DNA from: Aureococcus anophagefferens
Taxonomy: Eukaryota > Sar > Pelagophyceae > Pelagomonadales > Pelagomonadaceae
DNA length: 64,000 nucleotides
NCBI RefSeq assembly: GCF_000186865.1
Contig: NW_008705578.1
Location: 736,274-800,273, forward strand
Direction of reading: 5' to 3'
Below, piece by piece: positions 1 to 64,000 of this stretch. Each line of letters opens with the position of its first letter. Position 1 is the stretch's first letter. Below the pieces are notes generated by a model. That model did not search any database. It was not told the origin of the DNA and worked only from the letters and a program-made list of their open reading frames with translations. The translations under genes and the position numbers were made by a program.

Positions 1-432
1 GTCGACGTCGACGCGAGAAAGTTGGACATGGCGCGGCACAACGCGGCGATCTACGGCGTCGCGGACCGCATCGACTTCGTCGCCGCGGACGCGATCGGGC
101 TCCTGCCGACGCTCAAGGCGGACGCGGTCTTCCTCTCGCCGCCCTGGGGCGGGCCGGACTACGGCGACGACTTCGACGTCGCCGCGATCCGCGTGGGCGG
201 CGTCGACGGCGTCGGCCTGCTCGCGCTCGCGCTCGCGGCCGCGCCGCGCGTCGCCTACTACCTTCCGCGGACGACGTCCGCGGCCGCCATCGCGGCGGCG
301 GCGGCGCGGGCCGGCGCGGCGCGCGGGGGCATCCGCGTCGAGGCCCACTACCTCAACCACCGGCTCAAGGCGAAGACCGCCTACGTCGGCTGGCCCGCGG
401 ACCACGCGTGGCCGAAGAATGGGAAAACTTAA
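1..432 (+). CDS. TGS1: Trimethylguanosine synthase, C-terminal part (5' truncated by window)
   Basis: The reading frame is open from base 1 to the TAA at 430-432, so the N-terminus lies outside the window. The visible 143 codons start in the SAM-binding half of the methyltransferase fold (VDVDARKLDMARHNA, the acidic end of strand 2). They then carry LSPPWGGPDY, the SPPWGG catalytic motif that marks RNA cap guanine-N2 methyltransferases. TGS1 converts the m7G cap of snRNA and snoRNA to trimethylguanosine, in the nucleus or Cajal-body-like compartments. The apparent ATG at 28 is internal to the conserved fold and is not the start. Family assignment is firm; completeness upstream cannot be judged. 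Confidence 0.9.
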   Translation, partial: VDVDARKLDMARHNAAIYGVADRIDFVAADAIGLLPTLKADAVFLSPPWGGPDYGDDFDVAAIRVGGVDGVGLLALALAAAPRVAYYLPRTTSAAAIAAAAARAGAARGGIRVEAHYLNHRLKAKTAYVGWPADHAWPKNGKT

Positions 433-613
433 CGAGGCGTCCGTCCCCCCACTTGCCCGAGCTCCTCGGCGACGTTAATAACGGCGACGACACCGCAAGG
501 CCTACTGCAATCTGACTGCAAGTGCAGTGCAAGCTACGCATGCTGAATCGCATGATGGGCGGCCTGAAGCGAGACGCGTCTGATCGCACGATGGGCAGCG
601 TGAAGCGCCGCGC

Positions 614-1651
614 ATGAAGCGCCTCCACGACGACGCCGACGAGGCCTCGTCGCCGGCGGCGCCGGCGCTGCATTCCGACTACGTCGACGACGACTACGAC
701 CGCGCGGAGTCGCGCAAGCGCGCGGCAGACAATCTGACGCTCTGGGACCACGCCGTCACCTGCGCCCTCGTGACGTCGACGGTGCTGCTGAGCACGATCC
801 TGCTGTGCCTCGTGCGCCAGAAGGGCCGCGTCGGCGCCGGCGGCCGGCTCCGGGGCCTCGCGCTCGCCGCGGCGCGCGGCGACTACGTGCCCGGCGAGGG
901 CTCCTACTACAAGCGCGTGTTGCTGCGCGGGCCGCCGCAGAGCTGCGCCGGCGACATCCTCGGCGGCGGCGCCTGCGCCCTGCAAACGAACAGCATCACG
1001 GCCGTCGTCCTCGTGCTCTTCGGCGTCGACGTCGGGAAATTGGACGCGAGCCTCGCGCGCGCGGAGGGTTCGCGCTACCCCGTCGTCCACGCGACGGGCG
1101 AGTGCGACGGCGCGGCCTTCGCGGCGCGCGGCGGCCGGCCGGACGTGCTGTGCCTGCCCTGCTGCCGCGGCTTCGCGGGGAGCGACAACGCCAAGGTCGG
1201 CCGGGAGATGGTCGACCGCCTCTTCCACGGCCTCCGCGCCGCGCTCGCGGCGGCTCCCGACGCGGCCTACGTGCTCAAGGTCGAGGACGACACGGCCGTC
1301 GACTTCGACAACTTGGACCGCTTCCTCAACTGCCGGCCGCTCTGCTCGGCGACGCTCTACGGCAACTGCCGCCGCGAGGCCCACGAGCCGCGGCCCTACT
1401 GCGACGGCGGGAGCGGCTACCTCCTGAGCCGGGACCTCGCCGCGCGGCTCCTCGCGACGGAGCCGCCGCCGGGGCCCGAGGACGTCGCCTTCTCGAACCA
1501 CGTCGTCGACCACGGGGGGCGGCTCACGCGCTCGTGCGGCTTCAACGGCGCGTGCCACGGCGGCAGCGACCCGCGAGGCTACGCGGGGAGCCCGCCCGCG
1601 TGCGTGGCGTTCCTCCCGGGCGACGTCACGACGCACCGGTGCTATTCGTAA
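614..1651 (+). CDS. GT31-like (beta-1,3-galactosyltransferase/fringe type) Golgi glycosyltransferase
   Basis: A 345-residue type II membrane protein: a charged cytosolic N-terminus, one hydrophobic anchor at about residues 46-67 (CALVTSTVLLSTILLCLV), then a lumenal domain. The lumenal part has KVEDDT at about residue 222, the DxD metal/nucleotide-sugar motif of GT31 enzymes. This is followed by a GSGYLLSRDLA segment and a PEDVAFSN segment, which occupy the places of the GT31 GGxYxxS and EDV motifs. It probably adds a hexose or HexNAc in the Golgi; the sugar specificity cannot be read. Start: first ATG in frame, followed at once by the charged N-tail. The last codons and the stop are duplicated immediately downstream (1606-1744). 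The gene is convergent with the RSH gene. Confidence 0.7.
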   Translation: MKRLHDDADEASSPAAPALHSDYVDDDYDRAESRKRAADNLTLWDHAVTCALVTSTVLLSTILLCLVRQKGRVGAGGRLRGLALAAARGDYVPGEGSYYKRVLLRGPPQSCAGDILGGGACALQTNSITAVVLVLFGVDVGKLDASLARAEGSRYPVVHATGECDGAAFAARGGRPDVLCLPCCRGFAGSDNAKVGREMVDRLFHGLRAALAAAPDAAYVLKVEDDTAVDFDNLDRFLNCRPLCSATLYGNCRREAHEPRPYCDGGSGYLLSRDLAARLLATEPPPGPEDVAFSNHVVDHGGRLTRSCGFNGACHGGSDPRGYAGSPPACVAFLPGDVTTHRCYS

Positions 1652-1744
1652 TGTTTGCTATCTTACATCGCGCGGCGTTCCTCCCGGGCGACGTCACGAC
1701 GCACCCGGTCCGGTGCTACTCGTAATTTTTGTGCTATCTTACAT
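1606..1744. repeat. Tandem duplication of a gene 3' end, about 65-70 bp per copy
   Basis: Copy 1 (1606-1668) carries the last codons, the stop and the downstream bases of the GT31-like gene. Copy 2 (1674-1744) begins with the same 31 bases. It then differs by a 6-base insertion, a silent change and a 2-base insertion, and ends in the same GCTATCTTACAT. The final TTA of copy 2 is the stop codon of the convergent RSH gene on the other strand. The duplication therefore sits exactly on the junction of two gene ends. Confidence 0.9.
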
Positions 1745-4021
1745 GGCGCTGTCGATGGTCTTTTGCCTCGCGACCTCGTAGAGCCGCTGCTCCTCGCGGA
1801 AGTACGCGCGGAGCTTGGCCCGCGTGGACCGGCGCTGGGCCATGCGGAGCCAGTCGAGCTGGGGCCGCGCGTCCTCGGACGTGGACACGGAGACGACGTC
1901 GCCGTTCTTGAGCTCGTAGCTCAGCTGGACCTCCTGGCCGTTGACGTAGGCCGTCGCGACCTTGAGGCCGATCTCCGTGTGGATGTGGAACGCGGCGTCC
2001 AACACCGTCGCGCCGCGGCTCAGGTCGAGGATCTGGCCGTCGCGCAGGAAGACGAAGACGCGCTTCCCCAGCACCTCCTTGCGGATCGTCTCGACGAACT
2101 CGCGCGAGCTGTGGATCTCGTGCTGCCAGTCCTTGACGGAGTTGAGCCACGACACCGCGTAGGGCTTGGCGACGCCGCGGCGGCCGTCCGCGGGCTCGCC
2201 GTCGTCGTCGAGGTCCTCGACGCTGAAGAGGCCGTCCTTGTAGAGCCAGTGGGCGGCCATGCCGTGCTCCGCGACCTCGTGCATCCAGGCCGTGCGGATC
2301 TGGACCTCGACGACCTGGTCCTCGGCCTCGCGGCGGAGCGACGCGTGGAGCGACTGGTAGCCGTTGGGCTTCGGGAAGGAGATGTAGTCCTTGACGCGCG
2401 GCACGGCCTCGCAGCCCTTGAGCTGCTGCACGAGGCCGAGCACGTGGTAGCAGAGCCAGGTGGACCGCTCGCGCCAGGCCTCCAGGGGCTCGGCCGCGCC
2501 GTCGCGCGGCACCTCGAGGACGACGCGGAGCGCGACGACGTCGGGCACGCCGTCCAAATCCTGGTCGTCGAGGACGTAGGGCGCGTCCGCCGCGTCCTCG
2601 AGCTCGAAGGAGCCAAAGGCCGGGCCGTGGCCGCCCTCGCGCCCCGCGCCCCAGAGCCCGCCCGCGGGCGCGACGGCCGCGACCGGCGCCGCGCCGCCGC
2701 TCGGCGCGAAGACCTCGGCCGTGAGCATCGCGCGCCGCTCCTCGACGGCGCGCTCCATCTTCAGCCAGAGGCTGTAGAGCTCCTTCGTGCGGCCGCTGAC
2801 GCTCACCTTGACGCCCCTCAACTTCGGGTCCGCCGCGAGGCGCGCCTCCAAGGCCTTGCGGCTGCCCTTGAGCGCGGACTCGTAGCGGGACCGCCGCACC
2901 TCGAGCGCGGCCTCGAGCGCCGCGTAGGGCCCCGGGTGGGCGTAGCGGAACGCCCAGTCCTCGAGCTCGGCCTTGAACGTCCACAGGCCCAGGCGGTGCG
3001 CGAGCGGCGCGAAGATCTCGAGCGTCTCGCGCGCGATGCGCAGCTGCTTGTGCCGCGGCATGTGTTCTAAGGTCCGCATGTTGTGGAGCCGGTCCGCGAG
3101 CTTGACGATGATGATGCGGTAGTCGTCGGTCATGGAGATGAACATCTGGCGCAAATTCTCGAGCTGCTCGCGCTCCTTGTCGCTCGCGGGCGGCGCCGTC
3201 TCCGGGTCGCCGAACGCGGCCCGGAGGCCCCGCGCGCGGCGCCGGTCGCTGTCGAGCTCGCCGTCGGGCACCTTGGCGAGCTTGGGGAGCTTCGAGACCT
3301 TCGTCTCGCCCTCGACGATGGCGCGCACGTCGGCGCCGAACGTCGCCTCGATCTCCTCGAGCGTGACGGCCGTGTCCTCGACGGTGTCGTGGAGGAGGCC
3401 CGCCGCGACGGTCTCGCGGTCCATGCCGAGGCCGCAGAGCAGGCCCGCCACGGCGACGGGGTGGACGATGAAGGGCTCGCCGGAGCGGCGCATCTGGCCC
3501 GCGTGCGCGCCGTGCGCGACGCGGAGCGCGTCGTGGACGAACGACAGCGCTTCGTGCGACTTCAGGTACGCGCACCGCTTCTTGAGCTCGGCCCAGTCCC
3601 GCGCCACGGCGCGGTCGTCGGCGAGGGCCGCGCGGTCCTTGAGGCTCCGAATTCGTAGCGCCGTGACGTTGCCCGCGAGCTTCTGCTCGCGGTCGCTCGT
3701 GCCCCGCTGCGCCGCCGCCCAGTCGTCGAGGAGCTCGCGCCGCTTCCAGAGGCTGCGCAGGGGGCGGCCCAGGCCGCCCCGCAATCGTCCGCGGTCCGTC
3801 GACGCGACGTCGAAGTCGAAGACCTCCGGCGCGTCCTCGGGGAAGCGCCGCAGGACCGTGGCGCGCCGCGGCGCGCGCCGGATTGAAGCGGGACGGAACG
3901 TCGAGGTGCTCGCGACGAGCAGGGCGGCGAGGAGCGTCGTTTTCGGGCCCGCGAGGGCCCGCAGGGGTGCAGAGGGCCTTGCCCGCCCCCCCCGATCCGC
4001 CCCGCGGTTCTGAGTGCGCAT
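1739..4021 (-). CDS. RSH: Plastid RelA/SpoT homologue (ppGpp synthetase/hydrolase)
   Basis: A 760-residue bifunctional-looking RSH. The N-terminus has a hydrophobic stretch ending in VASTSTF and an Arg-rich stretch, as in stramenopile bipartite plastid presequences. The HD hydrolase domain (about residues 185-320) keeps VHP, the HD-ED pair in LLHDTVEDT, and ADRLHNMR. The synthetase domain shows RVKDYISFPKPNGYQSLH (about residue 540) and VEVQIRTAWMHEVAEHG. A TGS domain (about 650-712) begins FVFLRDGQILDL. No ACT domain is seen. The enzyme makes or breaks ppGpp, the stringent alarmone that tunes plastid transcription and translation. Both sets of catalytic signatures look intact. Start is the only early ATG that includes the presequence. 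Single exon. Confidence 0.9.
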   Translation of the reverse strand: MRTQNRGADRGGRARPSAPLRALAGPKTTLLAALLVASTSTFRPASIRRAPRRATVLRRFPEDAPEVFDFDVASTDRGRLRGGLGRPLRSLWKRRELLDDWAAAQRGTSDREQKLAGNVTALRIRSLKDRAALADDRAVARDWAELKKRCAYLKSHEALSFVHDALRVAHGAHAGQMRRSGEPFIVHPVAVAGLLCGLGMDRETVAAGLLHDTVEDTAVTLEEIEATFGADVRAIVEGETKVSKLPKLAKVPDGELDSDRRRARGLRAAFGDPETAPPASDKEREQLENLRQMFISMTDDYRIIIVKLADRLHNMRTLEHMPRHKQLRIARETLEIFAPLAHRLGLWTFKAELEDWAFRYAHPGPYAALEAALEVRRSRYESALKGSRKALEARLAADPKLRGVKVSVSGRTKELYSLWLKMERAVEERRAMLTAEVFAPSGGAAPVAAVAPAGGLWGAGREGGHGPAFGSFELEDAADAPYVLDDQDLDGVPDVVALRVVLEVPRDGAAEPLEAWRERSTWLCYHVLGLVQQLKGCEAVPRVKDYISFPKPNGYQSLHASLRREAEDQVVEVQIRTAWMHEVAEHGMAAHWLYKDGLFSVEDLDDDGEPADGRRGVAKPYAVSWLNSVKDWQHEIHSSREFVETIRKEVLGKRVFVFLRDGQILDLSRGATVLDAAFHIHTEIGLKVATAYVNGQEVQLSYELKNGDVVSVSTSEDARPQLDWLRMAQRRSTRAKLRAYFREEQRLYEVARQKTIDSAM

Positions 4022-4216
4022 GCTGCTGAATCAGCCGCGACGGCAAGGTACGCCGAGCGGAGAAGCCGCAGAAGCCGGCCGGAGCGCGAGAGCCACGAGC
4101 TGTAGAATTGTAGAATCTTCATCATTTAGGTGAAGGGGGTCTTGCCGGCGGCTAAGGTGAAGTGAGTGAAGTCCGCGGCGTTCCTGCCCATCGTTTCATT
4201 GGCCCCACTCGCAGCG

Positions 4217-5999
4217 ATGTTGTTAACAATCTTCTTGGCGCTCGCGCCGCGGGCGGCGCTGGCCGTGACCTGCGATGCCTGCGGCGAGTCGGCGACCTAC
4301 ACGGAGACGCTGAGCTGGATGAACGGGTACCAGCGACGGCGCATTGCCGCCGCGGGCTGCCCCAACCACTACTCGTACCCCCCCGCGTCCCCGACGCCCG
4401 AAGCGGCGCGCGACCGCCCCTCGGCGTCGCAGGTACTGTTCCGGCAAGGACATCCGCGGCTGCGGCGGCAACTACGGCGAGGGCACGGAGACGAAGGCCG
4501 ACGTGCTCGACCTGGAGTTCGACGTGCCCGCCATCCCCGTCATCGCCAGCACCGTCGAAGACTTCGAGTGCTCCATGGGCGCGATCGGCATCGCGCTCAA
4601 CGGCGTGCAGTTCTACGGCGGCGCCGTGGAGCGGACCGACGACGACGACCCGGGCTGCGAGCTGCTGGACGTGAGCTCGACGCGCGGCGAGTGGATGGGC
4701 TTCGACTTTTGCAGCGGCCACACGGGCGGCGCGAACGGCTTCAACCCGTACCACTACCACTTCCCGCCGAGCTGCCTCCTGGACCAGGCGGGCGCGCGCG
4801 CGCGCGGCGCGAACCACCGCGAGACGACGAGCGTGAGCCACAGCCCCCAGATCGGCTGGGCCCTCGACGGCTTCCCCGTCTACGGCCCGCGCGGCGCGAA
4901 CGGCACGGAGATGGAGCACGCGGCGAACGGCTGCGTCGGGTCGCACTGCCTCGACTTCTGCAGCGGCCGCGAGGAGGCGCTCCCGGGCGTCGACGACTTC
5001 CTCTACCGCTACTACGTGACCGGCCCGACGTCGGACCTCTACTCGCTCCCGTCGGACCCGAAGCCGCCCGCGTCGGACTACCCGTTCACGTTCCGGTGCT
5101 ACCGGGGCTGCGTCTGGTCGGACCTCGTCTCCGAGACGAACCGCTGCACCCGGGGCAGCGCGGGCGTCGCGGACGACTACGTGCCCCGCAAGGCCGTCGG
5201 CTACACGGACAAGTACGTCTCCGCGGAGGCGACGGCCTACTGGTACGCGCAGAACGGCGACGACGCGATGGCGCCGCTCTGCGCGTCCGAGCCGACGGCC
5301 GCGCCGACGACGGCGACCTGGGCGCCGACGACGGAAGCGCACCTGAAGATCTGCGCGACGGAGACGGCGGGCCAGCGCGGCACCTGCGAGGCCGCCGGCG
5401 GCGTGTGCTACACCGCGGAGGCCCACTGCGTCGGCGACGGCGGCGCGTTCCTCGCGAACCGGTGCGGCGCGGACTGCGGCTGCTGCGTCAAGCAGCCGTC
5501 GCCGGCCCCGACGCCGGCCCCGACGCCCGCGCCGTCGCCCGCGCCGACCACGGCCGCGCCGTCGATCGACCCGGCGTGCCCGCTCGTCGCGGACGCGCAG
5601 GCGTCGCGCTGCGCGGACCGCGGCGGCGAGTGCTACGCGTCGAACCACACGTGCGAGGCGGGCCGCGGCGGCGTCTTCCTCGCGAACCTGTGCGGCGACG
5701 GCGCGGCCGACGCCGACGAGCCCTGCGGCTGCTGCGTGAGGATGCCGTCGGCCGCGCCGACGTGGGCGCGCGCGGCCGCGTCGGCCGCTCTGGCGGACGA
5801 CGAGGACCCGGGCACGGCGGGCTTCAATTCGCTCTACGTCATTCTCGTCCTCACCTTCATGTCGCTCGTCATCTTTTCCCTCGCGGCCGTCGGCAAGTTC
5901 CAGTACGACAAGCTCAAGGCCCTCGAGCACAAGACCGAGCGCCACCGCATGAGCACTCGGACCCGGACCGAGATGGTCGCCGCCCCGGCCGTGGTCTAG
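4217..5999 (+). CDS. YHYH-domain membrane protein with two Cys-rich modules
   Basis: Two exons, 4217-4374 and 4433-5999, with a 58-base GT-AG intron (GTACCC...GTCGCAG). Splicing restores HYSYCSGKDIRG and gives 574 residues. Order: signal peptide (1-17); YHYH domain with NPYHYHFPPSC at about 156 and GWALDGFPVYGP at about 193; a Cys-rich module (about 359-405, ending CGCCV); a Pro/Thr-rich linker; a second Cys-rich module (about 434-490, also ending CGCCV); one transmembrane helix (about 519-541); a short basic tail. This is a type I surface or endomembrane protein. The YHYH domain occurs in bacteria and marine protists and has no settled function. The start is the first ATG and directly begins the signal peptide. 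Confidence 0.8.
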
Positions 6000-6049
6000 A
6001 GAGCGTGCCCGCGCGCGCCCCAAGTCCCCCCCGCGCCGCGTTTTCCCTT

Positions 6050-7048
6050 TTACAGCGTGCGGAGCAGCGGCCGGTGGACGTCGAGCATGGCCAGGAGGTC
6101 CGCCGCGGGCCGCGGCGCGGCGCCGCGGACCTCGTCGCCGACCACGCGCGGGCTCGAGTTGATGCCGTGCTCGACGTGGAAGAAGAGGCCGACGTCGTCG
6201 TCGACGGCGTGGACGGCGGCAGCCTCCGCGGCGACGTCCTCGCCCAGTTCGATGCGCGGGAACTCGAAGAGCGCGCCCGTCGTCTTCATGCGCCGCGAGT
6301 GCAGGAACGATTCGCCGCGCGTCATCTTGCCCGAGGGCCGGACGCGCTCGATGCGGTCGCACCACGTCAAATAGTTGTACCACCCGTTCAGGGACACCAT
6401 GTCGCCGCCGCAGTGCCGGAGGTGCGGGAGGAGGACTTCGAGGTAGCGCGGGCCGTACCTACGACGCGCGGCGGTGCGCGGACGGGCGTCGCGAACGACG
6501 CACAGGTTATCGTCGTCGAAGTGCGCGACGACGTCGCCCTTCGCGAGCTTCACCAACTCGGTGCGCTTCTCGCCGAGCGTGAGCGCGTCGTCGGCCGTGT
6601 GGACGTAGCGCACGCGCGCGTCGGAGAGCACGTCCGGCGCGTCGAAGGCCGGCGACCGCGGGCCGCCCGTGTCCAAGACGACCATCTCCAGATTCGGGTA
6701 GCGCTGGGCCCGGAAGGACGCGAGCGTGAGCGCGTGGTAGGCGTGGCGCTTCGGGTACGTCGGCACGACGACGGACACGAGCGGGAGCTCCGCGGGGTCC
6801 TCGTCCTCGTGAACGGTACCGAACATGTGGAACGTCGGCGTCTCGAGGAGGCAGCGGCCCGTCGACGCGCGGCAGCAGGCCTCGCGCTCCTTCGCCGCGA
6901 TCTCCCGCTGGCGGCGCGCCGTCTCCGCGGGCGGCGCCGCGGCCATGCCCGGCGGAGGCTCCGCGAAGCCCCACTTCAGGTACCTACGACGTCGCGGCCG
7001 TCGAGGTCGTCGGCTACGGTGCGGGCGACGCGGACGATACTCGTCCAT
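6050..7048 (-). CDS. Family 2 glycosyltransferase
   Basis: Proposed CDS complement(6050..6458, 6504..6983, 7041..7048), 298 residues. The two introns are 45 bases (6459-6503) and 57 bases (6984-7040), both ending CGTAG before GTAC. The 45-base intron is in frame, so the raw ORF reads through it. Removing it joins HFDDDN to LYGPRYLEVL, which is what a GT2 fold expects after the DxD. The fold opens with PLVSVVVPTYPKR and includes ALTLGEKRTELV and then AHFDDDN. A short Cys/Arg-rich N-tail precedes it, with no signal peptide. The ATG at 7048 has a strong context (AACATGG), but the frame stays open upstream to an ATG at 7303, so a longer N-terminus is possible. The donor sugar is unknown. Confidence 0.7.
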   Translation of the reverse strand: MDEYRPRRPHRSRRPRRPRRRRYLKWGFAEPPPGMAAAPPAETARRQREIAAKEREACCRASTGRCLLETPTFHMFGTVHEDEDPAELPLVSVVVPTYPKRHAYHALTLASFRAQRYPNLEMVVLDTGGPRSPAFDAPDVLSDARVRYVHTADDALTLGEKRTELVKLAKGDVVAHFDDDNLCVVRDARPRTAARRRYGPRYLEVLLPHLRHCGGDMVSLNGWYNYLTWCDRIERVRPSGKMTRGESFLHSRRMKTTGALFEFPRIELGEDVAAEAAAVHAVDDDVGLFFHVEHGINSSPRVVGDEVRGAAPRPAADLLAMLDVHRPLLRTL

Positions 7049-7124
7049 GTTTCGCGGTTCGCGGAACCGAAGGTCGGCGCGGAGCGCGAGCTCGTCGCGT
7101 CCCGCGTCGCGCCGAGGTGGCTCA

Positions 7125-7220
7125 GCTGCGATGCATCTCGGTGCCTCCGCTACGTCGCGTCTCGGCGCCTCTGCCGCCTCGCGTTTTGGCAGCTCTGCTG
7201 CCTCGCGTCTGGGCGCGTCG
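7125..7220. repeat. Four degenerate 24-bp tandem repeats
   Basis: Units begin at 7125, 7149, 7173 and 7197, each close to GCTGCCTCGCGTCTCGGCGC plus CTCT. They lie just upstream of the GT2 start, in a frame still open on the minus strand, where they would encode repeats like EAAEAPRR. They may be an extended N-terminus or promoter-proximal DNA. Confidence 0.75.
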
Positions 7221-7301
7221 CCTGCGCTTTGCAACCAGCCCTGCGCGGCAATCGATGGATCGCCTTCTTGACGCGCACGCAAGAAGGCCTTGAAACTCGA
7301 C

Positions 7302-8132
7302 ATGAACCTCGATGGGCTGCCTAGAGGCCTCACATCGTCTTTTGACAGCACAGAAGTGAAGCCAGCGTGTCCCGCAACATCCTCAACCGCCGCCGAGCAT
7401 CTCCCGGACTTCCTCGAAGCGGCGGCCTCGCACTCGCGCCATGCGCGGAATCCAAAGCAACGACAGACAATGCCCCACGCCTTCGCCGTGCCGCAGCCGG
7501 TCGTCGTCGCCGCGCAGCAGCCGATCGGCCTGCCGCGCAACATTCCAGCGTCGCCATCAGGCAAAGGGCCAACACGCATTCCGTAGGTCCCTGGGGCAGC
7601 CCGAAGCAGCCGCAGCGCTGTGGACTGGCCATCGAGGCCGTGAAGCTGCTCGCTCGTCAGCATCGCTGCGTGTCGCAGGTGATCTGCGCGCACTCGGCCG
7701 AAGCCGCGGCCCTGGGCGTCGGCGTCGGCGAGGCGAGCGGCGGCGCGGCCGCGCGCCGCGCGGCCGTCACGCTGTGGCGGTGCGCCCGGGAGGGGCTCAG
7801 CTTCGAGGCCCAGCGGGCGTGCCGCTTCCTCCACGCGCACGGCGTGCCGGTCCGCTCGCGCGGCGTCCCTGGCCCGACATCGGCGCCCCACCGCGCGGCC
7901 GTAGGTGTCGTACGTGCTCCTCGCCGCGACGGAGGCGGGCGCGCGCGCGGTCGTCGGCGCGTCGCTCCGCGCGTCGGCGGACATGGCGCCCCTCGAGGCC
8001 CTGCGGGCGAACGCCGCCTTCGTCTGGCGCGAGGCGACGCGCCGGCCCGACCTCTGGAGCCCGCCGGAGGCGACGGCGCGGCGCGTCGACGCGACCTGCC
8101 TCGCGCTCGCCCGCAAGGCCGCGGCGCACTAG
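7302..8132 (+). CDS. Unrecognised small protein; 5' structure uncertain
   Basis: The 3' part is well supported. An exon ends GGCGTGCCG at 7849, a 55-base intron 7850-7904 ends CCGTAG, and the last exon 7905-8132 continues VSYVLLAATEAGARAVVG in phase. The coding part is Ala-rich and helical, with AIEAVKLLARQH and FEAQRACRFLHAHG. Upstream, the acceptor CCGTAG at 7586 fits an intron 7369-7586 joined to an exon from the ATG at 7302; that gives MNLDGLPRGLTSSF as N-terminus but is only one possible model. I do not recognise the family. The proposed ATG shares a CATG with a possible minus-strand start at 7303, and both cannot be right without overlapping transcripts. Confidence 0.4.
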
Positions 8133-8290
8133 GCCGGCGCCCGACCCGCTCCGCGCGTTTGGAACGCGCGTCGACGCCCCATATTAACAGAAACCTGCAC
8201 AGCGACCCTACTTCGAGGCGGCTTGAATCATGATCGAGGCGGATTCCGCGGATCCAGGTTGGCTCACCCGAACGGCTCAGACGAGTTCCC

Positions 8291-11200
8291 CTACTTGAGG
8301 CGCCCCGCGCGCGAGGGCCGCGGGGGCGAGGGGCTCCGGTTCGCGCGGGACACCGTCGACGCGAAGGAGTCGGCGTCGCCGTCCTTCTCCGGCGCGAGGT
8401 CCGCGCCGAGGCGCAGGCGCGCCATCCAGAGCGTGTCCGCGAAGGCCCGCGACGCGATCTCGACGTCCGCGAGGTTCGCCTCGCACATGCGCGCCGCGAC
8501 CTCCACGGAGTCGCCGAGGGACTCGTTCTCGTCGACGTCCTCGTCGAGCTCGAAGCGCATGGCTTCCAGCGCGCGCTCGCCGTCGTCCTTCTCGTCGAAG
8601 TAGTCCTCCGTCGCCTCCGCGGACCGGTTGTCGCCGACGCGGCGCATCTCCTCGAGCGCCGCGCGCCGCGCGGTCGGGTCGCGGATGTCGTTGAGGAAGG
8701 CCTCCTCCGTGCGCTCGTCGCGGGGGAGGCGCGCGGCCGTGCCCCGGATGTCGCAGAGCTCGTGCCAGCGCTTGAAGAGGAACGTCGCGTCCTGCCGGTC
8801 GACGTCGGCGAGCTTGCAGTGGTCCTGGACGAGCTCCTCGAACTCGGCGTAGGAGAAGACGCCCCGGGGCGAGTACTCGTCGGCGTGGATCAGCGCGTCG
8901 GCCCGGCGGAACGCGCGGCGCGCGAGCTTGGTCTGCGACTCGCGCGTCGCCCGCCACGCGACGACGGTGCGCCGCATGAGGCGCAGCGCGGGCCGCAGCG
9001 CCGTCTCCAGCGCCTCGGGCGACCGGTCGTGGCGCGCGCGCTTCTCCAGGGGCCAGCACCTGACGAGGCGCTCGAGGACGGCGTCGAGCGGGACAGCCGA
9101 CTCGAAGCGCATCGCCGCCTTCGCGGTCGAGCCGTCGTTTTTCGGCGGCGCGCGGCCCGGCGACAGCGTGGGGCCCGTGCGCGGCGTCGCGCGGCGGGCC
9201 GAGAACATGTGCATGGCCGCGGCCGCGCGCGCCGTGTGGTCGCCGCCGCCGCGGCCGTGGTGGCGCGCGAGGCGCTCGGAGACGTCGCCGTGGCCCAGGA
9301 CCGCGTCCCGCAGGATCTCGTCGTAGTAGGCCCGGGGCGCCTTGGCCCGCAGCGACCGGAAGGCGACGCGGATGCCCGCGAAGACGTCCGCGACGCGGAC
9401 GAGCGGCTCCTCGAACGCGTCGTCCAAAAGCTCCTTGAAGTCCTCGGACGTGCCGACGCAGCTCAGGATGAGCTCCGTGAAGAACTGGACGACCCCTTCG
9501 CGATCGTCGACGTTCTGGTTGAAGGACCGCCGGCCGCCGCCGCGGTCCTTGTTCTTGCGCTTCTTGGGCTTGGGCTTCTTCGCCTCGCCCGCGCCGTCGG
9601 CCTTGGCCGGCGAGGACCCGCGCGGCGGGCTCGCGGCGGAGCCGCGGAGGTCCGCCGTCGACGCCGCGAAGGCCTCGCCGGCCTCCTCCTCCTTCAATTT
9701 CAGGCCGTACAAAAGCGCGAAGACGCGGAGCCGCGGGTGGAGCTCGTCGGGCGGCGTCTGCTCGACGCACTTCTCGACGGCCCGGCGGAACTTCGTCGCC
9801 AGGGCGCGGACGCCGTAGCGCCGTAGTAGGTAGTCCATGAAGTAGGGCCGCAGGTGCTGGAAGGGCTGGTGGAGCACGCGGTCCTCGGCGTCCTGGCGCA
9901 CCTTCTCGACGAGCGCGTCGCTCGCGAGCTCGAGGCACTGGTCCACGTCGAGCTCGGCGCGGTCCTTGATCTGGTGCGTCCGCCGCGCCGCGGGCCCGCT
10001 GTGCCCGGACCCGAAGGGCCGGTGCTTCGCCGTGATGGAGCCGCCGAATTTCTTTGCGGCGGCGTCGCGGCGCCGGTCGCGCTCCCGGCGGCCCTTGCGC
10101 TCGTCGCCCCGCCGCTCCCAGGCCGCCAACGGCCCGCCGCCGGGGAGCTCCGTCTGCGCGTCCCGGGACGCTTGCAGGAAGCGGCTGTCGCAGGCGTTGC
10201 GGAGCCGCAGGGCTTGCAGCGTCGAGCTCCCGACCTCGCGCGTGTTCCGGAGCTTGTTCTTCTTCGCCCAGTTGAAGGCCGGGTTGTCCTTGTAGTCGAA
10301 GTCGGCGGCGAAGGGCGTCGCGAGCGCCGCGATGCGGCCGCCGCCCTCGCCGCCGCCGCCCGCGACCATGGACTGGCGGATCGCCGTCGCCCGGACGATG
10401 GACGGCCGCCGCGGCGCGCCGTCGAGGGCGCCGGCGAGATTCAGGTTGAGGCCCAAGGTCTTCTTCCGCTCGATCTGCGCCGCGGAGTTGCCCGGCGCCG
10501 GCGCGGCCCGCGCGCGGTTCGCGAAGGACACGCGCGCGCGGCCGACGACCTTGTCGACGTGCTTCTTCCGCGACGACTTGGCGGCCTTCTCGACCTTCTC
10601 CTTCTCGAGCGTCAGCTCCTGGCCCAGGACCTCGCGCTGCGCCTCGAGCTCCCGGTTCGTCTCCAACAGCGCGTCGTAGGCCTCGTTGAGCTCCTCGCGC
10701 TTCTCCTGCTCCGCGTCGAGGAGGTCGACGATGTCGAGGCGGTACTGCTCGACCTCGCGCGCGCGCACGCACTCCGCCGCGAAGCGCGTCCAGAGCGCGA
10801 AGTAGCGCGGCGCGAGCCGCGCGGCCGCGCGGCGCCGGGAGAGCCGCGCCTGGACGCGGTCGCGCCGGAACCGCGTGCTCCACGCGCGGAAGCTCACCTT
10901 GAGGCGGAAGTGGACGTTGCTGTCGAGGAGCTGGGCCACGAGCTTCGTCTTCTTCTGGACGGCCTCGCGCATGGCCACGCCCTCGTCGCGCTCGTGGACG
11001 ACGTGGCCTAAACGCCGCTGCTCCTGGACGGCCGTGCGCCACATCTCGTACCAGGGCACCATGTAGACGAGGTCCGTGCCCTTGGCCGGCGGCTCGTCGA
11101 CGGCCCCGTCGCCGGAGGCGCCGTCGGCGAGCGCCGACGGGTCCGTGCGCGGCGGGAAGACGCAGCGCATGACGTTGCGCGCGACGAGGTTCATCAACCC

Positions 11201-11800
11201 CTCGAAGCGGCCGAACTGCTTCGCGATGCTCAGGAGCACGTCGCAGGTGACGATCGCGAGGTTGCGCGGCGGCACGTACTCGCCGCCGAGGCGCAGCGTC
11301 TCCGTCGTCGTCGCCGCCTCGCGCAGCTTCACCTCCGCGGAGAGGAAGTCGGACGCGAAGACGGTCTGCTCGCTGTTGTAGGACTTGATCCACCGCGCGA
11401 GCGTGCGGTCCAGCGGCGCCTGGTCGTCGTCGAGGGGCTTCGGCTTCGTCCGCGGCCGCCAGCCGTGCATGACCTCGCGCTTCCGGCCCGGCTGGTCCTC
11501 GCGGCGCACGCCGAGCTCGCGCTTCGCCGGCGGCGACCGCGACCGCGCGCTGCCGCTCCGCGCGCTCCGGCCGCTCCGCCGCGACCCGCCGGACGCGACG
11601 GACGCGCCGCCGCTCGGCGACCCGCCGAAGGGCAGGCGCGACGGCGTCTGCGCCGACGGCGCCGTCCTCGGGCGGGAGCTCGGGGACGCCGGGTCGATGG
11701 GCATGAGCCACCCGACGGTGCGCGGCAGCTTGTCCTCGGCCTGGTTCGCCGGCGACGACGCGAAGGGCGCGCTCGCCGGGCGGAGCCGCATGCCCTTCAT
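8291..11800 (-). CDS. Large coiled-coil protein with Sfi1-like Trp repeats
   Basis: A single-exon gene of 1169 residues from the first ATG at 11800; the frame extends a little further upstream but only with a TTG. A basic, Ser/Pro-rich N-terminus (about 1-120) is followed by a helical region containing RNLAIVTCDVLLSIAKQFG. Next come short helices of the type FRAWSTRF and YFALWTRF, as in centrin-binding Sfi1 repeats, and a coiled coil (about 330-415, NRELEAQREVLGQELTLEKE). The middle is Lys/Arg-rich. Near the C-terminus, GVFSYAEFEELV with an acidic follow-up resembles an EF-hand-like calcium segment without being a clean one. Composition suggests a centrosome, basal body or flagellar-associated role; this is inference and no known family is certain. 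Divergent from the TPR gene, 269 bases apart. Confidence 0.65.
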   Translation of the reverse strand: MKGMRLRPASAPFASSPANQAEDKLPRTVGWLMPIDPASPSSRPRTAPSAQTPSRLPFGGSPSGGASVASGGSRRSGRSARSGSARSRSPPAKRELGVRREDQPGRKREVMHGWRPRTKPKPLDDDQAPLDRTLARWIKSYNSEQTVFASDFLSAEVKLREAATTTETLRLGGEYVPPRNLAIVTCDVLLSIAKQFGRFEGLMNLVARNVMRCVFPPRTDPSALADGASGDGAVDEPPAKGTDLVYMVPWYEMWRTAVQEQRRLGHVVHERDEGVAMREAVQKKTKLVAQLLDSNVHFRLKVSFRAWSTRFRRDRVQARLSRRRAAARLAPRYFALWTRFAAECVRAREVEQYRLDIVDLLDAEQEKREELNEAYDALLETNRELEAQREVLGQELTLEKEKVEKAAKSSRKKHVDKVVGRARVSFANRARAAPAPGNSAAQIERKKTLGLNLNLAGALDGAPRRPSIVRATAIRQSMVAGGGGEGGGRIAALATPFAADFDYKDNPAFNWAKKNKLRNTREVGSSTLQALRLRNACDSRFLQASRDAQTELPGGGPLAAWERRGDERKGRRERDRRRDAAAKKFGGSITAKHRPFGSGHSGPAARRTHQIKDRAELDVDQCLELASDALVEKVRQDAEDRVLHQPFQHLRPYFMDYLLRRYGVRALATKFRRAVEKCVEQTPPDELHPRLRVFALLYGLKLKEEEAGEAFAASTADLRGSAASPPRGSSPAKADGAGEAKKPKPKKRKNKDRGGGRRSFNQNVDDREGVVQFFTELILSCVGTSEDFKELLDDAFEEPLVRVADVFAGIRVAFRSLRAKAPRAYYDEILRDAVLGHGDVSERLARHHGRGGGDHTARAAAAMHMFSARRATPRTGPTLSPGRAPPKNDGSTAKAAMRFESAVPLDAVLERLVRCWPLEKRARHDRSPEALETALRPALRLMRRTVVAWRATRESQTKLARRAFRRADALIHADEYSPRGVFSYAEFEELVQDHCKLADVDRQDATFLFKRWHELCDIRGTAARLPRDERTEEAFLNDIRDPTARRAALEEMRRVGDNRSAEATEDYFDEKDDGERALEAMRFELDEDVDENESLGDSVEVAARMCEANLADVEIASRAFADTLWMARLRLGADLAPEKDGDADSFASTVSRANRSPSPPRPSRAGRLK

Positions 11801-12069
11801 GGCTCGACGCCGGCCGAGAACGGCGCCGCTGCGGGGCTGCCCCAAAAGCGCTGTCAACTGAGATTGGGAGGTGCAATTCCAGTGTTCGTCTGACCTCCCG
11901 TACTTGCAGCTGCAAGGAGGCTAACATTTGCCGTGCTTGAATCGGGAATGCAGCCCTGCATGAGCGCGCATGGGCTAAGGATGGACAGGTCCTGGGATTA
12001 CCATCATACGTGACCCGGCTTATCCCTGATTCCGGCCAGTGCCGCTGCGCACGTTGCCCGCCGCCACCC

Positions 12070-14167
12070 ATGGCAGCCGACGAGCCGCGCTGGGAGAAGC
12101 CGCAGGCCGCGACGTTCGCGTGCAAGTTCGACGTCGTGCTGTCGCAGCCCCAGCGAGACCGCGCGCCGGTCCAGGACGCCGTGCAGGCGCTCCTCGTGGG
12201 CGAGGCCCACTTCGTGCGCGCCCTCGTCTCCGGGTCGACGGCGCTGTCGGCGTCCGCCGGCGAGGCGCTGGACAAGGCCATCGGCGTCGCGGACGCGCAG
12301 CGCGCGGGCGGCGTCCACCGCGTGCCGCTCGTCGGCGGCCTTCTCGGCTGGGTCGTGGCGCCGCTCGCCGCGCGGCTGCCCTACGCGTCGGCCGCGCGGC
12401 GCCGCGAGGTCGACGAGGGCACGGCCTGCGCGGCGCTCCTGCGGCTCTACCGGGGCGCGCTGCGGTGCGCGAACGGCGCGCTCGTGACGGGCGCGCTGGA
12501 CCTGCGGCGGTCCTACGTGCTGTTTCTCGGCGTGGGCAAGGACGACGGCGACCCGGAGGCCGTCGCGGCGGGCCTGGCGCGCTGGGGCCGGGGCGCCTTC
12601 GCCGCGTTCCTCGAGTTCGCGCCCGCGGCGGCGCGCGCGGCGTTCGCGGTGGCGACGGCGTCGCTCGCGGTGACCTGCGTGGAATTCAAATCTTCAACCC
12701 GACTTCAATGTGCGCATATGCGACAGTTTCGACGCAAGCTCTTCGGCTGTGCTTCGAGAACTCGACGAGAGCAATCGATTCGTCCAAAGATCAGCCGAAT
12801 CGACTTCGATGTGATCGAGCGAGAGAATTCTGAAGTTTGGTCGGGACCACCCAAACCGGTGGTCGAATTCCACACAGGCGGTGACGGACGGCGACGAGGG
12901 CCTCCGCCAGCTCAACGCCGTGCACCGGAGCCCGCGGTCGCTGGCGCGGCGCCACGCCGCTTTAGGCGTCGCCCTCTTCCACGTGGCCATGAGCCGGCGC
13001 CACGAGGACGCGGGCGAGGACGCGCTGCGGGACGCGTACCTGGACGAGGGCCTCCACGTGCTCCGGGACGAGCTCCGGCGCATGCCGGACAACGCGGCGG
13101 CGCACTGGGCCGCGTCCCACGCCGTGCGGCGCAAGGGCGACCGCGCGTCGGCGCTCGCGCACCTCGGCGCCGTGTCGCGGCTCGCGGCCGCGGGCGTCGA
13201 GGGCGACGGCGACGGCGGGCGGCGGCCGAGCCTCGACGGGGGGGCGGGCCGCGTCGCGTACCGGCCGCGCCTCGACCACGCCATGCTCCTCTGCGGCGAC
13301 CTGCGCTTCGAGGAGGCGCGGACCGCGCTCGCGCCGCTCGTCGCGGCCGAGAGCGACTACGGCGCCAAGTGCATGGCGCTGTCGTGGATCGCCGCGGTGT
13401 GTAGTTGTCTGGACGACGTCGACGGCGCGAGGGACGCCTACGCCGCCCTGCTGAAACACCCGGACAAGGGCCGCGTCGACGCCGTCCTCGCGCGGCGCGC
13501 GCGGGTCGCGTCGACGCGGTCGAGCGCGATGCTCGCCAAGCTCGCGCTGCCCGAGCTGCTGCTCATGATGGGGCACCTGGCGCACTACGCGCGGGACGAC
13601 CCGCACCTGCTCGATCTCCTCGATCTGTATCGCCCCGTGCAGCACGCCGCCGAGGCGCGCTACGAGCCGTCGAAGAAGAACGACCGGCCGCGCGAGGAGC
13701 TCGCGGCCGCGTGCCTCTGCGAGGGCGCGCTCCTCCAGTGCTGCCGCGTCGACGACGCGCGCTGCGAGGACCTGCTCGCGCGCGCGGCGGAGCTCGGGGA
13801 CGCGCGGGGGCTCGAGGACCCCTTCCACCGGCCCTTCGCGCACTACGAGCTCGGGCTGCTGTATCGCCGGACGGGCGACGAGGACCGCGCGGTCCGCCAC
13901 CTCCGGAAGGCGCGCGACGCGGCGCCGGGCTTCTCCTTCGACAAGGCCCTGTCCATGCGCGCCCAGTTCCCCCTCGAGGCCATCCTCAAGGACCGGGAGC
14001 TCCGCGCCGCGTCGCCCCTCGACGCCGCGCCGCCCGCGCCGCGCCTCGCCGCGGCGCCGCCGGACGAGCCCGCGGACGCGCCGCCGGCCGACGGCGACGA
14101 GAAGGACGACGACGACGACGGCCTCGACATCGACGAGGACGACGGCCGGGCCTACGCCTCCGTCTAG
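12070..14167 (+). CDS. TTC39/IML2-family tetratricopeptide protein
   Basis: Two exons: 12070 to 12678 (or 12669) and 12878-14167, about 632 residues. The first exon has a helical domain with AVQALLVGEAHFVRALVSGS. The second has ALGVALFHVAMSRR, then repeated helix pairs such as LRFEEARTALAPLVAAESDY and HYELGLLYRRTGDEDRAVRHL. The order (N-terminal helical bundle, then TPRs with an AESxxxxKCMALSWIAAVC segment) matches the IML2/TTC39 family. That family acts in lipid-droplet and inclusion-body handling in yeast, and is poorly defined elsewhere. The tail is acidic (DDDDDGLDIDEDD). The intron is a transposon-like introner (12675-12877). Donor choice is open: GTGGAA at 12679 or GTGACC at 12670; both are in phase. 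Confidence 0.65.
12675..12877. mobile_element. Introner: intron made by a short TIR element with 8-bp target duplication
   Basis: The 203-base element starts CTGCGTGGAATTC and ends GAATTCCACACAG. These are 13-bp terminal inverted repeats with one mismatch. It is flanked on both sides by GCGGTGAC (12667-12674 and 12878-12885), a perfect 8-bp target-site duplication. Removing the element and one copy restores an uninterrupted reading frame (SLAVTDGDEG). The 3' splice site CACACAG is the end of the TIR itself. The 5' splice site is either GTGGAA in the left TIR or GTGACC in the left target copy. The interior is visibly less GC-rich than the exons and encodes nothing, so it is non-autonomous. Confidence 0.88.
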
Positions 14168-14266
14168 CAGGGGAAGGGGGTCATTGTACATAGCTGTGTC
14201 TGGAGACGTGTGGGACACGGCTCTCTCGGCTTCAGCTCGGTGTAGTTGACCTCTCGACGGCGTGCG

Positions 14267-16432
14267 ATGACGCGTCTCGCGCTGCTGCTCGCCGTGCTCG
14301 CGACGACGCATGCCTTCGCGCCTCACCGACGCGCGCACGCGTCTCTCCTCCGCGCGGCGACGGCGGACCTCGACGCGCTGAGCTATCGCGAGCTCCAGGC
14401 GGCCTGCAAGGCGGCGAAGCTGCCGGCCAAGGGCGCCGCGGCCGTGCTCCGCGAGCGGCTCCGGGACGCGGCGCCCGAGGATGCGGCGCCGAAGGCGGTG
14501 GACGTCGCCGTCGCGGCGGGCGCGGCGGTGGACGTCGACGCCGCGGTCGCGGCCGACGACGACGACGCCGTCTTCGCCGCGCTCCTCGGCGACGCGGACG
14601 CGGGCGTCGCCGCCGCGGCGCCCGACGACGACGACGACGATTTCTTCGCGGCGCTGCTCGCCGGCGGCGACGACGAGGACTACGTCGCGGCGGCGCTCGC
14701 GACGGCCGCGGACGCCGCCGTCGACGGCGTCGCGGACGCGCGGCGCGCGCTCTCGGCCGAGGCGCGGAGCGGCTCCGCGAGCCGCATCCGCGCGGCCTGG
14801 GCGCGCTTCGCCGATGCCTGCGATGGGAGTGACGAGGCGCCGAGCGAGGGCGACGCGTGCCTCGCGCTGCGGCCCTACGGCGCGAGCGGCGCGTGCGACG
14901 AGGCCCGGGCCGTGCTCGAGGACGTCGAGCGCCTGGGCCGTAACGGGACGGCGCGCGAGTGGCATTTAGCGTTGGAGGCCTTCTCGCGCGCGAAGCGGCC
15001 CGCCGACGCGGACCGGTTCCTGGGCGCCGCGCGGCTCCGGGGCGCGTTCCCGGCGCGGCCCGACGGCCGGCTCTATCGGCAGGTGCTCAAGCACTGCGTC
15101 GGCGCGGCGAACTGGCGGCGGGCGCTCCACGTGCTCGAGGACATGGAGGCGCAGAAGGTCGACGACGAGGATCTGTCCGTGGACGCGCGGGACTGGAATT
15201 TGGGAGTGTTCGCGGCGGAGCGGTTGGCCGTCGACGGCGCGAAGCGGGCCGCGACGAGGCGCGGGGCCAAGCGGGCGGTCAAGGAGGGCGACGCCGCGGC
15301 GCCGGGGCGCATCCTCGCGGCCATGGCGGCCCACGGCCACGCGCCGGAGCTCAAGGCCCTCGGCGCGGCCGTGAACGCGGCGCGGCACGCCGCGCGGCCG
15401 GATCTCGCGCTCGCGCGGCTGTCGGAGCTCCGCGCGGCGGCGGCGGGGTCGACGCCGGCGCCCTGGGAGCCGGACTACCGCGCGGACGGAGTGGTCGCCG
15501 CTTTGGACGCCGTGAAGCGGGCCGCGGCGGCGCTCGACGGCGACGCGAGGGCGAGCGAGGCGACGCGCGACTCCTACGCGGCCGCGGCCGTCGCCGTGCT
15601 CGAGCAGTTCGCGCGCGACGACGACGGCGGCGAGGGCCCCGCGCGGCGCGCGGATAGCCGCGGGTCCGACGCGCGCGCGGCGGCGTTCGAGCGCGCGTAC
15701 GTGACGGCCGCGGCGGCGTGCGCGCGCGCGAGGCGGCCCGACGGCGCGCACGCGGCGATGATGGTCTGCAAGCGGCGCGCGGCCCAGGGCACGGGCGACT
15801 GGCCGTCGATCCAGCTCTACAACGCGGTGCTCGACGCGTACGAGGCCGCGGGGAGAGGCGACGCCGCGATCGCGCTGCTGGACCAGCTCCAGGCCGACGG
15901 CGTGCCCGTCGACGCCGTGACCTACAACATCTGCCTGCGGGTCTGCGCCAAGGCCGGGGACCTGACCAAGGCGACGTCGCTCCTCGACGAGATGTCCAGG
16001 GAGGTCGACGAGGCCGCGCGGCCCGACGTCTTCTCCTACACGACGGTCATCCGCGCGTGCTGCGCGCCCGCGCGCGGCGGCCGCCGGCGGCGGCACACCC
16101 GCGACGACGGCGAGGGCACGGCGGCGGCGGCGCTCGACGTGCTCGACCGCTGCGTCGCCGACGCGCGCGTCGACCCGAACGAGGTCACGTTCCGCACCGC
16201 GCTCCGCGCGTGCGTCGGCCACCCGGACGACGACCCGCCGCCCTTCGCGCGCGCCATCCTCGGCCTCGACGTCCTCGCGCGCATGAACCGCGCGGGCTAC
16301 CGCCGGAGCGACCTCGACGGCGCGACGCTCGGCCGCCTCGCCAAGGCCGCCGTCTCCGCGCGGTCCACGGACACGCTCCACGACGACCGCTACTTCGCCG
16401 CGCGCGCCTTCGACCTCCTGCCCGCGGAGTAA
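14267..16432 (+). CDS. Plastid-targeted SAP-PPR protein
   Basis: 721 residues from the ATG at 14267; the frame upstream of it has no ATG. The N-terminus MTRLALLLAVLATTHAFAP is a signal peptide followed by the AFAP-type plastid motif of stramenopiles. A SAP-like helix pair (LDALSYRELQAACKAAKLP, about residues 34-65) follows, then an acidic Asp-rich stretch. The C-terminal half has pentatricopeptide repeats, best seen at LYNAVLDAYEAAGRGDAAIA (about 515) and VTYNICLRVCAKAGDLTKA (about 551). PPR proteins bind organelle RNA and guide its processing, stability or translation. The SAP module suggests a nucleoid-associated factor, as in plant plastid transcription complexes. No DYW or SMR domain is visible. 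Single exon. Confidence 0.8.
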   Translation: MTRLALLLAVLATTHAFAPHRRAHASLLRAATADLDALSYRELQAACKAAKLPAKGAAAVLRERLRDAAPEDAAPKAVDVAVAAGAAVDVDAAVAADDDDAVFAALLGDADAGVAAAAPDDDDDDFFAALLAGGDDEDYVAAALATAADAAVDGVADARRALSAEARSGSASRIRAAWARFADACDGSDEAPSEGDACLALRPYGASGACDEARAVLEDVERLGRNGTAREWHLALEAFSRAKRPADADRFLGAARLRGAFPARPDGRLYRQVLKHCVGAANWRRALHVLEDMEAQKVDDEDLSVDARDWNLGVFAAERLAVDGAKRAATRRGAKRAVKEGDAAAPGRILAAMAAHGHAPELKALGAAVNAARHAARPDLALARLSELRAAAAGSTPAPWEPDYRADGVVAALDAVKRAAAALDGDARASEATRDSYAAAAVAVLEQFARDDDGGEGPARRADSRGSDARAAAFERAYVTAAAACARARRPDGAHAAMMVCKRRAAQGTGDWPSIQLYNAVLDAYEAAGRGDAAIALLDQLQADGVPVDAVTYNICLRVCAKAGDLTKATSLLDEMSREVDEAARPDVFSYTTVIRACCAPARGGRRRRHTRDDGEGTAAAALDVLDRCVADARVDPNEVTFRTALRACVGHPDDDPPPFARAILGLDVLARMNRAGYRRSDLDGATLGRLAKAAVSARSTDTLHDDRYFAARAFDLLPAE

Positions 16433-16645
16433 GGCCTCGTCGTTGTAGGCCTCACAGGCTGTCGAGTGGGCTGCCCGCAGCCGGCGCCGCTGTGCGCGGG
16501 CGGCGTCGAGCGGCGCGTCCTCAGCGCGTCCTGGGCATCTCCTGGGCGCGTCGATCAACCCCGGCCACCCAGACGGCGCTCGCGAGCTCCGCGATTCGAG
16601 GTGGCGCCATAAACGCCCGCATCCTCGGCTGCCGCGTGCACAAAA

Positions 16646-17974
16646 ATGGACCTCCTGAGCGGAAGCTCTCTCGAGAAGAGCAACGAAGATTTTCTGAACA
16701 ACCTGCAACAGGCGCAGCCCGCGGCGCCGAAGCCGGCGATGATGGCGCCGCCGCAGGCGCCCAACCCCTACCAGATGCCCATGGCGCCGAACCCCTACGG
16801 CGCGCCCATGGCGCCGATGCCCATGGCGCCGAACCCCTACGGCATGCCCATGGCGCCGAACCCCTACGGCGCGGCGCCGCCGGCGGCGATGGCGCCGAAC
16901 CCGTACGGCGCGCAGCCGAACCTCCTCGGCATGCCCGCGGCCGCGGCGCCCGCGCCGGTCTACGCGCCGCCGGCGCCCGCGCCGGTCTACGCGCCGCCGC
17001 CGCCGGCGCCCGCGCCGGTCTACGCGTCGCCGCCGCCGCCCGCGCCGAGCGACCCGCGGCTCGCGGCGTACGCGCCCGCGGGCGCGTCGCCGTCGCCGCT
17101 CGACGTCTTCGCGTCCGCGCCCGCGGCGCCCGTCGACGAGGCGCCGGCGGCGTCCCTCGGCGACGCGCTCGACGGCATCGGCGACTTCGTGAGCGGCGGC
17201 GGCGACGCCGAGGAGGACGACGCGGACGGCGGCGGCGAGGTCGCGCTCCAGGCGCAGATCGCCGAGGCCGGGTCGGGCGACCTCGAGCGCTACACCGTCG
17301 CCTTCGAGTCCGAGGTGAAGCTGGGCATGCTCCTCGAGCGGCGCCACTCCTTCACGCCCGGCGACTCGCAGGAGAACCGGCCGGAGCTCACCGTCGTGAC
17401 GATGGTCATCGACGGCGGCGCCGCGGAGCGCAAGGGCGTCGTCGTCGGGTCGAAGCTGCTGGTGATCAACGGCGTCGACGCGACGAAGCTCCCGTACGCC
17501 AAGTGCCTCGACATGGTCAAGACGCTGCCCCGGCCGCTGACGCTCGTGCTCGAGCGGTCGCGCGCGTCCGTCGACACGGCCAAGGGCTGGTGCCTCGTCC
17601 GCAAGTCCGCGGGCACCGTCGCGCCGTCGAAGATGTCGGCCTGGAAGCGCATGTACTTCGTGGTCGGGGGCGCCGTCGCGAAGCGCCACGTGCTCCAGCT
17701 CTACGCGACGAAGGCGCAGTACGAGGACATCGTCGTCCGCATGTTCCAGGGCCAGCCGCTCACGGGCTTCAAGTACAAGGCCTACGCGCTCACGCACGCC
17801 TTCAAGTGCTCCAACATCCAGTCGAAGCAGTACGCCGGCGAGCACACGCCCCTCAAGTTCTTCTGCCTCCGCAACCCCTACAGCCGCACCAAGACCATGA
17901 AGCTCGCGTCCGACAACCCGTCCGTCGTCACCGCGCTCCACACGCACTGCATGCGCTTCGCGACCAAGGGCTAG
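16646..17974 (+). CDS. Pro-rich PDZ-domain protein with PH-like C-terminus
   Basis: 442 residues, single exon, with the start in an AAAAATGG context. The N-terminal third is low complexity: APNPYG repeats (about residues 36-92), then PAPVYAPP repeats. An acidic linker leads to a PDZ domain (about 225-305). Its signature pieces are LGMLLERR, VTMVIDGGAAERKGVVVGSK and LLVINGVDATKLP. The last 130 residues (WKRMYFVVGGAVAKRHVLQL and onward) look like a PH-type beta sandwich closed by a C-terminal helix. This is probably a membrane- or cortex-associated scaffold; Pro-rich tails of this type bind SH3 or profilin-like partners. The exact role is unknown. Confidence 0.7.
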   Translation: MDLLSGSSLEKSNEDFLNNLQQAQPAAPKPAMMAPPQAPNPYQMPMAPNPYGAPMAPMPMAPNPYGMPMAPNPYGAAPPAAMAPNPYGAQPNLLGMPAAAAPAPVYAPPAPAPVYAPPPPAPAPVYASPPPPAPSDPRLAAYAPAGASPSPLDVFASAPAAPVDEAPAASLGDALDGIGDFVSGGGDAEEDDADGGGEVALQAQIAEAGSGDLERYTVAFESEVKLGMLLERRHSFTPGDSQENRPELTVVTMVIDGGAAERKGVVVGSKLLVINGVDATKLPYAKCLDMVKTLPRPLTLVLERSRASVDTAKGWCLVRKSAGTVAPSKMSAWKRMYFVVGGAVAKRHVLQLYATKAQYEDIVVRMFQGQPLTGFKYKAYALTHAFKCSNIQSKQYAGEHTPLKFFCLRNPYSRTKTMKLASDNPSVVTALHTHCMRFATKG

Positions 17975-18025
17975 GGCGCGGCTCGCCCCGGGGCCGGCGC
18001 TCCCCGTAGTTAACTCACCTGTTCA

Positions 18026-19307
18026 TCAGTCCCACGCCTGGCGGAGGCGGTAGCGCGGGAGCTCGTCGACGCGCGCCGCGGCCGCGGCGTCGAGCCGGCA
18101 CCGGACGCGCGACGCCGGAAGGGCCGCCGGCGCGAGCGCGACGACGGTCTGCCAGGACGAGCGCCGGGGCTCGCCGCCGGGGCCGCGCGCGCGCACGGCG
18201 ACGTCGTCGGAGAGCCGGAGCGCGGGCCACATCGCGACGCCCGAGCACGTCCGGGCGACGCGGGCCGCGACCGTCGCCGCCGGCGCGCCGCCGGCGAAGG
18301 GCGCGAGGAAGCCGCCGGGCGCGAGCGCGGGCTCGAGCTCCCGCGCGGCGGCCTCGACGCGGTCGGCGTCGACGGTCCACGCCGCCTCGGGGCCCCGGAG
18401 CCAGCCCCGCGGCGCCGCGTCGTCGAGCAGCCGCGCGCAGTCGACGAATTCCAAAGTCTGCGGCGCCGCGAGCAGCTTCAGCGCGCGGTCCCGGCAGCTG
18501 CAGCGCATGGGCGCCGCGCGCGCGACGCGACGCCAGTCGAGGTCCGGCGTCAGCGCGTGCGGCGCGTAGACCGCCGGCGCGCCCACCGTGGTTATTGTTG
18601 CCGGGATCCAGGACCGCGGGTCCGCGGGACGCTTCGCGAAGCGCGCCGCGGCGTCGCGGAGCGCGACGCGCAACCCCTCCTCGGTCGCAACGGCGCCGAC
18701 GATCTCCGAGACGACGACGTCGACGCGCTCGGGCCTACCAAGTGACCATCGTTTCCCCGGTCGAACTCTCCCGAAAATAGTCGCGGCCGCGGGACGCTGG
18801 CTCGGGCAGCGACACGGCCGTCGAGTAGCCCTCGAGGACGACGATCTGGTGCTCCCGCAGCCGGCCGGCGCGCTCCTCGCGCCGCACGGTCTCGCGCGCG
18901 CGCGCGGCGGCGGCCGTGTCGCCCTCGACGGCGTAGACCCGCGCCGCGCCGTATTTCGCCGCGAAGCGCGCGAGCAGCGCGAAGGGCCCCGTGCCGAGGT
19001 CGAGCACGACCGCGCCGCGCGCGCCGCGCAGCCGGTCGCGGATCGCGCGCTCGTAGAGCGGCGTCCGGTTCTCGTCGCGCGTCATCGCGTCGTAGGCCGC
19101 CGGCTCGAAGCCGATGCTCCAGCCCGACTCCGGCGCGTCCTCGAAGTAGTCGACGACGGGCCCGTTGAAATCGAGGTCCGTCGCGTAGTGGACGTCCGTC
19201 GGCAGCCAGGATGAGGTGTGCGTGAGCGCGTCGCAGCCGACGACGACGAGGATGCAGAGGATAGCTCTTCTCGTTGCCAAGCTCCTCGTGCCCACACACG
19301 GTGACAT
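18026..19307 (-). CDS. PRMT-like SAM-dependent methyltransferase with N-terminal hydrophobic leader
   Basis: Exons complement(18026..18734, 18796..19307), with a 61-base intron (GTCCCG...TTGGTAG); 406 residues. Splicing joins LPEPA to PERVDVVVSEIVG. The Rossmann core shows VVLDLGTGPFALLARF (motif I), ARVYAVEGDTAAA (post-I) and the SEIVG strand, placed as in protein arginine methyltransferases but lacking their SExMG Trp/Met form. The PRMT-type double-E loop is reduced. The first 30 residues (RRAILCILVVVGCDA) form a signal peptide or anchor, so the enzyme may act in the secretory system or plastid. A start at 19349 would add 14 residues before the leader. The methyl acceptor is unknown. Confidence 0.65.
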
Positions 19308-19430
19308 CTCGATCGAGAAGCCACTCGAAGACGATCCTCTCGAAGCCATCCTCAAACCGTCCGAAAGTGTGAATTAGGCAACTCATCAACATTGATCACG
19401 GGTCTTCAAGTTCCTTTCAACAACAATTAA

Positions 19431-20192
19431 TTAACCCACGTCGTCCTCGTCGAGCACGCCGATCGCGACCTCCAGCAGCCCGAAAGCCACCGCCGCCGAC
19501 AGCCCGGCGCGCGCGCCCGTCGTCGCGAAGCGGCGCGCGAGCGCCGACGGCCGGAGGTCCGCGCCGTCGATCCAGCCCTTTCCGCGCTTGTACACGGTCT
19601 GCAGGGGGAAGCGGACGGCGTGGCAGGCGATGCCCGCCGTTCCGCCGGCCGTCGCGCCGCCCGCGGCCGCGGCCAGCGTGCCGCGCCGCTCCCGCGGCGC
19701 GAGGTGCGAGTAGACGCCGAAGAAACACGCGTACGACGCGGAGTCGCGGACGACGACCATGGGCTGCCTGAACCCTTCAAAGGCGTCGAGCCGCCCGGAA
19801 CGCTGGTAGCCGACGAGGGGCGACGTCGCCAGCGCGTGCGCGGCGCCGGCGACCGCGCCCGCGGCCCAGTCCGAGTACGCGTCGGGCAGCCCGTGGAACG
19901 CGTGCAGCCGCTTCGCGACGTCGTAGGACCCGAAGAGCACGCCGCCGCCGAAGCAGTGGCCCGCCGTCGTGATGCTCCAGGACGCGACGCGCGGTCCGAG
20001 GCCGGGGGGGTTGTTGCCCAGCTGCTTCGCCAGCTTGTCCCGCTTGAGCTCCTTTGGTCGAAAGAGGTTGAGCGGCCGCGCCGCCTTGAGCTTGATGAGT
20101 ATGCTCTTCATCGACGTCGTCGCGAGCCCGCGGGCGCTGCCCGCGGCTACCATATCCGCTACCTCGCCGTCCTTGCTGGACGCAGGCGCCAT
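19431..20192 (-). CDS. Mitochondrial-carrier-like membrane protein, short and divergent
   Basis: 253 residues from the ATG at 20192. GGVLFGSYDVAKR and ASYACFFGVYSHL match the even-numbered helices of mitochondrial carriers. FPLQTVYKRGKG and TSPLVGYQRSG stand where the Px[DE]xx[KR] repeat signatures would be, but in degraded form. With about 250 residues there is room for two and a half of the usual three 100-residue modules. It may be a carrier with reduced or altered transport, or a member with a different fold boundary. The substrate cannot be guessed. The start codon is only 61 bases from that of the divergent GT61 gene, so both must use a very compact shared promoter, or their 5' UTRs overlap. 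Confidence 0.6.
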   Translation of the reverse strand: MAPASSKDGEVADMVAAGSARGLATTSMKSILIKLKAARPLNLFRPKELKRDKLAKQLGNNPPGLGPRVASWSITTAGHCFGGGVLFGSYDVAKRLHAFHGLPDAYSDWAAGAVAGAAHALATSPLVGYQRSGRLDAFEGFRQPMVVVRDSASYACFFGVYSHLAPRERRGTLAAAAGGATAGGTAGIACHAVRFPLQTVYKRGKGWIDGADLRPSALARRFATTGARAGLSAAVAFGLLEVAIGVLDEDDVG

Positions 20193-20253
20193 AAGTAACT
20201 GCAAGATGTCTGTTGAAGCCAAGATGCCGAGGGGCTGCCCTTGGCGCAGCGCG

Positions 20254-23200
20254 ATGCGCGCGCTCGTCGTAGCGCTCGTCGCGCACGCGTGCCGCGCGCA
20301 ACGCTGCCGCACGCCGCCGGACGGCGCCGCGTTCGCGCGGGCGGCGCGCTGGTCGCTGCAGAACGGCACGTCGTGCTTCGGCGTCGCACCCCGCGACCTC
20401 TGGGCCTGCGAGGAGGCGGTCCAGAGAGCGCTCGACCCCACAAACCTCCCACCCGAGGACGGCTGCGCCGTCGCCGGCCCGAAGACGACGGCCCTGCGCA
20501 CGGGCAGCCGCGACACGGTGCCGAACGCGCAGACCTGGTCGTCGCTGCGCTGGGCGAGCTACGAGGGGCGCGCGTTCGTCGTCCACGACCCGGCCGCGGC
20601 CCTCTTCCGCGGCGCGGTCTGCGATGCGCCGGGCGCGTGCCGCGACGGCGCGCCGCCGCGGATCCTCGGCGCGAGCAAGTGGGGCCTCTTCTGGCACGAC
20701 GGCGCGGACGCGACGGCGGCGGCGGCGACCGCGGAGCCCTACGAGCGCCGGCGCTGCGACCGCGCGTTCGGCGAGCGGACCTACGTCCTCAACATCCTCA
20801 CCTGGCAGGTCGGCCACCTCATCCTCGACATCCTCGAGCCGCTCTACCACGCGCTGGCCCGCGACGGCGGCGGCGCGCCGGACCCGGCGCGGACCCGTCT
20901 GATCTTCGACGTCGCGAACGAGGACGAGCGCGCGGTCCTGGGCGACAACATCGCGCGCACGGTCTACGGCGAGACGCCCTACGCGCTCCTGCGGCGCTTC
21001 ACGGCGCACCCGATCCACACGCGCGCCGCGCTCGACGGGCTCGAGGGGCGGTCGTGCTTCGCCGCCGTACACGTCGAGCTCGACGTCGCCGAGTCCTACT
21101 ACGCCCTCGGCCACGACGCCGCCGCGGCCCGCGCGGCGGACCCCGGCGCGCCGCACCCGCGGGCCGTCGCGCCGGAGGAGCGGTCGCGCTACCGCGCCTT
21201 CCGCGACTTCCTCGGCGCGCCCGCGGCGGCGCCCGCGGCGGCGCGGCGCGCGGTCGTCTTCGTCCGCCGCGCGTCGACGCGGCGCCTGACGAACTTCGAC
21301 GCCCTCGCCGGCAGGGCGCGGGCGCGCGCCGACGCCGCGGGCCTCGACTTCGTCGCCGTGGCCCTCGAGGAGCTGCCCTTCGACGAGCAGCGCGCGCTCT
21401 TTGCGCGCTGCGCGGTCCTCGTCGCCCAGTACGGCAGCGCGCTGCACAACGTCATCTTCCTCCCGCCCGGGGCCGCCGTCGTGCTCCTGCCCATGCCCAA
21501 GTGGTGCGGCGAGGCCTGGCACTTCGAGCGGCAGGCCGCGCTCAGCGGCGCGTCGTCCGTGACCGTCTGCGCGGGCGCGGGCGCGGACGACGGCGCGCGG
21601 TTCCGCTGGGCGCACCGCGCCTGGCTCCAGGGGCCCTGGGCGACGAAGGACGCGGACTTCGCCGTCGACGCGGACCGCTTCGACGCGGGGGTCGCGGCGG
21701 CGCTCGGCGCCGTCGGGGGGCCGCCGGCGAGCGCCACCGTCGCCGCGGACGATGAAAACGTCCATCGCTGCCCGACGCGGACGGCCCTCGCGACGCCGCG
21801 CGTCCACGTGAGCGACGTCGTCATCGAGGCCGCGCCCGACGGCGCGAACGCGCTCGTGAAGCTCGTCGCCGAGGTCGTCCTGCGCGACGCGGGCGCGGCC
21901 GAGGAGGACCGGTCCGCGTTTTTTGAACTTCTCGACGCGGACGCGCTCGAGCTCTGCGTCGCGGAGGTCGACGCGTTGGACGCCGCCGCGTGCTTCCGCG
22001 CGAGCGCCTTCAACGAGTTCTCCACGCTCGACGTGACCGTGCCCTGGGGCGAGCGTCTCGCGGTCGCGGTCTGGCTGCGGGGCGCCGGGGGCGCCGCCGC
22101 GGACGTCGACCTCCGCCGGCGCCTGCTCCAGCAGGGGCTGCCGGCGGTGCGCACGCACGTCACGTTGGACGTCGACGGCGCCTACGGCGGCCTCGGGGTG
22201 TCGACGGTCACGCACAAGCAGGCGCCCGCGCCGCACCGCGCGCCGCCGCCGGCCGCGGCCGCGGGCGCCGGCACGTTCGAGGTCCGCGACTGGCGCCTCT
22301 TCGCCGAGACCTGCGACGTGCTGGAGGTGCCCGTGCAGATCGACGGCCGGCCCGTGGTCCTGGCGGGGACGCTGGGCCACGCGACGGCGCTCCAGGGCGA
22401 GCTGTCCGCGTTCTGCGGCGAACACGCGCTCAACCCCGCGGCGTGCGCGGCCCTCGACGTCGAGGTGCGGCGGCGCGTCGCGCGGCTCGCGGCGGCGAAG
22501 CGCCGGGGCCTGCCCGCGGTCCAGCGCCTGCCGACGGCGCGCCGGCCGTTCCTGTTCCTCCACCACGAGAAGACGGCGGGCTCGTCGCTGCGGCGCCACG
22601 TCGTCGACGCCGCGCGCGCGCGCGGCCTGGCCTTCTACGTGCCCTGCTACGACGCCGCGGGCACCTACTGGGAGGACTACCGCTGCTACGCCTTCGACGT
22701 CGCGAACGCGTCCGCGGCCAACGGCGGGCCGAACGCCGAGCTCGCGGTGCTCGCGGGCCACTTCGAGTGGGGCGTCTGGGACGACCTCGAGTCCTACGAC
22801 GCGGCGGCGCCGCCGCCCTGCTTCACCATGGTGCGCCACCCCGTGGACCGCGCCGTGTCGCTCTACTACGAGCGCGTCTACCAGCGCGACGACATCGGCG
22901 GCGCGCGCGTCAACGACCTGCCGCTCGGCGAGTTCGAGTGGCTCCTGCGGGCCTTCAAGGGCTCGGCCTTCAGCCGCTACCGCGACGAGGGCTTCTGCGA
23001 CGCCATGTGCAAGAACACGCTGGGCCTGAGCCTCCACCGCGGCCGCCTGCCCGAGGACGTCGACGCGCGCCGCGCCGCGGAGCCCGCGCTCTTCGCGGCC
23101 TACGAGGCCGACCTCGACGCGGGCCTCGCCGTCGACCGCCTGCGCCACTGCGTCGTCGGCCTCCAGGACGACTGGGCCGGGTCGAAGCGGTCCCTGGCCC

Positions 23201-23400
23201 ACTGGTTCCCCTGGATCGCCAGCATCGACGACGCGCGGCGCAACGCGGGCCTCGGCGCGGCGGCCGAGACGCGCGACACGCTCCGGCCCGACCTCCGCGC
23301 GGCCCTCGAGGCCTGCAACGCCTGCGACCTCGCGCTCTACGACGCCGCCGCGGAGCGCCACGCGGCCCAGCTGCGCTACCTCGACGGGCTGGGTTCGTAA
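20254..23400 (+). CDS. GT61 glycosyltransferase fused to a sulfotransferase
   Basis: A single-exon protein of 1048 residues with signal peptide MRALVVALVAHACRAQ; ATGs at 20206 and 20224 would only lengthen the leader. The first catalytic domain (about 170-430) has YVLNILTWQVGHLILDILEP, then VVFVRRASTRRLTNFDAL and AQYGSALHNVIFLPPGA. This series is typical of GT61 enzymes (xylosyl-, arabinosyl- or GlcNAc-transferases). After a beta-rich linker, the second domain (about 763-1040) has FLFLHHEKTAGSSLRRH, the 5'-phosphosulfate loop, and FTMVRHPVDRAVSLYYERV, the 3'-phosphate motif of PAPS-dependent carbohydrate sulfotransferases. One polypeptide could add a sugar and a sulfate to the same cell-surface glycan in the Golgi. 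Both active-site motif sets look complete. Confidence 0.8.
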   Translation: MRALVVALVAHACRAQRCRTPPDGAAFARAARWSLQNGTSCFGVAPRDLWACEEAVQRALDPTNLPPEDGCAVAGPKTTALRTGSRDTVPNAQTWSSLRWASYEGRAFVVHDPAAALFRGAVCDAPGACRDGAPPRILGASKWGLFWHDGADATAAAATAEPYERRRCDRAFGERTYVLNILTWQVGHLILDILEPLYHALARDGGGAPDPARTRLIFDVANEDERAVLGDNIARTVYGETPYALLRRFTAHPIHTRAALDGLEGRSCFAAVHVELDVAESYYALGHDAAAARAADPGAPHPRAVAPEERSRYRAFRDFLGAPAAAPAAARRAVVFVRRASTRRLTNFDALAGRARARADAAGLDFVAVALEELPFDEQRALFARCAVLVAQYGSALHNVIFLPPGAAVVLLPMPKWCGEAWHFERQAALSGASSVTVCAGAGADDGARFRWAHRAWLQGPWATKDADFAVDADRFDAGVAAALGAVGGPPASATVAADDENVHRCPTRTALATPRVHVSDVVIEAAPDGANALVKLVAEVVLRDAGAAEEDRSAFFELLDADALELCVAEVDALDAAACFRASAFNEFSTLDVTVPWGERLAVAVWLRGAGGAAADVDLRRRLLQQGLPAVRTHVTLDVDGAYGGLGVSTVTHKQAPAPHRAPPPAAAAGAGTFEVRDWRLFAETCDVLEVPVQIDGRPVVLAGTLGHATALQGELSAFCGEHALNPAACAALDVEVRRRVARLAAAKRRGLPAVQRLPTARRPFLFLHHEKTAGSSLRRHVVDAARARGLAFYVPCYDAAGTYWEDYRCYAFDVANASAANGGPNAELAVLAGHFEWGVWDDLESYDAAAPPPCFTMVRHPVDRAVSLYYERVYQRDDIGGARVNDLPLGEFEWLLRAFKGSAFSRYRDEGFCDAMCKNTLGLSLHRGRLPEDVDARRAAEPALFAAYEADLDAGLAVDRLRHCVVGLQDDWAGSKRSLAHWFPWIASIDDARRNAGLGAAAETRDTLRPDLRAALEACNACDLALYDAAAERHAAQLRYLDGLGS

Positions 23401-23593
23401 CTCGCCTAACACACTTCATGTGCGCGGCAGGGCGCGGAGCCCTCGCGCTTCGTTTCGAATTGAGGGCGGGGGGAGGGGGGTTCTGAAGTGGCGCTGCACC
23501 TGGGAACTAGGAGACCGCGCGCGCGCGTGTTGACAATCCACATGACATTCTGCGAATGTCCTTGGAACCGACTGCTCGGCCCTTCGGCCTTTG

Positions 23594-24412
23594 TCAGAGT
23601 TGGATGACGCTGAATTCCGCGTGCGCGCACGGGCCGCACTTGTACGTCGGGGTGCAGCCGCACGAACCTGCGAGCTGACCCAGGTCTTGGAGCGCGCCGA
23701 GGCCTTCGAGCGCCCGCGCGAGGACGCCCTTCTCGTCGGCCATGTGGGAGGTGAGCACGGCCAGGGCGCGGCCGGCGCGCGCGCGCGCGCCGTAGGTGCC
23801 GCTTCGCAGCAGCTCGATGAGGGGCGGGATCGCGCCGGCCCCGGCCAGCGCGAGCCGGACGTCGGGGCTGGAGCACGCGAGGTTGCCCAGGGCCCAGGCG
23901 ACCATCTCCTTGACGAGGGCGCTGCCGCTCCGCTCGAGGTCGACGAGCGCATCGATGGCGCCCATGCCCATGATGATAGCCGCGGTGTCGTCGTCCCACG
24001 CCATGTTCGCCAGCGCGGCCGCGGCCATCGCCTGGCAGAGGTCGCTGCCGTCGTCTTCGACCACCGCGAGCAACAACGTCTCGACGCCGCTGGCCTCGGC
24101 GATTATTCGCCGGAGGCATGGGTTGACCGCGAGGTTCGTGAGCGCCCAGCAGGCCTGCTCCTTGGCACCGACGCCGCCATGCTCGACGAGGTCGACGAGG
24201 AGCGGCACGGACCCCGCCGCAGCGATCACCGCCTTGTTGCAGTCGTCGACTGCGAAGAGCACCAGCGCTCGCGCGGCGGCCTCCTGCGCCTCGTCGTTGC
24301 CGACGTCGCGCAGCAGCGTCAGAGCGACACCGAGGTTCATAACTTGACGAAGCCACAAGACTTCCTGGCTGGCGGGGCAGCTACCAGAATCTGATTGCAC
24401 GTGGATTGCCAT
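23594..24412 (-). CDS. Armadillo-repeat protein
   Basis: 272 residues from the ATG at 24412. At least five ARM repeats are visible: AAARALVLFAVDDCNKAVIA, EQACWALTNLAVNPCLRRII, MAAAALANMAWDDDTAAIIM, EMVAWALGNLACSSPDVRLA and RAGRALAVLTSHMADEKG. The [AW]AL.NLA cores are those of importin-alpha-like ARM domains. The protein is a bare superhelix with no IBB or catalytic domain. It ends in a Cys-containing tail (SCGCTPTYKCGPCAHAEF). It is likely a protein-binding adaptor. A TTGAAGTTCA motif lies 32 bases upstream of the start. Confidence 0.8.
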   Translation of the reverse strand: MAIHVQSDSGSCPASQEVLWLRQVMNLGVALTLLRDVGNDEAQEAAARALVLFAVDDCNKAVIAAAGSVPLLVDLVEHGGVGAKEQACWALTNLAVNPCLRRIIAEASGVETLLLAVVEDDGSDLCQAMAAAALANMAWDDDTAAIIMGMGAIDALVDLERSGSALVKEMVAWALGNLACSSPDVRLALAGAGAIPPLIELLRSGTYGARARAGRALAVLTSHMADEKGVLARALEGLGALQDLGQLAGSCGCTPTYKCGPCAHAEFSVIQL

Positions 24413-24729
24413 TCACTTGTGGTTTCAAGAGAGAGCTGGTTTATTGAAGTTCATGCTAAAGTAAGACTCTTCTAGGAGACTGTTTGACGTTCTCAACATG
24501 CTTAACGCTCACCAGTTCTCAGACCTATGACAGGTTTTGACCCCTGGGCCATTACCTACTCTCCGGGACACTCGCGGGGGCCAGGGGGCACCTCACGCGA
24601 GCCGGCGCAGCCCACCCAGGGAAGTTCCAGACAAACTTGGGGCATCTTCACCATCGACCTTAAAATCCCCCCCCGCCGGGGTCCGAGTCCCAGGCGGCGT
24701 GCGCACGTTTTACTACTCGGGCACCTCGC
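24413..24729. other. Intergenic, no gene seen
   Basis: 317 bases upstream of the ARM gene and downstream of the 24.7 kb gene, with lower GC near the ARM gene (TTTATTGAAGTTCATGCTAAAG). GGGTCCGAGTCCC near 24680 resembles a pol III B box, but no cloverleaf can be folded around it. No ORF is supported. Confidence 0.6.
24444..24453. promoter_or_regulatory. TTGAAGTTCA motif upstream of the ARM gene
   Basis: A near-palindromic A/T-rich site standing out in GC-rich DNA, 32 bases before the ATG at 24412. The same site occurs before the starts at 38797 and 39962. A promoter or 5' UTR role is inferred from position only. Confidence 0.35.
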
Positions 24730-25491
24730 CTACGCGCCGGGCGGCCGCGCCATCGTCGCGCGCCGGTACCGGTTGCCGCCGCCCTTGGCGGCGCGGGACA
24801 TGGCGACGGCGACGCGGGACCGGGGCTCGGCGAGGTCGGAGACGTGGTCGTCTTCGCCGGGCCACGCGTCCGGGACGCCCCACTGCGAGCGGATGAAGGC
24901 GTAGATCGGGTCGCAGTCGCGCGTCCAGTCGCAGCTCGGGGTCGCGCGGCAGAGCGCCTTGTCCAGGGGCTCGAGGTGGAGCAGCGTCGACCGCGCGACG
25001 CCGTCGTCGAGGTCGACCTTGATCTCGTCGCGGCCGTGCGCGATGTTCGGGTACTTGGCGTAGAGGCGCCGCACGGACGTCCACATGCGCTTTAACTGCG
25101 CTCGGTTCTCGTCGGCGCGCGCCGCGTCGGGGATGCCCCGCACGCCCAGCGCGAGGTCCTCCTTGGGACGCAATTTCCGCCGGAGCCACTCGTCCGCGAG
25201 CTCGTCGCGCGTGGGGTCGGAGACACCCGCCTGTTTCGCCTCGGCCTCGAGGGCCCGCGTGTACCAGGACAGGGCGTCGAGGAGCGTCTCCGGCTTCGTC
25301 GCGTTGATGCGGTCCAGCGTGAGGTCGTACTCCTTGTGGAAGCGCGCCTCGCGCTCGTCCTCGAGCTGCTCGAAGTGCTCCTTCTGGTGCTTGTAGAGCG
25401 CGAAGGCGAAGGCCGTGCTCCCGACGCAGACATTCATAAAACCCGCCTCGCCCGTCGTCAGGCTCTGGAGGAAGGCGCGCAATCGAGCCAT
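24730..25491 (-). CDS. Unrecognised protein, 253 residues
   Basis: The start is the ATG at 25491; the frame extends upstream only through non-ATG codons. The N-terminus has one short hydrophobic stretch (FMNVCVGSTAFAFALYKH, about residues 18-35). A charged helix follows (EHFEQLEDEREARFHKEYD), then a globular region with DDGVARSTLLHLEPLDKALC and CDPIYAFIRSQWGVPDAW. The tail is basic (SRAAKGGGNRYRRATMARP). It may be anchored to a membrane, with most of the protein on one side. No family recognised. The terminal GCGTAG is also a perfect match to the local splice-acceptor form, so the true C-terminus could lie beyond a missed intron. Confidence 0.5.
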   Translation of the reverse strand: MARLRAFLQSLTTGEAGFMNVCVGSTAFAFALYKHQKEHFEQLEDEREARFHKEYDLTLDRINATKPETLLDALSWYTRALEAEAKQAGVSDPTRDELADEWLRRKLRPKEDLALGVRGIPDAARADENRAQLKRMWTSVRRLYAKYPNIAHGRDEIKVDLDDGVARSTLLHLEPLDKALCRATPSCDWTRDCDPIYAFIRSQWGVPDAWPGEDDHVSDLAEPRSRVAVAMSRAAKGGGNRYRRATMARPPGA

Positions 25492-25554
25492 CGGCTTTGT
25501 GGCCCGGGGCAGCCTTCCCCTGGAGGCGAATTCGACATGCGAGCCCACGATGCT

Positions 25555-25648
25555 GTTCAACAAGCCAACGTTTTACTTCAACGACACGGCGCACGAGCGG
25601 ATAATTCACGGTGCATCTTCAACAAGCCAGCGTGTTACTTCGACGACG
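25555..25648. repeat. Duplicated 32-bp segment at a gene 3' end
   Basis: TTCAACAAGCCA starts both copies (25555-25586 and 25617-25648), which agree at 28 of 32 positions and are 62 bases apart. The second copy contains the stop codon and last codons of the PHD-finger gene on the minus strand. The first copy repeats that gene end downstream of it, with an equivalent in-frame TAA. Confidence 0.85.
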
Positions 25649-27227
25649 CCCAGCGGCCGGCGCAGGCCGGGCAGAGCCACTCGGCGGTCTCGGGCACGCG
25701 GTCCAACGGCGGGTCGAGGCAGAACGTGTGGAGGGGCACGTTGCAGAGGTCGCAGAGGAGCAGGTCCGCGTCCTTCGCGTCCGTCGCGTCCTCGCAGACC
25801 GCGCAGACGACGTCCGCGTCGAGGTGCGCGCGGCTCGCGTAGCGGCGCATGCCCGCGCCGTTGTTGCGGTACTTCTCGAACTCGCAGAGGCAGTGCTCGA
25901 CGTTCTTGAGCGTGAGGCGCTTGCCCGCGAAGAACGCGAAGTCGAGGCCGAGGCTCCTGAAGGCGTCGCGCTGGACGCTCGCCAAGAGCTTCGCGAGGTC
26001 GAGCTCGTCGATGGGGTGGACCTTGCCGAAGCAGCGCGCGAGGCCCCGCTTCGCGCCGGGGCCGAGCATGACCCAGTCGTCCTCCGTCGCGGCGGCGTCC
26101 AAGACGTCGGACTCGAAGAGGTCGCAGACGACCTGCCACGCGAGGAAGGGGCCGACGTTGTTCAGCGTGCGCAGCTTCTTGAAGACGGCCTCGACGTCGC
26201 CCCGCAGCGCGAAGACCTCCGCGCCGAGCGCGCCGAGCCGCGCGCGGACGTCGCCCATCGTCGCCAGGTAGCGCTCGAGGCCCATCGTCTGGTGCGCGTT
26301 GGAGAAGATGGGCCCCCGCGCGTGCGCGTCGCGGAGGAAGGCGGCGAAGGCGTTCCAGGACTTGGGCTCCGGCGACGGGATGCCGCCGCCGGGCCGCCAG
26401 GCCGACGCGAAGGTCTCGATCTTGTTCAGGAGCCGATACGCGAGGCTCTCCCAGAGCGCGTCCTTGAACGCGGCCTCCGGCGCCTCGGCGGCGCCGCGCT
26501 TCGCGGCGCGCGACCGCTTCCGCTGCTCCACGCAGCGGCGGAAGTAGATCGTGCCCCGGTCGAGCTCGCGGTAGTTGTTGCAGAAGACGTACTCGCGCAG
26601 CAGGCCGTCGTCCGTCCACGGCGGGTCGCCGCCCGTCGCGCGCTTCCGCCAGATCTCCTGGCGCTCGTGCACGAAGGCGAAGAAGGCCGCGACGTCCTCG
26701 GCGGCGCCGCCGCGCCCCCGCGGCAGCAGGGGCCGCACCGCGTCGCCGCGCGCCGCGCGCCGCGCGGCCGCCGCGGGGTCGTCGTCGGTCTTCCGCTTCT
26801 TCGGGTTCGGCGCGTCGGCCCAGGGCGCGTGCGCCTCGCCGTCGTTCGCGTCGTCCCAGGCGACGCGGTTGTAGCGCACGCCCCGCTCGATGGTGCCGTC
26901 GTCGTAGGCCACGCAGCACCGCCACGCGCCGACGGCGCCGGCCTTGACGCGGTAGACCGCGCCGCCGAAGCGCTTCGACGTCCAGGTCACGCTCGCGCGC
27001 GCCGGCGGCGTCACGGGCGCGCCGCGCTCGCCGTCGAGCCACGCGCGCAGCGCGCGGCCGTCGAGCGGCGCATCCTCGGCGCCGAGCGCGCGCAGCGTCG
27101 CCAGCGGCGTCCAGAAGAGGTAGTTGTTCTTGCCGGAGCCGGCGCTCACGAGGAATTCGTCGTCGCCTCGGCTATCTTCGAGGTAGCATCGCCGCGTGCC
27201 CTCGGCGTCGACGTGGACGACCTTCAT
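25635..27227 (-). CDS. Thymine-hypermodification-type (aGPT-Pplase/5-hmdU-kinase helical) domain fused to a PHD finger
   Basis: 530 residues, single exon. The central domain (about 175-445) has HERQEIWRKR, then PPWTDDGLLREYVFCNNYRE with LDRGTIYF, then KIETFASAW, IFSNAHQT and NVGPFLAWQVVCDLFE. This is the conserved series of the alpha-glutamyl/putrescinyl-thymine pyrophosphorylase superfamily, also called the 5-hmdU DNA kinase helical domain. In phages such enzymes work on 5-hydroxymethyluracil-derived bases in DNA. The C-terminus (about 474-524) is a complete PHD finger: CAVC, LLCDLC, HTFC, WLCPAC. The N-terminus has a Tudor/chromo-like segment (WRCCVAYDDGTIERGVRYN) and a basic PKKRK nuclear signal. 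Reading: a chromatin-bound enzyme that recognises or changes modified thymine; the target base is inference. Its 3' end is duplicated downstream. Confidence 0.75.
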   Translation of the reverse strand: MKVVHVDAEGTRRCYLEDSRGDDEFLVSAGSGKNNYLFWTPLATLRALGAEDAPLDGRALRAWLDGERGAPVTPPARASVTWTSKRFGGAVYRVKAGAVGAWRCCVAYDDGTIERGVRYNRVAWDDANDGEAHAPWADAPNPKKRKTDDDPAAAARRAARGDAVRPLLPRGRGGAAEDVAAFFAFVHERQEIWRKRATGGDPPWTDDGLLREYVFCNNYRELDRGTIYFRRCVEQRKRSRAAKRGAAEAPEAAFKDALWESLAYRLLNKIETFASAWRPGGGIPSPEPKSWNAFAAFLRDAHARGPIFSNAHQTMGLERYLATMGDVRARLGALGAEVFALRGDVEAVFKKLRTLNNVGPFLAWQVVCDLFESDVLDAAATEDDWVMLGPGAKRGLARCFGKVHPIDELDLAKLLASVQRDAFRSLGLDFAFFAGKRLTLKNVEHCLCEFEKYRNNGAGMRRYASRAHLDADVVCAVCEDATDAKDADLLLCDLCNVPLHTFCLDPPLDRVPETAEWLCPACAGRWASSK

Positions 27228-27451
27228 CGCACGGTCGAGAGGCGAGTGCCAGTGGACAAGATCAGCGGCGCGCGGCGAGGCTCAGAGAGCGGTGGCTTAT
27301 CCAGGGAGGTTCAGAGAGCTCGGCCGCTCGGCTCTGCCGCAAGAGCGCCGCCGCCGCCCACTCGCGCCGCCGCGCGCGCCGCTTCTGAGCGCTCCGAGAC
27401 GCGCATCGCTCGCCGCAGTGCTCGCGCCGTTGCGCTCGTCGCGCTTGGCTC

Positions 27452-27901
27452 ATGGCCGCCCAGGAAGCGCGCGCCGCGCCGCCCGCGGCGCCGACGCCGA
27501 CGCCCGCGCTGGCGCCGGCGCCCGCGCCCGCCGCCGCGCCGCCGCCGCGCGTCCCCTTCGGCACGGGGCCGAAGGAGAGAATAGAGGGCCTGTACGAGGA
27601 CCCGGCCTCCAAACCGGCGCTCGAAGCGCGCATCGCGATGATCAAGCCGAACGGCAACGATCCCCCGGAGGCGGAGCGGCGCGTCTCCATCTTCGTCGGC
27701 ATCTCGGACCCGGAGAAGGCCAATCCGTTCAACGAGGCCGCGCAGGTCGAGATCTTCGAGGTCCTGAAGGAGTTCGACGGCCGCTGGGAGCCCATCTGGG
27801 TCGCGGGCGAGCGCCTCCCCGCGGGCTGGGCGAAGGTCCCGGTCTCCAAGGCGCGCGACGCCGCCCGAGCGATCAAGGCCAAGGGCTACAAGATCGCGTG
27901 A
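27452..27901 (+). CDS. Small unrecognised protein with Ala/Pro-rich N-terminus
   Basis: 149 residues. Residues 1-35 are Ala/Pro repeats (PTPTPALAPAPAPAAAPPP), and the rest is a compact mixed alpha/beta sequence. It includes RVSIFVGISDPEKANPFNEA and EIFEVLKEFDGRWEPIWVAG, and ends KAKGYKIA. No signal peptide or transmembrane segment. Strong codon bias and a clean ATG (CTCATGGCC) support it as real. The 224 bases to the divergent PHD gene are probably a shared promoter. Confidence 0.6.
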   Translation: MAAQEARAAPPAAPTPTPALAPAPAPAAAPPPRVPFGTGPKERIEGLYEDPASKPALEARIAMIKPNGNDPPEAERRVSIFVGISDPEKANPFNEAAQVEIFEVLKEFDGRWEPIWVAGERLPAGWAKVPVSKARDAARAIKAKGYKIA

Positions 27902-28071
27902 CGTCGCTTGTTTGTTTAAGGAGGTCGTGTAAGCGTCGGTTAACTTGTGGTTCAACAAGCCGTCGATGAGTTCATGATGCAGTGACGCGGTTCTTGAAAT
28001 TCGACTCCGGCTGCCCGAGGCCGTTGCAGCCGGCTGGGAACGTCCACCAGGAAGAGTCCAACCTTCGCACG

Positions 28072-30545
28072 ATGGACGCGGATGCCGGCGTCGCGCTCAC
28101 CGAGACGGACAAGGAGAAGAGCATCGATGAGGCTAAGCCGGCGGAGCCGCTGCCGGACATGGGGTTCTCGCCGGACATGGACGAGACGGGCGCCGGCTGT
28201 GCAGAGCGGCGTCCGTCGTCGTTTTCGAACTATCTTTCGTCGTCGCGCGATCTCGCGGGCGCGGCCTCGCACCCTGCCGCGGGGCGACCGAGGCGATCTC
28301 GCGGGCGCGCACTCGTCCGTCTCGACCACCATCCGCGGACGCGCGACCTCCGACGGCCTCCGACGCGATCCCCCCTCCCCGTAGGCAACGTCTGCATGCC
28401 GCCGGGCGGCATCGTCGGCGCGGACAAGTACGACTACAAGTACCTCTGCCTGCCGTCGATGCCCTGGTCCAAGGGCGGCGTCGCGCCGCCCAAGTTCCTG
28501 TCCAAGGACGAGCGCCTGCCGCTCGTCGTCGCGCTCACCATGGGCCTGCAGCACGCGCTGGCCATGGTCGCGGGCATCGCCACGTCCGGCGGCCTGCTCA
28601 TCGCCGGCGACGCGTGCTTCCCCTGGCAGAAGGACTCCGCCATGTGCGACGCGCGCGAGTACATGATCTCCGCCGCGTGGATCACGTCGGGCATCCTCAC
28701 GATCATCCAGGTCTTCCGCGCGAAGATCCTCGGCACGCCGTTCTACCTCGGCACGGGCCTGATTTCGGTCATGGGCACGTCGTTCACGTTCCTGCCCATC
28801 GCGCGCGAGATGGTCATCCGCGAGATCCGCGACGCGTCCGCGTCCGGCAAGTGCGACGGCGGCGACTGCCGCGGCTTCGGCAAGGAGGGCTACGGCAAGT
28901 TCCTCGGCACGTGCATGGTCGCGTCGCTCTTCGAGATCGCCATAAGTATGATGCCGTCCAAGGTCCGCAAGCGCCTCTTCCCGCCCGTCGTCACGGGCGC
29001 GGCCGTCATGCTCATCGGCGTGAGCCTCATCTCGTCCGGCATCAAGTACGTCGGCGGCGGCGTCTTCTGCGGCGAGAACGACTTCTCCCGGGCCGCGGCG
29101 TTCGGCGACCCCCAGTACTGCAACGAGAACGGGAACGTGATCCTGCCGTTCGGGTCGGCCGAGTACGTCGGCCTCGCCGCGTCCGTGATCGCGTTCACGG
29201 TCTTCGCCCAGTTCGCCGGGAGCCCCTTCCTCAAGAGTACGTGCATCTTCTGGGGCCTCATGTTCGGCTGCTTCGTCGCCGGCGTGTCGCGCTACGAGGC
29301 CGTCGAGGGCGACATGACCTTCGACTTCCACACGTCCAACGGCCGCGTCCAGGCGGTCATGGTGGCCGCGGTGCCGGGCCGCAAGTACAAGTACTTCAAC
29401 GACTACAAGATCCGCAACGCGCCGTGGTTCACGTTCCTCTGGGACATCACGTTCCCGCTGGGCTTCTCCAAGGAGTACTTCCTGCCCATCGTCATCGGCT
29501 TCTTCGTCTCGACGGCGGAGACCATCGGCGACGTCACGAACACGTGCTTCTACTCGCGGCTCCCGACGGAGGGCGCCGACTTCGAGTCGCGCGTCCAGGG
29601 CGGGCTGCTGGCCGACGGCGTCAACTCGCTGCTCGCGGCGCTCTTCACGTCGCCGCCCAACACGACCTTCTCGCAGAACAACGGCGTGATCCAGCTCACG
29701 CAGTGCGCGTCGCGCGCCGCGGGCTTCGCCTGCGCGTTCTGGCTGATCCTCTTCGGCGTCATCGGCAAGATCGGCGCGGCGTTCTCGTCGATCCCCATCT
29801 GCGTCGTCGGCGGCGTCGTGTTGCAGTGCTTCGCCATGGTCTTCGTCTCCGGCATGAACATCGCGACGCGCCACGCGACGCGCCGCAACAACTACATCCT
29901 CATGGTCGCGTTGGCGCTCGGCATCGGCGTCGGCATGGAGCCCCAGCTCTTCGAGGGCGGCGGGCCCGCGGCGTTCTACGGCGGCAACCTTCGCCACAAC
30001 ATCGGATTTTGGCCGCGCCACAAGACCTGCGACGTCTTCCCGTCCGTCACGACGACGAACACGGTGACGGCGGCGTCCTGCGATTTGGACGGATACGTGT
30101 GGACGTCGGGCGACGAGGCCTTCGAGACGACGTGCGCGGATTTGGGCGGCGTCTACGCCGCGGCCGTCACCGAGGACGTCACGGAGACGGTCAAGACCTG
30201 CACGAACAACAACGGCTTTTCGGCAGCGTCCTGTGGCGGTGACGATTTTCGAGAGATTTTGACCGGGAAAACGAAGAGAAATTGTTACCGACATGCTTGG
30301 TAGGTTTCTGCTGCCTCGAGTACGACGACACCAAGGATGCGAACCGGACGACGACGATCATCCTCCTCAAGACGACCTACGGCATCGGCTTCCTCGCCGC
30401 GCTCTTCCTCCACATCATCCTCCCCGAGGACGCCGTCGACCCGGACGACCCCTACGCCGAAAATCCCGCCAGCGACCTCAAGTACCCCACTGCGGGCCAG
30501 CACTCGCTCGCCCTCGCCGGCCACCCCGAGCCGGCCGAGGCGTGA
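28072..30545 (+). CDS. NCS2/NAT-family nucleobase (xanthine/uracil/ascorbate) transporter
   Basis: Three exons: 28072-28198, 28385-30238 and 30304-30545. The introns are 186 and 65 bases, ending CCGTAG and GGTAG; total 740 residues. The first intron is in frame with no stop, so its splicing rests on the restored TGAGCNVCMPPGG joint and the boundaries. The protein has about 12-14 hydrophobic helices. QHALAMVAG is in TM1, STAETIGDVTNTCF in the TM8 region, and QNNGVIQLTQ (about residue 473) is the family signature. It imports purines/pyrimidines or related acids with a cation. A Cys-rich loop follows near the C-terminus, before the last helix (GIGFLAALFLHIILPE). The tail is cytosolic. Confidence 0.9.
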
Positions 30546-30877
30546 CCGTCACGGTGACCTCCAGCACTTCCAGCAAGGCGCCCAACTTGAAGTCCCCCGA
30601 ACGCCGCCGCCGCGCGCCCGCCGCCACGAGAGCCGCGCCGCCGCCGCGCCCCCCTGCGCATTCCCCGCCAGCGAAATTCAGCAAGTAAATTAGTTGGATG
30701 TTAGTGTAGGCCTGCGCGTTTAACTTGTAGGTCGCCGGCGCGTCGCTTGAGGCGTCGCTTGGCTCGTCGACAAGTTCAACCTGAGTAGCCGACGATGAAC
30801 TTGTTGCTCCACCGATTGGCGACACAGCCGAAGCTTTGCGCCGCCGCCGAGCACGGCCGCGACGCAAGCCGAGCACG
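30546..30877. other. Intergenic, with a 9-bp inverted repeat
   Basis: 332 bases. No ORF is credible. ACAAGTTCA (30770-30778) and TGAACTTGT (30796-30804) form a perfect inverted repeat with a 17-base loop, about 75-110 bases before the next start codon. A 12-base unit GGCGTCGCTTGA-like is repeated at about 30740-30762. Confidence 0.6.
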
Positions 30878-33800
30878 ATGGACGGCGCCTTCCTCGATCT
30901 CTTCTGGTCGCTGGCGAGCAAGGGCGCCGCGACGCGCAATGCCGCCGTCGCGTCGCTCCTGGAAAAGGTGCAGGGCGGCGACGAGAAGATGGCGGCCTAC
31001 GCGCTGAAGCGCCTCATGGGCGGCCTGCTGTCGCCGCGCGACGGCGCGCGCGTCGGCTGCGCGACGGCGCTGACGAGCCTGCTGCGCGCCGGCGCCGTCG
31101 CGCCGGCGGCCGTGGTGGCGCACGCGCAGGAGACGCTGGCGCCGCAGGGCGGCGGCGGCGGCCGGAGCGACAAGCGCGAGGCGCGCGCGTGCGACCTCGC
31201 GAAGCTCCTGGCGGCGGACTGCGTCGCGCGCAGCGGCGTGGACGACGGCGACGCCGTCGTCTTCTTCGTCGTCGCCGCGCTGGAGCTGACGCGCACGCGC
31301 AAGTGGCTCCGGGAGCTCGGCGCGCGCTGCGTCGCGGGCCTGCTGCCGAGGGCGCCGGAGGACCGCTACGCCGCGGAGCTGAAGCCGGCGCTCGAGGCGA
31401 CCGTCGGCGACCTGGCGCTGGCCCACCTCGACGCGGAGCAGCTCGCCGTCGCGCTGGCCTGGCGCGCGTACGCGGCCGCGCGCGGCGTCGCCGGCCCCGC
31501 GGCCGTGCCCGGCGCGTGGGCGCCGGGCGACGAGCTCGCGCTCGAGGGCCCCCTCGGCGGCGCGTCCCACGTCTTCCCGAACGTGCACGTCGCCTGGGAG
31601 CTCGTCCTCGCGACCTGCGGCGTCGCCGCGGGCGACGGGGACGGCGGCGCCGCGCCGGGCGGCTCCGACTACGGCGCGGTCGTCGCGCCCGTCCTCGACG
31701 CGCACGCGAGCCGCGGCACGCTCGAGCGCCGGGGCACGGCGCTCGTCGTCGCGCTGCGCGCCCTCGAGGGCGGCGCGCCGCCGAGCGCCGTGCTCACGGA
31801 GACGCTCTGCGGCTTCCTCGCGAAGACGGCCGACAAGGCCGACGGCCACCTCGCGCCGCTCGCGGCGTCCGCGCTCAAGCGCCTCGCGGCGCTGGAGGAC
31901 CGCGACAGCGCCTGGCGCCTCGAGGCCGCGACGGCGCTCCTCGAGCGCGGCGGCGGCGGCCGGGCCGCGGCGAAGGCCGTCGCGGCGCTCGTCGGCGGCC
32001 TCGACGCGGACGACAAGCGGCGCCACGTCCGCGGCCTCTGCGCGGCCGCGCTCGACGAGGGCGGCGCGCCGCGCACGCGGGCGCTGGAGGCCCTGGCGGC
32101 CCTGGCCAAGGCGCGCGCGGCGCCCGGCGCGGCGGACGCGGCCGTCGCCGTCGCCGCGCGCGTCGCGTTCTTCGGGCCGGGCGCGGCGGGGCGCGACGGC
32201 GCCGCGCTCCTGCGGCTGGAGACGCCCGTCGCCGCCGGCGTCGCGGCGCGGCCCGTCGAGGGCGCGTCGGCCGCGGCGCGCGGCCACGCGGCCGACGTGC
32301 TCTACGCGGTCCTCGCGGACGCGACGAAAGGCCCGCTCGCGGCCGAGGGCCTCGCGCCGCTCGAGGGCTTCCAAGAGGCCATGGCGGCCTTTGCCGCCCT
32401 GCCCCGCGTCGTGGCGCTCGACGACGAGGCGGCGGACGCCGTCGCCGGCTTCGTCGCCGGCGGCGCCGGCGGCGGCGTCGAGCTCCGGGCGCTCGCGGCG
32501 CTCGCGGCGTGCCTCTGCGACCACGCGGCGCCCGGCTCCGAGGTCGAGAGCCGCGTGGCCACCGTGACGGCCATCCTCGAGGACTGCGCCGCCGCGCGGA
32601 CCGCGGACAGCGGCGCCGACGCCTCGCTCATGGTCGCGCGCGCGTGCGTCGCGCTCCTCCACTGCGCGCACACGCACAAGGCCTCGAAGCTCGCGCGCGA
32701 CCTCGTGAAGAAAACCTGGGCGTCGGCCGCCGCGGGCGGCGTGTCGGACGCCGCGTTTTCCGCGCTCGTCGACGCCGTGTCCGGGCGCGAGGAGGACGAG
32801 GAGGACGAAGAAGAAGAGGACGAGGAGGACGAGGAGGAGGAGGACGACGAGGAGGCGCTCGACGAGGACGCCGTCGCGGGGCTCCTCGGCACGAAGTGCG
32901 TCCCCTGCAAGAGCGACCCGCTGAAGATCGCGACGGGGCCCGGCGGCGTCCGCAAGACCGAGAGCAGCGACGACGACGTGGACGACGAGGACGACGACGA
33001 CATGGACGACGAGGACGACGTCTCCGAGTCGGAGATGGTCGTCGGCGGCGGCGGCGGCGACGGCGGCGACGAGAGCGAGGAGGACGTGCTCCTCGAGGGC
33101 GACGCGCTCGCCGAGTACCTCGAGAAGGAGGAGGAGAACAAGGACGTCGAGGCGGCGATGCTCGCGGCGCGCCAGGCGGGCCGCAAGGCGGGCAAGCAGG
33201 ACGCGTACCGCACGGACCTGCAGCTCAAGCTCCGCGCGCTGGACCTCCTCGAGCGCTGCGTCGGCGGCGACGGCGACGGGCCGCGGTGCCTCGGCGCGCT
33301 CGAGCCCCTGGCGAAGCTCGCCATGGACCTCGACGAGGGGCCCGACGTCCCCGAGGCGCGCGACCTCGCGAAGCGGCTCGCGAAGCTCGTCGAGGGCAAG
33401 CTCGGCAAGGCCTGCGGCCGCGCGCCCGCGGACCAGGAGGCCGCCGTCGCGGGGTTGTTGGAGGGGCTCCTCGAGGGGCTGGCGCAGACGCCGACGGGCA
33501 AGGGCTACTTTTCCGACGTCGCGGCGCGCGCGTGCGGCGCCGCGAGCCGCGCGCTCAAGGACTGCGCGGACGCCGACGCGCGGGCCACGGCGGCGGACGC
33601 CTACGCCGCGGCGCTCGAGGACTGCTTCGCGTCGAAGAAGTCCAAGCTCAAGACGAAGCTGCTCAGGGACTGCGTCGCGCGCGCGCCGGCGCTCGCGGGC
33701 CCGGCGTTCCTCGGCGACCTGCCTGCGCTCGCGGCGGCCGCGCCGTCGCCCTTCCTCGCCGCCGAGGCGCTCGGGTTGTTGAAGGACGTCTTCCAGGCCG

Positions 33801-34108
33801 TCGAGACGACGGACGCCCAGGCCGACGCGGCGCTCGACGCGTGCGCGGCGCTCGTCGGCCGCGACGACAAGATGCACAAGACGGACCGGCTCCGGGCCCT
33901 GCTCGACGCGGCCGTCGCCGTCGCGCGCAAGCACCCGGGCGCGAAGCTCGCCAAGGTGCGCAAGGCCGTGGCCAAGGTCGCCGCGGGCCACGCGTCCTCC
34001 GCCGTCGTCGCGCTCGCGGCGAAGCTCGGCGCCGTCGACGACCGCAAGCGCGCCGCGCCCGCGGCGAAGAACCCGGCCCAGAAGAAGCGCAAGACGGCGA
34101 AGAAGTAG
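30878..34108 (+). CDS. POL5: MYBBP1A/Pol5-family nucleolar protein
   Basis: 1076 residues, single exon. The N-terminus reads LDLFWSLASKGAATRNAAVA, then YALKRLMGGLLSPRDGARVG, the most conserved stretch of the DNA polymerase phi/Pol5/MYBBP1A family. Most of the protein is helical repeats (HEAT-like). Acidic blocks at about residues 636-665, 690-710 and 725-740 (EEDEEDEEEEDEEDE type) are typical of this nucleolar family. The tail is basic (KKRKTAKK). Despite the polymerase name, the family lacks a polymerase active site and works in rDNA transcription and ribosome assembly. Length is close to the usual 1000-1300. The start is the first ATG and begins the conserved helix at once. Confidence 0.85.
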   Translation: MDGAFLDLFWSLASKGAATRNAAVASLLEKVQGGDEKMAAYALKRLMGGLLSPRDGARVGCATALTSLLRAGAVAPAAVVAHAQETLAPQGGGGGRSDKREARACDLAKLLAADCVARSGVDDGDAVVFFVVAALELTRTRKWLRELGARCVAGLLPRAPEDRYAAELKPALEATVGDLALAHLDAEQLAVALAWRAYAAARGVAGPAAVPGAWAPGDELALEGPLGGASHVFPNVHVAWELVLATCGVAAGDGDGGAAPGGSDYGAVVAPVLDAHASRGTLERRGTALVVALRALEGGAPPSAVLTETLCGFLAKTADKADGHLAPLAASALKRLAALEDRDSAWRLEAATALLERGGGGRAAAKAVAALVGGLDADDKRRHVRGLCAAALDEGGAPRTRALEALAALAKARAAPGAADAAVAVAARVAFFGPGAAGRDGAALLRLETPVAAGVAARPVEGASAAARGHAADVLYAVLADATKGPLAAEGLAPLEGFQEAMAAFAALPRVVALDDEAADAVAGFVAGGAGGGVELRALAALAACLCDHAAPGSEVESRVATVTAILEDCAAARTADSGADASLMVARACVALLHCAHTHKASKLARDLVKKTWASAAAGGVSDAAFSALVDAVSGREEDEEDEEEEDEEDEEEEDDEEALDEDAVAGLLGTKCVPCKSDPLKIATGPGGVRKTESSDDDVDDEDDDDMDDEDDVSESEMVVGGGGGDGGDESEEDVLLEGDALAEYLEKEEENKDVEAAMLAARQAGRKAGKQDAYRTDLQLKLRALDLLERCVGGDGDGPRCLGALEPLAKLAMDLDEGPDVPEARDLAKRLAKLVEGKLGKACGRAPADQEAAVAGLLEGLLEGLAQTPTGKGYFSDVAARACGAASRALKDCADADARATAADAYAAALEDCFASKKSKLKTKLLRDCVARAPALAGPAFLGDLPALAAAAPSPFLAAEALGLLKDVFQAVETTDAQADAALDACAALVGRDDKMHKTDRLRALLDAAVAVARKHPGAKLAKVRKAVAKVAAGHASSAVVALAAKLGAVDDRKRAAPAAKNPAQKKRKTAKK

Positions 34109-34130
34109 GTCGCTAAAAATGGTTATCCCC

Positions 34131-34817
34131 TCAGACCTCGAAGGAGGCGTAGTGGCTCTCCTTGCTCAGGAGGAAGGACGGCAGCTCCGTCGACGGCGGG
34201 TTGGACGGCGGCGGCGTCGGGTCGCCCTCGGGCGTCTTGCCGCCGAAGTACTTGTCGTTGAAGTGGCGCCGCTGCTCCTCGCGCTCGCCCCGGCGCGCGA
34301 GGAGCCGCTCCGAGAGCTGCGCGGCGCGGTCCGTGTCCTCGGCGCTCCGGCGGTACGCGCGCGTCGCCGCGAAGACGGCCCGCGACGACCGCAGGCTCCG
34401 CGAGAAGCCGAGGCGCAGCGCGTGGCGCGCGGCGGCCGCCGCGAGGATCAGCGCCCACGCGCGCGGCACGTCGACGCCGTACTTCTCCGCGACGTCGACG
34501 TCGCTCAGCAGGAGGAAGGCCGCGGCGAGCTCGACGACGAGGCCCAGCGCGGCCATGGCCGACGCGGCGATCAAGCATTTCACGGACTTGAGGCCGACGC
34601 CGAGGCACGACACGCCGGCCAAGAGCACGAGGAACCCGCCGTAGGCCGCGACGGCGACCTTCGCCGGGAACCGGTGGACGTAGGCCGACCCCGGCGGCAC
34701 GAGGCCCGACTCGAGGACCAAGGCCGCCCCGATGGCGAAGTCCGCGAAGTCGAAGACGAGCAGGAAGAGCGACGACAGGAAGGCGCAGATCTGCGCGCAG
34801 AGCCAGGCGCAGCACAT
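34131..34817 (-). CDS. Four-helix membrane protein, unrecognised
   Basis: 228 residues from the ATG at 34817. The N-terminus MCCAWLCAQICAFLSSLFLL is Cys-rich and hydrophobic. Three more hydrophobic stretches follow (FADFAIGAALVLESGLV, AAYGGFLVLLAGVSCLGVGL and AALGLVVELAAAFLLL). The cytosolic tail is charged and ends KESHYASFEV. It has a tetraspan layout but no CCG/tetraspanin loop. Paired Cys at the N-terminus could be palmitoylated. No family assigned. Confidence 0.6.
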   Translation of the reverse strand: MCCAWLCAQICAFLSSLFLLVFDFADFAIGAALVLESGLVPPGSAYVHRFPAKVAVAAYGGFLVLLAGVSCLGVGLKSVKCLIAASAMAALGLVVELAAAFLLLSDVDVAEKYGVDVPRAWALILAAAAARHALRLGFSRSLRSSRAVFAATRAYRRSAEDTDRAAQLSERLLARRGEREEQRRHFNDKYFGGKTPEGDPTPPPSNPPSTELPSFLLSKESHYASFEV

Positions 34818-35201
34818 GTTGTGTTCTTGGGTGTCTCGCGGGCGACGAAGGACCCGAGTGTGGTTCTTTGCCGGGTGTCTCGCGGGTGCCGTAGGCCCCG
34901 GCTGTCTCGCGACCTCCGGGCGCGCGAGGGGCGGCGCTCCCGGCCGCTGGACGACGCCGAAGGTCGAGAATCGGCCTTCGCCTCGCGTCGCAGCCGGATT
35001 GACTCCGCAACGCAGCAGCAACACCCCACTCAGGCCATTAGTGTCGCGCGCGCGATCGATGATGCGTATCGTGTGACGACGAGAGGGGCAGCTACTGCAC
35101 GTCGGCGCACCGCTGCTTCGGCCGCGCGCACCAAACCACGACCCTCCGCGGCCAGACCTGGGTCAAGGCCTACGATCGCGAGTCGCCCACGCTCGTCCAC
35201 G
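34818..35201. other. Intergenic promoter region with 14-bp direct repeats
   Basis: 384 bases between divergent genes. GGGTGTCTCGCGGG occurs perfectly at 34829 and 34873, and GCTGTCTCGCGA again at 34901. GCCGTAGGC at about 34889 resembles the local splice acceptor, so a 5' UTR intron is possible. No coding sequence is supported. Confidence 0.6.
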
Positions 35202-37748
35202 ATGCACCTGCTGCGCACGATCACCCTCCTGGCCGTCACGGCGACGTCGGCCATCGACGACGACTCGGCGGCGGCCCTCTTCGCGGCGATCCCCTACATC
35301 TGCGGCGTGCTCGGCCACCACCTCGCGCCGAACCACAACGGGAACCACAAGGGCGGCGTCGAGACGGACATCCTGCTGCACGCGCCCGTGTTCCACAGCG
35401 TGTCGCTCTGCGCGCCGCCCTGGCCGCTCGTCGAGAAGCGGGGCCACTGGGAGCCGGGCCAGCGGCCGCCGGTCGTCGCGAAGACGTGCGGCGGCGGCCT
35501 CGGCGCGTTCTACGGCGGCGTCGACGCCGTCGACGTCGACGGGCCCTGCGAGCGGCGCTTCGACCCGCGCAACAACCGCGGCATGTTCCACTACTGGACG
35601 AACCGCGACGTGCAGATCTCGAGCCGCCTGCGGCTGCCGCCGCCCGCGCGCGCGCGGAGCCTCGGCGGCGACGCGGCGCGGGACCCGCGCGTCGTCGTCA
35701 TCAGCACGCCGCACCTCGCGCGCGACGGCCGCGCGCAGACGTGCCCCTTCGTGCGCGCGAGCTGCTTCTCCTTCGGGCAGGTCGTCCAGATGGCGCGGGC
35801 GGCCGTCGCCGCGGGCTTCAAGGTGAAGCTCTGGGCGACGAACCTCGAGGACGGCGACTACGGCGTGAGGAACGGCGGCAAGCGCGTCAAGTCGGAGGTC
35901 GTCGCCGCGGAGACGACGGCGGCCGCCGACGCCGTCGCGAAGCTCTTCGACGGGGACGTCGCCGTCGTCGGCCGCGACGAGGCGTGGCGCGGCGGCGTGC
36001 CCCAGCACAACCTCACGGCCATCCTGCGGGACCTCGGGGACGCGTCCCTCTACGTCTCGGGCTTCGGCGGCGTCGGCGCGGCGAGCCTCGCGTATCTGGG
36101 CGCGCGGCACGTGATCTTCTGCGGCGACGGCCTGCACAAGGACACCAAGGGCCTGTTCTGCGACGCGGACCTGCTCGAGTCCGTGGGCCGCCAGACCGTG
36201 CACCTCGAGGAGACGGCGGCGGGCGCCATCGCCAAGGCGCTGGCGCTCATGACGGGCGGGCCGGGCGCCGTGCCGGGCGCGCGGCTCGCGCCGTACCCGG
36301 CCGAGCGCGACCTGCGAAGGGCCGCGGTCGCGCTCTACCCCGCGTCGCCGCTCCTCGCGCGCTTGGCGCGGCCCTGGGGCGAGGGCGGCGTCTGGGACGC
36401 GCCGCCGGCCGGCGCGCTGCCCTGGCTCTGCAAGCACGCGCGCGCGCGGCCGTCGGACCCGGCCGGGCACAAGCCGTTCTCGGGCGAGTTCGGCCCCGAG
36501 CTCGTCACCAAGGTGCCCCACGAGTACTTCATGCACCAGTGCGGCGCCGTGGCCAAGACGTCGTCCTGCGGCGACCTGTCCATGTTCTACTTCTTCAGCC
36601 CGGCCCACGAGAACCTGCCGTGCCTGCGCCACGGCGGCCAGATGACGTTCTCGGGCATCGTCGGCGGCTACTTCGCGAACACGCCTCTGTTGTGGGCGCC
36701 GCCGCCGATCCGCGCCCACTTCGCGGCCATGGCGCCCGTGCTGGACCACGGCGCGGCCAAGACCGTGGCCATCTTCAACCGGCTGGACTGCCGGCCGTGC
36801 GCGACGGGGCCCTGCGGCGGCCGCGGCGACCTCTGCTGCAAGCAGTACATGGCCAACTCCGTGCTGCGGCGCGTCCTGGCGGCCGTCGACGCCATGGTGC
36901 CGCGCGTGCGCGCCATCTACGTGCGCGTGAACCACGCGGACGCGCGGCTCAAGGGGCTCTCGAAGGAGCGCGGCGACGAGTACCAGGACTCGAACCGCAT
37001 GCAGGGCATTTTGAGAGTGTGCGGCCGCGGGGGCTGCGAGGTGAGCGACGCCGAGGCGCGCACGGCCGAGCCCCTGGCGGAGATCCGCGACGAGGCCATG
37101 ATCCGCGCGGAGTTCCCCGGGACCGTCATCCTCGCGGACGCGTACCACGAGCGGCCCGAGAGGCACCGCAACATGACCTGGAACGAGTTCATGGGCGTCG
37201 CGCTGGGCCAGTCCAGTTCCTTCGTGAGCGTCCAGGGCGGCGGGTCCTACCTCGCGTCGTATTTCGGCGGCTGCAACGAGGTCATCGACTTCTACGGCAC
37301 GTCGAACTCCGCGAAGGCCCACGACCCGCCCTTCGTGCCCGAGTGCCCGGAGGAGGGGCTGCCGGAGGTCCACAAGATGGACTACGTGACGGACACGCCG
37401 CCGAACCCCCGCGCGCGCGAGCGCCAGCGCGCGCGCGGCGCGCAGCAGCGCGCGGCCGCCGGGGGACGCGCGGGCTCGATGCTCGCCACGCGCGCGCGGC
37501 GGCGGCTCGAGGCCCGGCGGCCCGAGGCTCGGCGGCTCCTCGGCAACGCGACGGACGACGACGCGGACGACGACGTCTGGGACGACGCCCAGGCGCGCCG
37601 CCGCCTCCCCGAGGTCCAGGAGACCTACTCCATCACGCTCCCGCGGCTCTCCGGCGCGCGCGTCACGAACCACCGCGAGGGCCACAACCTCGTCGCCGCC
37701 GTCGCCGGCTGGGCCACGGACCCCAAGTGCGGCCTCGTGGCGGCCTAA
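35202..37748 (+). CDS. Large secreted/lumenal protein, possibly a glycosyltransferase
   Basis: 848 residues starting MHLLRTITLLAVTATSAI, a clear signal peptide; an upstream frame exists but lacks a sensible start. The body has two similar-sized lobes. The first has VVVISTPHLARDG, MARAAVAAGFKVKLWATN and FGGVGAASLAYLGARHVIFC, which reads like a Rossmann lobe. The second has KVPHEYFMHQCG, MVPRVRAIYVRVNHAD and FVSVQGGGSYLASYFGG, where an invariant-looking QGG resembles nucleotide-sugar sites of fucosyltransferase-like folds. Cys are frequent. The tail is Arg-rich and low complexity, then SITLPRLSGARVTNH. It probably acts in the ER/Golgi on glycans, but no named family is secure. Confidence 0.55.
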   Translation: MHLLRTITLLAVTATSAIDDDSAAALFAAIPYICGVLGHHLAPNHNGNHKGGVETDILLHAPVFHSVSLCAPPWPLVEKRGHWEPGQRPPVVAKTCGGGLGAFYGGVDAVDVDGPCERRFDPRNNRGMFHYWTNRDVQISSRLRLPPPARARSLGGDAARDPRVVVISTPHLARDGRAQTCPFVRASCFSFGQVVQMARAAVAAGFKVKLWATNLEDGDYGVRNGGKRVKSEVVAAETTAAADAVAKLFDGDVAVVGRDEAWRGGVPQHNLTAILRDLGDASLYVSGFGGVGAASLAYLGARHVIFCGDGLHKDTKGLFCDADLLESVGRQTVHLEETAAGAIAKALALMTGGPGAVPGARLAPYPAERDLRRAAVALYPASPLLARLARPWGEGGVWDAPPAGALPWLCKHARARPSDPAGHKPFSGEFGPELVTKVPHEYFMHQCGAVAKTSSCGDLSMFYFFSPAHENLPCLRHGGQMTFSGIVGGYFANTPLLWAPPPIRAHFAAMAPVLDHGAAKTVAIFNRLDCRPCATGPCGGRGDLCCKQYMANSVLRRVLAAVDAMVPRVRAIYVRVNHADARLKGLSKERGDEYQDSNRMQGILRVCGRGGCEVSDAEARTAEPLAEIRDEAMIRAEFPGTVILADAYHERPERHRNMTWNEFMGVALGQSSSFVSVQGGGSYLASYFGGCNEVIDFYGTSNSAKAHDPPFVPECPEEGLPEVHKMDYVTDTPPNPRARERQRARGAQQRAAAGGRAGSMLATRARRRLEARRPEARRLLGNATDDDADDDVWDDAQARRRLPEVQETYSITLPRLSGARVTNHREGHNLVAAVAGWATDPKCGLVAA

Positions 37749-37819
37749 GCTCGATCGGACAGGTCGGGGCTTAGACAGGGGGCGTCGGCGCGGCGGCGGC
37801 GAGCGAGGGGGGCGTTTGA

Positions 37820-38797
37820 TCAAAGGTGGGCGACGCGCTCGGACGCGAAGAACGCGGCGCGCTCCGCGGCGAGGAAGCGCCGGCGGCGCTCGTCGTTGGC
37901 GGTTTCTTTCTCCTGGTAGGCCGGGTTGTCGCCGCGGGTCCGCCACATGGGGCAGTTGTAGCAGCCCGCCTGCGGGCACGAGTGCGACGTGTAGCACTTC
38001 ATGTTGAGCGGGTCCGGCGCGTTGCCGTCGGCCGCCTCGGCGCCGCAGTTCACGAGCTCCGTCTTGACGCGCGCGCGCTCGTTGCGCACGAGCTCCTCGA
38101 AGGACACGCGGTGGATCGCCTGGCGCGGGCACGCGAAGATGGCCTCGTCGACGGCCACGCGCGCGTCGCCGCCCTGCTCGAACGCGCGGCCCTTGCCGTC
38201 GACGGCCTCGGAGAAGAACGTCGCGGGCGCGATCTTCGAGCACATGCCGCAGCCGTTGCACGCGTCCTCGTTGACGAAGACGAAGTCGTCGCCGCCGAGG
38301 CGCACGGGCACGCCGTCCTCGAACGTCTCCACGAGCTCCCAGCTCGGCCGCTCGTCCGCGGAGCCCGCGGCGCGCGCCGCCGCGTCGAGCGACTCGTAGA
38401 GCTCGACGGCCGGGTCGAGCCAGAGGGCGTCCAGCGCGCTCGCGTCGTCCTCCGCGGAGGCCGCCTCCTCGTCGAGGAACGCCGCCTCGTCGTCGTCGGC
38501 GTCCTCGCGCTCCCAGTTCAGCTCCGCGGCCCACATGTCGGTGAGGCGGTCGACGGGGCTGTACTCCGTCGAGACCGCGTCCTCGACGGCGCATTCATCG
38601 AGGCAAGCGGCGTCGTCCCAGGTCGCGGGGAGCAACGAGGGCGCCGCCGGCGGCGCCTCGACGGCGGGGGCCTCGAGGACGGCGGACGACAGCCACGACG
38701 TTTGCGCGGGGGGGGCGGACGTCTTGGGGGTGAGCGCATGGGTTGTGGACGCTCCAAGGAGCGCCGCGGCGGCGCAAATCATGAGCGCCGCGGCCAT
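37820..38797 (-). CDS. Plastid-targeted 4Fe-4S ferredoxin-like protein
   Basis: 325 residues. The N-terminus MAAALMICAAAALLGASTTHALTP is a signal peptide plus plastid-type cleavage region. A long acidic linker (EREDADDDEAAFLDEEAASA) follows. The core (about residues 165-225) reads FVFVNEDACNGCGMCSKIAP, then IFACPRQAIH: three Cys of the form CxxCxxC and a distant CP, enough for one [4Fe-4S] cluster as in single-cluster ferredoxins. Near the C-terminus SCPQAGCYNCPMW adds a second Cys group. It is likely an electron carrier or an Fe-S-dependent assembly factor in the plastid. A TTGAAGTTCAA motif lies 41 bases upstream. Confidence 0.75.
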   Translation of the reverse strand: MAAALMICAAAALLGASTTHALTPKTSAPPAQTSWLSSAVLEAPAVEAPPAAPSLLPATWDDAACLDECAVEDAVSTEYSPVDRLTDMWAAELNWEREDADDDEAAFLDEEAASAEDDASALDALWLDPAVELYESLDAAARAAGSADERPSWELVETFEDGVPVRLGGDDFVFVNEDACNGCGMCSKIAPATFFSEAVDGKGRAFEQGGDARVAVDEAIFACPRQAIHRVSFEELVRNERARVKTELVNCGAEAADGNAPDPLNMKCYTSHSCPQAGCYNCPMWRTRGDNPAYQEKETANDERRRRFLAAERAAFFASERVAHL

Positions 38798-38837
38798 CCT
38801 TCCTCAGCTCGGAAGGAAATGACTACCTCAATCGCAA

Positions 38838-38850
38838 GTTGAAGTTCAAC
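38838..38850. promoter_or_regulatory. GTTGAAGTTCAAC palindrome upstream of the 4Fe-4S gene
   Basis: A perfect 6-bp inverted repeat around a central G, 41 bases before the ATG at 38797 and followed by TTCTTCAAC. It matches the sites upstream of the starts at 39962 and 24412. Function is inferred from position only. Confidence 0.4.
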
Positions 38851-38875
38851 AAAACTTCTTCAACGGCTCACCATT

Positions 38876-39962
38876 TTACCGCCCCCGCGCCTCACACCCC
38901 GGGAGCGGGTTGATCACGAGGACCTCGCCCGTCGCGTCGCGCAACGCCTCGTCGACGAGCGCGTCCTCGAGCCCCGCGGCGGCCGCGGCCGCGGTGACGT
39001 CCGCCCAGTTGTCGATCATGTCCGCGTGCGTCAGGTTGCCCGTGCGCTTCACGTGGCCCTCGGACGGCTTGGCCTGGACGTGGCCCTGGACCGGGCGGAG
39101 CGGCGCGGCGTCGAGGCCCAGGAAGGGCAGGACGTAGGCCTGGAAGACCGCGTCCGCGTCGCGCAGCAAGTCCTCGTAGCGGACCGCGAGCAACGGCGCG
39201 CCGACGCGTTTCGCCGTGTCGAGCACCTCGTCGTGGACCATGGCGAGCGTGTCCTCGTTCTCGCGCATCTGAGCCACGAGCCAGGCGACGTCGACGGTCG
39301 CGTGCGTCGACTTCATGCAGTGGTCGTAGCCCGCCGCGGTGCACCCGTGCTCGCTCCCGTAGAGGGCCGGCGCGAAGCGGCTCAGCACGCGATCGAGCGA
39401 GTTCGTCCGCAGGTTGAAGACGACGCGCGCCGGCCCCGCGCTGTGGGACCCGTTGAAGGCGCCGGGCGCGAAGAGCGCGAGCGTGTCGTCGAACGGCGCG
39501 CCCGCGCCGCCTACGGGTTGGGCGTTTCTTCGGCGTTTCCCGGCGCGAATGCTCGGTGTTCGACCCCGGGCGCCCGCCGGCCCGCAGCCGCTCGTAGGGC
39601 AGCTTGCCGCCGACCATGACGTAGGGGCAGCCCGGGAACCGCTCGCCGTGGCCGCGCGAGACCTCGCGGTCGTTCAGTTCGCGCACCTCCTTCTCGATCT
39701 GGGCGAAGGCCATGTCCTGGGCCGCGCGCAGGTCCTCGGGCGTCGGCTCGGCCGTCTTGCGCCGCGTCTGGAGCCAGCGCTGGGCGGCGAGGATGGGGAT
39801 CTTCTCGCCCACGGAGAAGACGCAGGGATGCGACGACACCATCTCGTTGAAGAAGGAGCTGCCGCAGCGCGCGCAGGACAGCTCGAACCAGCGCACGAAC
39901 TTGAGCTCCGCCGCGCAGGCCCACGCGAGGAAGCAAAAGTGGTGATATCGCACCATCATCAT
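38876..39962 (-). CDS. Secretory-pathway sulfotransferase (PAPS-dependent type)
   Basis: Proposed exons complement(38876..39510, 39572..39962), 341 residues. The leader MMMVRYHHFCFLAWACAAEL is a signal peptide or anchor. FELSCARCGSSFFNEM (about residue 24) is the 5'-phosphosulfate loop, and RVVFNLRTNSLDRVLSRF (about 160) is the 3'-phosphate RxNSxDR motif. AVRYEDLLRD and VQGHVQAKPSEGH resemble the later sulfotransferase helices. The two parts are in different frames. No GT donor fits; a GC donor (C|GCCCGG) with the usual CCGTAG acceptor restores the frame, so the intron 39511-39571 is GC-AG, or there is a sequence error. The sulfate acceptor is unknown, probably a glycan. Confidence 0.65.
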
Positions 39963-39988
39963 GCCATGGGCAGCTTGTTGAAGCACCG

Positions 39989-40001
39989 ATTGAAGTTCAA
40001 T
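39989..40001. promoter_or_regulatory. ATTGAAGTTCAAT palindrome upstream of the sulfotransferase gene
   Basis: An inverted repeat around a central G, 27 bases before the ATG at 39962. It is the third copy of the TTGAAGTTCA-type site in this window, again upstream of a minus-strand start. Confidence 0.4.
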
Positions 40002-40079
40002 GAACACTCAAAAGTCTCTCGGATGTTACGACCGGCGCCGCGCGCCCCGGGCCGTGGCGCCGTTCCGGGCGCGCCGTCA

Positions 40080-41339
40080 TCACGCCGGGAGCGCGAGGAC
40101 GGCGGCCTTGTCCGCGGCGGCCTGCGCGGCCTCGCGTTTCATGGAGGGCGTCGCCATGCGGATGCCCGAGGCCGTGCCGCCGCGGCTGTTGGACGCGCCC
40201 CGGCTCACGTTCGTGCGCGGGCGGTCGCTGCCGCCCGTGGGCACGCGCGGCCGGCCGTCGGCGCTCGTGAGGACGAAGCGGTCCACGGCCGACGGCGCGG
40301 GCGCCTCGCCGCGCGACGCGAGCGCGCCGCGCGACGGCAGCGCGGAGCGCGGCGCCGACGCCGGGGGCGCGGCGCCCTCGGGCATGAGGTGGGCGAAGAT
40401 GTGCGTGAAGTCGGGCTGCGTCGGGTCGCCGAGGAGGTCGCCGTCGAGCGACCGGTACGCCGGGTGGAGCGGGTTCGTCTCGCGCTGCGTGCGGATGCTG
40501 TGCTTGACCGTGTCGGGCTGGGCGCCCGTGATGTCGCCGATGTAGTTCGTGTTGCGGAAGTGGCGCCGCTTCTCGAGGGGCGGCTGCATCTCGTGGGGCG
40601 GCTTCCAGCCGCAGCGCGCGCCCTCGATGTCGTCCGTGTAGAGGCTCAGCGTGGGGCCGTCGTGGGGCTTGGGCAGCTTCTTGGGCATGGTGCGCACCAT
40701 GTCGTCCTTGACCTCCATGCCGTTGATGCGGTGCGTCGGGCGCAGCGGGTCCGTGACGCGCGTCGTCTTGAAGCCGATGTCGTTGATGTCCTTGACGTTG
40801 AGGCTGTCCATGGGCGGGCCCTCGCGGCGCACGCGCTCGTGGCGGGGCCGCCAGCCGGCCTGGGCGCCCTCGATGTCCTTGACGTCGTAGGTCTCGCGCT
40901 GCGCGAAGCGGAAGCGGCTCCGCGGCGCCGTGCCCTCGATGTCCGAGATGCCGTAGCCGTCGCGGACGAACTTGGGCACGGGCGGCATGTCGAGGGCGCA
41001 GCTCGGCAGCGTGTACTCGGGGCAGAGCGGGTTCACGTGGCGCTCCGTCTTGAAGTGCAGCGGCCGCGGCTTGCTGCCCTCGATGTCCGTCTCCGCGAGC
41101 CGGTCGACGCCGCCGACGCCGCGCGGGTGCAGCTTCATGGGGTGCGACCCGTCGATGTCGTCCGTGACGTAGAAGTTCGGCCGCCGCGACGTGTAGCGCA
41201 GGTATTTCAGCTCCGACTGGGCGCCCTCGATGTCGTCGACGCGGTTCGTCACGCACTCCCGCGGCTTGCGCGGGTGGTTCGGGATCGTCGCCGGGCCTTT
41301 CGAGCCCAGCGACATGGTCATGAACCGGTCGTCCATCAT
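40080..41339 (-). CDS. DIEGA-repeat protein, unrecognised
   Basis: 419 residues from the first ATG at 41339 (MMDDRFMTMSLG). The sequence is built from units about 30-40 residues long, each with a D-I-[ED]-G-[AST] core: DDIEGAQSE, DDIDGSHPM, TDIEGSKPR, SDIEGTAPR, KDIEGAQAG, KDINDIGFK (degenerate), DDIEGARCG, GDITGAQPD. Each core tends to be preceded by an aromatic residue and followed by basic/aromatic residues. TDPLRP and TNPLHP also recur. The C-terminus is Ala/Ser/Arg-rich. The protein is soluble, with no signal peptide. Repeats of this look occur in flagellar/microtubule-inner proteins; that link is a guess. Confidence 0.55.
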   Translation of the reverse strand: MMDDRFMTMSLGSKGPATIPNHPRKPRECVTNRVDDIEGAQSELKYLRYTSRRPNFYVTDDIDGSHPMKLHPRGVGGVDRLAETDIEGSKPRPLHFKTERHVNPLCPEYTLPSCALDMPPVPKFVRDGYGISDIEGTAPRSRFRFAQRETYDVKDIEGAQAGWRPRHERVRREGPPMDSLNVKDINDIGFKTTRVTDPLRPTHRINGMEVKDDMVRTMPKKLPKPHDGPTLSLYTDDIEGARCGWKPPHEMQPPLEKRRHFRNTNYIGDITGAQPDTVKHSIRTQRETNPLHPAYRSLDGDLLGDPTQPDFTHIFAHLMPEGAAPPASAPRSALPSRGALASRGEAPAPSAVDRFVLTSADGRPRVPTGGSDRPRTNVSRGASNSRGGTASGIRMATPSMKREAAQAAADKAAVLALPA

Positions 41340-41508
41340 GTCGCGAGCCGCCGCGGCGACGCCGGTCGGCTCCGGCACCGGCGACGCAGCGACGCGCCCG
41401 AAACCCCGCGAGCGAGGCGCAGCGTTGTCGTAACGAGTGGTGTCTCGCTCAGAAGATGTTTGATACCTTCCGTCACGTTGAGGCTAAAGACCGTAGCCCG
41501 GCCGGTCG

Positions 41509-43488
41509 ATGGCGGCAGCCCCGATGAGCCGGCCGCGCGCCGGCGCGCCGATCTGGGACAAAGGGCCGAAGCTCACGACGGCGCGCGGCTCCGAGGCCGG
41601 CGGCGTGCGCGTCGTCGGTCGCCGCACGTGCGTCAACTGCGGCAGCACCGCTGTCTTTAAATATGTCGGGCAGCAGGTCTGCGACGAGTGCCAGATGCTC
41701 GTTTTGTCGCGCCGGCGCACGGGCGAGCAGCTGGACAACGGCCAGCCCCGCGCGGGCCTCTGCGGCGGCGGCGGCCGCGTCGCCGCGCGCGCGCCGCGGG
41801 ACGCGCCCGTCGAGGGCTGGGCGTCCGCGCGCGGCGTCGCGCGCCGCGCGGAGGCGCGCCGGGAGGCGGCCTGGGCGAGGGAGCCCGCGTCGCCGCCGCC
41901 GGCGGACCCGCCGCGCCGCGAGCCGCGGGCGACGCGGCCCGTCGAGGCCCGGCTCTACCGCGACGCCGTCGATCGGAGGGGCGCGCGCGGCGCGCCGCGC
42001 GGCGTCGCCGTCCGCCGCGGCGGCGCGGCGCCCCAGCGGGCGCCCCGGGGCGTCTGCCGCGAGCTCCACGCGCGGGAGCGCCGGCCGGGCCACCGCCACG
42101 GAAGCGTCGCCGGCGCGGCGCGCTTCGGGCACGCGGCTCGGTTCCCGGACGGCGCGAAGGCGTCCGAGGCGAGCGCGCACGTGGTGCTGGCGGCCGCGGT
42201 CGTGGCGTTTACGTATGCCAACGCCCTGGGGCGCCTCGCCTTCTACGACGAGCTCGACGAGGACGCGGCGCCCCCGGTCGCGACCGAGCCCCTGGCCGCG
42301 GCGCTCGGCGACGCGGCCGTCGCGGCCGCCGACGACGACGACTACGGCTCCGACGCCTTCGAGGACGACGAGCAGCCCGTCGCGAAGGAGAACGTGCGGC
42401 CCGCCGCGAAGGGGCCGCCGAAGCCGCCGCCGCCGATGCCGCTCTTCGACCGGCTGCACGCGTCGCGGCACACGGCGAAATCCGCGGCGCGGCGCGTCTT
42501 CGCCGTCTTCGCGCGCGGCGTCCTGCGCCGCGCCTGGCCGCGGCTCCTGCCCTACGAGGCGGCCCTCGCGCACTTTCGGGCCCTGGCGCACGCGCGGCAC
42601 CAGCCCGTCGCGCGCCACCCGTGGCCGCGGCGCGGCGACGGCAGGGCGAAAAAACCGTTCATGGGCATCGGCGAGTACTTCGAGCGCGCGCTCCTCGGGG
42701 GGCGGACCCGCGCCATGTGCGCGGCCGAGGCCAAGGCGACGCGCGAGCTCGCCGCGGAGCGCGCGGCGGAGAAGCGCGCGAAGCACCTCGCGGCCGAGGA
42801 CGCCAAGGACGTCCTCGGTCTCGGCCGCGAGGACGCCGGGCGGCTCATCCTCGGCTCGCGGAAGCTCACGGCGGCCGTGACGCGCGCGCCGCCGGCGACG
42901 CGCTTCGGGACGGCGCGGCGGGGCGCGCGGGGCCGCTGCGAACCGCCGCCGCCGCCGCCGCCCAGGAAGACGACGACGACGAAGAGGAAGCCGGTCGCAA
43001 AGCCGCCGCCCGCGCCGAAGGCGCCGCCCGAGCTCACCCCGTCGCCCGCGTCGCCGCCCGCCGCGCCGCCGGCGCCGCCGCCCGCGGAGCCGTCGGACAT
43101 CGCCGCGCCGGCCGAGCCGCCCGCCGCGTCGCCGGCCGCGTCGCCGCCGCGCGCCGAGGCCGCGCCGGACGTCGCCGCGCCGTCGCTGCCGTCGCCCGAA
43201 AAGGTCGAGACCGAGGCGCCCGCGCCCGCGGCGCCGGAGTACGACGACGAGTTCGAGGACGACGACGACGACGACGACGACTCCGAGGAGCGCCTCGCGC
43301 GCGCCGTCGCGCTGTCGATGGGCTCCTTCCCCGCGGGCGCGCGAGTCGACGCGCGCTTCGGCGGCGAGGACGACTGGTACCCGGGCACGGTCGCGCGCGC
43401 CCACGACGACGGCACCGTCGACATCGACTACGACGACGGCGACAAGGAAGCGCGGGTCGACGCGGCGCTCGTCCGGGCGCGGGCGTAA
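41509..43488 (+). CDS. Zinc-finger protein with acidic/Pro-rich middle and C-terminal Tudor-like domain
   Basis: 659 residues. Near the N-terminus, CVNCGSTAVFKYVGQQVCDE with one more Cys (CxxC...CxxC, about residues 41-62) forms a treble-clef or ribbon-type zinc site. The middle is Arg/Ala-rich, then acidic (DDDDYGSDAFEDDE). Next come a helical block (EYFERALLGGRTRAM, AEAKATRELAAERAA) and a Pro/Ala-rich linker. The C-terminus has VDARFGGEDDWYPGTVARAH and then VDIDYDDGDKEARV, a Tudor/agenet-type barrel as in readers of methylated histones. Overall: a nuclear chromatin-associated adaptor by analogy. The start is the first ATG. Single exon. Confidence 0.6.
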   Translation: MAAAPMSRPRAGAPIWDKGPKLTTARGSEAGGVRVVGRRTCVNCGSTAVFKYVGQQVCDECQMLVLSRRRTGEQLDNGQPRAGLCGGGGRVAARAPRDAPVEGWASARGVARRAEARREAAWAREPASPPPADPPRREPRATRPVEARLYRDAVDRRGARGAPRGVAVRRGGAAPQRAPRGVCRELHARERRPGHRHGSVAGAARFGHAARFPDGAKASEASAHVVLAAAVVAFTYANALGRLAFYDELDEDAAPPVATEPLAAALGDAAVAAADDDDYGSDAFEDDEQPVAKENVRPAAKGPPKPPPPMPLFDRLHASRHTAKSAARRVFAVFARGVLRRAWPRLLPYEAALAHFRALAHARHQPVARHPWPRRGDGRAKKPFMGIGEYFERALLGGRTRAMCAAEAKATRELAAERAAEKRAKHLAAEDAKDVLGLGREDAGRLILGSRKLTAAVTRAPPATRFGTARRGARGRCEPPPPPPPRKTTTTKRKPVAKPPPAPKAPPELTPSPASPPAAPPAPPPAEPSDIAAPAEPPAASPAASPPRAEAAPDVAAPSLPSPEKVETEAPAPAAPEYDDEFEDDDDDDDDSEERLARAVALSMGSFPAGARVDARFGGEDDWYPGTVARAHDDGTVDIDYDDGDKEARVDAALVRARA

Positions 43489-43640
43489 AGACTCTGAGGG
43501 TCAACGGTGCACGAGGGCTAATGGTTGAGGTTCCCCTCCACGGGCCCTCGACATCGGCGAGAGGCGCAATCGAGGGAGGTGACGCTGACCTCCACGCGGA
43601 GTAGTGCCTGTAGCTCGTTCGCAGCACCAGCGGCGACACC

Positions 43641-46606
43641 ATGCTTCGCCTCGTCGTGGCCCTCGCCTCGGCGGCGACGGCGCGCCCCCCGCGCCTCCGG
43701 AAGCGCATTGACCCGCGCTCGACCCCGTCGTCCCTCCGCAGGCGCGCGCCAACGTCATGGGCATCGACTTCGGGACGGAGTTCATGAAGGTGGCGCTGGT
43801 GCAGCCCGGCGCGCCCCTGGAGATCGTGACGAACCACGTGTCGAAGCGGAAGACGGAGACGTCCGTGGCCTTCGTGCGCGGCGAGCGGCTCTTCGGCTCG
43901 GACGCGTACGGCATGCTGAGCCGCAAGCCCGAGCAGGCGTACGCGCGGCTCACGGAGTTCCTCGGGCGCAGCGACTCGCACCCGGCGGTGACGACGCTGC
44001 TGCGCAAGTCCTACCTGCCGACGACGGTGCGCTTCAACGCGACGCGCGGCGCGCTCGCGCTCGGCGCGCCGGCGTCGACGACGCAGGAGTACGGCGGCAC
44101 GTGGACGGAGTGGACGCCCGAGGAGCTCGTGGCCATGATCTTGAGCTACGCCAAGGACATCACGCGGGCCTACGGCGGCAACGTCGTGCGCGACTGCGTC
44201 ATCACGGTGCCGACGTTCGCGACGCAGCTCGAGCGCGAGGCGCTGCTCGTCGCCGCGGAGCTCGCGGACATGCGCGTGCTGAGCCTCATCGAGGCGAACA
44301 CGGCGGCGGCGCTCCAGTTCGGGTTGGACCGCAAGTACGAGGAGACGAAGGTCATCCTCTTCTACAACGCGGGCTCCGAGTCCGTGCAGGCGTCGCTCGT
44401 CGAGTACTCGACGTTCCCGGACAAGGGCGGCGGCAAGAACAAGACCGTGGGCCAGTTCGAGGTCAAGGGCAAGGGCTGGAAGAAGGGCGCCGGCGGCTTC
44501 GCGATTGATTTGGCGCTCACGGAGCTCCTGGCCGACGGCTTCAACAAGAAGTGGAACGCGAAGAAGCAGAAGGGCGACGTCCGGACGATCCCCCGCGCCA
44601 TGGCCAAGATCCGCGCGGCGGCGAAGAAGACCAAGGAGGTGCTGAGCGCCAACGAGAAGATCCCCGTGGGCATCCCGTCGCTCCACGACGACATCGACTT
44701 CTCCATGACGCTCACGCGGCCCGAACTCGAGAAGGCGGCCGCGGAGGTCCTCGACGTCGCGACGCAGCCCATCGTCGACGCGCTGAACGCGGCGAACATG
44801 ACCGTCGACGACATCGACGGCGTCGAGATCATCGGCGGCGGCGTGCGCGTGCCCCGGGTCCAGGCCGTGCTCAAGGAGTTCCTCGCGGAGCGGCGGACGA
44901 ACAAGAGCGACGTGCCCGAGCTCTCCGTGCACCTCAACGGCGACGAGGCCGTGGCGTTAGGCGCCGCCTTCCACGGCGCCAACGTCAGCACGTCCTTCCG
45001 CGTGCGCAAGGTCGGCATGATGGACTACACGCCCTTCCCCGTGGGCGTGAAGATGGCGAACGACGCGCACGCGGCGTCCCTGAAAGACGAGGGCGGCCTC
45101 CTCGGCTTCTTCAAGGGCGGCACGAAGGAGCACGAGGTCGACGCCGACTGGCACAAGCGCGCGACGCTCTTCAAGCAGGGCGCGCGCCTCGGCGCGAAGC
45201 CGCGGACCATCGCGTTCCACCACGAGGCCGACATCGTCTGCGAGCTCGCGTACGACGACGACGCGGAGCTGCCCGAGGGCACGCAGAAGACCATCGCGCT
45301 CTACAACATCTCGGGCATCGCCGCCTTCGCCGCCGAGATGGCCAAGCAGAACGCGAGCGGCGCGCTCCCGCGGCCCAAGGTCCAGCTGAGCTTCACGCTC
45401 GACAGCTCCGGGGTGTCGTCGCTGTCCAAGGCCGAGGTCTCCGTCGTCGAGGAGTACGAGGTCGACGCGCCGCCGCCGGAGGAGCCCAAGAAGAAGAAGG
45501 ACAAGAAGGACAAGAAGAAGGAGGCCGACGCGAACGCGACGGACGCGAACGCGACGGACGCCGAGGCCGCGGCCGAGGGCGAGGCCGCCGCCGAGGAGGC
45601 GGCGCCCGCGGCGGAGGAGGCGTCCGCGGCGGAGGAGGCGGCGCCCGCGGAGGAGGCGGCGCCCGCGTCCGAGGAGGCGGCGCCCGCGGAGGAGCGCAAG
45701 CTCGAGGAGGGCGACGAGGCCGCGGCGGCGAACGGGACGAACGCGACGACGCCGGGCAAGATCCTCAAGAAGAAGACGCACAAGCGCGCGCTGACCGTGA
45801 CGCCGTCCGTCGCGGGCCTGAGCCTCTGGGCCCAGAAGAAGAGCGACGTCGCGGACGCCGCGGACCGGCTGAAGCACATCGCGTCCGCCGAGGCGGTCCG
45901 CATGGAGCGCGAGGGCGCGAAGAACGACCTCGAGGCGGCCATCTACACGGTGCGCAACCAGATGTCCGACAAGGAGGACGCCGTGGCGCCCGTGTCCACG
46001 GAGGCGCAGCGCGAGGCCATCTCGGCCATGTCGACGGAGCTCGAGGACTGGCTCTACGAGTCCGACGGCGAGCCCGCGTCCACCTTCGTCGAGAAGCGCG
46101 GCGCTTTGGAGGGCCTCTGGGCCGCCGTCGTGTCCCGCGCCGAGGAGGCCGAGGCGCGGCCCAAGGCCGTGGCCAAGTTCCAGTCCGCGCTCGACGCGGC
46201 CAAGCTCAACGCGACGGAGGTCTGGGCGACGGAGAAGCCGTGGCTCCAGCAGCTCGACCTCGACGACCTCGTCGCCAAGGTCGACAAGGCCCAGGCCTGG
46301 CTCGACGACTCCGTCGCGGCCCAGGCGAAGCTCGAGGCCCACGACGACCCGGCCTTCAAGGTCTCGGACCTCGGGCTCAAGCTCAAGCCCGTCGCGACGC
46401 TCGCGACGCGCCTCGCGCTCAAGAAGAAGCCCATCGAGGCCAAGGTCGTCGACAAGAACGCCACGGACGCCAACGCCACGGACGCCAACGCCACGGACGC
46501 CAACGCCACGGACGCGGCCGACGAGCCCGCCGCGGAGCCGGAGAAGACCGCGGAGGAGCAAGAGGCGGAGGCGAAGCTCGAGGAGGAGATGAAGTCCGAG
46601 CTCTAG
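43641..46606 (+). CDS. HYOU1: ER HSP110/GRP170 chaperone
   Basis: Proposed exons 43641-43679 and 43742-46606, 967 residues. The first exon encodes only a signal peptide (MLRLVVALASAAT), and the joint gives RANVMGIDFGTEFMKVALVQ. The HSP70-type ATPase shows DFGTEFMKVA, LIEANTAAALQFGLDR and VEIIGGGVRVPRVQ. A long acidic insertion with Glu/Ala and Asn-Ala-Thr repeats, a helical lid region and a C-terminal KSEL follow. KSEL is a KDEL-type retrieval signal, so the protein is ER-lumenal. GRP170 proteins are exchange factors for BiP and hold unfolded clients. Near the end, NATD repeats four times. The intron begins with GC, not GT (GCGCGC...CGCAG), which is unusual. Confidence 0.85.
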
Positions 46607-46666
46607 GGCGGGCCGCTCGCCGCCCCCCGTAAACCGAAGCACGCACGCTCGAGGGGAACGTGTGTT

Positions 46667-47848
46667 TTAGCCGCGCGCGAGGCGGTCCAGCGTCGCCGCG
46701 TCGCGCGCGCGCGGCTCGAGGTCGCGGACCACGGTCGGCTCGAGGTGGTCCGCGCCGAAGTGGGAGACCATGGCGCAGACGATGGACGCGGCGCTGCGCT
46801 TGCAGTGGGCCGTCGGCTTCGCGGGGGGGTCGTGCTCGCCGCCGACGCCCGCGCCGGGCCGGTGCGCGCCGTCGGCGATGAGCCGCGCGAGGTCCGGGAG
46901 GATGCGGCGCTCGCGGAGGAGCTCGAAGACCTCGTTCTTGAGCTTGCTGGACGCGGGCAGGGACGACGCGGAGCTGCTCCGCGAGGCCGCGTCGTCGTCG
47001 TCGCTGTCGGAGCTCACGACGGCCGACGCCTTGACGACGCAGCGCAGGAGGCCGTCGAGGGCCGCCGACGCCGACTCGCGCGCGCGCTGGCTCGACCGCG
47101 GCGCGCGCACGAGGGCGCAGAGCGGGCCGTGGGCCATGGCGCGCGCGCACGCGAGCGCCGTGCCCTGCTCGACGCAGCCCCGCGACGGCGTGAGGCTCAC
47201 CGCGAGCACGGACGCGGCCCGCGACGCCGCCTCGTCGACGACGCGCCGCGCCAGGGGGTGCAGCGGCGCCGCGACGTCGACGTAGTCCGCCGCGACGGCC
47301 TCGGGCAGCGCGAGGCGCAGCACGAGCGCCTCGAGCACGCGCCGCGGCAGCACGACGGACGCGTCGAGCGCCGCGTCCCGGTAGCGGTAGGGCGCGAGCG
47401 CGCCGGGCGGCGGCGGCGCCGCGCCGCGCCGCCGCCGCCGCCGCTCCTCGCGCCGCCGCGTCGACGGGTGGCCGACGGCCTCGTCGTCCGAGTCGTCGCA
47501 CCGCGGCGCGATCGACGGCCACGCCGCGCGCGCGGAGAACGTCGTCACCGACGACGCGCGCGCCACGTCCGCCAGGGTCACGCACCACGTGAGCACCTCG
47601 CTCACGAGGCCGGGGCTCCCGAAGACGCGCGACGTCGCGTTCGCGTTCGCCGGCAGCCGCCGCGGGCGCGCCGCGGCCGCGCGGGCGCCGGGCGGCGCGT
47701 CTGCGGCGTGCTGCGTCGGCGCGTCGACGTCCATCGGCTGCGTCTGCACGGACGCCAGCGACGAGTCCATGGACGCGCAGTCCAGCGACGACCGGGAGGC
47801 CGAGGCTTCGTCGCTCGAAGAGTCGAATTCGAGGCGCGACCAATCCAT
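46667..47848 (-). CDS. F-box-like/helical-repeat protein
   Basis: 393 residues from the ATG at 47848 (MDWSRLEFDSSSDEA). A Ser/Ala-rich N-terminus is followed by FGSPGLVSEVLTWCVTLADV, then ARASSVTTFSARAAW, which fits a degenerate F-box (LxxEVLxxL...ARxSxVxxxxRxAW). The rest is helical with an ARM-like look (PRRVLEALVLRLAL, CARAMAHGPLCALVRA, LKNEVFELLRERRILPDLAR). An acidic Ser/Asp stretch (SSDSDDDDAASRSSSAS) interrupts it. It may be a substrate-receptor subunit of an SCF ligase, but the F-box is weak. Confidence 0.55.
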   Translation of the reverse strand: MDWSRLEFDSSSDEASASRSSLDCASMDSSLASVQTQPMDVDAPTQHAADAPPGARAAAARPRRLPANANATSRVFGSPGLVSEVLTWCVTLADVARASSVTTFSARAAWPSIAPRCDDSDDEAVGHPSTRRREERRRRRRGAAPPPPGALAPYRYRDAALDASVVLPRRVLEALVLRLALPEAVAADYVDVAAPLHPLARRVVDEAASRAASVLAVSLTPSRGCVEQGTALACARAMAHGPLCALVRAPRSSQRARESASAALDGLLRCVVKASAVVSSDSDDDDAASRSSSASSLPASSKLKNEVFELLRERRILPDLARLIADGAHRPGAGVGGEHDPPAKPTAHCKRSAASIVCAMVSHFGADHLEPTVVRDLEPRARDAATLDRLARG

Positions 47849-48645
47849 TTTTTGGTGATGATTGTGTGCGTGCGGCGTCACGTAGGTGCAGGCTGCGGCT
47901 TATCTGTCGTTGCGGCGGGCGGGCTTGCACGCGTGCATCCGCGCGCGCGTTCGTACGAACGCTAGAGTCGTCACTTTGGGCCCTCGACGACATGTGCAAC
48001 TTGCACGGGCACGACTTCAACAGGGTCGCTGGACGGCCAAACCTGGCCTGAAATTACGCGTCGATGCGTGCTTGCGCGCGTCGCTGGCGACGCTGCGACG
48101 ACGGGTCGCTTCCTGGGCCGTCCTTGGCGCGGTGGCGGTCCAATGTGGGATGTTCGCGCCGCGGCGCGCGCGTCTCTCTTGGCGACCACGTCTCTGCGCT
48201 GCCTTTTATCCGCTGCCGAACTGTCCGCGACAGGTTCCGCAGCTGGACCCTTCGTCTAAGCCGCGTGCGCGTCGCGGCGGCGGACGCGCAGGGCGCCAAG
48301 CCCACCCAGTTTGGCACAGGTCTAAAGCCCCGGCGGGCGCACAGCGCACCAGGGAGCCCGAGCGATGGGCAGCCCGTGATTTGCGAGGGCGCGCGCGCCG
48401 TCTTTCGGTCCGAGTTGGGCTGCGCCCCGCTCGCGCGCGCTGCGCCATAAGGTGAGCTCCCGCCGTCCGACTTCCCCGACGCGGCGCGCGCGCGACTTCG
48501 GGGCGAACGCGTCGTCGCCGTCCGGGCGATGATGCCGCCTCGAGGGGCGATAAGTCGGTCCTGGGGCAAGAAAAAGTGGGCCGCGCCGGTGCGTTGCAGT
48601 CCTAACATCACCCTTTTGTAGGCGCACCAGCGCGGCCCAGTTTTT
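47849..48645. other. Long intergenic region upstream of an unusual gene pair
   Basis: 797 bases without a supportable gene. It is GC-rich with several short inverted repeats. It contains the left member of a broken inverted repeat (48315-48374) whose partner lies at 53199-53237, and a long hairpin (48571-48645). CTTTTGTAG at 48613-48621 is a possible 5' UTR splice acceptor. Confidence 0.6.
48571..48645. repeat. 23-bp inverted repeat (hairpin) abutting a start codon
   Basis: Arm 1 (48571-48593) begins AAAAAGTGGGCCGCGC and arm 2 (48623-48645) ends GCGCGGCCCAGTTTTT. The arms pair at 21 of 23 positions, with a 29-base loop. The ATG of the next gene starts at the very next base, 48646. The hairpin could be an element terminus, a replication or terminase-like site, or a translational control structure. 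Confidence 0.8.
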
Positions 48646-51600
48646 ATGTCGAAGCGGACCCGCGCGTTCGCGGGCTCCTACGACAGCGTCGTCGAGGCGT
48701 TGAACTCCTTCCAGGGCCAGCTGTTGTGCTCGTCCGCGAAGGTCTCCAGCACGGGCCAGGGCCGCTACGCACCGGACGCCATCGACATCGAGCCGGACAC
48801 GTGGAAGAATCACTGGAGCGCCGTGAAGCAGGACCCGCGGTTCACGCGCGTCGGCAAGGAGACGATGTCCGCCGGCGGGCTCTTCAAGGGCGGCGCGTGG
48901 TTCTACTGGGCCAAGGCGCCGGACAACCTCGTCTACACGGGCGGGTTCGAGGGCAACATCGGCTACCTGGACGTGGGCGCCATGCTCGGCGTCGCGCGGC
49001 CGCTGCCGGCGCCAAAGACGCGGCGCCAGGAGTACCTCCAGACGAAGAAGGGCAAGGGCGTCGAGTACTCGTACGAGGACAACACGGCGCCCGTGGAGGA
49101 CGACGCGGTCGACGAGGACTCGTCGAGCGACGAGGAGGAGGACCCCGAGGTGGCGGCGCTGACGATGGAGACGCCGCGCGCGCCGGCGAAGCCGCGGCCC
49201 TACTCGGCGCCGCCGCTCGAGTCGCGGATCGGGCTTTCCCTGGAACTTTTGTCGCGGCCCAAGCGCATGCGGACCTCGACGCCGGACCTGAAGAAGCGCA
49301 CTGGACTGGCAGACGAGCGAGGGCTGCGTCTGGACGCGACGGTCGAGGCGCTCGCGGAGCTCAACAAGGTCGACGCGTCGAACAAGCGCGAGTTCGCGCG
49401 GCTCCTCCTGGCCGTCGCGGAGCACGCGGACGTCATGGTCGAGCTGTCGACGCTCATCGGCGCGCAGAACTACCTCACGGCGCGCGACCTGTTGTCCTAC
49501 AAGTACATGCTCAAGCTCCGGATGTCCAGGATGGAGCCCATGGTCCGCGACTTGAACAAGCGCAAGACGTCGTGCTCCGTCGCCGAGTTCCACGACTTCT
49601 ACGAGAGCATGCCCTACGTGGAGCCCGTGCCCCTGGACGTCGATCTAGACCAAGGAGCCGCGCGCCTCGTGCCCTACGACAAGGGGCAGAAGCAGCTCCT
49701 CGAGTCGCGGGCCGCGCACGAGCTCAACATGTTCAACTTCAGCTTCAAGAAGGACGACAAGCCCTACATCCTCGACTCCTTCGGCGCGGACAAGTGCAAG
49801 GCCAACTCGACGACCTCCATCGAGCTAGCGCTCTGGCGCTCGCACAACCTCCAGCGCCACGTCAACGCGCCCCACGCGGCGCAGATCGCGTACATGGGCG
49901 CGCATGGCGAAACCCTCCCGGAGCTCCACGGCTGGATGCCCGAGGTGAGCAAGAAGCTGGAGGCGGCGGACCGCGAGGGCGTGCGCTTCCGCTGCCAGGG
50001 TCGCGGGATTTGCAACGCCTGCGCGCGCCGGCGTCGAAAGCACCGCAACTTTTACGCGCGCGGCGCGTAGGCCGCGACGACGTCCCGCTCGACGACGGCG
50101 TGCACCACGTCGACCACTACTCGGCGCTCGTCGCGGACCAGCTCCTGAAGCGCATGGCCCAGGGCCTCCAGACGGCCGTCTGCGACAAGTGCGGCTGGAA
50201 CAGCGCCTGCAACCACGAGCCGGGCGACGTCGGCGTCGGGCGCGATCTTCGAGACTCGGCGTACTACGGCAAGATCAACGACTCGTTCTACGCGGCGGAG
50301 GCGGCCTGGAAGGCGACCGTGCGGGAGACGACGGAGAGCTTCTTCGACTCGACGCCCTACGCCGTCTGGTGCGACGAGAACCCGGGCCACGTGGGCCCGA
50401 ACTTGTTCCACTTCCTCTTGTCGGTGTTCCTCGCCGTCGACGATCCCGTTCATTTGGGCTTGAGCATGGTGTCGAAGGCGGTGCGGGACACGGCGGTCCT
50501 TTACGCGACGGCCCTCGAGGCGAAGGACGGGACGGGCGTCCAGCGGCTGCTCTCAGGGCTTCGCCTCGCGTCGCTACCCGCGGCACATTTCCTGAGCAAT
50601 TAATCGAATTTCTTCAACTTAACCTTAATGCCCTGCACCGTGAATATTTGGCAAACTTTATCGCTCGACACGACGAGCGATGGAACGCTGCGTAGGTCGC
50701 GCAGCGCATCGAATGGGCGCTCAAGGACGTCTCGGACTTCAACGACGAGGCGCGCAGCACGGGCAGCACGGCGCCGACGCCCAAGCTCATCGACAGCTAC
50801 GTCGCGAAGCTCGACAAGGCGGCGCTCCGCAAGGAGGCTGCCGACTTGGGCATCGAGATCATCGCCAGCGGCAAGGAGAAGTCGAAGCCGCAGCTGAAGT
50901 TCGAGGTCGGCGAGGCGCTGAAGGCCTCGAAGGAGAACCTGAACGCAGGCGCCATCATGAGCGGCGACCGCCTGAACTACGCTGCCGCGCTCGCCGACGC
51001 GACGACGCTCGAGGGCGCGGGCGCGTCCTGCGCGCGGTTTCACGTGACGGCGCCGCAGCTCCTCGTCATACTAGGAGGGCGTTTGAAGCTCATCGGTAGG
51101 GAGGTGAGAATCCTGATGACGACCTTCCCCGTGCTCTTGCGCGCGCTGGACCCGAGCTCGGAGCTCATCAGCGCGGAGCTGACGCGCCGCATCAAGGACG
51201 AGGAGAAGGTCATCGACGCGGCCATCAAGCACGTCAAGGAGCTCACGGCGAGCGTGGAAACAGGTGCGGAGGAGGCGAGCGCTGCGCTGGAGGACGCCCT
51301 GGCGGATCTCGAGCACAAGTACGACGAGCTGGACCTCATGATCGCCGACAACGCGCGCGTCACCGCGGGCGAGCTCGCGCTCGTCCCCGAGCTCGAGCGC
51401 TACCACGAGTACTTCACGTCGCTCGTCGCGCTGCTGAAGCCCTGGGTCCACCCGCCGGCGACTTTCAAGGAGAAGATTGACTGTCTCGAAGGCAACCAGG
51501 TTCGCGTGGACCTGTTTCTGCGTCTCCACACAGCCCTGGGCCTCGGCACGAAATCTTCGTATTTCCACGGGATTGTTGCGCACAGCACGCAATTTATCAC

Positions 51601-51970
51601 GTTCATGAAGTGTTTTTTCCCCGATATAGCCCCTCAGGACCTACATTGTCAACTTCAAGAGCATTGTAATAAATTGGTGAAGATCGAGGCGGCGCCGTTT
51701 ATTGGCATGCTGCGCCAGCCCGGCCGCAACACCTTCTTCCACGTCATCCGGGACTGGCAGGTCCGAGCCACGCATTTTCCGAAGACAATTCACGTGCGAC
51801 GCGTCGAAACCTGCAGCGCCTGCGGGGTCACGGGCCACCGCAAGACGAACCGGAGTTGCGCGAAGTACGCGAGCTACCTCGAGGAGCGACGCGCAGCTCG
51901 CACCCGAGGAGCCCAGGAAGCCCGTGCCGGCGCCGAGGCCGCGCTCGCGGACGACGCCGAAGACGCCTAG
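48646..51970 (+). CDS. Large unrecognised protein with two Cys-rich (zinc-knuckle-like) motifs
   Basis: Three exons: 48646-49999, 50071-50537 and 50696-51970. The introns are 71 and 158 bases, both ending GCGTAG; the joints keep frame (CRCQGRDDVPL type) and give 1031 residues. An N-terminal globular part (GGLFKGGAWFYWAKAPDNLV) is followed by an acidic linker and a helical region. Exon 2 has CDKCGWNSACNHE (about residue 490). Exon 3 has a long coiled coil (about 740-810), then HSTQFITFMKCFFPDIAP, and near the end CSACGVTGHRKTNRSC (about 979), a CCHC-type nucleic-acid knuckle. The last exon is less GC-rich than nearby genes. I recognise no transposase, polymerase or host family. The stop overlaps that of the convergent gene by four bases (CTAG). 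Confidence 0.6.
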
Positions 51971-53181
51971 TTAAGCACTAGTCCCGAGGCTCGGGCGAGG
52001 AGCGTCGGGCGGAACTTGATCGCACACCCATCACGGGGCACTCCGCGGAGGGGCACGCCGGTCGCGCGGACCGTCGTGTAGGTCATGAACGCCGTCACGA
52101 CCTTGCACCCCTTCCCCCAGTGCACGAGGTTGGCGGGCAAGTAGCCGTAGTGCCCGGCGAGCTTGATGCCGAAGAGCGTCTTCACGTCCGCGGCGGGGAA
52201 GGTCGCGTACCCGTCGGGCACCATCGCGTAGTAGAACTTCGTGTCGCCGAGCATGAGCGTGTCCAAGAGGTACACGGTCACGTCCCACATGTTCTCGGCG
52301 AGCGCGCGCGCCGTCTGGGACTCGAGCACGGTCGACGCGTTCGAGACCGCGCGGCTGGCCGCCAACGGCGTGAGCCCCTCGTCGATGAGCGCGGTCCAGC
52401 CCTCCGTCGCGTCGGTGAAGCCCTGCTTCAGCATGGCCGCGGGAATCATGCCGGCCGCGAGGTCGGGCTTGTACGTGTGGTTCGCGATCACGGCGCCCTC
52501 GACGCCGACGAAGGCCGCCCACTGCTTCAGCGTCTCGAAGTTGAACGACACCGTCCGCCGGTCGACGTCGAGCTCGCCGGCGTAGGTCTTGACCGCCCCC
52601 GGGTTCCTGACCTTGGTCTCGGAGCGCGAGGCCTGCGCCGACGCGAAGATCATGTCGAACTCCTCGACGGCCGTGACGTTCAGGTCCACCTTGCGGACGA
52701 GGTCCCTCGGGAGTTGGTCGAGCCCGCGCGCGAGCCCCTCGATGATCTTCTCGATGCCCTGGTACTGCGCCTGGCGCGCGTTGTGGAGCACGTGGACGTC
52801 CTTGAAGTCGAAGTAGCACGCGTCCTCCTCGGCGTCGTCGTCCTGCCACACGACGTGCTTGAGCAGCGTCCGCAGCTCGCTCGGCGCGTCCTCCGGGTCG
52901 TCCCAGACGAAGAGCCCCCACTCGGGCTCGAGCATGCGGACGAACGTGCCCGAGACCATGTGCTGCCTCCACTTGCCGGGGAAGTGGTGGCGCGCCCAGT
53001 CCTCGCCGAAGGTCCAGGCCGGGACCTTCGCCGCCGCCCCGCGGACGTAGCGCGGCACGCGACGCGGCGCCATCGTCGGCGGCTCGACGGTCGCCCGCAC
53101 CATCGCAGGCATCGCCGCCGCCGAGAAGACCGTCGACGAAGGCGTCGGGGTTGCCTTTGGCGGCTCAGCCGCGGCCGCCAT
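51967..53181 (-). CDS. Unrecognised protein convergent with the 48.6 kb gene
   Basis: 404 residues, single exon, from the ATG at 53181. After a low-complexity Ala/Pro/Thr start, the chain looks like one globular protein. Segments are WARHHFPGKWRQHMVSGTFV, PEWGLFVWDDPEDAPSELR, FDFKDVHVLHNARQAQYQGI, TVSFNFETLKQWAAFVGVEG, FYYAMVPDGYATFPAADVKT and GYLPANLVHWGKGCKVVTAF. No signal peptide, transmembrane helix or metal cluster. Aromatic-rich beta content suggests a structural or binding protein. The stop TAG lies in the CTAG shared with the opposite gene. Being paired tail to tail within inverted repeats suggests the two genes move or function together. Confidence 0.55.
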   Translation of the reverse strand: MAAAAEPPKATPTPSSTVFSAAAMPAMVRATVEPPTMAPRRVPRYVRGAAAKVPAWTFGEDWARHHFPGKWRQHMVSGTFVRMLEPEWGLFVWDDPEDAPSELRTLLKHVVWQDDDAEEDACYFDFKDVHVLHNARQAQYQGIEKIIEGLARGLDQLPRDLVRKVDLNVTAVEEFDMIFASAQASRSETKVRNPGAVKTYAGELDVDRRTVSFNFETLKQWAAFVGVEGAVIANHTYKPDLAAGMIPAAMLKQGFTDATEGWTALIDEGLTPLAASRAVSNASTVLESQTARALAENMWDVTVYLLDTLMLGDTKFYYAMVPDGYATFPAADVKTLFGIKLAGHYGYLPANLVHWGKGCKVVTAFMTYTTVRATGVPLRGVPRDGCAIKFRPTLLARASGLVLN

Positions 53182-53324
53182 CGTTTTAAAGCGGGCTCGG
53201 CTGCCCACCGCCTGGTGCACTCTGGATTAGACCTGTGTGGGAGAGGCCCTTTTGAGCAGCATGATGGAGAGCGCCGCCTTCCTAGCAGAGCAATGACGCG
53301 CGCAGCAATGACGCCGCAGCGCAG

Positions 53325-54767
53325 ATGATGACCGCGGCGCCGGAGATCGCCTGGGGCGTGCTCGTGCGCACGCCGGACACGGACGCGCGGCACCCGCAGT
53401 TCGTGGCGCTCTGCGCCGAGAGCGTGGTGCTCGGCCGCCGGCCCGAGCGCTACCACGGCGCGCGCGCGGACCGCGTCCGGCTCGCCCACAGCCGCGTCTC
53501 CGGCGTGCAGTGCCTGCTGCACGTGAACCTCGACGGCGTGCGCCTCGAGCAGCACGCGCGCGCGAGCAACGAGACGAAGGTGAACGGCCACACCATCGCC
53601 GACGCGCGGCGGCTCGAGTCCGGCGACACGATCACGCTGCTGCAGAGTCGGGACGTGATCAAGTACGACTACTTCCCGGCGGGCGACGCCGGCGAGGACC
53701 GCCTCGTCGCGGCGCTCGAGGCGCGGGGGCGCGGCGCCGCGCGCGAGCTCGCCGCGGTCCGGGAAGAGGCCGCGCGGCTCCGGGCCGCGGCCGCCGACGA
53801 CGCGCGGCGCCTCGGCGCCGCGGAGGACGCCCTCGAGGCCCTGCGGCGGCGCGAGCTCGACGCCGTCGGCCGCGCGCGCCGCGACGAGCGGAGGCGGCGG
53901 GCGATCGTCCAGGACGCCGTCGGCCCGCTGGAGCGGCGGCTGCGGGAGGCGGACGGCCTCGACGCGCTGGCCGCCGAGCGCGACGCGGCCAACGCCGCCT
54001 TCGACCGCGAGCGCGAGCGCGCCGCGGGGCTCGCCGCGCGGCTCGCCGGCGTCCGGGCCGAGGGGAAATGCGAACTCCACACGCTCTTGGCGCTCGAGCT
54101 CGCGGCGGACGGCGCGCCGGGCGGCGACGACGACGACGTGGGCGGCGGCTTCGATGGCGGCGACGAGTCTATGGGCGACGACGGCTTTGGCGGCGATGGC
54201 TTTGGCGGCGGCGACGACGACGTGGGCGACGACGGCGGCGGCGGCTTCGACGACGCCGGCGGCGGCGGCGACGACCGCGTCGCGCCGTCGCCCGACGAGT
54301 TCGGGCTCGACGCCTTCCTCAAGGAGGCGGACCAGGAGCGGCGGTGGCGCCTGTCGCAGGAGCGGCGGCGCCTGTCGCAGGAGCGGTCGGACGCCGAGCT
54401 CGCCGCGGAGCTCGCGGCGCGGCCGCCGACGCCGGCCGACGGCGACCGGACGCGCCGCGACGCCGAGCTCGCCGCCGCGTGGCCGCCGACGCCGGCCCGT
54501 ACGGCGCCCGTCGACGACGACGACGACGACGGCGCGCGGTCGAGCTCCGACGACGGCGCGAGCTCCGCCGACGAGTCCGAGGCGCCGCCGTCCGCCGCGG
54601 AGGCCTTCGCGGGCCTCGGCGACGACGGCGCGCTCCGGGCCTTCCTCGCGGAGCGCCTCGCGGCCCAGGGCAACGCCGCGTCCGCGGCGGCGGCGCGCCG
54701 CGCGCTCGTGGCCGTCGCGCCCGCGGGATTCGCGGACGCGTACTGGTCGCGGCCGCCGGCGCGATAG
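53325..54767 (+). CDS. FHA-domain protein with coiled coil and Gly/Asp-rich middle
   Basis: 480 residues. The FHA domain (about residues 10-105) shows ESVVLGRRPERY, then LAHSRVSGVQC, then ASNETKVNGHTI and LESGDTITLL. The G-R, S-x-x-S and N-x-T-x-V-N-G positions needed for phosphothreonine binding are all present. A coiled coil follows (about 125-245), then a Gly/Asp-rich tract (GGDGFGGGDDDVGDDGGGG). Two copies of the RRLSQER motif and an acidic, Ser-rich C-terminus come next. It probably docks on phosphorylated partners in the nucleus. A second in-frame ATG follows the first. Single exon. Confidence 0.75.
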   Translation: MMTAAPEIAWGVLVRTPDTDARHPQFVALCAESVVLGRRPERYHGARADRVRLAHSRVSGVQCLLHVNLDGVRLEQHARASNETKVNGHTIADARRLESGDTITLLQSRDVIKYDYFPAGDAGEDRLVAALEARGRGAARELAAVREEAARLRAAAADDARRLGAAEDALEALRRRELDAVGRARRDERRRRAIVQDAVGPLERRLREADGLDALAAERDAANAAFDRERERAAGLAARLAGVRAEGKCELHTLLALELAADGAPGGDDDDVGGGFDGGDESMGDDGFGGDGFGGGDDDVGDDGGGGFDDAGGGGDDRVAPSPDEFGLDAFLKEADQERRWRLSQERRRLSQERSDAELAAELAARPPTPADGDRTRRDAELAAAWPPTPARTAPVDDDDDDGARSSSDDGASSADESEAPPSAAEAFAGLGDDGALRAFLAERLAAQGNAASAAAARRALVAVAPAGFADAYWSRPPAR

Positions 54768-55184
54768 CGCGCGCCCGCGTCCGCGTTTCGTGTCTTTCTC
54801 TCGGGGAGTGACGACAATTCGGCAACCACGGGAGCGCGTCGGGCTGCGCGCGCACGCGCGGCGGCCGCTCGAGCCCCCGCGGCCGCCGCCGCGCGCGACG
54901 GCGCCCGAACATCGCGCCGCGGCGCGCCGGCCGCCGCGCGGCTCGAGCGCTCGCCGCGCGGCGGCGGCGCCCGTCGGGGCCGCCCTCCGGGCGGCCGGAC
55001 GCCGCGCCACATCACTTCAACACACGCGCGCGGTGACCCGTTCATTTCTAGTAATCCGACCCCGAGCGACCGCGAATCCCGCGGGCCCTCGCGCTCGCGT
55101 TTTCGCGGCGACGCGTTCCCCCCGCCGCAGGTACGGGGAGGGCGTCTTCTCTAATTTGTGTACGCGTGTCCTTAGCTTCCTAGT
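54768..55184. other. Convergent intergenic region, GC-rich with a hairpin
   Basis: 417 bases between two 3' ends. GGCCGCCC (54978) and GGGCGGCC (54989) form a perfect 8-bp stem with a 3-base loop. The right half is less GC-rich (CATTTCTAGTAATCC). No gene is supported. Confidence 0.6.
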
Positions 55185-55628
55185 CTAGGCGGGCTGGTAG
55201 CCCTTCTTGAGCTTGCTCTTGACGGTCTTGTCGAAGAACTTGCGCGCCGCGGCCGCGTCGCCGTGGAAGACGGGCGTCTGCAGCGTGCCTTCCGTCCCGA
55301 TGCGCCCGTTGACCACGTAGGTGTGGGCGCCGCTGAGCGTCATCTGCCAGAACTTGGAGCTCTCGCCGGACTCGTTCGCGGCGTTCGCGCCGACGAACTC
55401 GAGGCGCGCGGACTCGGCGCCCGCGGCGGGCGGCGGCGCGTCCTCGTCCTGTTGGCGCGGGGATTTCGCCTTCGCCGCGGGCTTGGCCTTGGCGGGGGAT
55501 TTCGCCTTCGCCGCCGGCTTCTTTTGCACCGTGGCCTTCTTGGCGACCTTTTTGCTCTTGGCGGCGGCCTTCGCTTTTGGCGGCGGCGTCGTCGTCTCGC
55601 CGCCGAAGGAGCTGAAGAAGGCGCCCAT
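55185..55628 (-). CDS. Small WGR-domain protein
   Basis: 147 residues from the ATG at 55628. The first half is a basic Lys/Ala/Pro tail of the histone-H1 kind (repeats of KAKSPAKAKPAAKAK). The second half is a WGR-like domain: SSKFWQMTLSGAHTYVVNGR, then IGTEGTLQTPVFHGDAAAAR and KFFDKTVKSKLKKGY. WGR domains read DNA ends or 5'-phosphates in PARPs; here the Trp of WGR is replaced (VNGR), and no PARP catalytic domain is attached. It is likely a DNA-bound nuclear protein. The start is preceded by non-conserved sequence. Confidence 0.75.
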   Translation of the reverse strand: MGAFFSSFGGETTTPPPKAKAAAKSKKVAKKATVQKKPAAKAKSPAKAKPAAKAKSPRQQDEDAPPPAAGAESARLEFVGANAANESGESSKFWQMTLSGAHTYVVNGRIGTEGTLQTPVFHGDAAAARKFFDKTVKSKLKKGYQPA

Positions 55629-55900
55629 GGTTTCGTGTGGTTTGGCGTTGGCGACGCGGCGCGAGCGGCGCAAGCGGATCTCGGGAGCTAGATCTTTGCC
55701 ACAGATTTTCACCACAAGACTTTGGAGGAGACGCGACTGCCTCGCCCGCGCTGATCGCCTTCGCTGATCGCCTTCACACCGCTGCGCGCCGCTCACACCT
55801 TGACTTACCTCGCTGCGACCGCGCCGCATCGCGGCTTCTCCCCGGCGCATCGCGTGGTTGGTGTTTTGCGGTTGAACTCGGCGGCCCTGAAATCGACAGC

Positions 55901-56431
55901 ATGAGCTTGGACGGGAGGTCGCGCCAAGCGCTCAGCGTGGTGCTCCACCACGATAGAGACGATCTTGTCTCGCGCCAACGAGAGGAGATAGAGCGGCTGA
56001 GAACGATGATGAAGAACCGGTACCTGCGCGCGGCCATGAATCTGATCGACGCGAAGAAAGAACACGACGCGAACTTGGGTCCCTCAGAGACACGACACGT
56101 GGAGTTTGTAAACATTTACAAAGAAACTATCGGTTCATATTACAGCGACTACGGAGACCAACCGGAAAATTTTCACATTCCTGTTAGCGAGAAGCGTGCG
56201 ATGATCACGGGTCTGTGCGCTCTCGGTTACCACGTCGTTGATATGTCGCAAACTTATGCCCACATGCACGGAGATGTCTCTCTTAAAGTTTGCTGGTGGC
56301 CTACTCCCGGATTCCCGAATCTGGATGCCGCAAATATGGAAGCTGTTCTCGAAGGGCTCACTCGCGGGGCGCAGGACGCAGGGGCCTTACCCCTCCCCGT
56401 GCTCCACCTCGCGTCTCCGAATCCCCTCTGA
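55901..56431 (+). CDS. Unrecognised protein in visibly lower-GC DNA
   Basis: 176 residues (MSLDGRSRQALSVVLHHDRD). A charged helix (SRQREEIERLRTMMKNRYLR) is followed by a mixed alpha/beta part with YKETIGSYYSDYGDQPENFH, MITGLCALGYHVVDMSQTYA and SLKVCWWPTPGF. Bases about 56100-56310 contain A/T-rich runs (TTTGTAAACATTTACAAAG) unlike any neighbouring coding region, and the protein uses codons that are rare around it. That suggests recent transfer, a virus for instance, or a fast-evolving gene. No family recognised. The last 40 residues return to GC-rich composition. Confidence 0.5.
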   Translation: MSLDGRSRQALSVVLHHDRDDLVSRQREEIERLRTMMKNRYLRAAMNLIDAKKEHDANLGPSETRHVEFVNIYKETIGSYYSDYGDQPENFHIPVSEKRAMITGLCALGYHVVDMSQTYAHMHGDVSLKVCWWPTPGFPNLDAANMEAVLEGLTRGAQDAGALPLPVLHLASPNPL

Positions 56432-56634
56432 TCGGCGTCGACTAAAGTGCGAATTAGACTAGATCGGGCGTGCCTCGAGCGAGGTAGCCCATGGCGATGC
56501 CTCCGATGGAGGCGACGACCTCGCCGCGGCTGCCCAGCGCGGCGAGAGGCGTGGCGCGTCGACGTCGCCACGCGTCAGGCGCAGAGGGCCCATGGTGTCC
56601 ATCGAACAAAAACCATGTAGTACCACACATCCCC

Positions 56635-57423
56635 CTAGCTCGGCGCGCAGAGGTTGAAGATCTCCGGCTGGGCCTTCGTGAGGCACGCCTGGGCGCCCGC
56701 GAGGCCGCCGCCGAGGCCGCAGAGGGCCTCGACGATGATGCCGTGGGGCAGCTGGACGTAGCAGCCCTGCTCGCAGTACTCCGTGTTCGTGCGGTTGTAG
56801 GGGCACTGGTCCGGCCACTGCGGCATGCCCGGGCCGCAGCACCAGGTCCGGCAGATGAACGGGATGTCGTGCGCGCGCCAGTGGTCGACGATGGGGTCGA
56901 GCGACTCGTAGGCGACGCCGAGGTGCGTGTCGACGAACTGGTCGAAGACGCCGGCGTCGAAGCGGCCCCGGCGGAAGGCCTCGACGCGCTCGCCGAGCGT
57001 GTAGGCGTCGACGTCCGTGCCGGGCACGACGCCGCCGGCGAACGGCGGCTTGTGCGGGTTGTAGACGAAGTGGACCGTGAAGCCGCGCGGCTGGTCCGGC
57101 GTGCCCGGGAAGTAGACGACGTGCGTGTAGCCGCTCAGCGAGCCGTCGGCGCAGGTGTGGCTCGTGTTCGTCATGGGCACGTTCGTCGTGCCGCCGACGT
57201 GGTCGCGCAGGAACACGGCCGCGCCCGCGGGGTCGCTCGTCGCGAAGGTCTGCTTGTGCGCGTACGCGAAGACCGGGCCGCCGGCGGCGCCGCGGCGCCG
57301 CGCCTGCTCGAACCGGGCCGCCGCGGCCAGCGCGGCGAGCGCCGCGTCGTCGAGCTTCGCTAGGTCGCGTGGAACATCGATGGCGGCGGTGCAGCCCGCG
57401 AGCACGACCAGGAAACGGCGCAT
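56635..57423 (-). CDS. Secreted protein with VOC/glyoxalase-like modules
   Basis: 262 residues starting MRRFLVVLAGCTAAID, a short signal peptide. There are two beta-alpha-beta-type halves. The first has FLRDHVGGTTNVPM and THVVYFPGTPDQPRGFTVHF. The second has DTHLGVAYESLDPIVDHWRA, then HDIPFICRTWCCG and CYVQLPHGIIVEALC. The second half follows the VOC pattern (HLGxxx-SLDxxxxxxxxxxIPF...VQxPxGxxxE), with His and Glu in metal-ligand positions. Extra Cys suggest disulfides, fitting an ER or extracellular site. The reaction is unknown. Confidence 0.5.
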   Translation of the reverse strand: MRRFLVVLAGCTAAIDVPRDLAKLDDAALAALAAAARFEQARRRGAAGGPVFAYAHKQTFATSDPAGAAVFLRDHVGGTTNVPMTNTSHTCADGSLSGYTHVVYFPGTPDQPRGFTVHFVYNPHKPPFAGGVVPGTDVDAYTLGERVEAFRRGRFDAGVFDQFVDTHLGVAYESLDPIVDHWRAHDIPFICRTWCCGPGMPQWPDQCPYNRTNTEYCEQGCYVQLPHGIIVEALCGLGGGLAGAQACLTKAQPEIFNLCAPS

Positions 57424-57649
57424 CGCCGCCGCCGCTGCTGCTGCTGGCCGAAGTGCTGCCGCCGCACGACGACGGTGCTGCCGCTGCACGACGACGACGC
57501 TGCTGGCCGACGAGGTCCCCGAGGAACGACGACGACGCGGTCGGGCTGCCCCGACTCGGAGTTCGAGAGGCAACGAGCCGCCGATGACTTCAGGATGCCG
57601 CTGCGAGCACGTGCTCGAAGCCGCGACGCATCATCGGAGCGCTTGCAAT

Positions 57650-58601
57650 ATGCTGCACCGCGCCGCCTTCGCCCAGCGCCACTCCCGCGCGCTCGCACAG
57701 CGCACGTTCTTCGGCTTCGGCAAGGCGGACGCGCCACCGCCGGTGTCGCTCGAGGGCAAGGTCTGCTGGGTCGTCGGCGGCGTCGACGTCGTGGGCCAGC
57801 ACGTCGTGCGCGGGCTGCTGGACGCGGGCGCGTCGGTCATCGTGAACACGCGGTCGACGACGCGGCTCGAGGCGCTCGTCGAGGGCCTCGGCCGCCCCGA
57901 GCGGCTCACGCCGATCAAGGGCTCGCTGCTGCCCGGCCGCGCCGAGGCGACGGTGGACCGCGTCATGGAGATGAGCGGCAACCGGCTGGACCACGTCGTC
58001 GCCCACGCGGGCGTGCGCTACTGGGCCGGCCGCGGCGCCTGCGACGAGACGCGGACGCTCGCGGGCGACCACCTCTTCTCGCTCTCGGACGAGGAGTTCG
58101 CGCAGAAGGCCGTCCAGGTGCCCGCGCTCCACTTCTCCGCGGCGCGGCTCCTCATGCCGCGCGTGGCCAACGACGCGGATGCGTCCTACACCTTCGTCCT
58201 CGGCGACGCCGTCGACGGCGCGCGGTCCGCGCTCGGCGGCATCAACTCGCGCGCGTGCGCCGGGCTCGTCCGCGCCGGCGCCGACGACTTTGGACGACCC
58301 CCGGAGAGATGATCCGAAATCGTAGGCCTGCGCGTGCCGCCACGAGCTCAAGGGCGTCGCGTGCAAAATCAACCAGCTGAACCTGTCCGTGCCCGGCGCG
58401 TTCGCCGACGCCGCCGCGGAGGACGCCTTCCTCCGCGACCTCGGCGCGGCGACGGCCGGCGTCGCCGCGCGCGCGTCCGGCGACCAGGCGCTCGTCGAGG
58501 ACGTCGCCGGCGCCGCGGGCATCGCGCGCGTCAAGGCCGCCTACCCGGCCGCCGCGGGCCTCCTCGACGCCGGCGACGCCGACGAGGCCCTCCGCGCCTA
58601 G
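57650..58601 (+). CDS. Organellar short-chain dehydrogenase-like protein, active site degenerate
   Basis: Two exons, 57650-58267 and 58326-58601, with a 58-base intron ending CGTAG; 297 residues. The N-terminus MLHRAAFAQRHSRALAQRTF is a mitochondrial-type presequence. The fold is an SDR: GKVCWVVGGVDVVGQHVVRG (nucleotide loop), ASVIVNTRS and LDHVVAHAG (the NNAG position), then INSRACAGLACACRHELKGV and QLNLSVPG after splicing. The catalytic YxxxK is absent: the helix starts SRACAG where YxxxK should be. It may bind NAD(P) without ordinary dehydrogenase activity, perhaps as a regulator or RNA/complex subunit. Confidence 0.7.
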
Positions 58602-58721
58602 GTCCCTCGAGCTGAGCCGTCGGCCTGGCTGTCAGCAGCTAGCTCGGTTGCCTAGGTACCCCTCTAGCGCCCCTGGATAAGCACAGCTGAGCCGTCGGCG
58701 CTGCTTCGCCGGGACAGCACG

Positions 58722-59369
58722 CTACCGCTTATGTTTCGCCGCGTCGTCGCGGCGCGTCGCGGGCGCGCGGCCGAGGCCCTCCCGCAGGTCCATGGCGAGG
58801 TGGCCCTTGGCGATGAGGTTGATCATGGCGAAGTGGTGCGTCGCGTGGTGCGCGACGAAGGCGAGCTCGCGCCGCACCGTCGACGGGAGCGCGACGTCGC
58901 CGTCGGCCGCGTCCGCGCTGAGCGCGAAGGCCGCGCGCACGGCCGCGTCGAGGTCGAGGCCGGCGCCGGCGAGGACGGCGTCGCGCACGGCCGCGCCGTA
59001 GGCGACGGCGCGCGCCGGGTCCGTCTCGAGCGCCTCGTCGCGCTCGCGCGCGTCGTAGCGCGCGACGGGCGCCGCCTCGCCGGCCCGCAGCGCGGCGACG
59101 GCGTCGGCGCAGCACTTCGCGTGCTCCAGCGAGTGGCGCAGGTGCGCGCCCACGGACGCGCCGACGACGGGGCACGGCGACGCGTAGCCCTCGGAGCCGC
59201 GCGCGGCGACGACGGCCTCGACGATGGCACCGTGCTCGTCCATGCTCCGTGCGAAGGCCCGCACCTCCTGGCTCTGCGCCCAGCCGCGCGTCGACGCCGA
59301 TCGGTGGCACGACACGGGGCGGAGCATCGCCAGCGACACGACGCGCCGGCGCGCGGACGCGCCCACCAT
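58722..59369 (-). CDS. DinB-like metal-binding four-helix protein
   Basis: 215 residues from the ATG at 59369. Motifs are VGAHLRHSLEHAKCCADAVA, then RYDARERDEALETD and RRELAFVAHHATHHFAMINL. The histidines at the starts of helix 1 and helix 4 (HLRHSLEH and HHATHH) match the DinB/YfiT divalent-metal site. Family members are mostly bacterial and include thiol transferases and hydrolases; the precise activity here is unknown. A short basic leader could be a mitochondrial presequence. GC and codon use match the host, so if it was acquired from bacteria the transfer is old. Confidence 0.65.
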   Translation of the reverse strand: MVGASARRRVVSLAMLRPVSCHRSASTRGWAQSQEVRAFARSMDEHGAIVEAVVAARGSEGYASPCPVVGASVGAHLRHSLEHAKCCADAVAALRAGEAAPVARYDARERDEALETDPARAVAYGAAVRDAVLAGAGLDLDAAVRAAFALSADAADGDVALPSTVRRELAFVAHHATHHFAMINLIAKGHLAMDLREGLGRAPATRRDDAAKHKR

Positions 59370-59518
59370 GGCTCTGTCAATTGCAAGAACTGCACCGAGG
59401 AGTCAATCACGCGTGTTGAAGCTCGAGATCGAAACTTAAAACGCAGTAGTCCCCTAAGACGCCGCCCCGGTACCCGGCCTTGACGGCGCGGAAGCATCAA
59501 CCTCCGTATTATACTCCA

Positions 59519-60487
59519 CTAGGCGCTCGCGGGGAGCTCGGCGTAGCCCTCGCCGTTGACGGATTGCGAACCTCCCTCGCGGCCGCGGTACATGGACCAG
59601 GTGCGCAGGCCCGCGAGGATGAAACAGAGCAGCAAGATCGCGAGGACGATGATGCCGATGACGGCGAGGGTCGTGAGGTGGTCGCAGGGCTGACCGCCGC
59701 TCGACGACTCGTGCTCGAGGAAGATGCTCGAGCAGCGGCTTTGCTTCCCCGAGCTACCCTCGACGCAGCCCTCGCAGTGGAAGCGCACGCCGCCAGATCC
59801 GCCACCGTCGCCAAAAACAACAACGAGGGTCGGCCAGGACCCGAAGCGGAGCTCCGTCGTGGCCACCGCTGCCTCCACCGCGTCGTCCCATGTGCTTCTC
59901 CCACACGCCGCCGAGTCGGCGCGGTCCAGGAGCGCGACCTCCGTAATCCCCCCGTCAAAGTAGGTGTTCACGGCGCCCTGGTAGGCGATGTCCTCGGCTT
60001 TCCACTGTCCGTCGTTGAAAAAGCACATCGTCCAGTTGTTCACGCTGGGAACTTTCGCGTCGGCGACGATGGTCACCTCGGCCTGGGAGCTGTGGCTGTG
60101 GACGAACAAGCCCTCGCAGGTGCCGTCGGAGATGCCGTCGGTCGAGCCCACGTAGATCACGGTCGCCCGCGCGTCCTCCGAGAACGGCTCGAGCGCGCCG
60201 GCGCAGACGACGCCGCTGCTCTCGAGGCGGTAGGCGAAGGACCAGGCCTCCGTGCCGTTGAAGGCCAGGTAGTCCGACGACAGGCCCGTGCCGCCGCCGA
60301 TGAATTGCAAATCGCCGCTGCCCCCGGCGCCGAAGACCACGATGACCTCGCCGCCGGTCTCGAACTGCGTCGTGAGGTTGAATTGGAGTCCCTCGTTCTG
60401 GAGGCCATTGAAGAAGCGCAGCGGGCGCTCGCGAACGGCGCCGGCGAAACCGGCGACGGCCACGATCCGCAGGGCTGCCCGAGCCAT
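59519..60487 (-). CDS. Type I membrane protein with lectin-like ectodomain
   Basis: 322 residues. Signal peptide MARAALRIVAVAGFAGAVRE. The ectodomain is beta-rich: FFNGLQNEGLQFNLTTQFET, LSSDYLAFNGTEAWSFAYRL, VNNWTMCFFNDGQWKAEDIA and YFDGGITEVALLDRADSAAC. The NWTMCFFNDGQW and GGITEVALLDRA pieces resemble the end of a concanavalin/laminin-G jelly roll. N-glycosylation sites (NLT, NGT, NWT) are present. Near the C-terminus one transmembrane helix (LAVIGIIVLAILLLCFILAG) leads to a short tail. It is probably a cell-surface glycan-binding protein. Its start is 54 bases from that of the divergent gene. Confidence 0.6.
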   Translation of the reverse strand: MARAALRIVAVAGFAGAVRERPLRFFNGLQNEGLQFNLTTQFETGGEVIVVFGAGGSGDLQFIGGGTGLSSDYLAFNGTEAWSFAYRLESSGVVCAGALEPFSEDARATVIYVGSTDGISDGTCEGLFVHSHSSQAEVTIVADAKVPSVNNWTMCFFNDGQWKAEDIAYQGAVNTYFDGGITEVALLDRADSAACGRSTWDDAVEAAVATTELRFGSWPTLVVVFGDGGGSGGVRFHCEGCVEGSSGKQSRCSSIFLEHESSSGGQPCDHLTTLAVIGIIVLAILLLCFILAGLRTWSMYRGREGGSQSVNGEGYAELPASA

Positions 60488-60541
60488 CAGGTCTGCTTCT
60501 CGATCGAATGTTGCTGTGCAACAAAAAGCGCGTTTAAGAGC

Positions 60542-62470
60542 ATGGACGAGGAGACGCTGTCCGGCACCCAAACACCAAACCCAGCAACACCACCAAAACT
60601 GGACCCAAGAGCCCCAGCGAAGTTCACCGTCATCAAGCACCCCGAGATCCTGCGGACGTGGCGCGAGGCCGGCGCCCTCGCCGACGATGATAACAAAGAT
60701 CGATCCGTCGTCGCGATCCCGCTGTCGCTCGACGCGTCCTGGGCGACCATCCTCGAGGCCGTCGAGGCCTATACCGTCAAGTCGGGTGGGAAAACCGTAA
60801 ACCACAACACGACGCTGCGCGCGCGGCGGCTGCTCACGAGCCGCGACTTCGACAAGGTCGGCGTGTGCTGGAAGCGGCGCGACGTCAAAATACAAGCCTC
60901 CCAGAGCGACCGCGACCTCTGGGTCAAGCGGACCGTCGCCCTGGGCTTCAAGGAGCTGCGCTACTTCGAGGGCGGCGACTCGATCCTCTCCGCGGCGATG
61001 AACGACCTGGGCAAGCCGCGGGGCTCGATGGCCGCGGACCCGGCGACGAAGCTCCGCGTCGCCGAGGCGGCCCCGGCGGCGGCGGCGGCGGAGGACGACG
61101 ACGACGACGACGATGGTCCGCGCTACTTCCGCGACAGCGCCGCCGACACAACGACACCACCAAAGCCGCCGCTCGGCGCGCCGACGGAGCACGTGCTCGA
61201 GGTGTGCCACAACAACACAGAATGGCTCCTCTGCTTCGAGGAGGCGGCGGATCTGGTGGCGTGGCGCGACGCCATCCACGCCGCGCGGCTCGACGCGAAG
61301 CCGCCCGTGCCGCCGGAGATCTTCGATCTGGAGTGCGCGTCTACGACGTCGAACGACGCGGCCGCGCGGAGCCGCTTCGGCGTCTTCCGCTGCGCCGGCG
61401 ACTGCCGCGGCGCGCTCAAGGCCGTCCTGCGGGCCGTGCGCGACGACGAAAAGGCGAAGGTCGCGCAGAGCCGCAAGGCGCTGGAGCGCGCGGCGAGCGA
61501 CGGGGAGGCGGACGGAGACGCGACGGTCGCGCTCGACGGCGCCGTGCTCGCGGACATCGACCGCGCGGTGCGCCGCGACGCCGCGCGGCGCTTCAAGCCG
61601 AAGCGCGATGCGTGCGACGCCGCGCGCCGCGACGCGCTCGCGGGGCTCGAGAAGGTCGTCGCGGTCGTGCGGAAGGCGTACGCGGAGGCGCGCGTGGACC
61701 TGCCGCCGGACGTGGAGCTCGAGGTGCCACCGCCGCCGCCGCTTTCCGGGGGTGCCATCGTGGACGTGTGGAGCGCCGAGACCTTCGCGCGCGACGCCGC
61801 GGAGGTCGTCGCGCGCGCGTTCAAGGACGACGCCGTCGACGCGAATCTCTCCGGCAAGATCGCGCGCGCGTCGCTGCTGAACCGCGCGGCGCGCGACGCC
61901 GCGGCGAGCCTGGGAGACGCGGCCGACGCGCGCGAGGCCGCGGGGGTCGCGGAGCTGGAGAAGTTCGCGGACGTCGCGGAGGCCGCGGTCGCGGCGCGGA
62001 GGCGGCGCCTCGTCGACGACGTCTCGGACGCGGTCCGCGCGGGCGCGTGGATCGGCCAGGCGTCGCCGTCGGCGGATCTGTGGCAGCGCAACGAGAACGC
62101 GGCGCTGGCCAAGGACGTCGCCCTCGGGCGCTGGCCCTGCACGCGCGACCTCGCGACGCCGGGCACGCTCTGGGTCGCGCGGCCGTGCCTCTACTGGGCG
62201 CCGAACGCGTCCGTCGCGGGGCTCCTGTCCGTCTTCGGCCGCCCCGCGGCGAAGGACGAGCGCCACGAGCTGCGCAACCTCCACGAGGTCGCCAGGGTCC
62301 CGAGCCCCGTGCCCCTGAAGAAGAACGCGATCCGCCTCGCGTTCCGCGGCGACGGCGACCACGACCTCGTGCTGACGCTCAACGCGCCGGGCGCGAGCGT
62401 CGCCGCGCTCATGGACCTCGTCGAGGCCGCCGCGGGGGGCGGGGTTGCGCGGACGAAGGAGCAGAAGTAA
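60542..62470 (+). CDS. PH/GRAM-like domain protein with long helical middle
   Basis: 642 residues. The first 230 residues contain a beta-rich region (EILRTWREAGALADDDNKDR) ending TEHVLEVCHNNTEWLLCFEE and then LVAWRDAIHAARL, which reads as the last strands and Trp-containing helix of a PH domain. An acidic run (EDDDDDDDG) precedes it. The middle (about 290-500) is helical and coiled-coil-prone. The C-terminal 150 residues (WQRNENAALAKDVALG, then PGTLWVARPCLYWAPNASVA) look like a GRAM domain. This suggests a peripheral lipid-binding protein; no exact relative is recognised. Start: first ATG after the divergent gene. Confidence 0.55.
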   Translation: MDEETLSGTQTPNPATPPKLDPRAPAKFTVIKHPEILRTWREAGALADDDNKDRSVVAIPLSLDASWATILEAVEAYTVKSGGKTVNHNTTLRARRLLTSRDFDKVGVCWKRRDVKIQASQSDRDLWVKRTVALGFKELRYFEGGDSILSAAMNDLGKPRGSMAADPATKLRVAEAAPAAAAAEDDDDDDDGPRYFRDSAADTTTPPKPPLGAPTEHVLEVCHNNTEWLLCFEEAADLVAWRDAIHAARLDAKPPVPPEIFDLECASTTSNDAAARSRFGVFRCAGDCRGALKAVLRAVRDDEKAKVAQSRKALERAASDGEADGDATVALDGAVLADIDRAVRRDAARRFKPKRDACDAARRDALAGLEKVVAVVRKAYAEARVDLPPDVELEVPPPPPLSGGAIVDVWSAETFARDAAEVVARAFKDDAVDANLSGKIARASLLNRAARDAAASLGDAADAREAAGVAELEKFADVAEAAVAARRRRLVDDVSDAVRAGAWIGQASPSADLWQRNENAALAKDVALGRWPCTRDLATPGTLWVARPCLYWAPNASVAGLLSVFGRPAAKDERHELRNLHEVARVPSPVPLKKNAIRLAFRGDGDHDLVLTLNAPGASVAALMDLVEAAAGGGVARTKEQK

Positions 62471-62536
62471 ATTAGTAGGGGGCGCTGCTTGAGCTTCACA
62501 CCGCGACGGACGTCCGCTCCGTCTGCTTGCCCCCGC

Positions 62537-63097
62537 CTAGGCGAGCTCCGTCTGCTTGACCTTGGACGTGTACTGGGCGCTCGCCGGCGTGATGTTCGCG
62601 AGGTAGGGCAGGCCGTAGTTCCCGAAGCACTTCTTGAAGAAGAAGAGGTTCGCGGCCCACATGCCGAACCAGAGCGGCACGGCGATGAGGAGCTTGTCGA
62701 TGTTGAGCTTGCTGCCGAAGGCCGCCTTCGCGTAGGCCGTCGCGGCCTTGTTGGGCCCGTTGCCGTCGAAGCAGTGGACGAATGCGACGACGCCGTGGCA
62801 GAAGTTGCCGCCCCACATGCCCCAGGACAGGAGCGGCTTGAACGCGACGGGGTCGAACGACGCCTGCGTGATCCAGATGCCGAACGTCGTGTAGATGATC
62901 AAGATCATGTCCCAGTAGGCCGAGAAGCTGATGTCGGTCACGGTAAAGGGCTGCCCCGCGTCGTGCCAGGCGACGCCCCACTTCAAAAAGTAGGCCACGA
63001 CGATTATGCCGCCGAATACCTGGCCCTCGAACTTGAGGAAGAGCGAGTAGCGCTTGAGCCAGGGGTCGTCGGTCTCCGGCGTGTCGAAGAAGCCCAT
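62537..63097 (-). CDS. Multi-pass membrane protein, unrecognised
   Basis: 186 residues from the ATG at 63097 (MGFFDTPETDDPWLKRYSLF). Hydrophobic stretches are GGIIVVAYFLKWGVAW, YWDMILIIYTTFGIWI, KPLLSWGMWGGNFCHGVVAF and LLIAVPLWFGMWAANLFFF: four helices. A short cytosolic tail ends KQTELA. The upstream frame is open but lacks ATG. It is rich in Trp and Phe. Function unknown. Confidence 0.6.
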   Translation of the reverse strand: MGFFDTPETDDPWLKRYSLFLKFEGQVFGGIIVVAYFLKWGVAWHDAGQPFTVTDISFSAYWDMILIIYTTFGIWITQASFDPVAFKPLLSWGMWGGNFCHGVVAFVHCFDGNGPNKAATAYAKAAFGSKLNIDKLLIAVPLWFGMWAANLFFFKKCFGNYGLPYLANITPASAQYTSKVKQTELA

Positions 63098-63235
63098 CGC
63101 GACGAGGAATGCGGCAGCCGGCTCTACGAGCCTCAAGGTTGCCTGCACTAATCCAGTTCGCGGCACGCCCGGCCCGCCGCGCTAAACGCGTGTAGAATGC
63201 ACTCGGTTGAAACGATGCGCGACTGAGTAGAGCCC

Positions 63236-64000
63236 ATGGCAAAAATAGCGCCGGTGGGCGAGGCGGCGGCCGTCAAGCCGCCAGCGCTGAACCTCGAGGA
63301 GGAAGAAAAGAAGGCGGACGTCTTGTCCACGAAGGCGCACAAGCACGTGAAGCCGCCGATGACGCCGCGCGAGAAGCGGCTCTACGCGCGGCGCGCGTTC
63401 CGCGTCGCGCTTTTATGGGGATTCGCGCTCTTCTTCGTGTTTGGCATGGCGCCGCTGTCCGTCTGGCTCCTGCGCGTGCACGAACACGAGGAGGCGCCCG
63501 CGACCCGGCCGCTCGAGATCTACGTCGCGGACTGCGACGTCGTCTTCCAGGACGCGAACCGCAAGGAGTCCAAGGTCCAGCTCGTGCTGCGGGCCCAGAC
63601 GGACAGCACGCTCAAGGTCTCCGCGGGCGCGAACGCGACGCGCGTCGAGGCGACGAACGCCGGGGACGACTGCACGCTGCGAGTGAAGATTCCGCGCGGC
63701 GCGCGGCTGCCGTCGCTCGCCGTGTTCTCCTGGCCGGGCGACGCGCCGACCCAGGCCTGCGCCGAGGAGGCGCTCAACCAGGAGTTTCTCACCTGCTTCG
63801 CGAACACGCCGGGCGAGTGCGTCGGGAAACTCGACGCCACGCCCTGCGACCAAGTCCGCTACGACCAGCGGCCGCTGAGGCCCGTGACGAACAAGAAGAT
63901 GAAGGCCGGGTTGATGGTCGACCGGCTCGAGCTCGAGGGCTCCATGGTCTCCGTGGAGGTCTCCACATTCACGACGGTCCGTGCCTGTTGCCGGGGGAGG
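63236..64000 (+). CDS. Single-pass membrane protein, 3' end cut by window
   Basis: The reading frame from the ATG at 63236 is open to the last base (255 codons), so the gene continues outside. The cytosolic N-terminus is acidic then basic (NLEEEEKKADVLSTKAHKHV). One transmembrane helix follows (VALLWGFALFFVFGMAPLSV, about residues 61-80). The rest is a lumenal, beta-rich domain with DCDVVFQDANRKESKVQLVL, SAGANATRVEATN and several Cys (CTLRVKIP, ACAEEALNQEFLTCF, CDQVRYDQRP). No family recognised. The divergent membrane-protein gene starts 138 bases away. Confidence 0.65.
   Translation, partial: MAKIAPVGEAAAVKPPALNLEEEEKKADVLSTKAHKHVKPPMTPREKRLYARRAFRVALLWGFALFFVFGMAPLSVWLLRVHEHEEAPATRPLEIYVADCDVVFQDANRKESKVQLVLRAQTDSTLKVSAGANATRVEATNAGDDCTLRVKIPRGARLPSLAVFSWPGDAPTQACAEEALNQEFLTCFANTPGECVGKLDATPCDQVRYDQRPLRPVTNKKMKAGLMVDRLELEGSMVSVEVSTFTTVRACCRGR

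Follow-up and report, generated by a model that had tools for sequence, protein, structure and literature searches.

UHRF1 combines a Tudor domain and a PHD finger with SRA, a domain that reads a base. Base-modification systems in basidiomycetes and in chlorophyte and stramenopile algae are said to have been predicted computationally by Iyer et al. in 2013, as possible epigenetic marks. The hypermodified thymidine in the DNA of phage M6 is described as being made via 5hmdU and a 5hmdU DNA kinase (PMC6449724). Among eukaryotes, modified thymine in DNA is best known from two cases, base J with its precursor in kinetoplastids and their relatives (PMC11065753) and 5-hydroxymethyluracil (5hmU) in dinoflagellates (PMC11071213). 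Here, we describe a gene of the alga Aureococcus anophagefferens in which the HMUDK_hel domain of phages is followed by a PHD finger, and compare it with these systems.

The gene lies in a window of 64,000 nucleotides (the whole stretch of DNA analysed, from contig NW_008705578.1), on the minus strand at 25635..27227. Translation of the window gave 530 aa plus a stop from these positions, with zero internal stops; an intron is not needed, and the translation, the Pfam matches and an environmental protein of 530 aa that is 99% identical (P0002) indicate that this ORF is the whole gene. All motifs from which a sequence-only reading had called a phage-type thymine hypermodification domain (PPWTDDG, YVFCNNYRELDRG, KIETF, SNAHQT, VGPFLAWQV) were present in the translation, and Pfam confirmed the call, as residues 180-454 (25866..26690, minus strand) match PF18723 HMUDK_hel ('5-hmdU DNA kinase, helical domain') with an E value of 1.7e-44 (152.7 bits versus a cut-off of 25; model positions 5-272 of 281). 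The complete C-terminal PHD finger that had been proposed was likewise recovered at residues 475-522 (25662..25805, minus strand; PF00628, E 5.3e-11, 42.8 bits versus a cut-off of 24), covering model positions 1-47 of 47 with a complete Cys4-His-Cys3 zinc pattern; solved structures related to this finger are those of KMT2D, KMT2C, UHRF2, CHD4 and UHRF1. The protein also matched two PHROGs families (phrog_2396, E 1.9e-31; phrog_800, E 9.3e-10), and its domain matches are far above chance level. The third part of the proposed architecture, a Tudor-like N-terminus, was borne out in part: the segment had no Pfam Tudor match above cut-off, and a weak profile likeness to the Tudor segments of relatives (E 0.00069, probability 27%) makes residues 78-126 (26850..26996, minus strand) a tentative, weakly Tudor-like segment. 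Searches of the protein against NCBIfam returned no match, and Pfam detected in it no P-loop kinase domain, no SRA and no amino acid:DNA transferase domain (ADDT, PF18724).

Conservation was compared among 9 PHD-bearing rows (P0001 included), 23 other eukaryote-type rows, 8 glycosyltransferase-linked rows and 34 kinase-linked rows, with 13 'other' rows outside the reported groups. R189, R220, D223, A311, F361, D369, G389 and G391 were identical in 9/9, 23/23, 8/8 and 34/34 rows, respectively, and N217, N268, G395, C448, E449 and K452 had exceptions in at most one to two rows of any group. Every near-universal residue (R189, N217, R220, D223, N268, A311, F361, D369, the GPG triplet, G395, C448, E449 and K452) is retained in the window protein. 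Many of them fall into four motifs on the minus strand, namely NNYRELDRGT at residues 217-226 (26550..26579; N217, R220 and D223 near-universal), the HhH-like motif LNNVGPFLAWQVVCDLFE at residues 355-372 (26112..26165; F361 and D369 conserved), GPGAKRG at residues 389-395 (26043..26063) and EHCLCEFEKY at residues 444-453 (25869..25898; C448, E449 and K452 near-universal). Because the near-universal residues are retained, the core task of HMUDK_hel is probably shared among all groups. E221, R265, H312, E444 and H445 are kept in eukaryotes and differ in the kinase-linked rows, so the pockets of these two sets of proteins may not be identical. With the PF18723 match and the conserved residues both in place, the family assignment of the sequence-only reading stands.

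HMUDK_hel domains are common in phages (91 records). In Pseudomonas phage M6, gp51 is ADDT, gp54 the kinase, gp55 the HMUDK_hel protein, gp56 Nmad5 and gp58 a thymidylate-synthase-like protein; gp54 is annotated as 'terminase small subunit' and matches PF18748 with an E value of 7.7e-18. The algal protein belongs to the same PF18723 family as gp55 (52% of the query aligned, 28% identity), and both keep the near-universal residues. However, gp55 is a protein of 323 aa without chromatin domains that adjoins the kinase gp54, whereas its algal counterpart ends in a PHD finger and comes from a genome in which no kinase was detected. HMUDK_hel and kinase are fused in one protein of Bacillus phage Goe26. 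Two phage genes annotated as 'terminase small subunit' resemble 5-hmdU DNA kinases (L085:8381-8944, which is M6 gp54, and L087:5465-6034 of PaMx11, sub-threshold). Relatives were also seen in 11 archaeal or bacterial loci (L096-L106), nearly all from MAGs (Nanoarchaeota, Woesearchaeota, CPR groups, Sulfuricurvum).

The neighbours of HMUDK_hel were counted in the best 80 of 111 viral loci, using models built for this purpose (kinase, TAGT, TS, GT-like and ADDT genes) and seeded partly from loci later counted. Among these 80 loci, the TET-associated glycosyltransferase TAGT was found in 58, a kinase in 8, ADDT in 3 (all three with a kinase), another GT-like gene in 3, and none of the four in 11; 73 have a thymidylate-synthase-like (TS-like) gene. 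Kinase and glycosyltransferase occurred together in none of the 80. An alternative kinase model also picks L014 and L019, both without a glycosyltransferase; the kinase label of L010 is below the Pfam cut-off, and the GT-like label of L005 and L006 was given by eye, without a Pfam match. As 57 of the 80 loci form one cluster at 60% identity, the counts were also made by 21 clusters, which gave 2 clusters with TAGT, 3 with another GT-like gene, 7 with a kinase and 14 with a TS-like gene. TAGT (representative L020, E 1.3e-23) lies downstream of HMUDK_hel on the same strand in 58/58 loci, and the order HMUDK_hel, TAGT, thymidylate-synthase-like gene (L020:5492-8591) recurs in most other viral loci; in L020, a Pyr_excise gene precedes it. 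The idea that HMUDK_hel assists only the kinase was rejected, since none of the 58 loci with TAGT has a kinase. With different group-transfer enzymes as its neighbours, HMUDK_hel is the constant part in phages, and because it stands beside alternative enzymes that could act on 5hmU, it is probably a shared DNA-side module, not itself a kinase or a proven pyrophosphorylase. Relative to the prediction of Iyer et al., the viral switch between kinase and glycosyltransferase, like the host TAGT homologue below, is a count from the present analysis.

These neighbourhoods bear on whether HMUDK_hel could itself be the enzyme of the hypermodification step, attaching a group to 5hmU in DNA, with the PHD finger guiding this activity to chromatin. 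Conserved polar residues retained in all groups would suit such an activity, and so would the names that phage annotators give to relatives: aGPT-Pplase1 or alpha-glutamyl/putrescinyl thymine pyrophosphorylase clade 1 still appears for the HMUDK_hel domain in some phage records, so that the aGPT-Pplase name used by the sequence-only reading is current. However, ADDT and kinase are separate genes in M6 (gp51 and gp54), ADDT is present in 3 of the best 80 of 111 viral loci, most of which have a kinase or glycosyltransferase without ADDT, and the profile similarity between HMUDK_hel and ADDT is weak (E 0.004 by hhalign, probability 8.5%, and E 0.012). We therefore consider an enzymatic role of the domain itself unlikely, and the claim that HMUDK_hel is the hypermodifying enzyme lacked support in the form given, in view of the separate M6 genes and the glycosyltransferase neighbour in 58/80 viral loci; of the Pfam comparison, the HMUDK_hel match stood, and for ADDT the result was this weak similarity. 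Among the papers found under the names of these enzymes, none, judged by title, dealt with eukaryotic members.

Another reading would make the protein a factor of DNA repair or demethylation, in which chromatin domains would guide a DNA-glycosylase-like domain to hydroxymethylated or methylated bases for removal or flagging, much as in MBD4. The HhH-like VGPFLAWQ aligns on the hairpin of endonuclease III, relatives combine HMUDK_hel with a methyl-CpG-binding domain (MBD; P0016, 22.3 bits versus a cut-off of 21) or with a sub-threshold DNMT1 replication-foci domain (DNMT1-RFD; P0012), and the host genome has 13 DNA_methylase matches. However, the comparison with the endonuclease III helix-hairpin-helix was not significant (E 0.05, 0.048 and 0.018, the last with a probability of 2.5%), and an unrelated control alignment with thymidylate synthase gave 0.035. 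The lysine of endonuclease III, which has a known role, aligns with the invariant F361, and the phage relatives are located in DNA-modification clusters, not repair clusters. When 35 phage-type and prokaryotic rows were combined into a profile and compared with solved structures, the best E value was 0.15 and nothing credible emerged. Taken with its points in favour, a repair or demethylation role appears quite unlikely.

The window gene is not a one-off, as the same domain order is found in other algae. HMUDK_hel proteins carrying a PHD or Tudor domain were among the matches (19, 19 and 165) of three protein searches. A cluster at 99% identity to the window protein comprises 58 sequences, and the environmental proteins P0003 and P0004 share 59% and 56% identity over 100% of the query. 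Named sources are few, namely Chrysophaeum taylorii, Cyclotella cryptica, MMETSP transcripts (P0006, P0021) and A. anophagefferens itself (P0023, P0024). By precomputed Pfam, among 120 listed of the 165 proteins, 10 have PHD, 3 a PTM/DIR17 Tudor and 24 a thymidylate-kinase-like domain, and none of these 120 joins a kinase with PHD or Tudor in one protein; PTM/DIR17 Tudor was found in the relatives P0014, P0032, P0035 and P0038. With the 'eukaryote-type' label assigned from architecture and similarity, a PHD-like zinc pattern follows HMUDK_hel in 24/34 eukaryote-type proteins versus 0/96 others, a contrast that is weaker than it appears because a tail of at least 50 residues is present in 5/96 of the others (29/34 of the eukaryote-type proteins). 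Five of the ten eukaryote-type proteins without the pattern have fewer than 40 residues after HMUDK_hel. In a quick 91-row tree, 32 eukaryote-type rows fell within one 34-row group (SH-aLRT 96) together with P0048 and viral locus L019; its neighbours were viral loci L005-L010 and P0019/P0041 (support 86, not starred), and the 32 rows as a single clade were not rejected (p-AU 0.9). With the root and direction inferred, this fits a single ancient transfer out of a phage-like source and a later gain of the zinc finger.

An origin of the gene by recent insertion of a virus, or from a contig that is contamination, was also considered, as the central domain is so common in phages (91 records). The contig of the gene, however, is 800 kb long and belongs to a 49 Mb genome of 86 contigs, the adjoining ORF is fused to the gene in an A. 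anophagefferens model (P0024), and relatives with a PHD finger are found in Chrysophaeum taylorii and among MMETSP transcripts. On this synteny and these relatives the explanation was rejected as very improbable, and the algal host assumed by the sequence-only reading is supported. The public A. anophagefferens models of the gene are broken (P0023, P0024) or fused with the adjoining gene (P0024): P0023 covers 16% of the query at 85% identity; P0024 covers 14% at 100% identity and runs into the adjoining ORF at 24730-25563. The G+C content of the window is 64-77% in 2 kb blocks, and its ORFs 41509-43488, 43757-46606, 53325-54767 and 27982-30303 (+) correspond to a sub-threshold Tudor_5, HSP70, an FHA domain and a xanthine/uracil permease, respectively.

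The host genome was searched for the partners that HMUDK_hel has in phages. PF18748, PF18724 and PF18747 gave 0 matches in a profile search of the genome, for which positive controls recovered PF18748 in 3/3 phage records (2 above cut-off) and PF18724 in 2/3, with none for PF18747; a phage-type kinase or ADDT was undetected in the host. One TAGT homologue was found at C8:1356687-1357343 (L107:1345-2238; E 2.5e-14, and 2.5e-15 on the ORF), of which no close relative was present in the phage and viral collections searched. A second HMUDK_hel gene at C11:1002493-1003391 (L004:2880-4234; E 2.4e-13 and 9.1e-10) is divergent, consists of two open stretches in different frames, has KREDDR in place of YRELDR and is of unsure placement in the tree. 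Like the phage HMUDK_hel-TAGT-TS clusters (L020), the host thus has HMUDK_hel genes and a TAGT homologue; unlike in those clusters, the algal genes lie on separate contigs (C18, C11 and C8), and the algal TAGT is without a close phage or viral relative. Tet_JBP gave 0 matches in the genome at E 0.001, in a search without a positive control. The search for a TET/JBP partner that the sequence-only reading had suggested gave two matches, at C5:546298-546531 (L111) and C1:3477014-3477187 (L112), both below the curated cut-off of 34.9 bits (20.4 and 18.8 bits, or 17.8 and 16.9 in a second scan); at the lax threshold that recovered them, E. coli matches as well. By eye, the C5 protein has an HxD and a later His/Arg stretch, and it could be a divergent oxygenase that acts on thymine or 5mC. 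An SRA match on contig C6 means that the host already has a base reader of the usual kind, and HMUDK_hel as a substitute for a missing SRA was rejected on this account. DNMT5 has been tied to heavy linker-DNA methylation in A. anophagefferens (PMC9998398).

The undetected partner kinase would also suit a domesticated phage domain that serves in plain DNA or nucleosome binding, or in discriminating self from foreign DNA, with a modified base not involved today. A 2026 study reports that a bacterial defence system with experimental validation contains a 5-hydroxymethyluracil kinase domain, and that aGPT-Pplase belongs to another system that is so far a prediction (PMC13092281); these occurrences would make a role in self versus foreign discrimination possible. 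PADLOC models, however, had no match in the window protein, and the near-universal residues are kept, which argues against plain DNA binding, for which such residues would not be required. We regard this domestication as unlikely.

The reading that we prefer, to which we give slightly less than an even chance, is that of a nuclear chromatin protein whose HMUDK_hel domain would recognise a 5-hydroxymethyl pyrimidine in DNA, most likely 5hmU or a base derived from it and probably by flipping the base out. The PHD finger would anchor the protein to the histone H3 tail, a ligand suggested by its solved relatives, and the Tudor-like part would provide a second chromatin contact. HMUDK_hel might read the base only, or might present it to a separate transferase such as the TAGT of contig C8. 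The plan would resemble that of UHRF1, with a Tudor-like part, HMUDK_hel as modified-base module in the place of SRA, and a PHD finger. The likeness to UHRF1 and UHRF2 consists of a sequence-related PHD finger, a weak Tudor-like part and a putative base-binding domain; the difference is that the algal protein has HMUDK_hel in place of SRA. The chromatin reader is supported by the PF18723 and PHD matches, by a domain order that recurs in other algae, by the retained residues, by the constant part in phages, by the further chromatin domains (PTM/DIR17 Tudor and MBD) of eukaryotic relatives, and by the host search, which found a TAGT homologue but no phage-type kinase or ADDT. Against it count the sub-cut-off Tet_JBP matches, the residue differences of the kinase-linked rows, the separate SRA, the non-significant likeness to a glycosylase-like fold of the kind that would suit base flipping, and the single cluster that makes up 57 of the 80 viral loci. 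The earlier interpretation as a 'histone-reading enzyme or reader' is partly supported: the homology to a phage domain, the PHD finger, the residues and the algal host are carried over, and the domain itself as an enzyme is considered unlikely.

A further-reaching version of the chromatin reader, which we consider unlikely, would see a base-J-like mark, for which nuclear thymine would first be hydroxylated and the TAGT homologue of contig C8 would then add a sugar, while the Tudor-like/HMUDK_hel/PHD protein would target or read the mark on nucleosomes, the phage domain having been acquired early by eukaryotes. To our knowledge, no such modified base is known in A. anophagefferens. If this version is correct, the alga would have nuclear 5hmU, a glycosyltransferase and a binder linked to chromatin in common with the base J system of kinetoplastids as it is described (PMC11065753); a difference is that the host has no TET/JBP match above cut-off.

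In phages, the switch of partners points to a single DNA-side module that works with kinases in some loci and with glycosyltransferases in others; this would account for the frequent occurrence of a kinase-named domain where a kinase is missing. In the alga, the protein may, judging from its sequence, read or help make an unrecognised DNA mark. A. anophagefferens is maintained in culture (PMC12700378), and with a conserved chromatin protein that contains the 5hmU module of phages, the question of such a mark becomes testable. If the base-J-like version were true, it would point to a eukaryotic epigenetic system beyond kinetoplastids and euglenids, common to stramenopile algae and perhaps to other eukaryotes.
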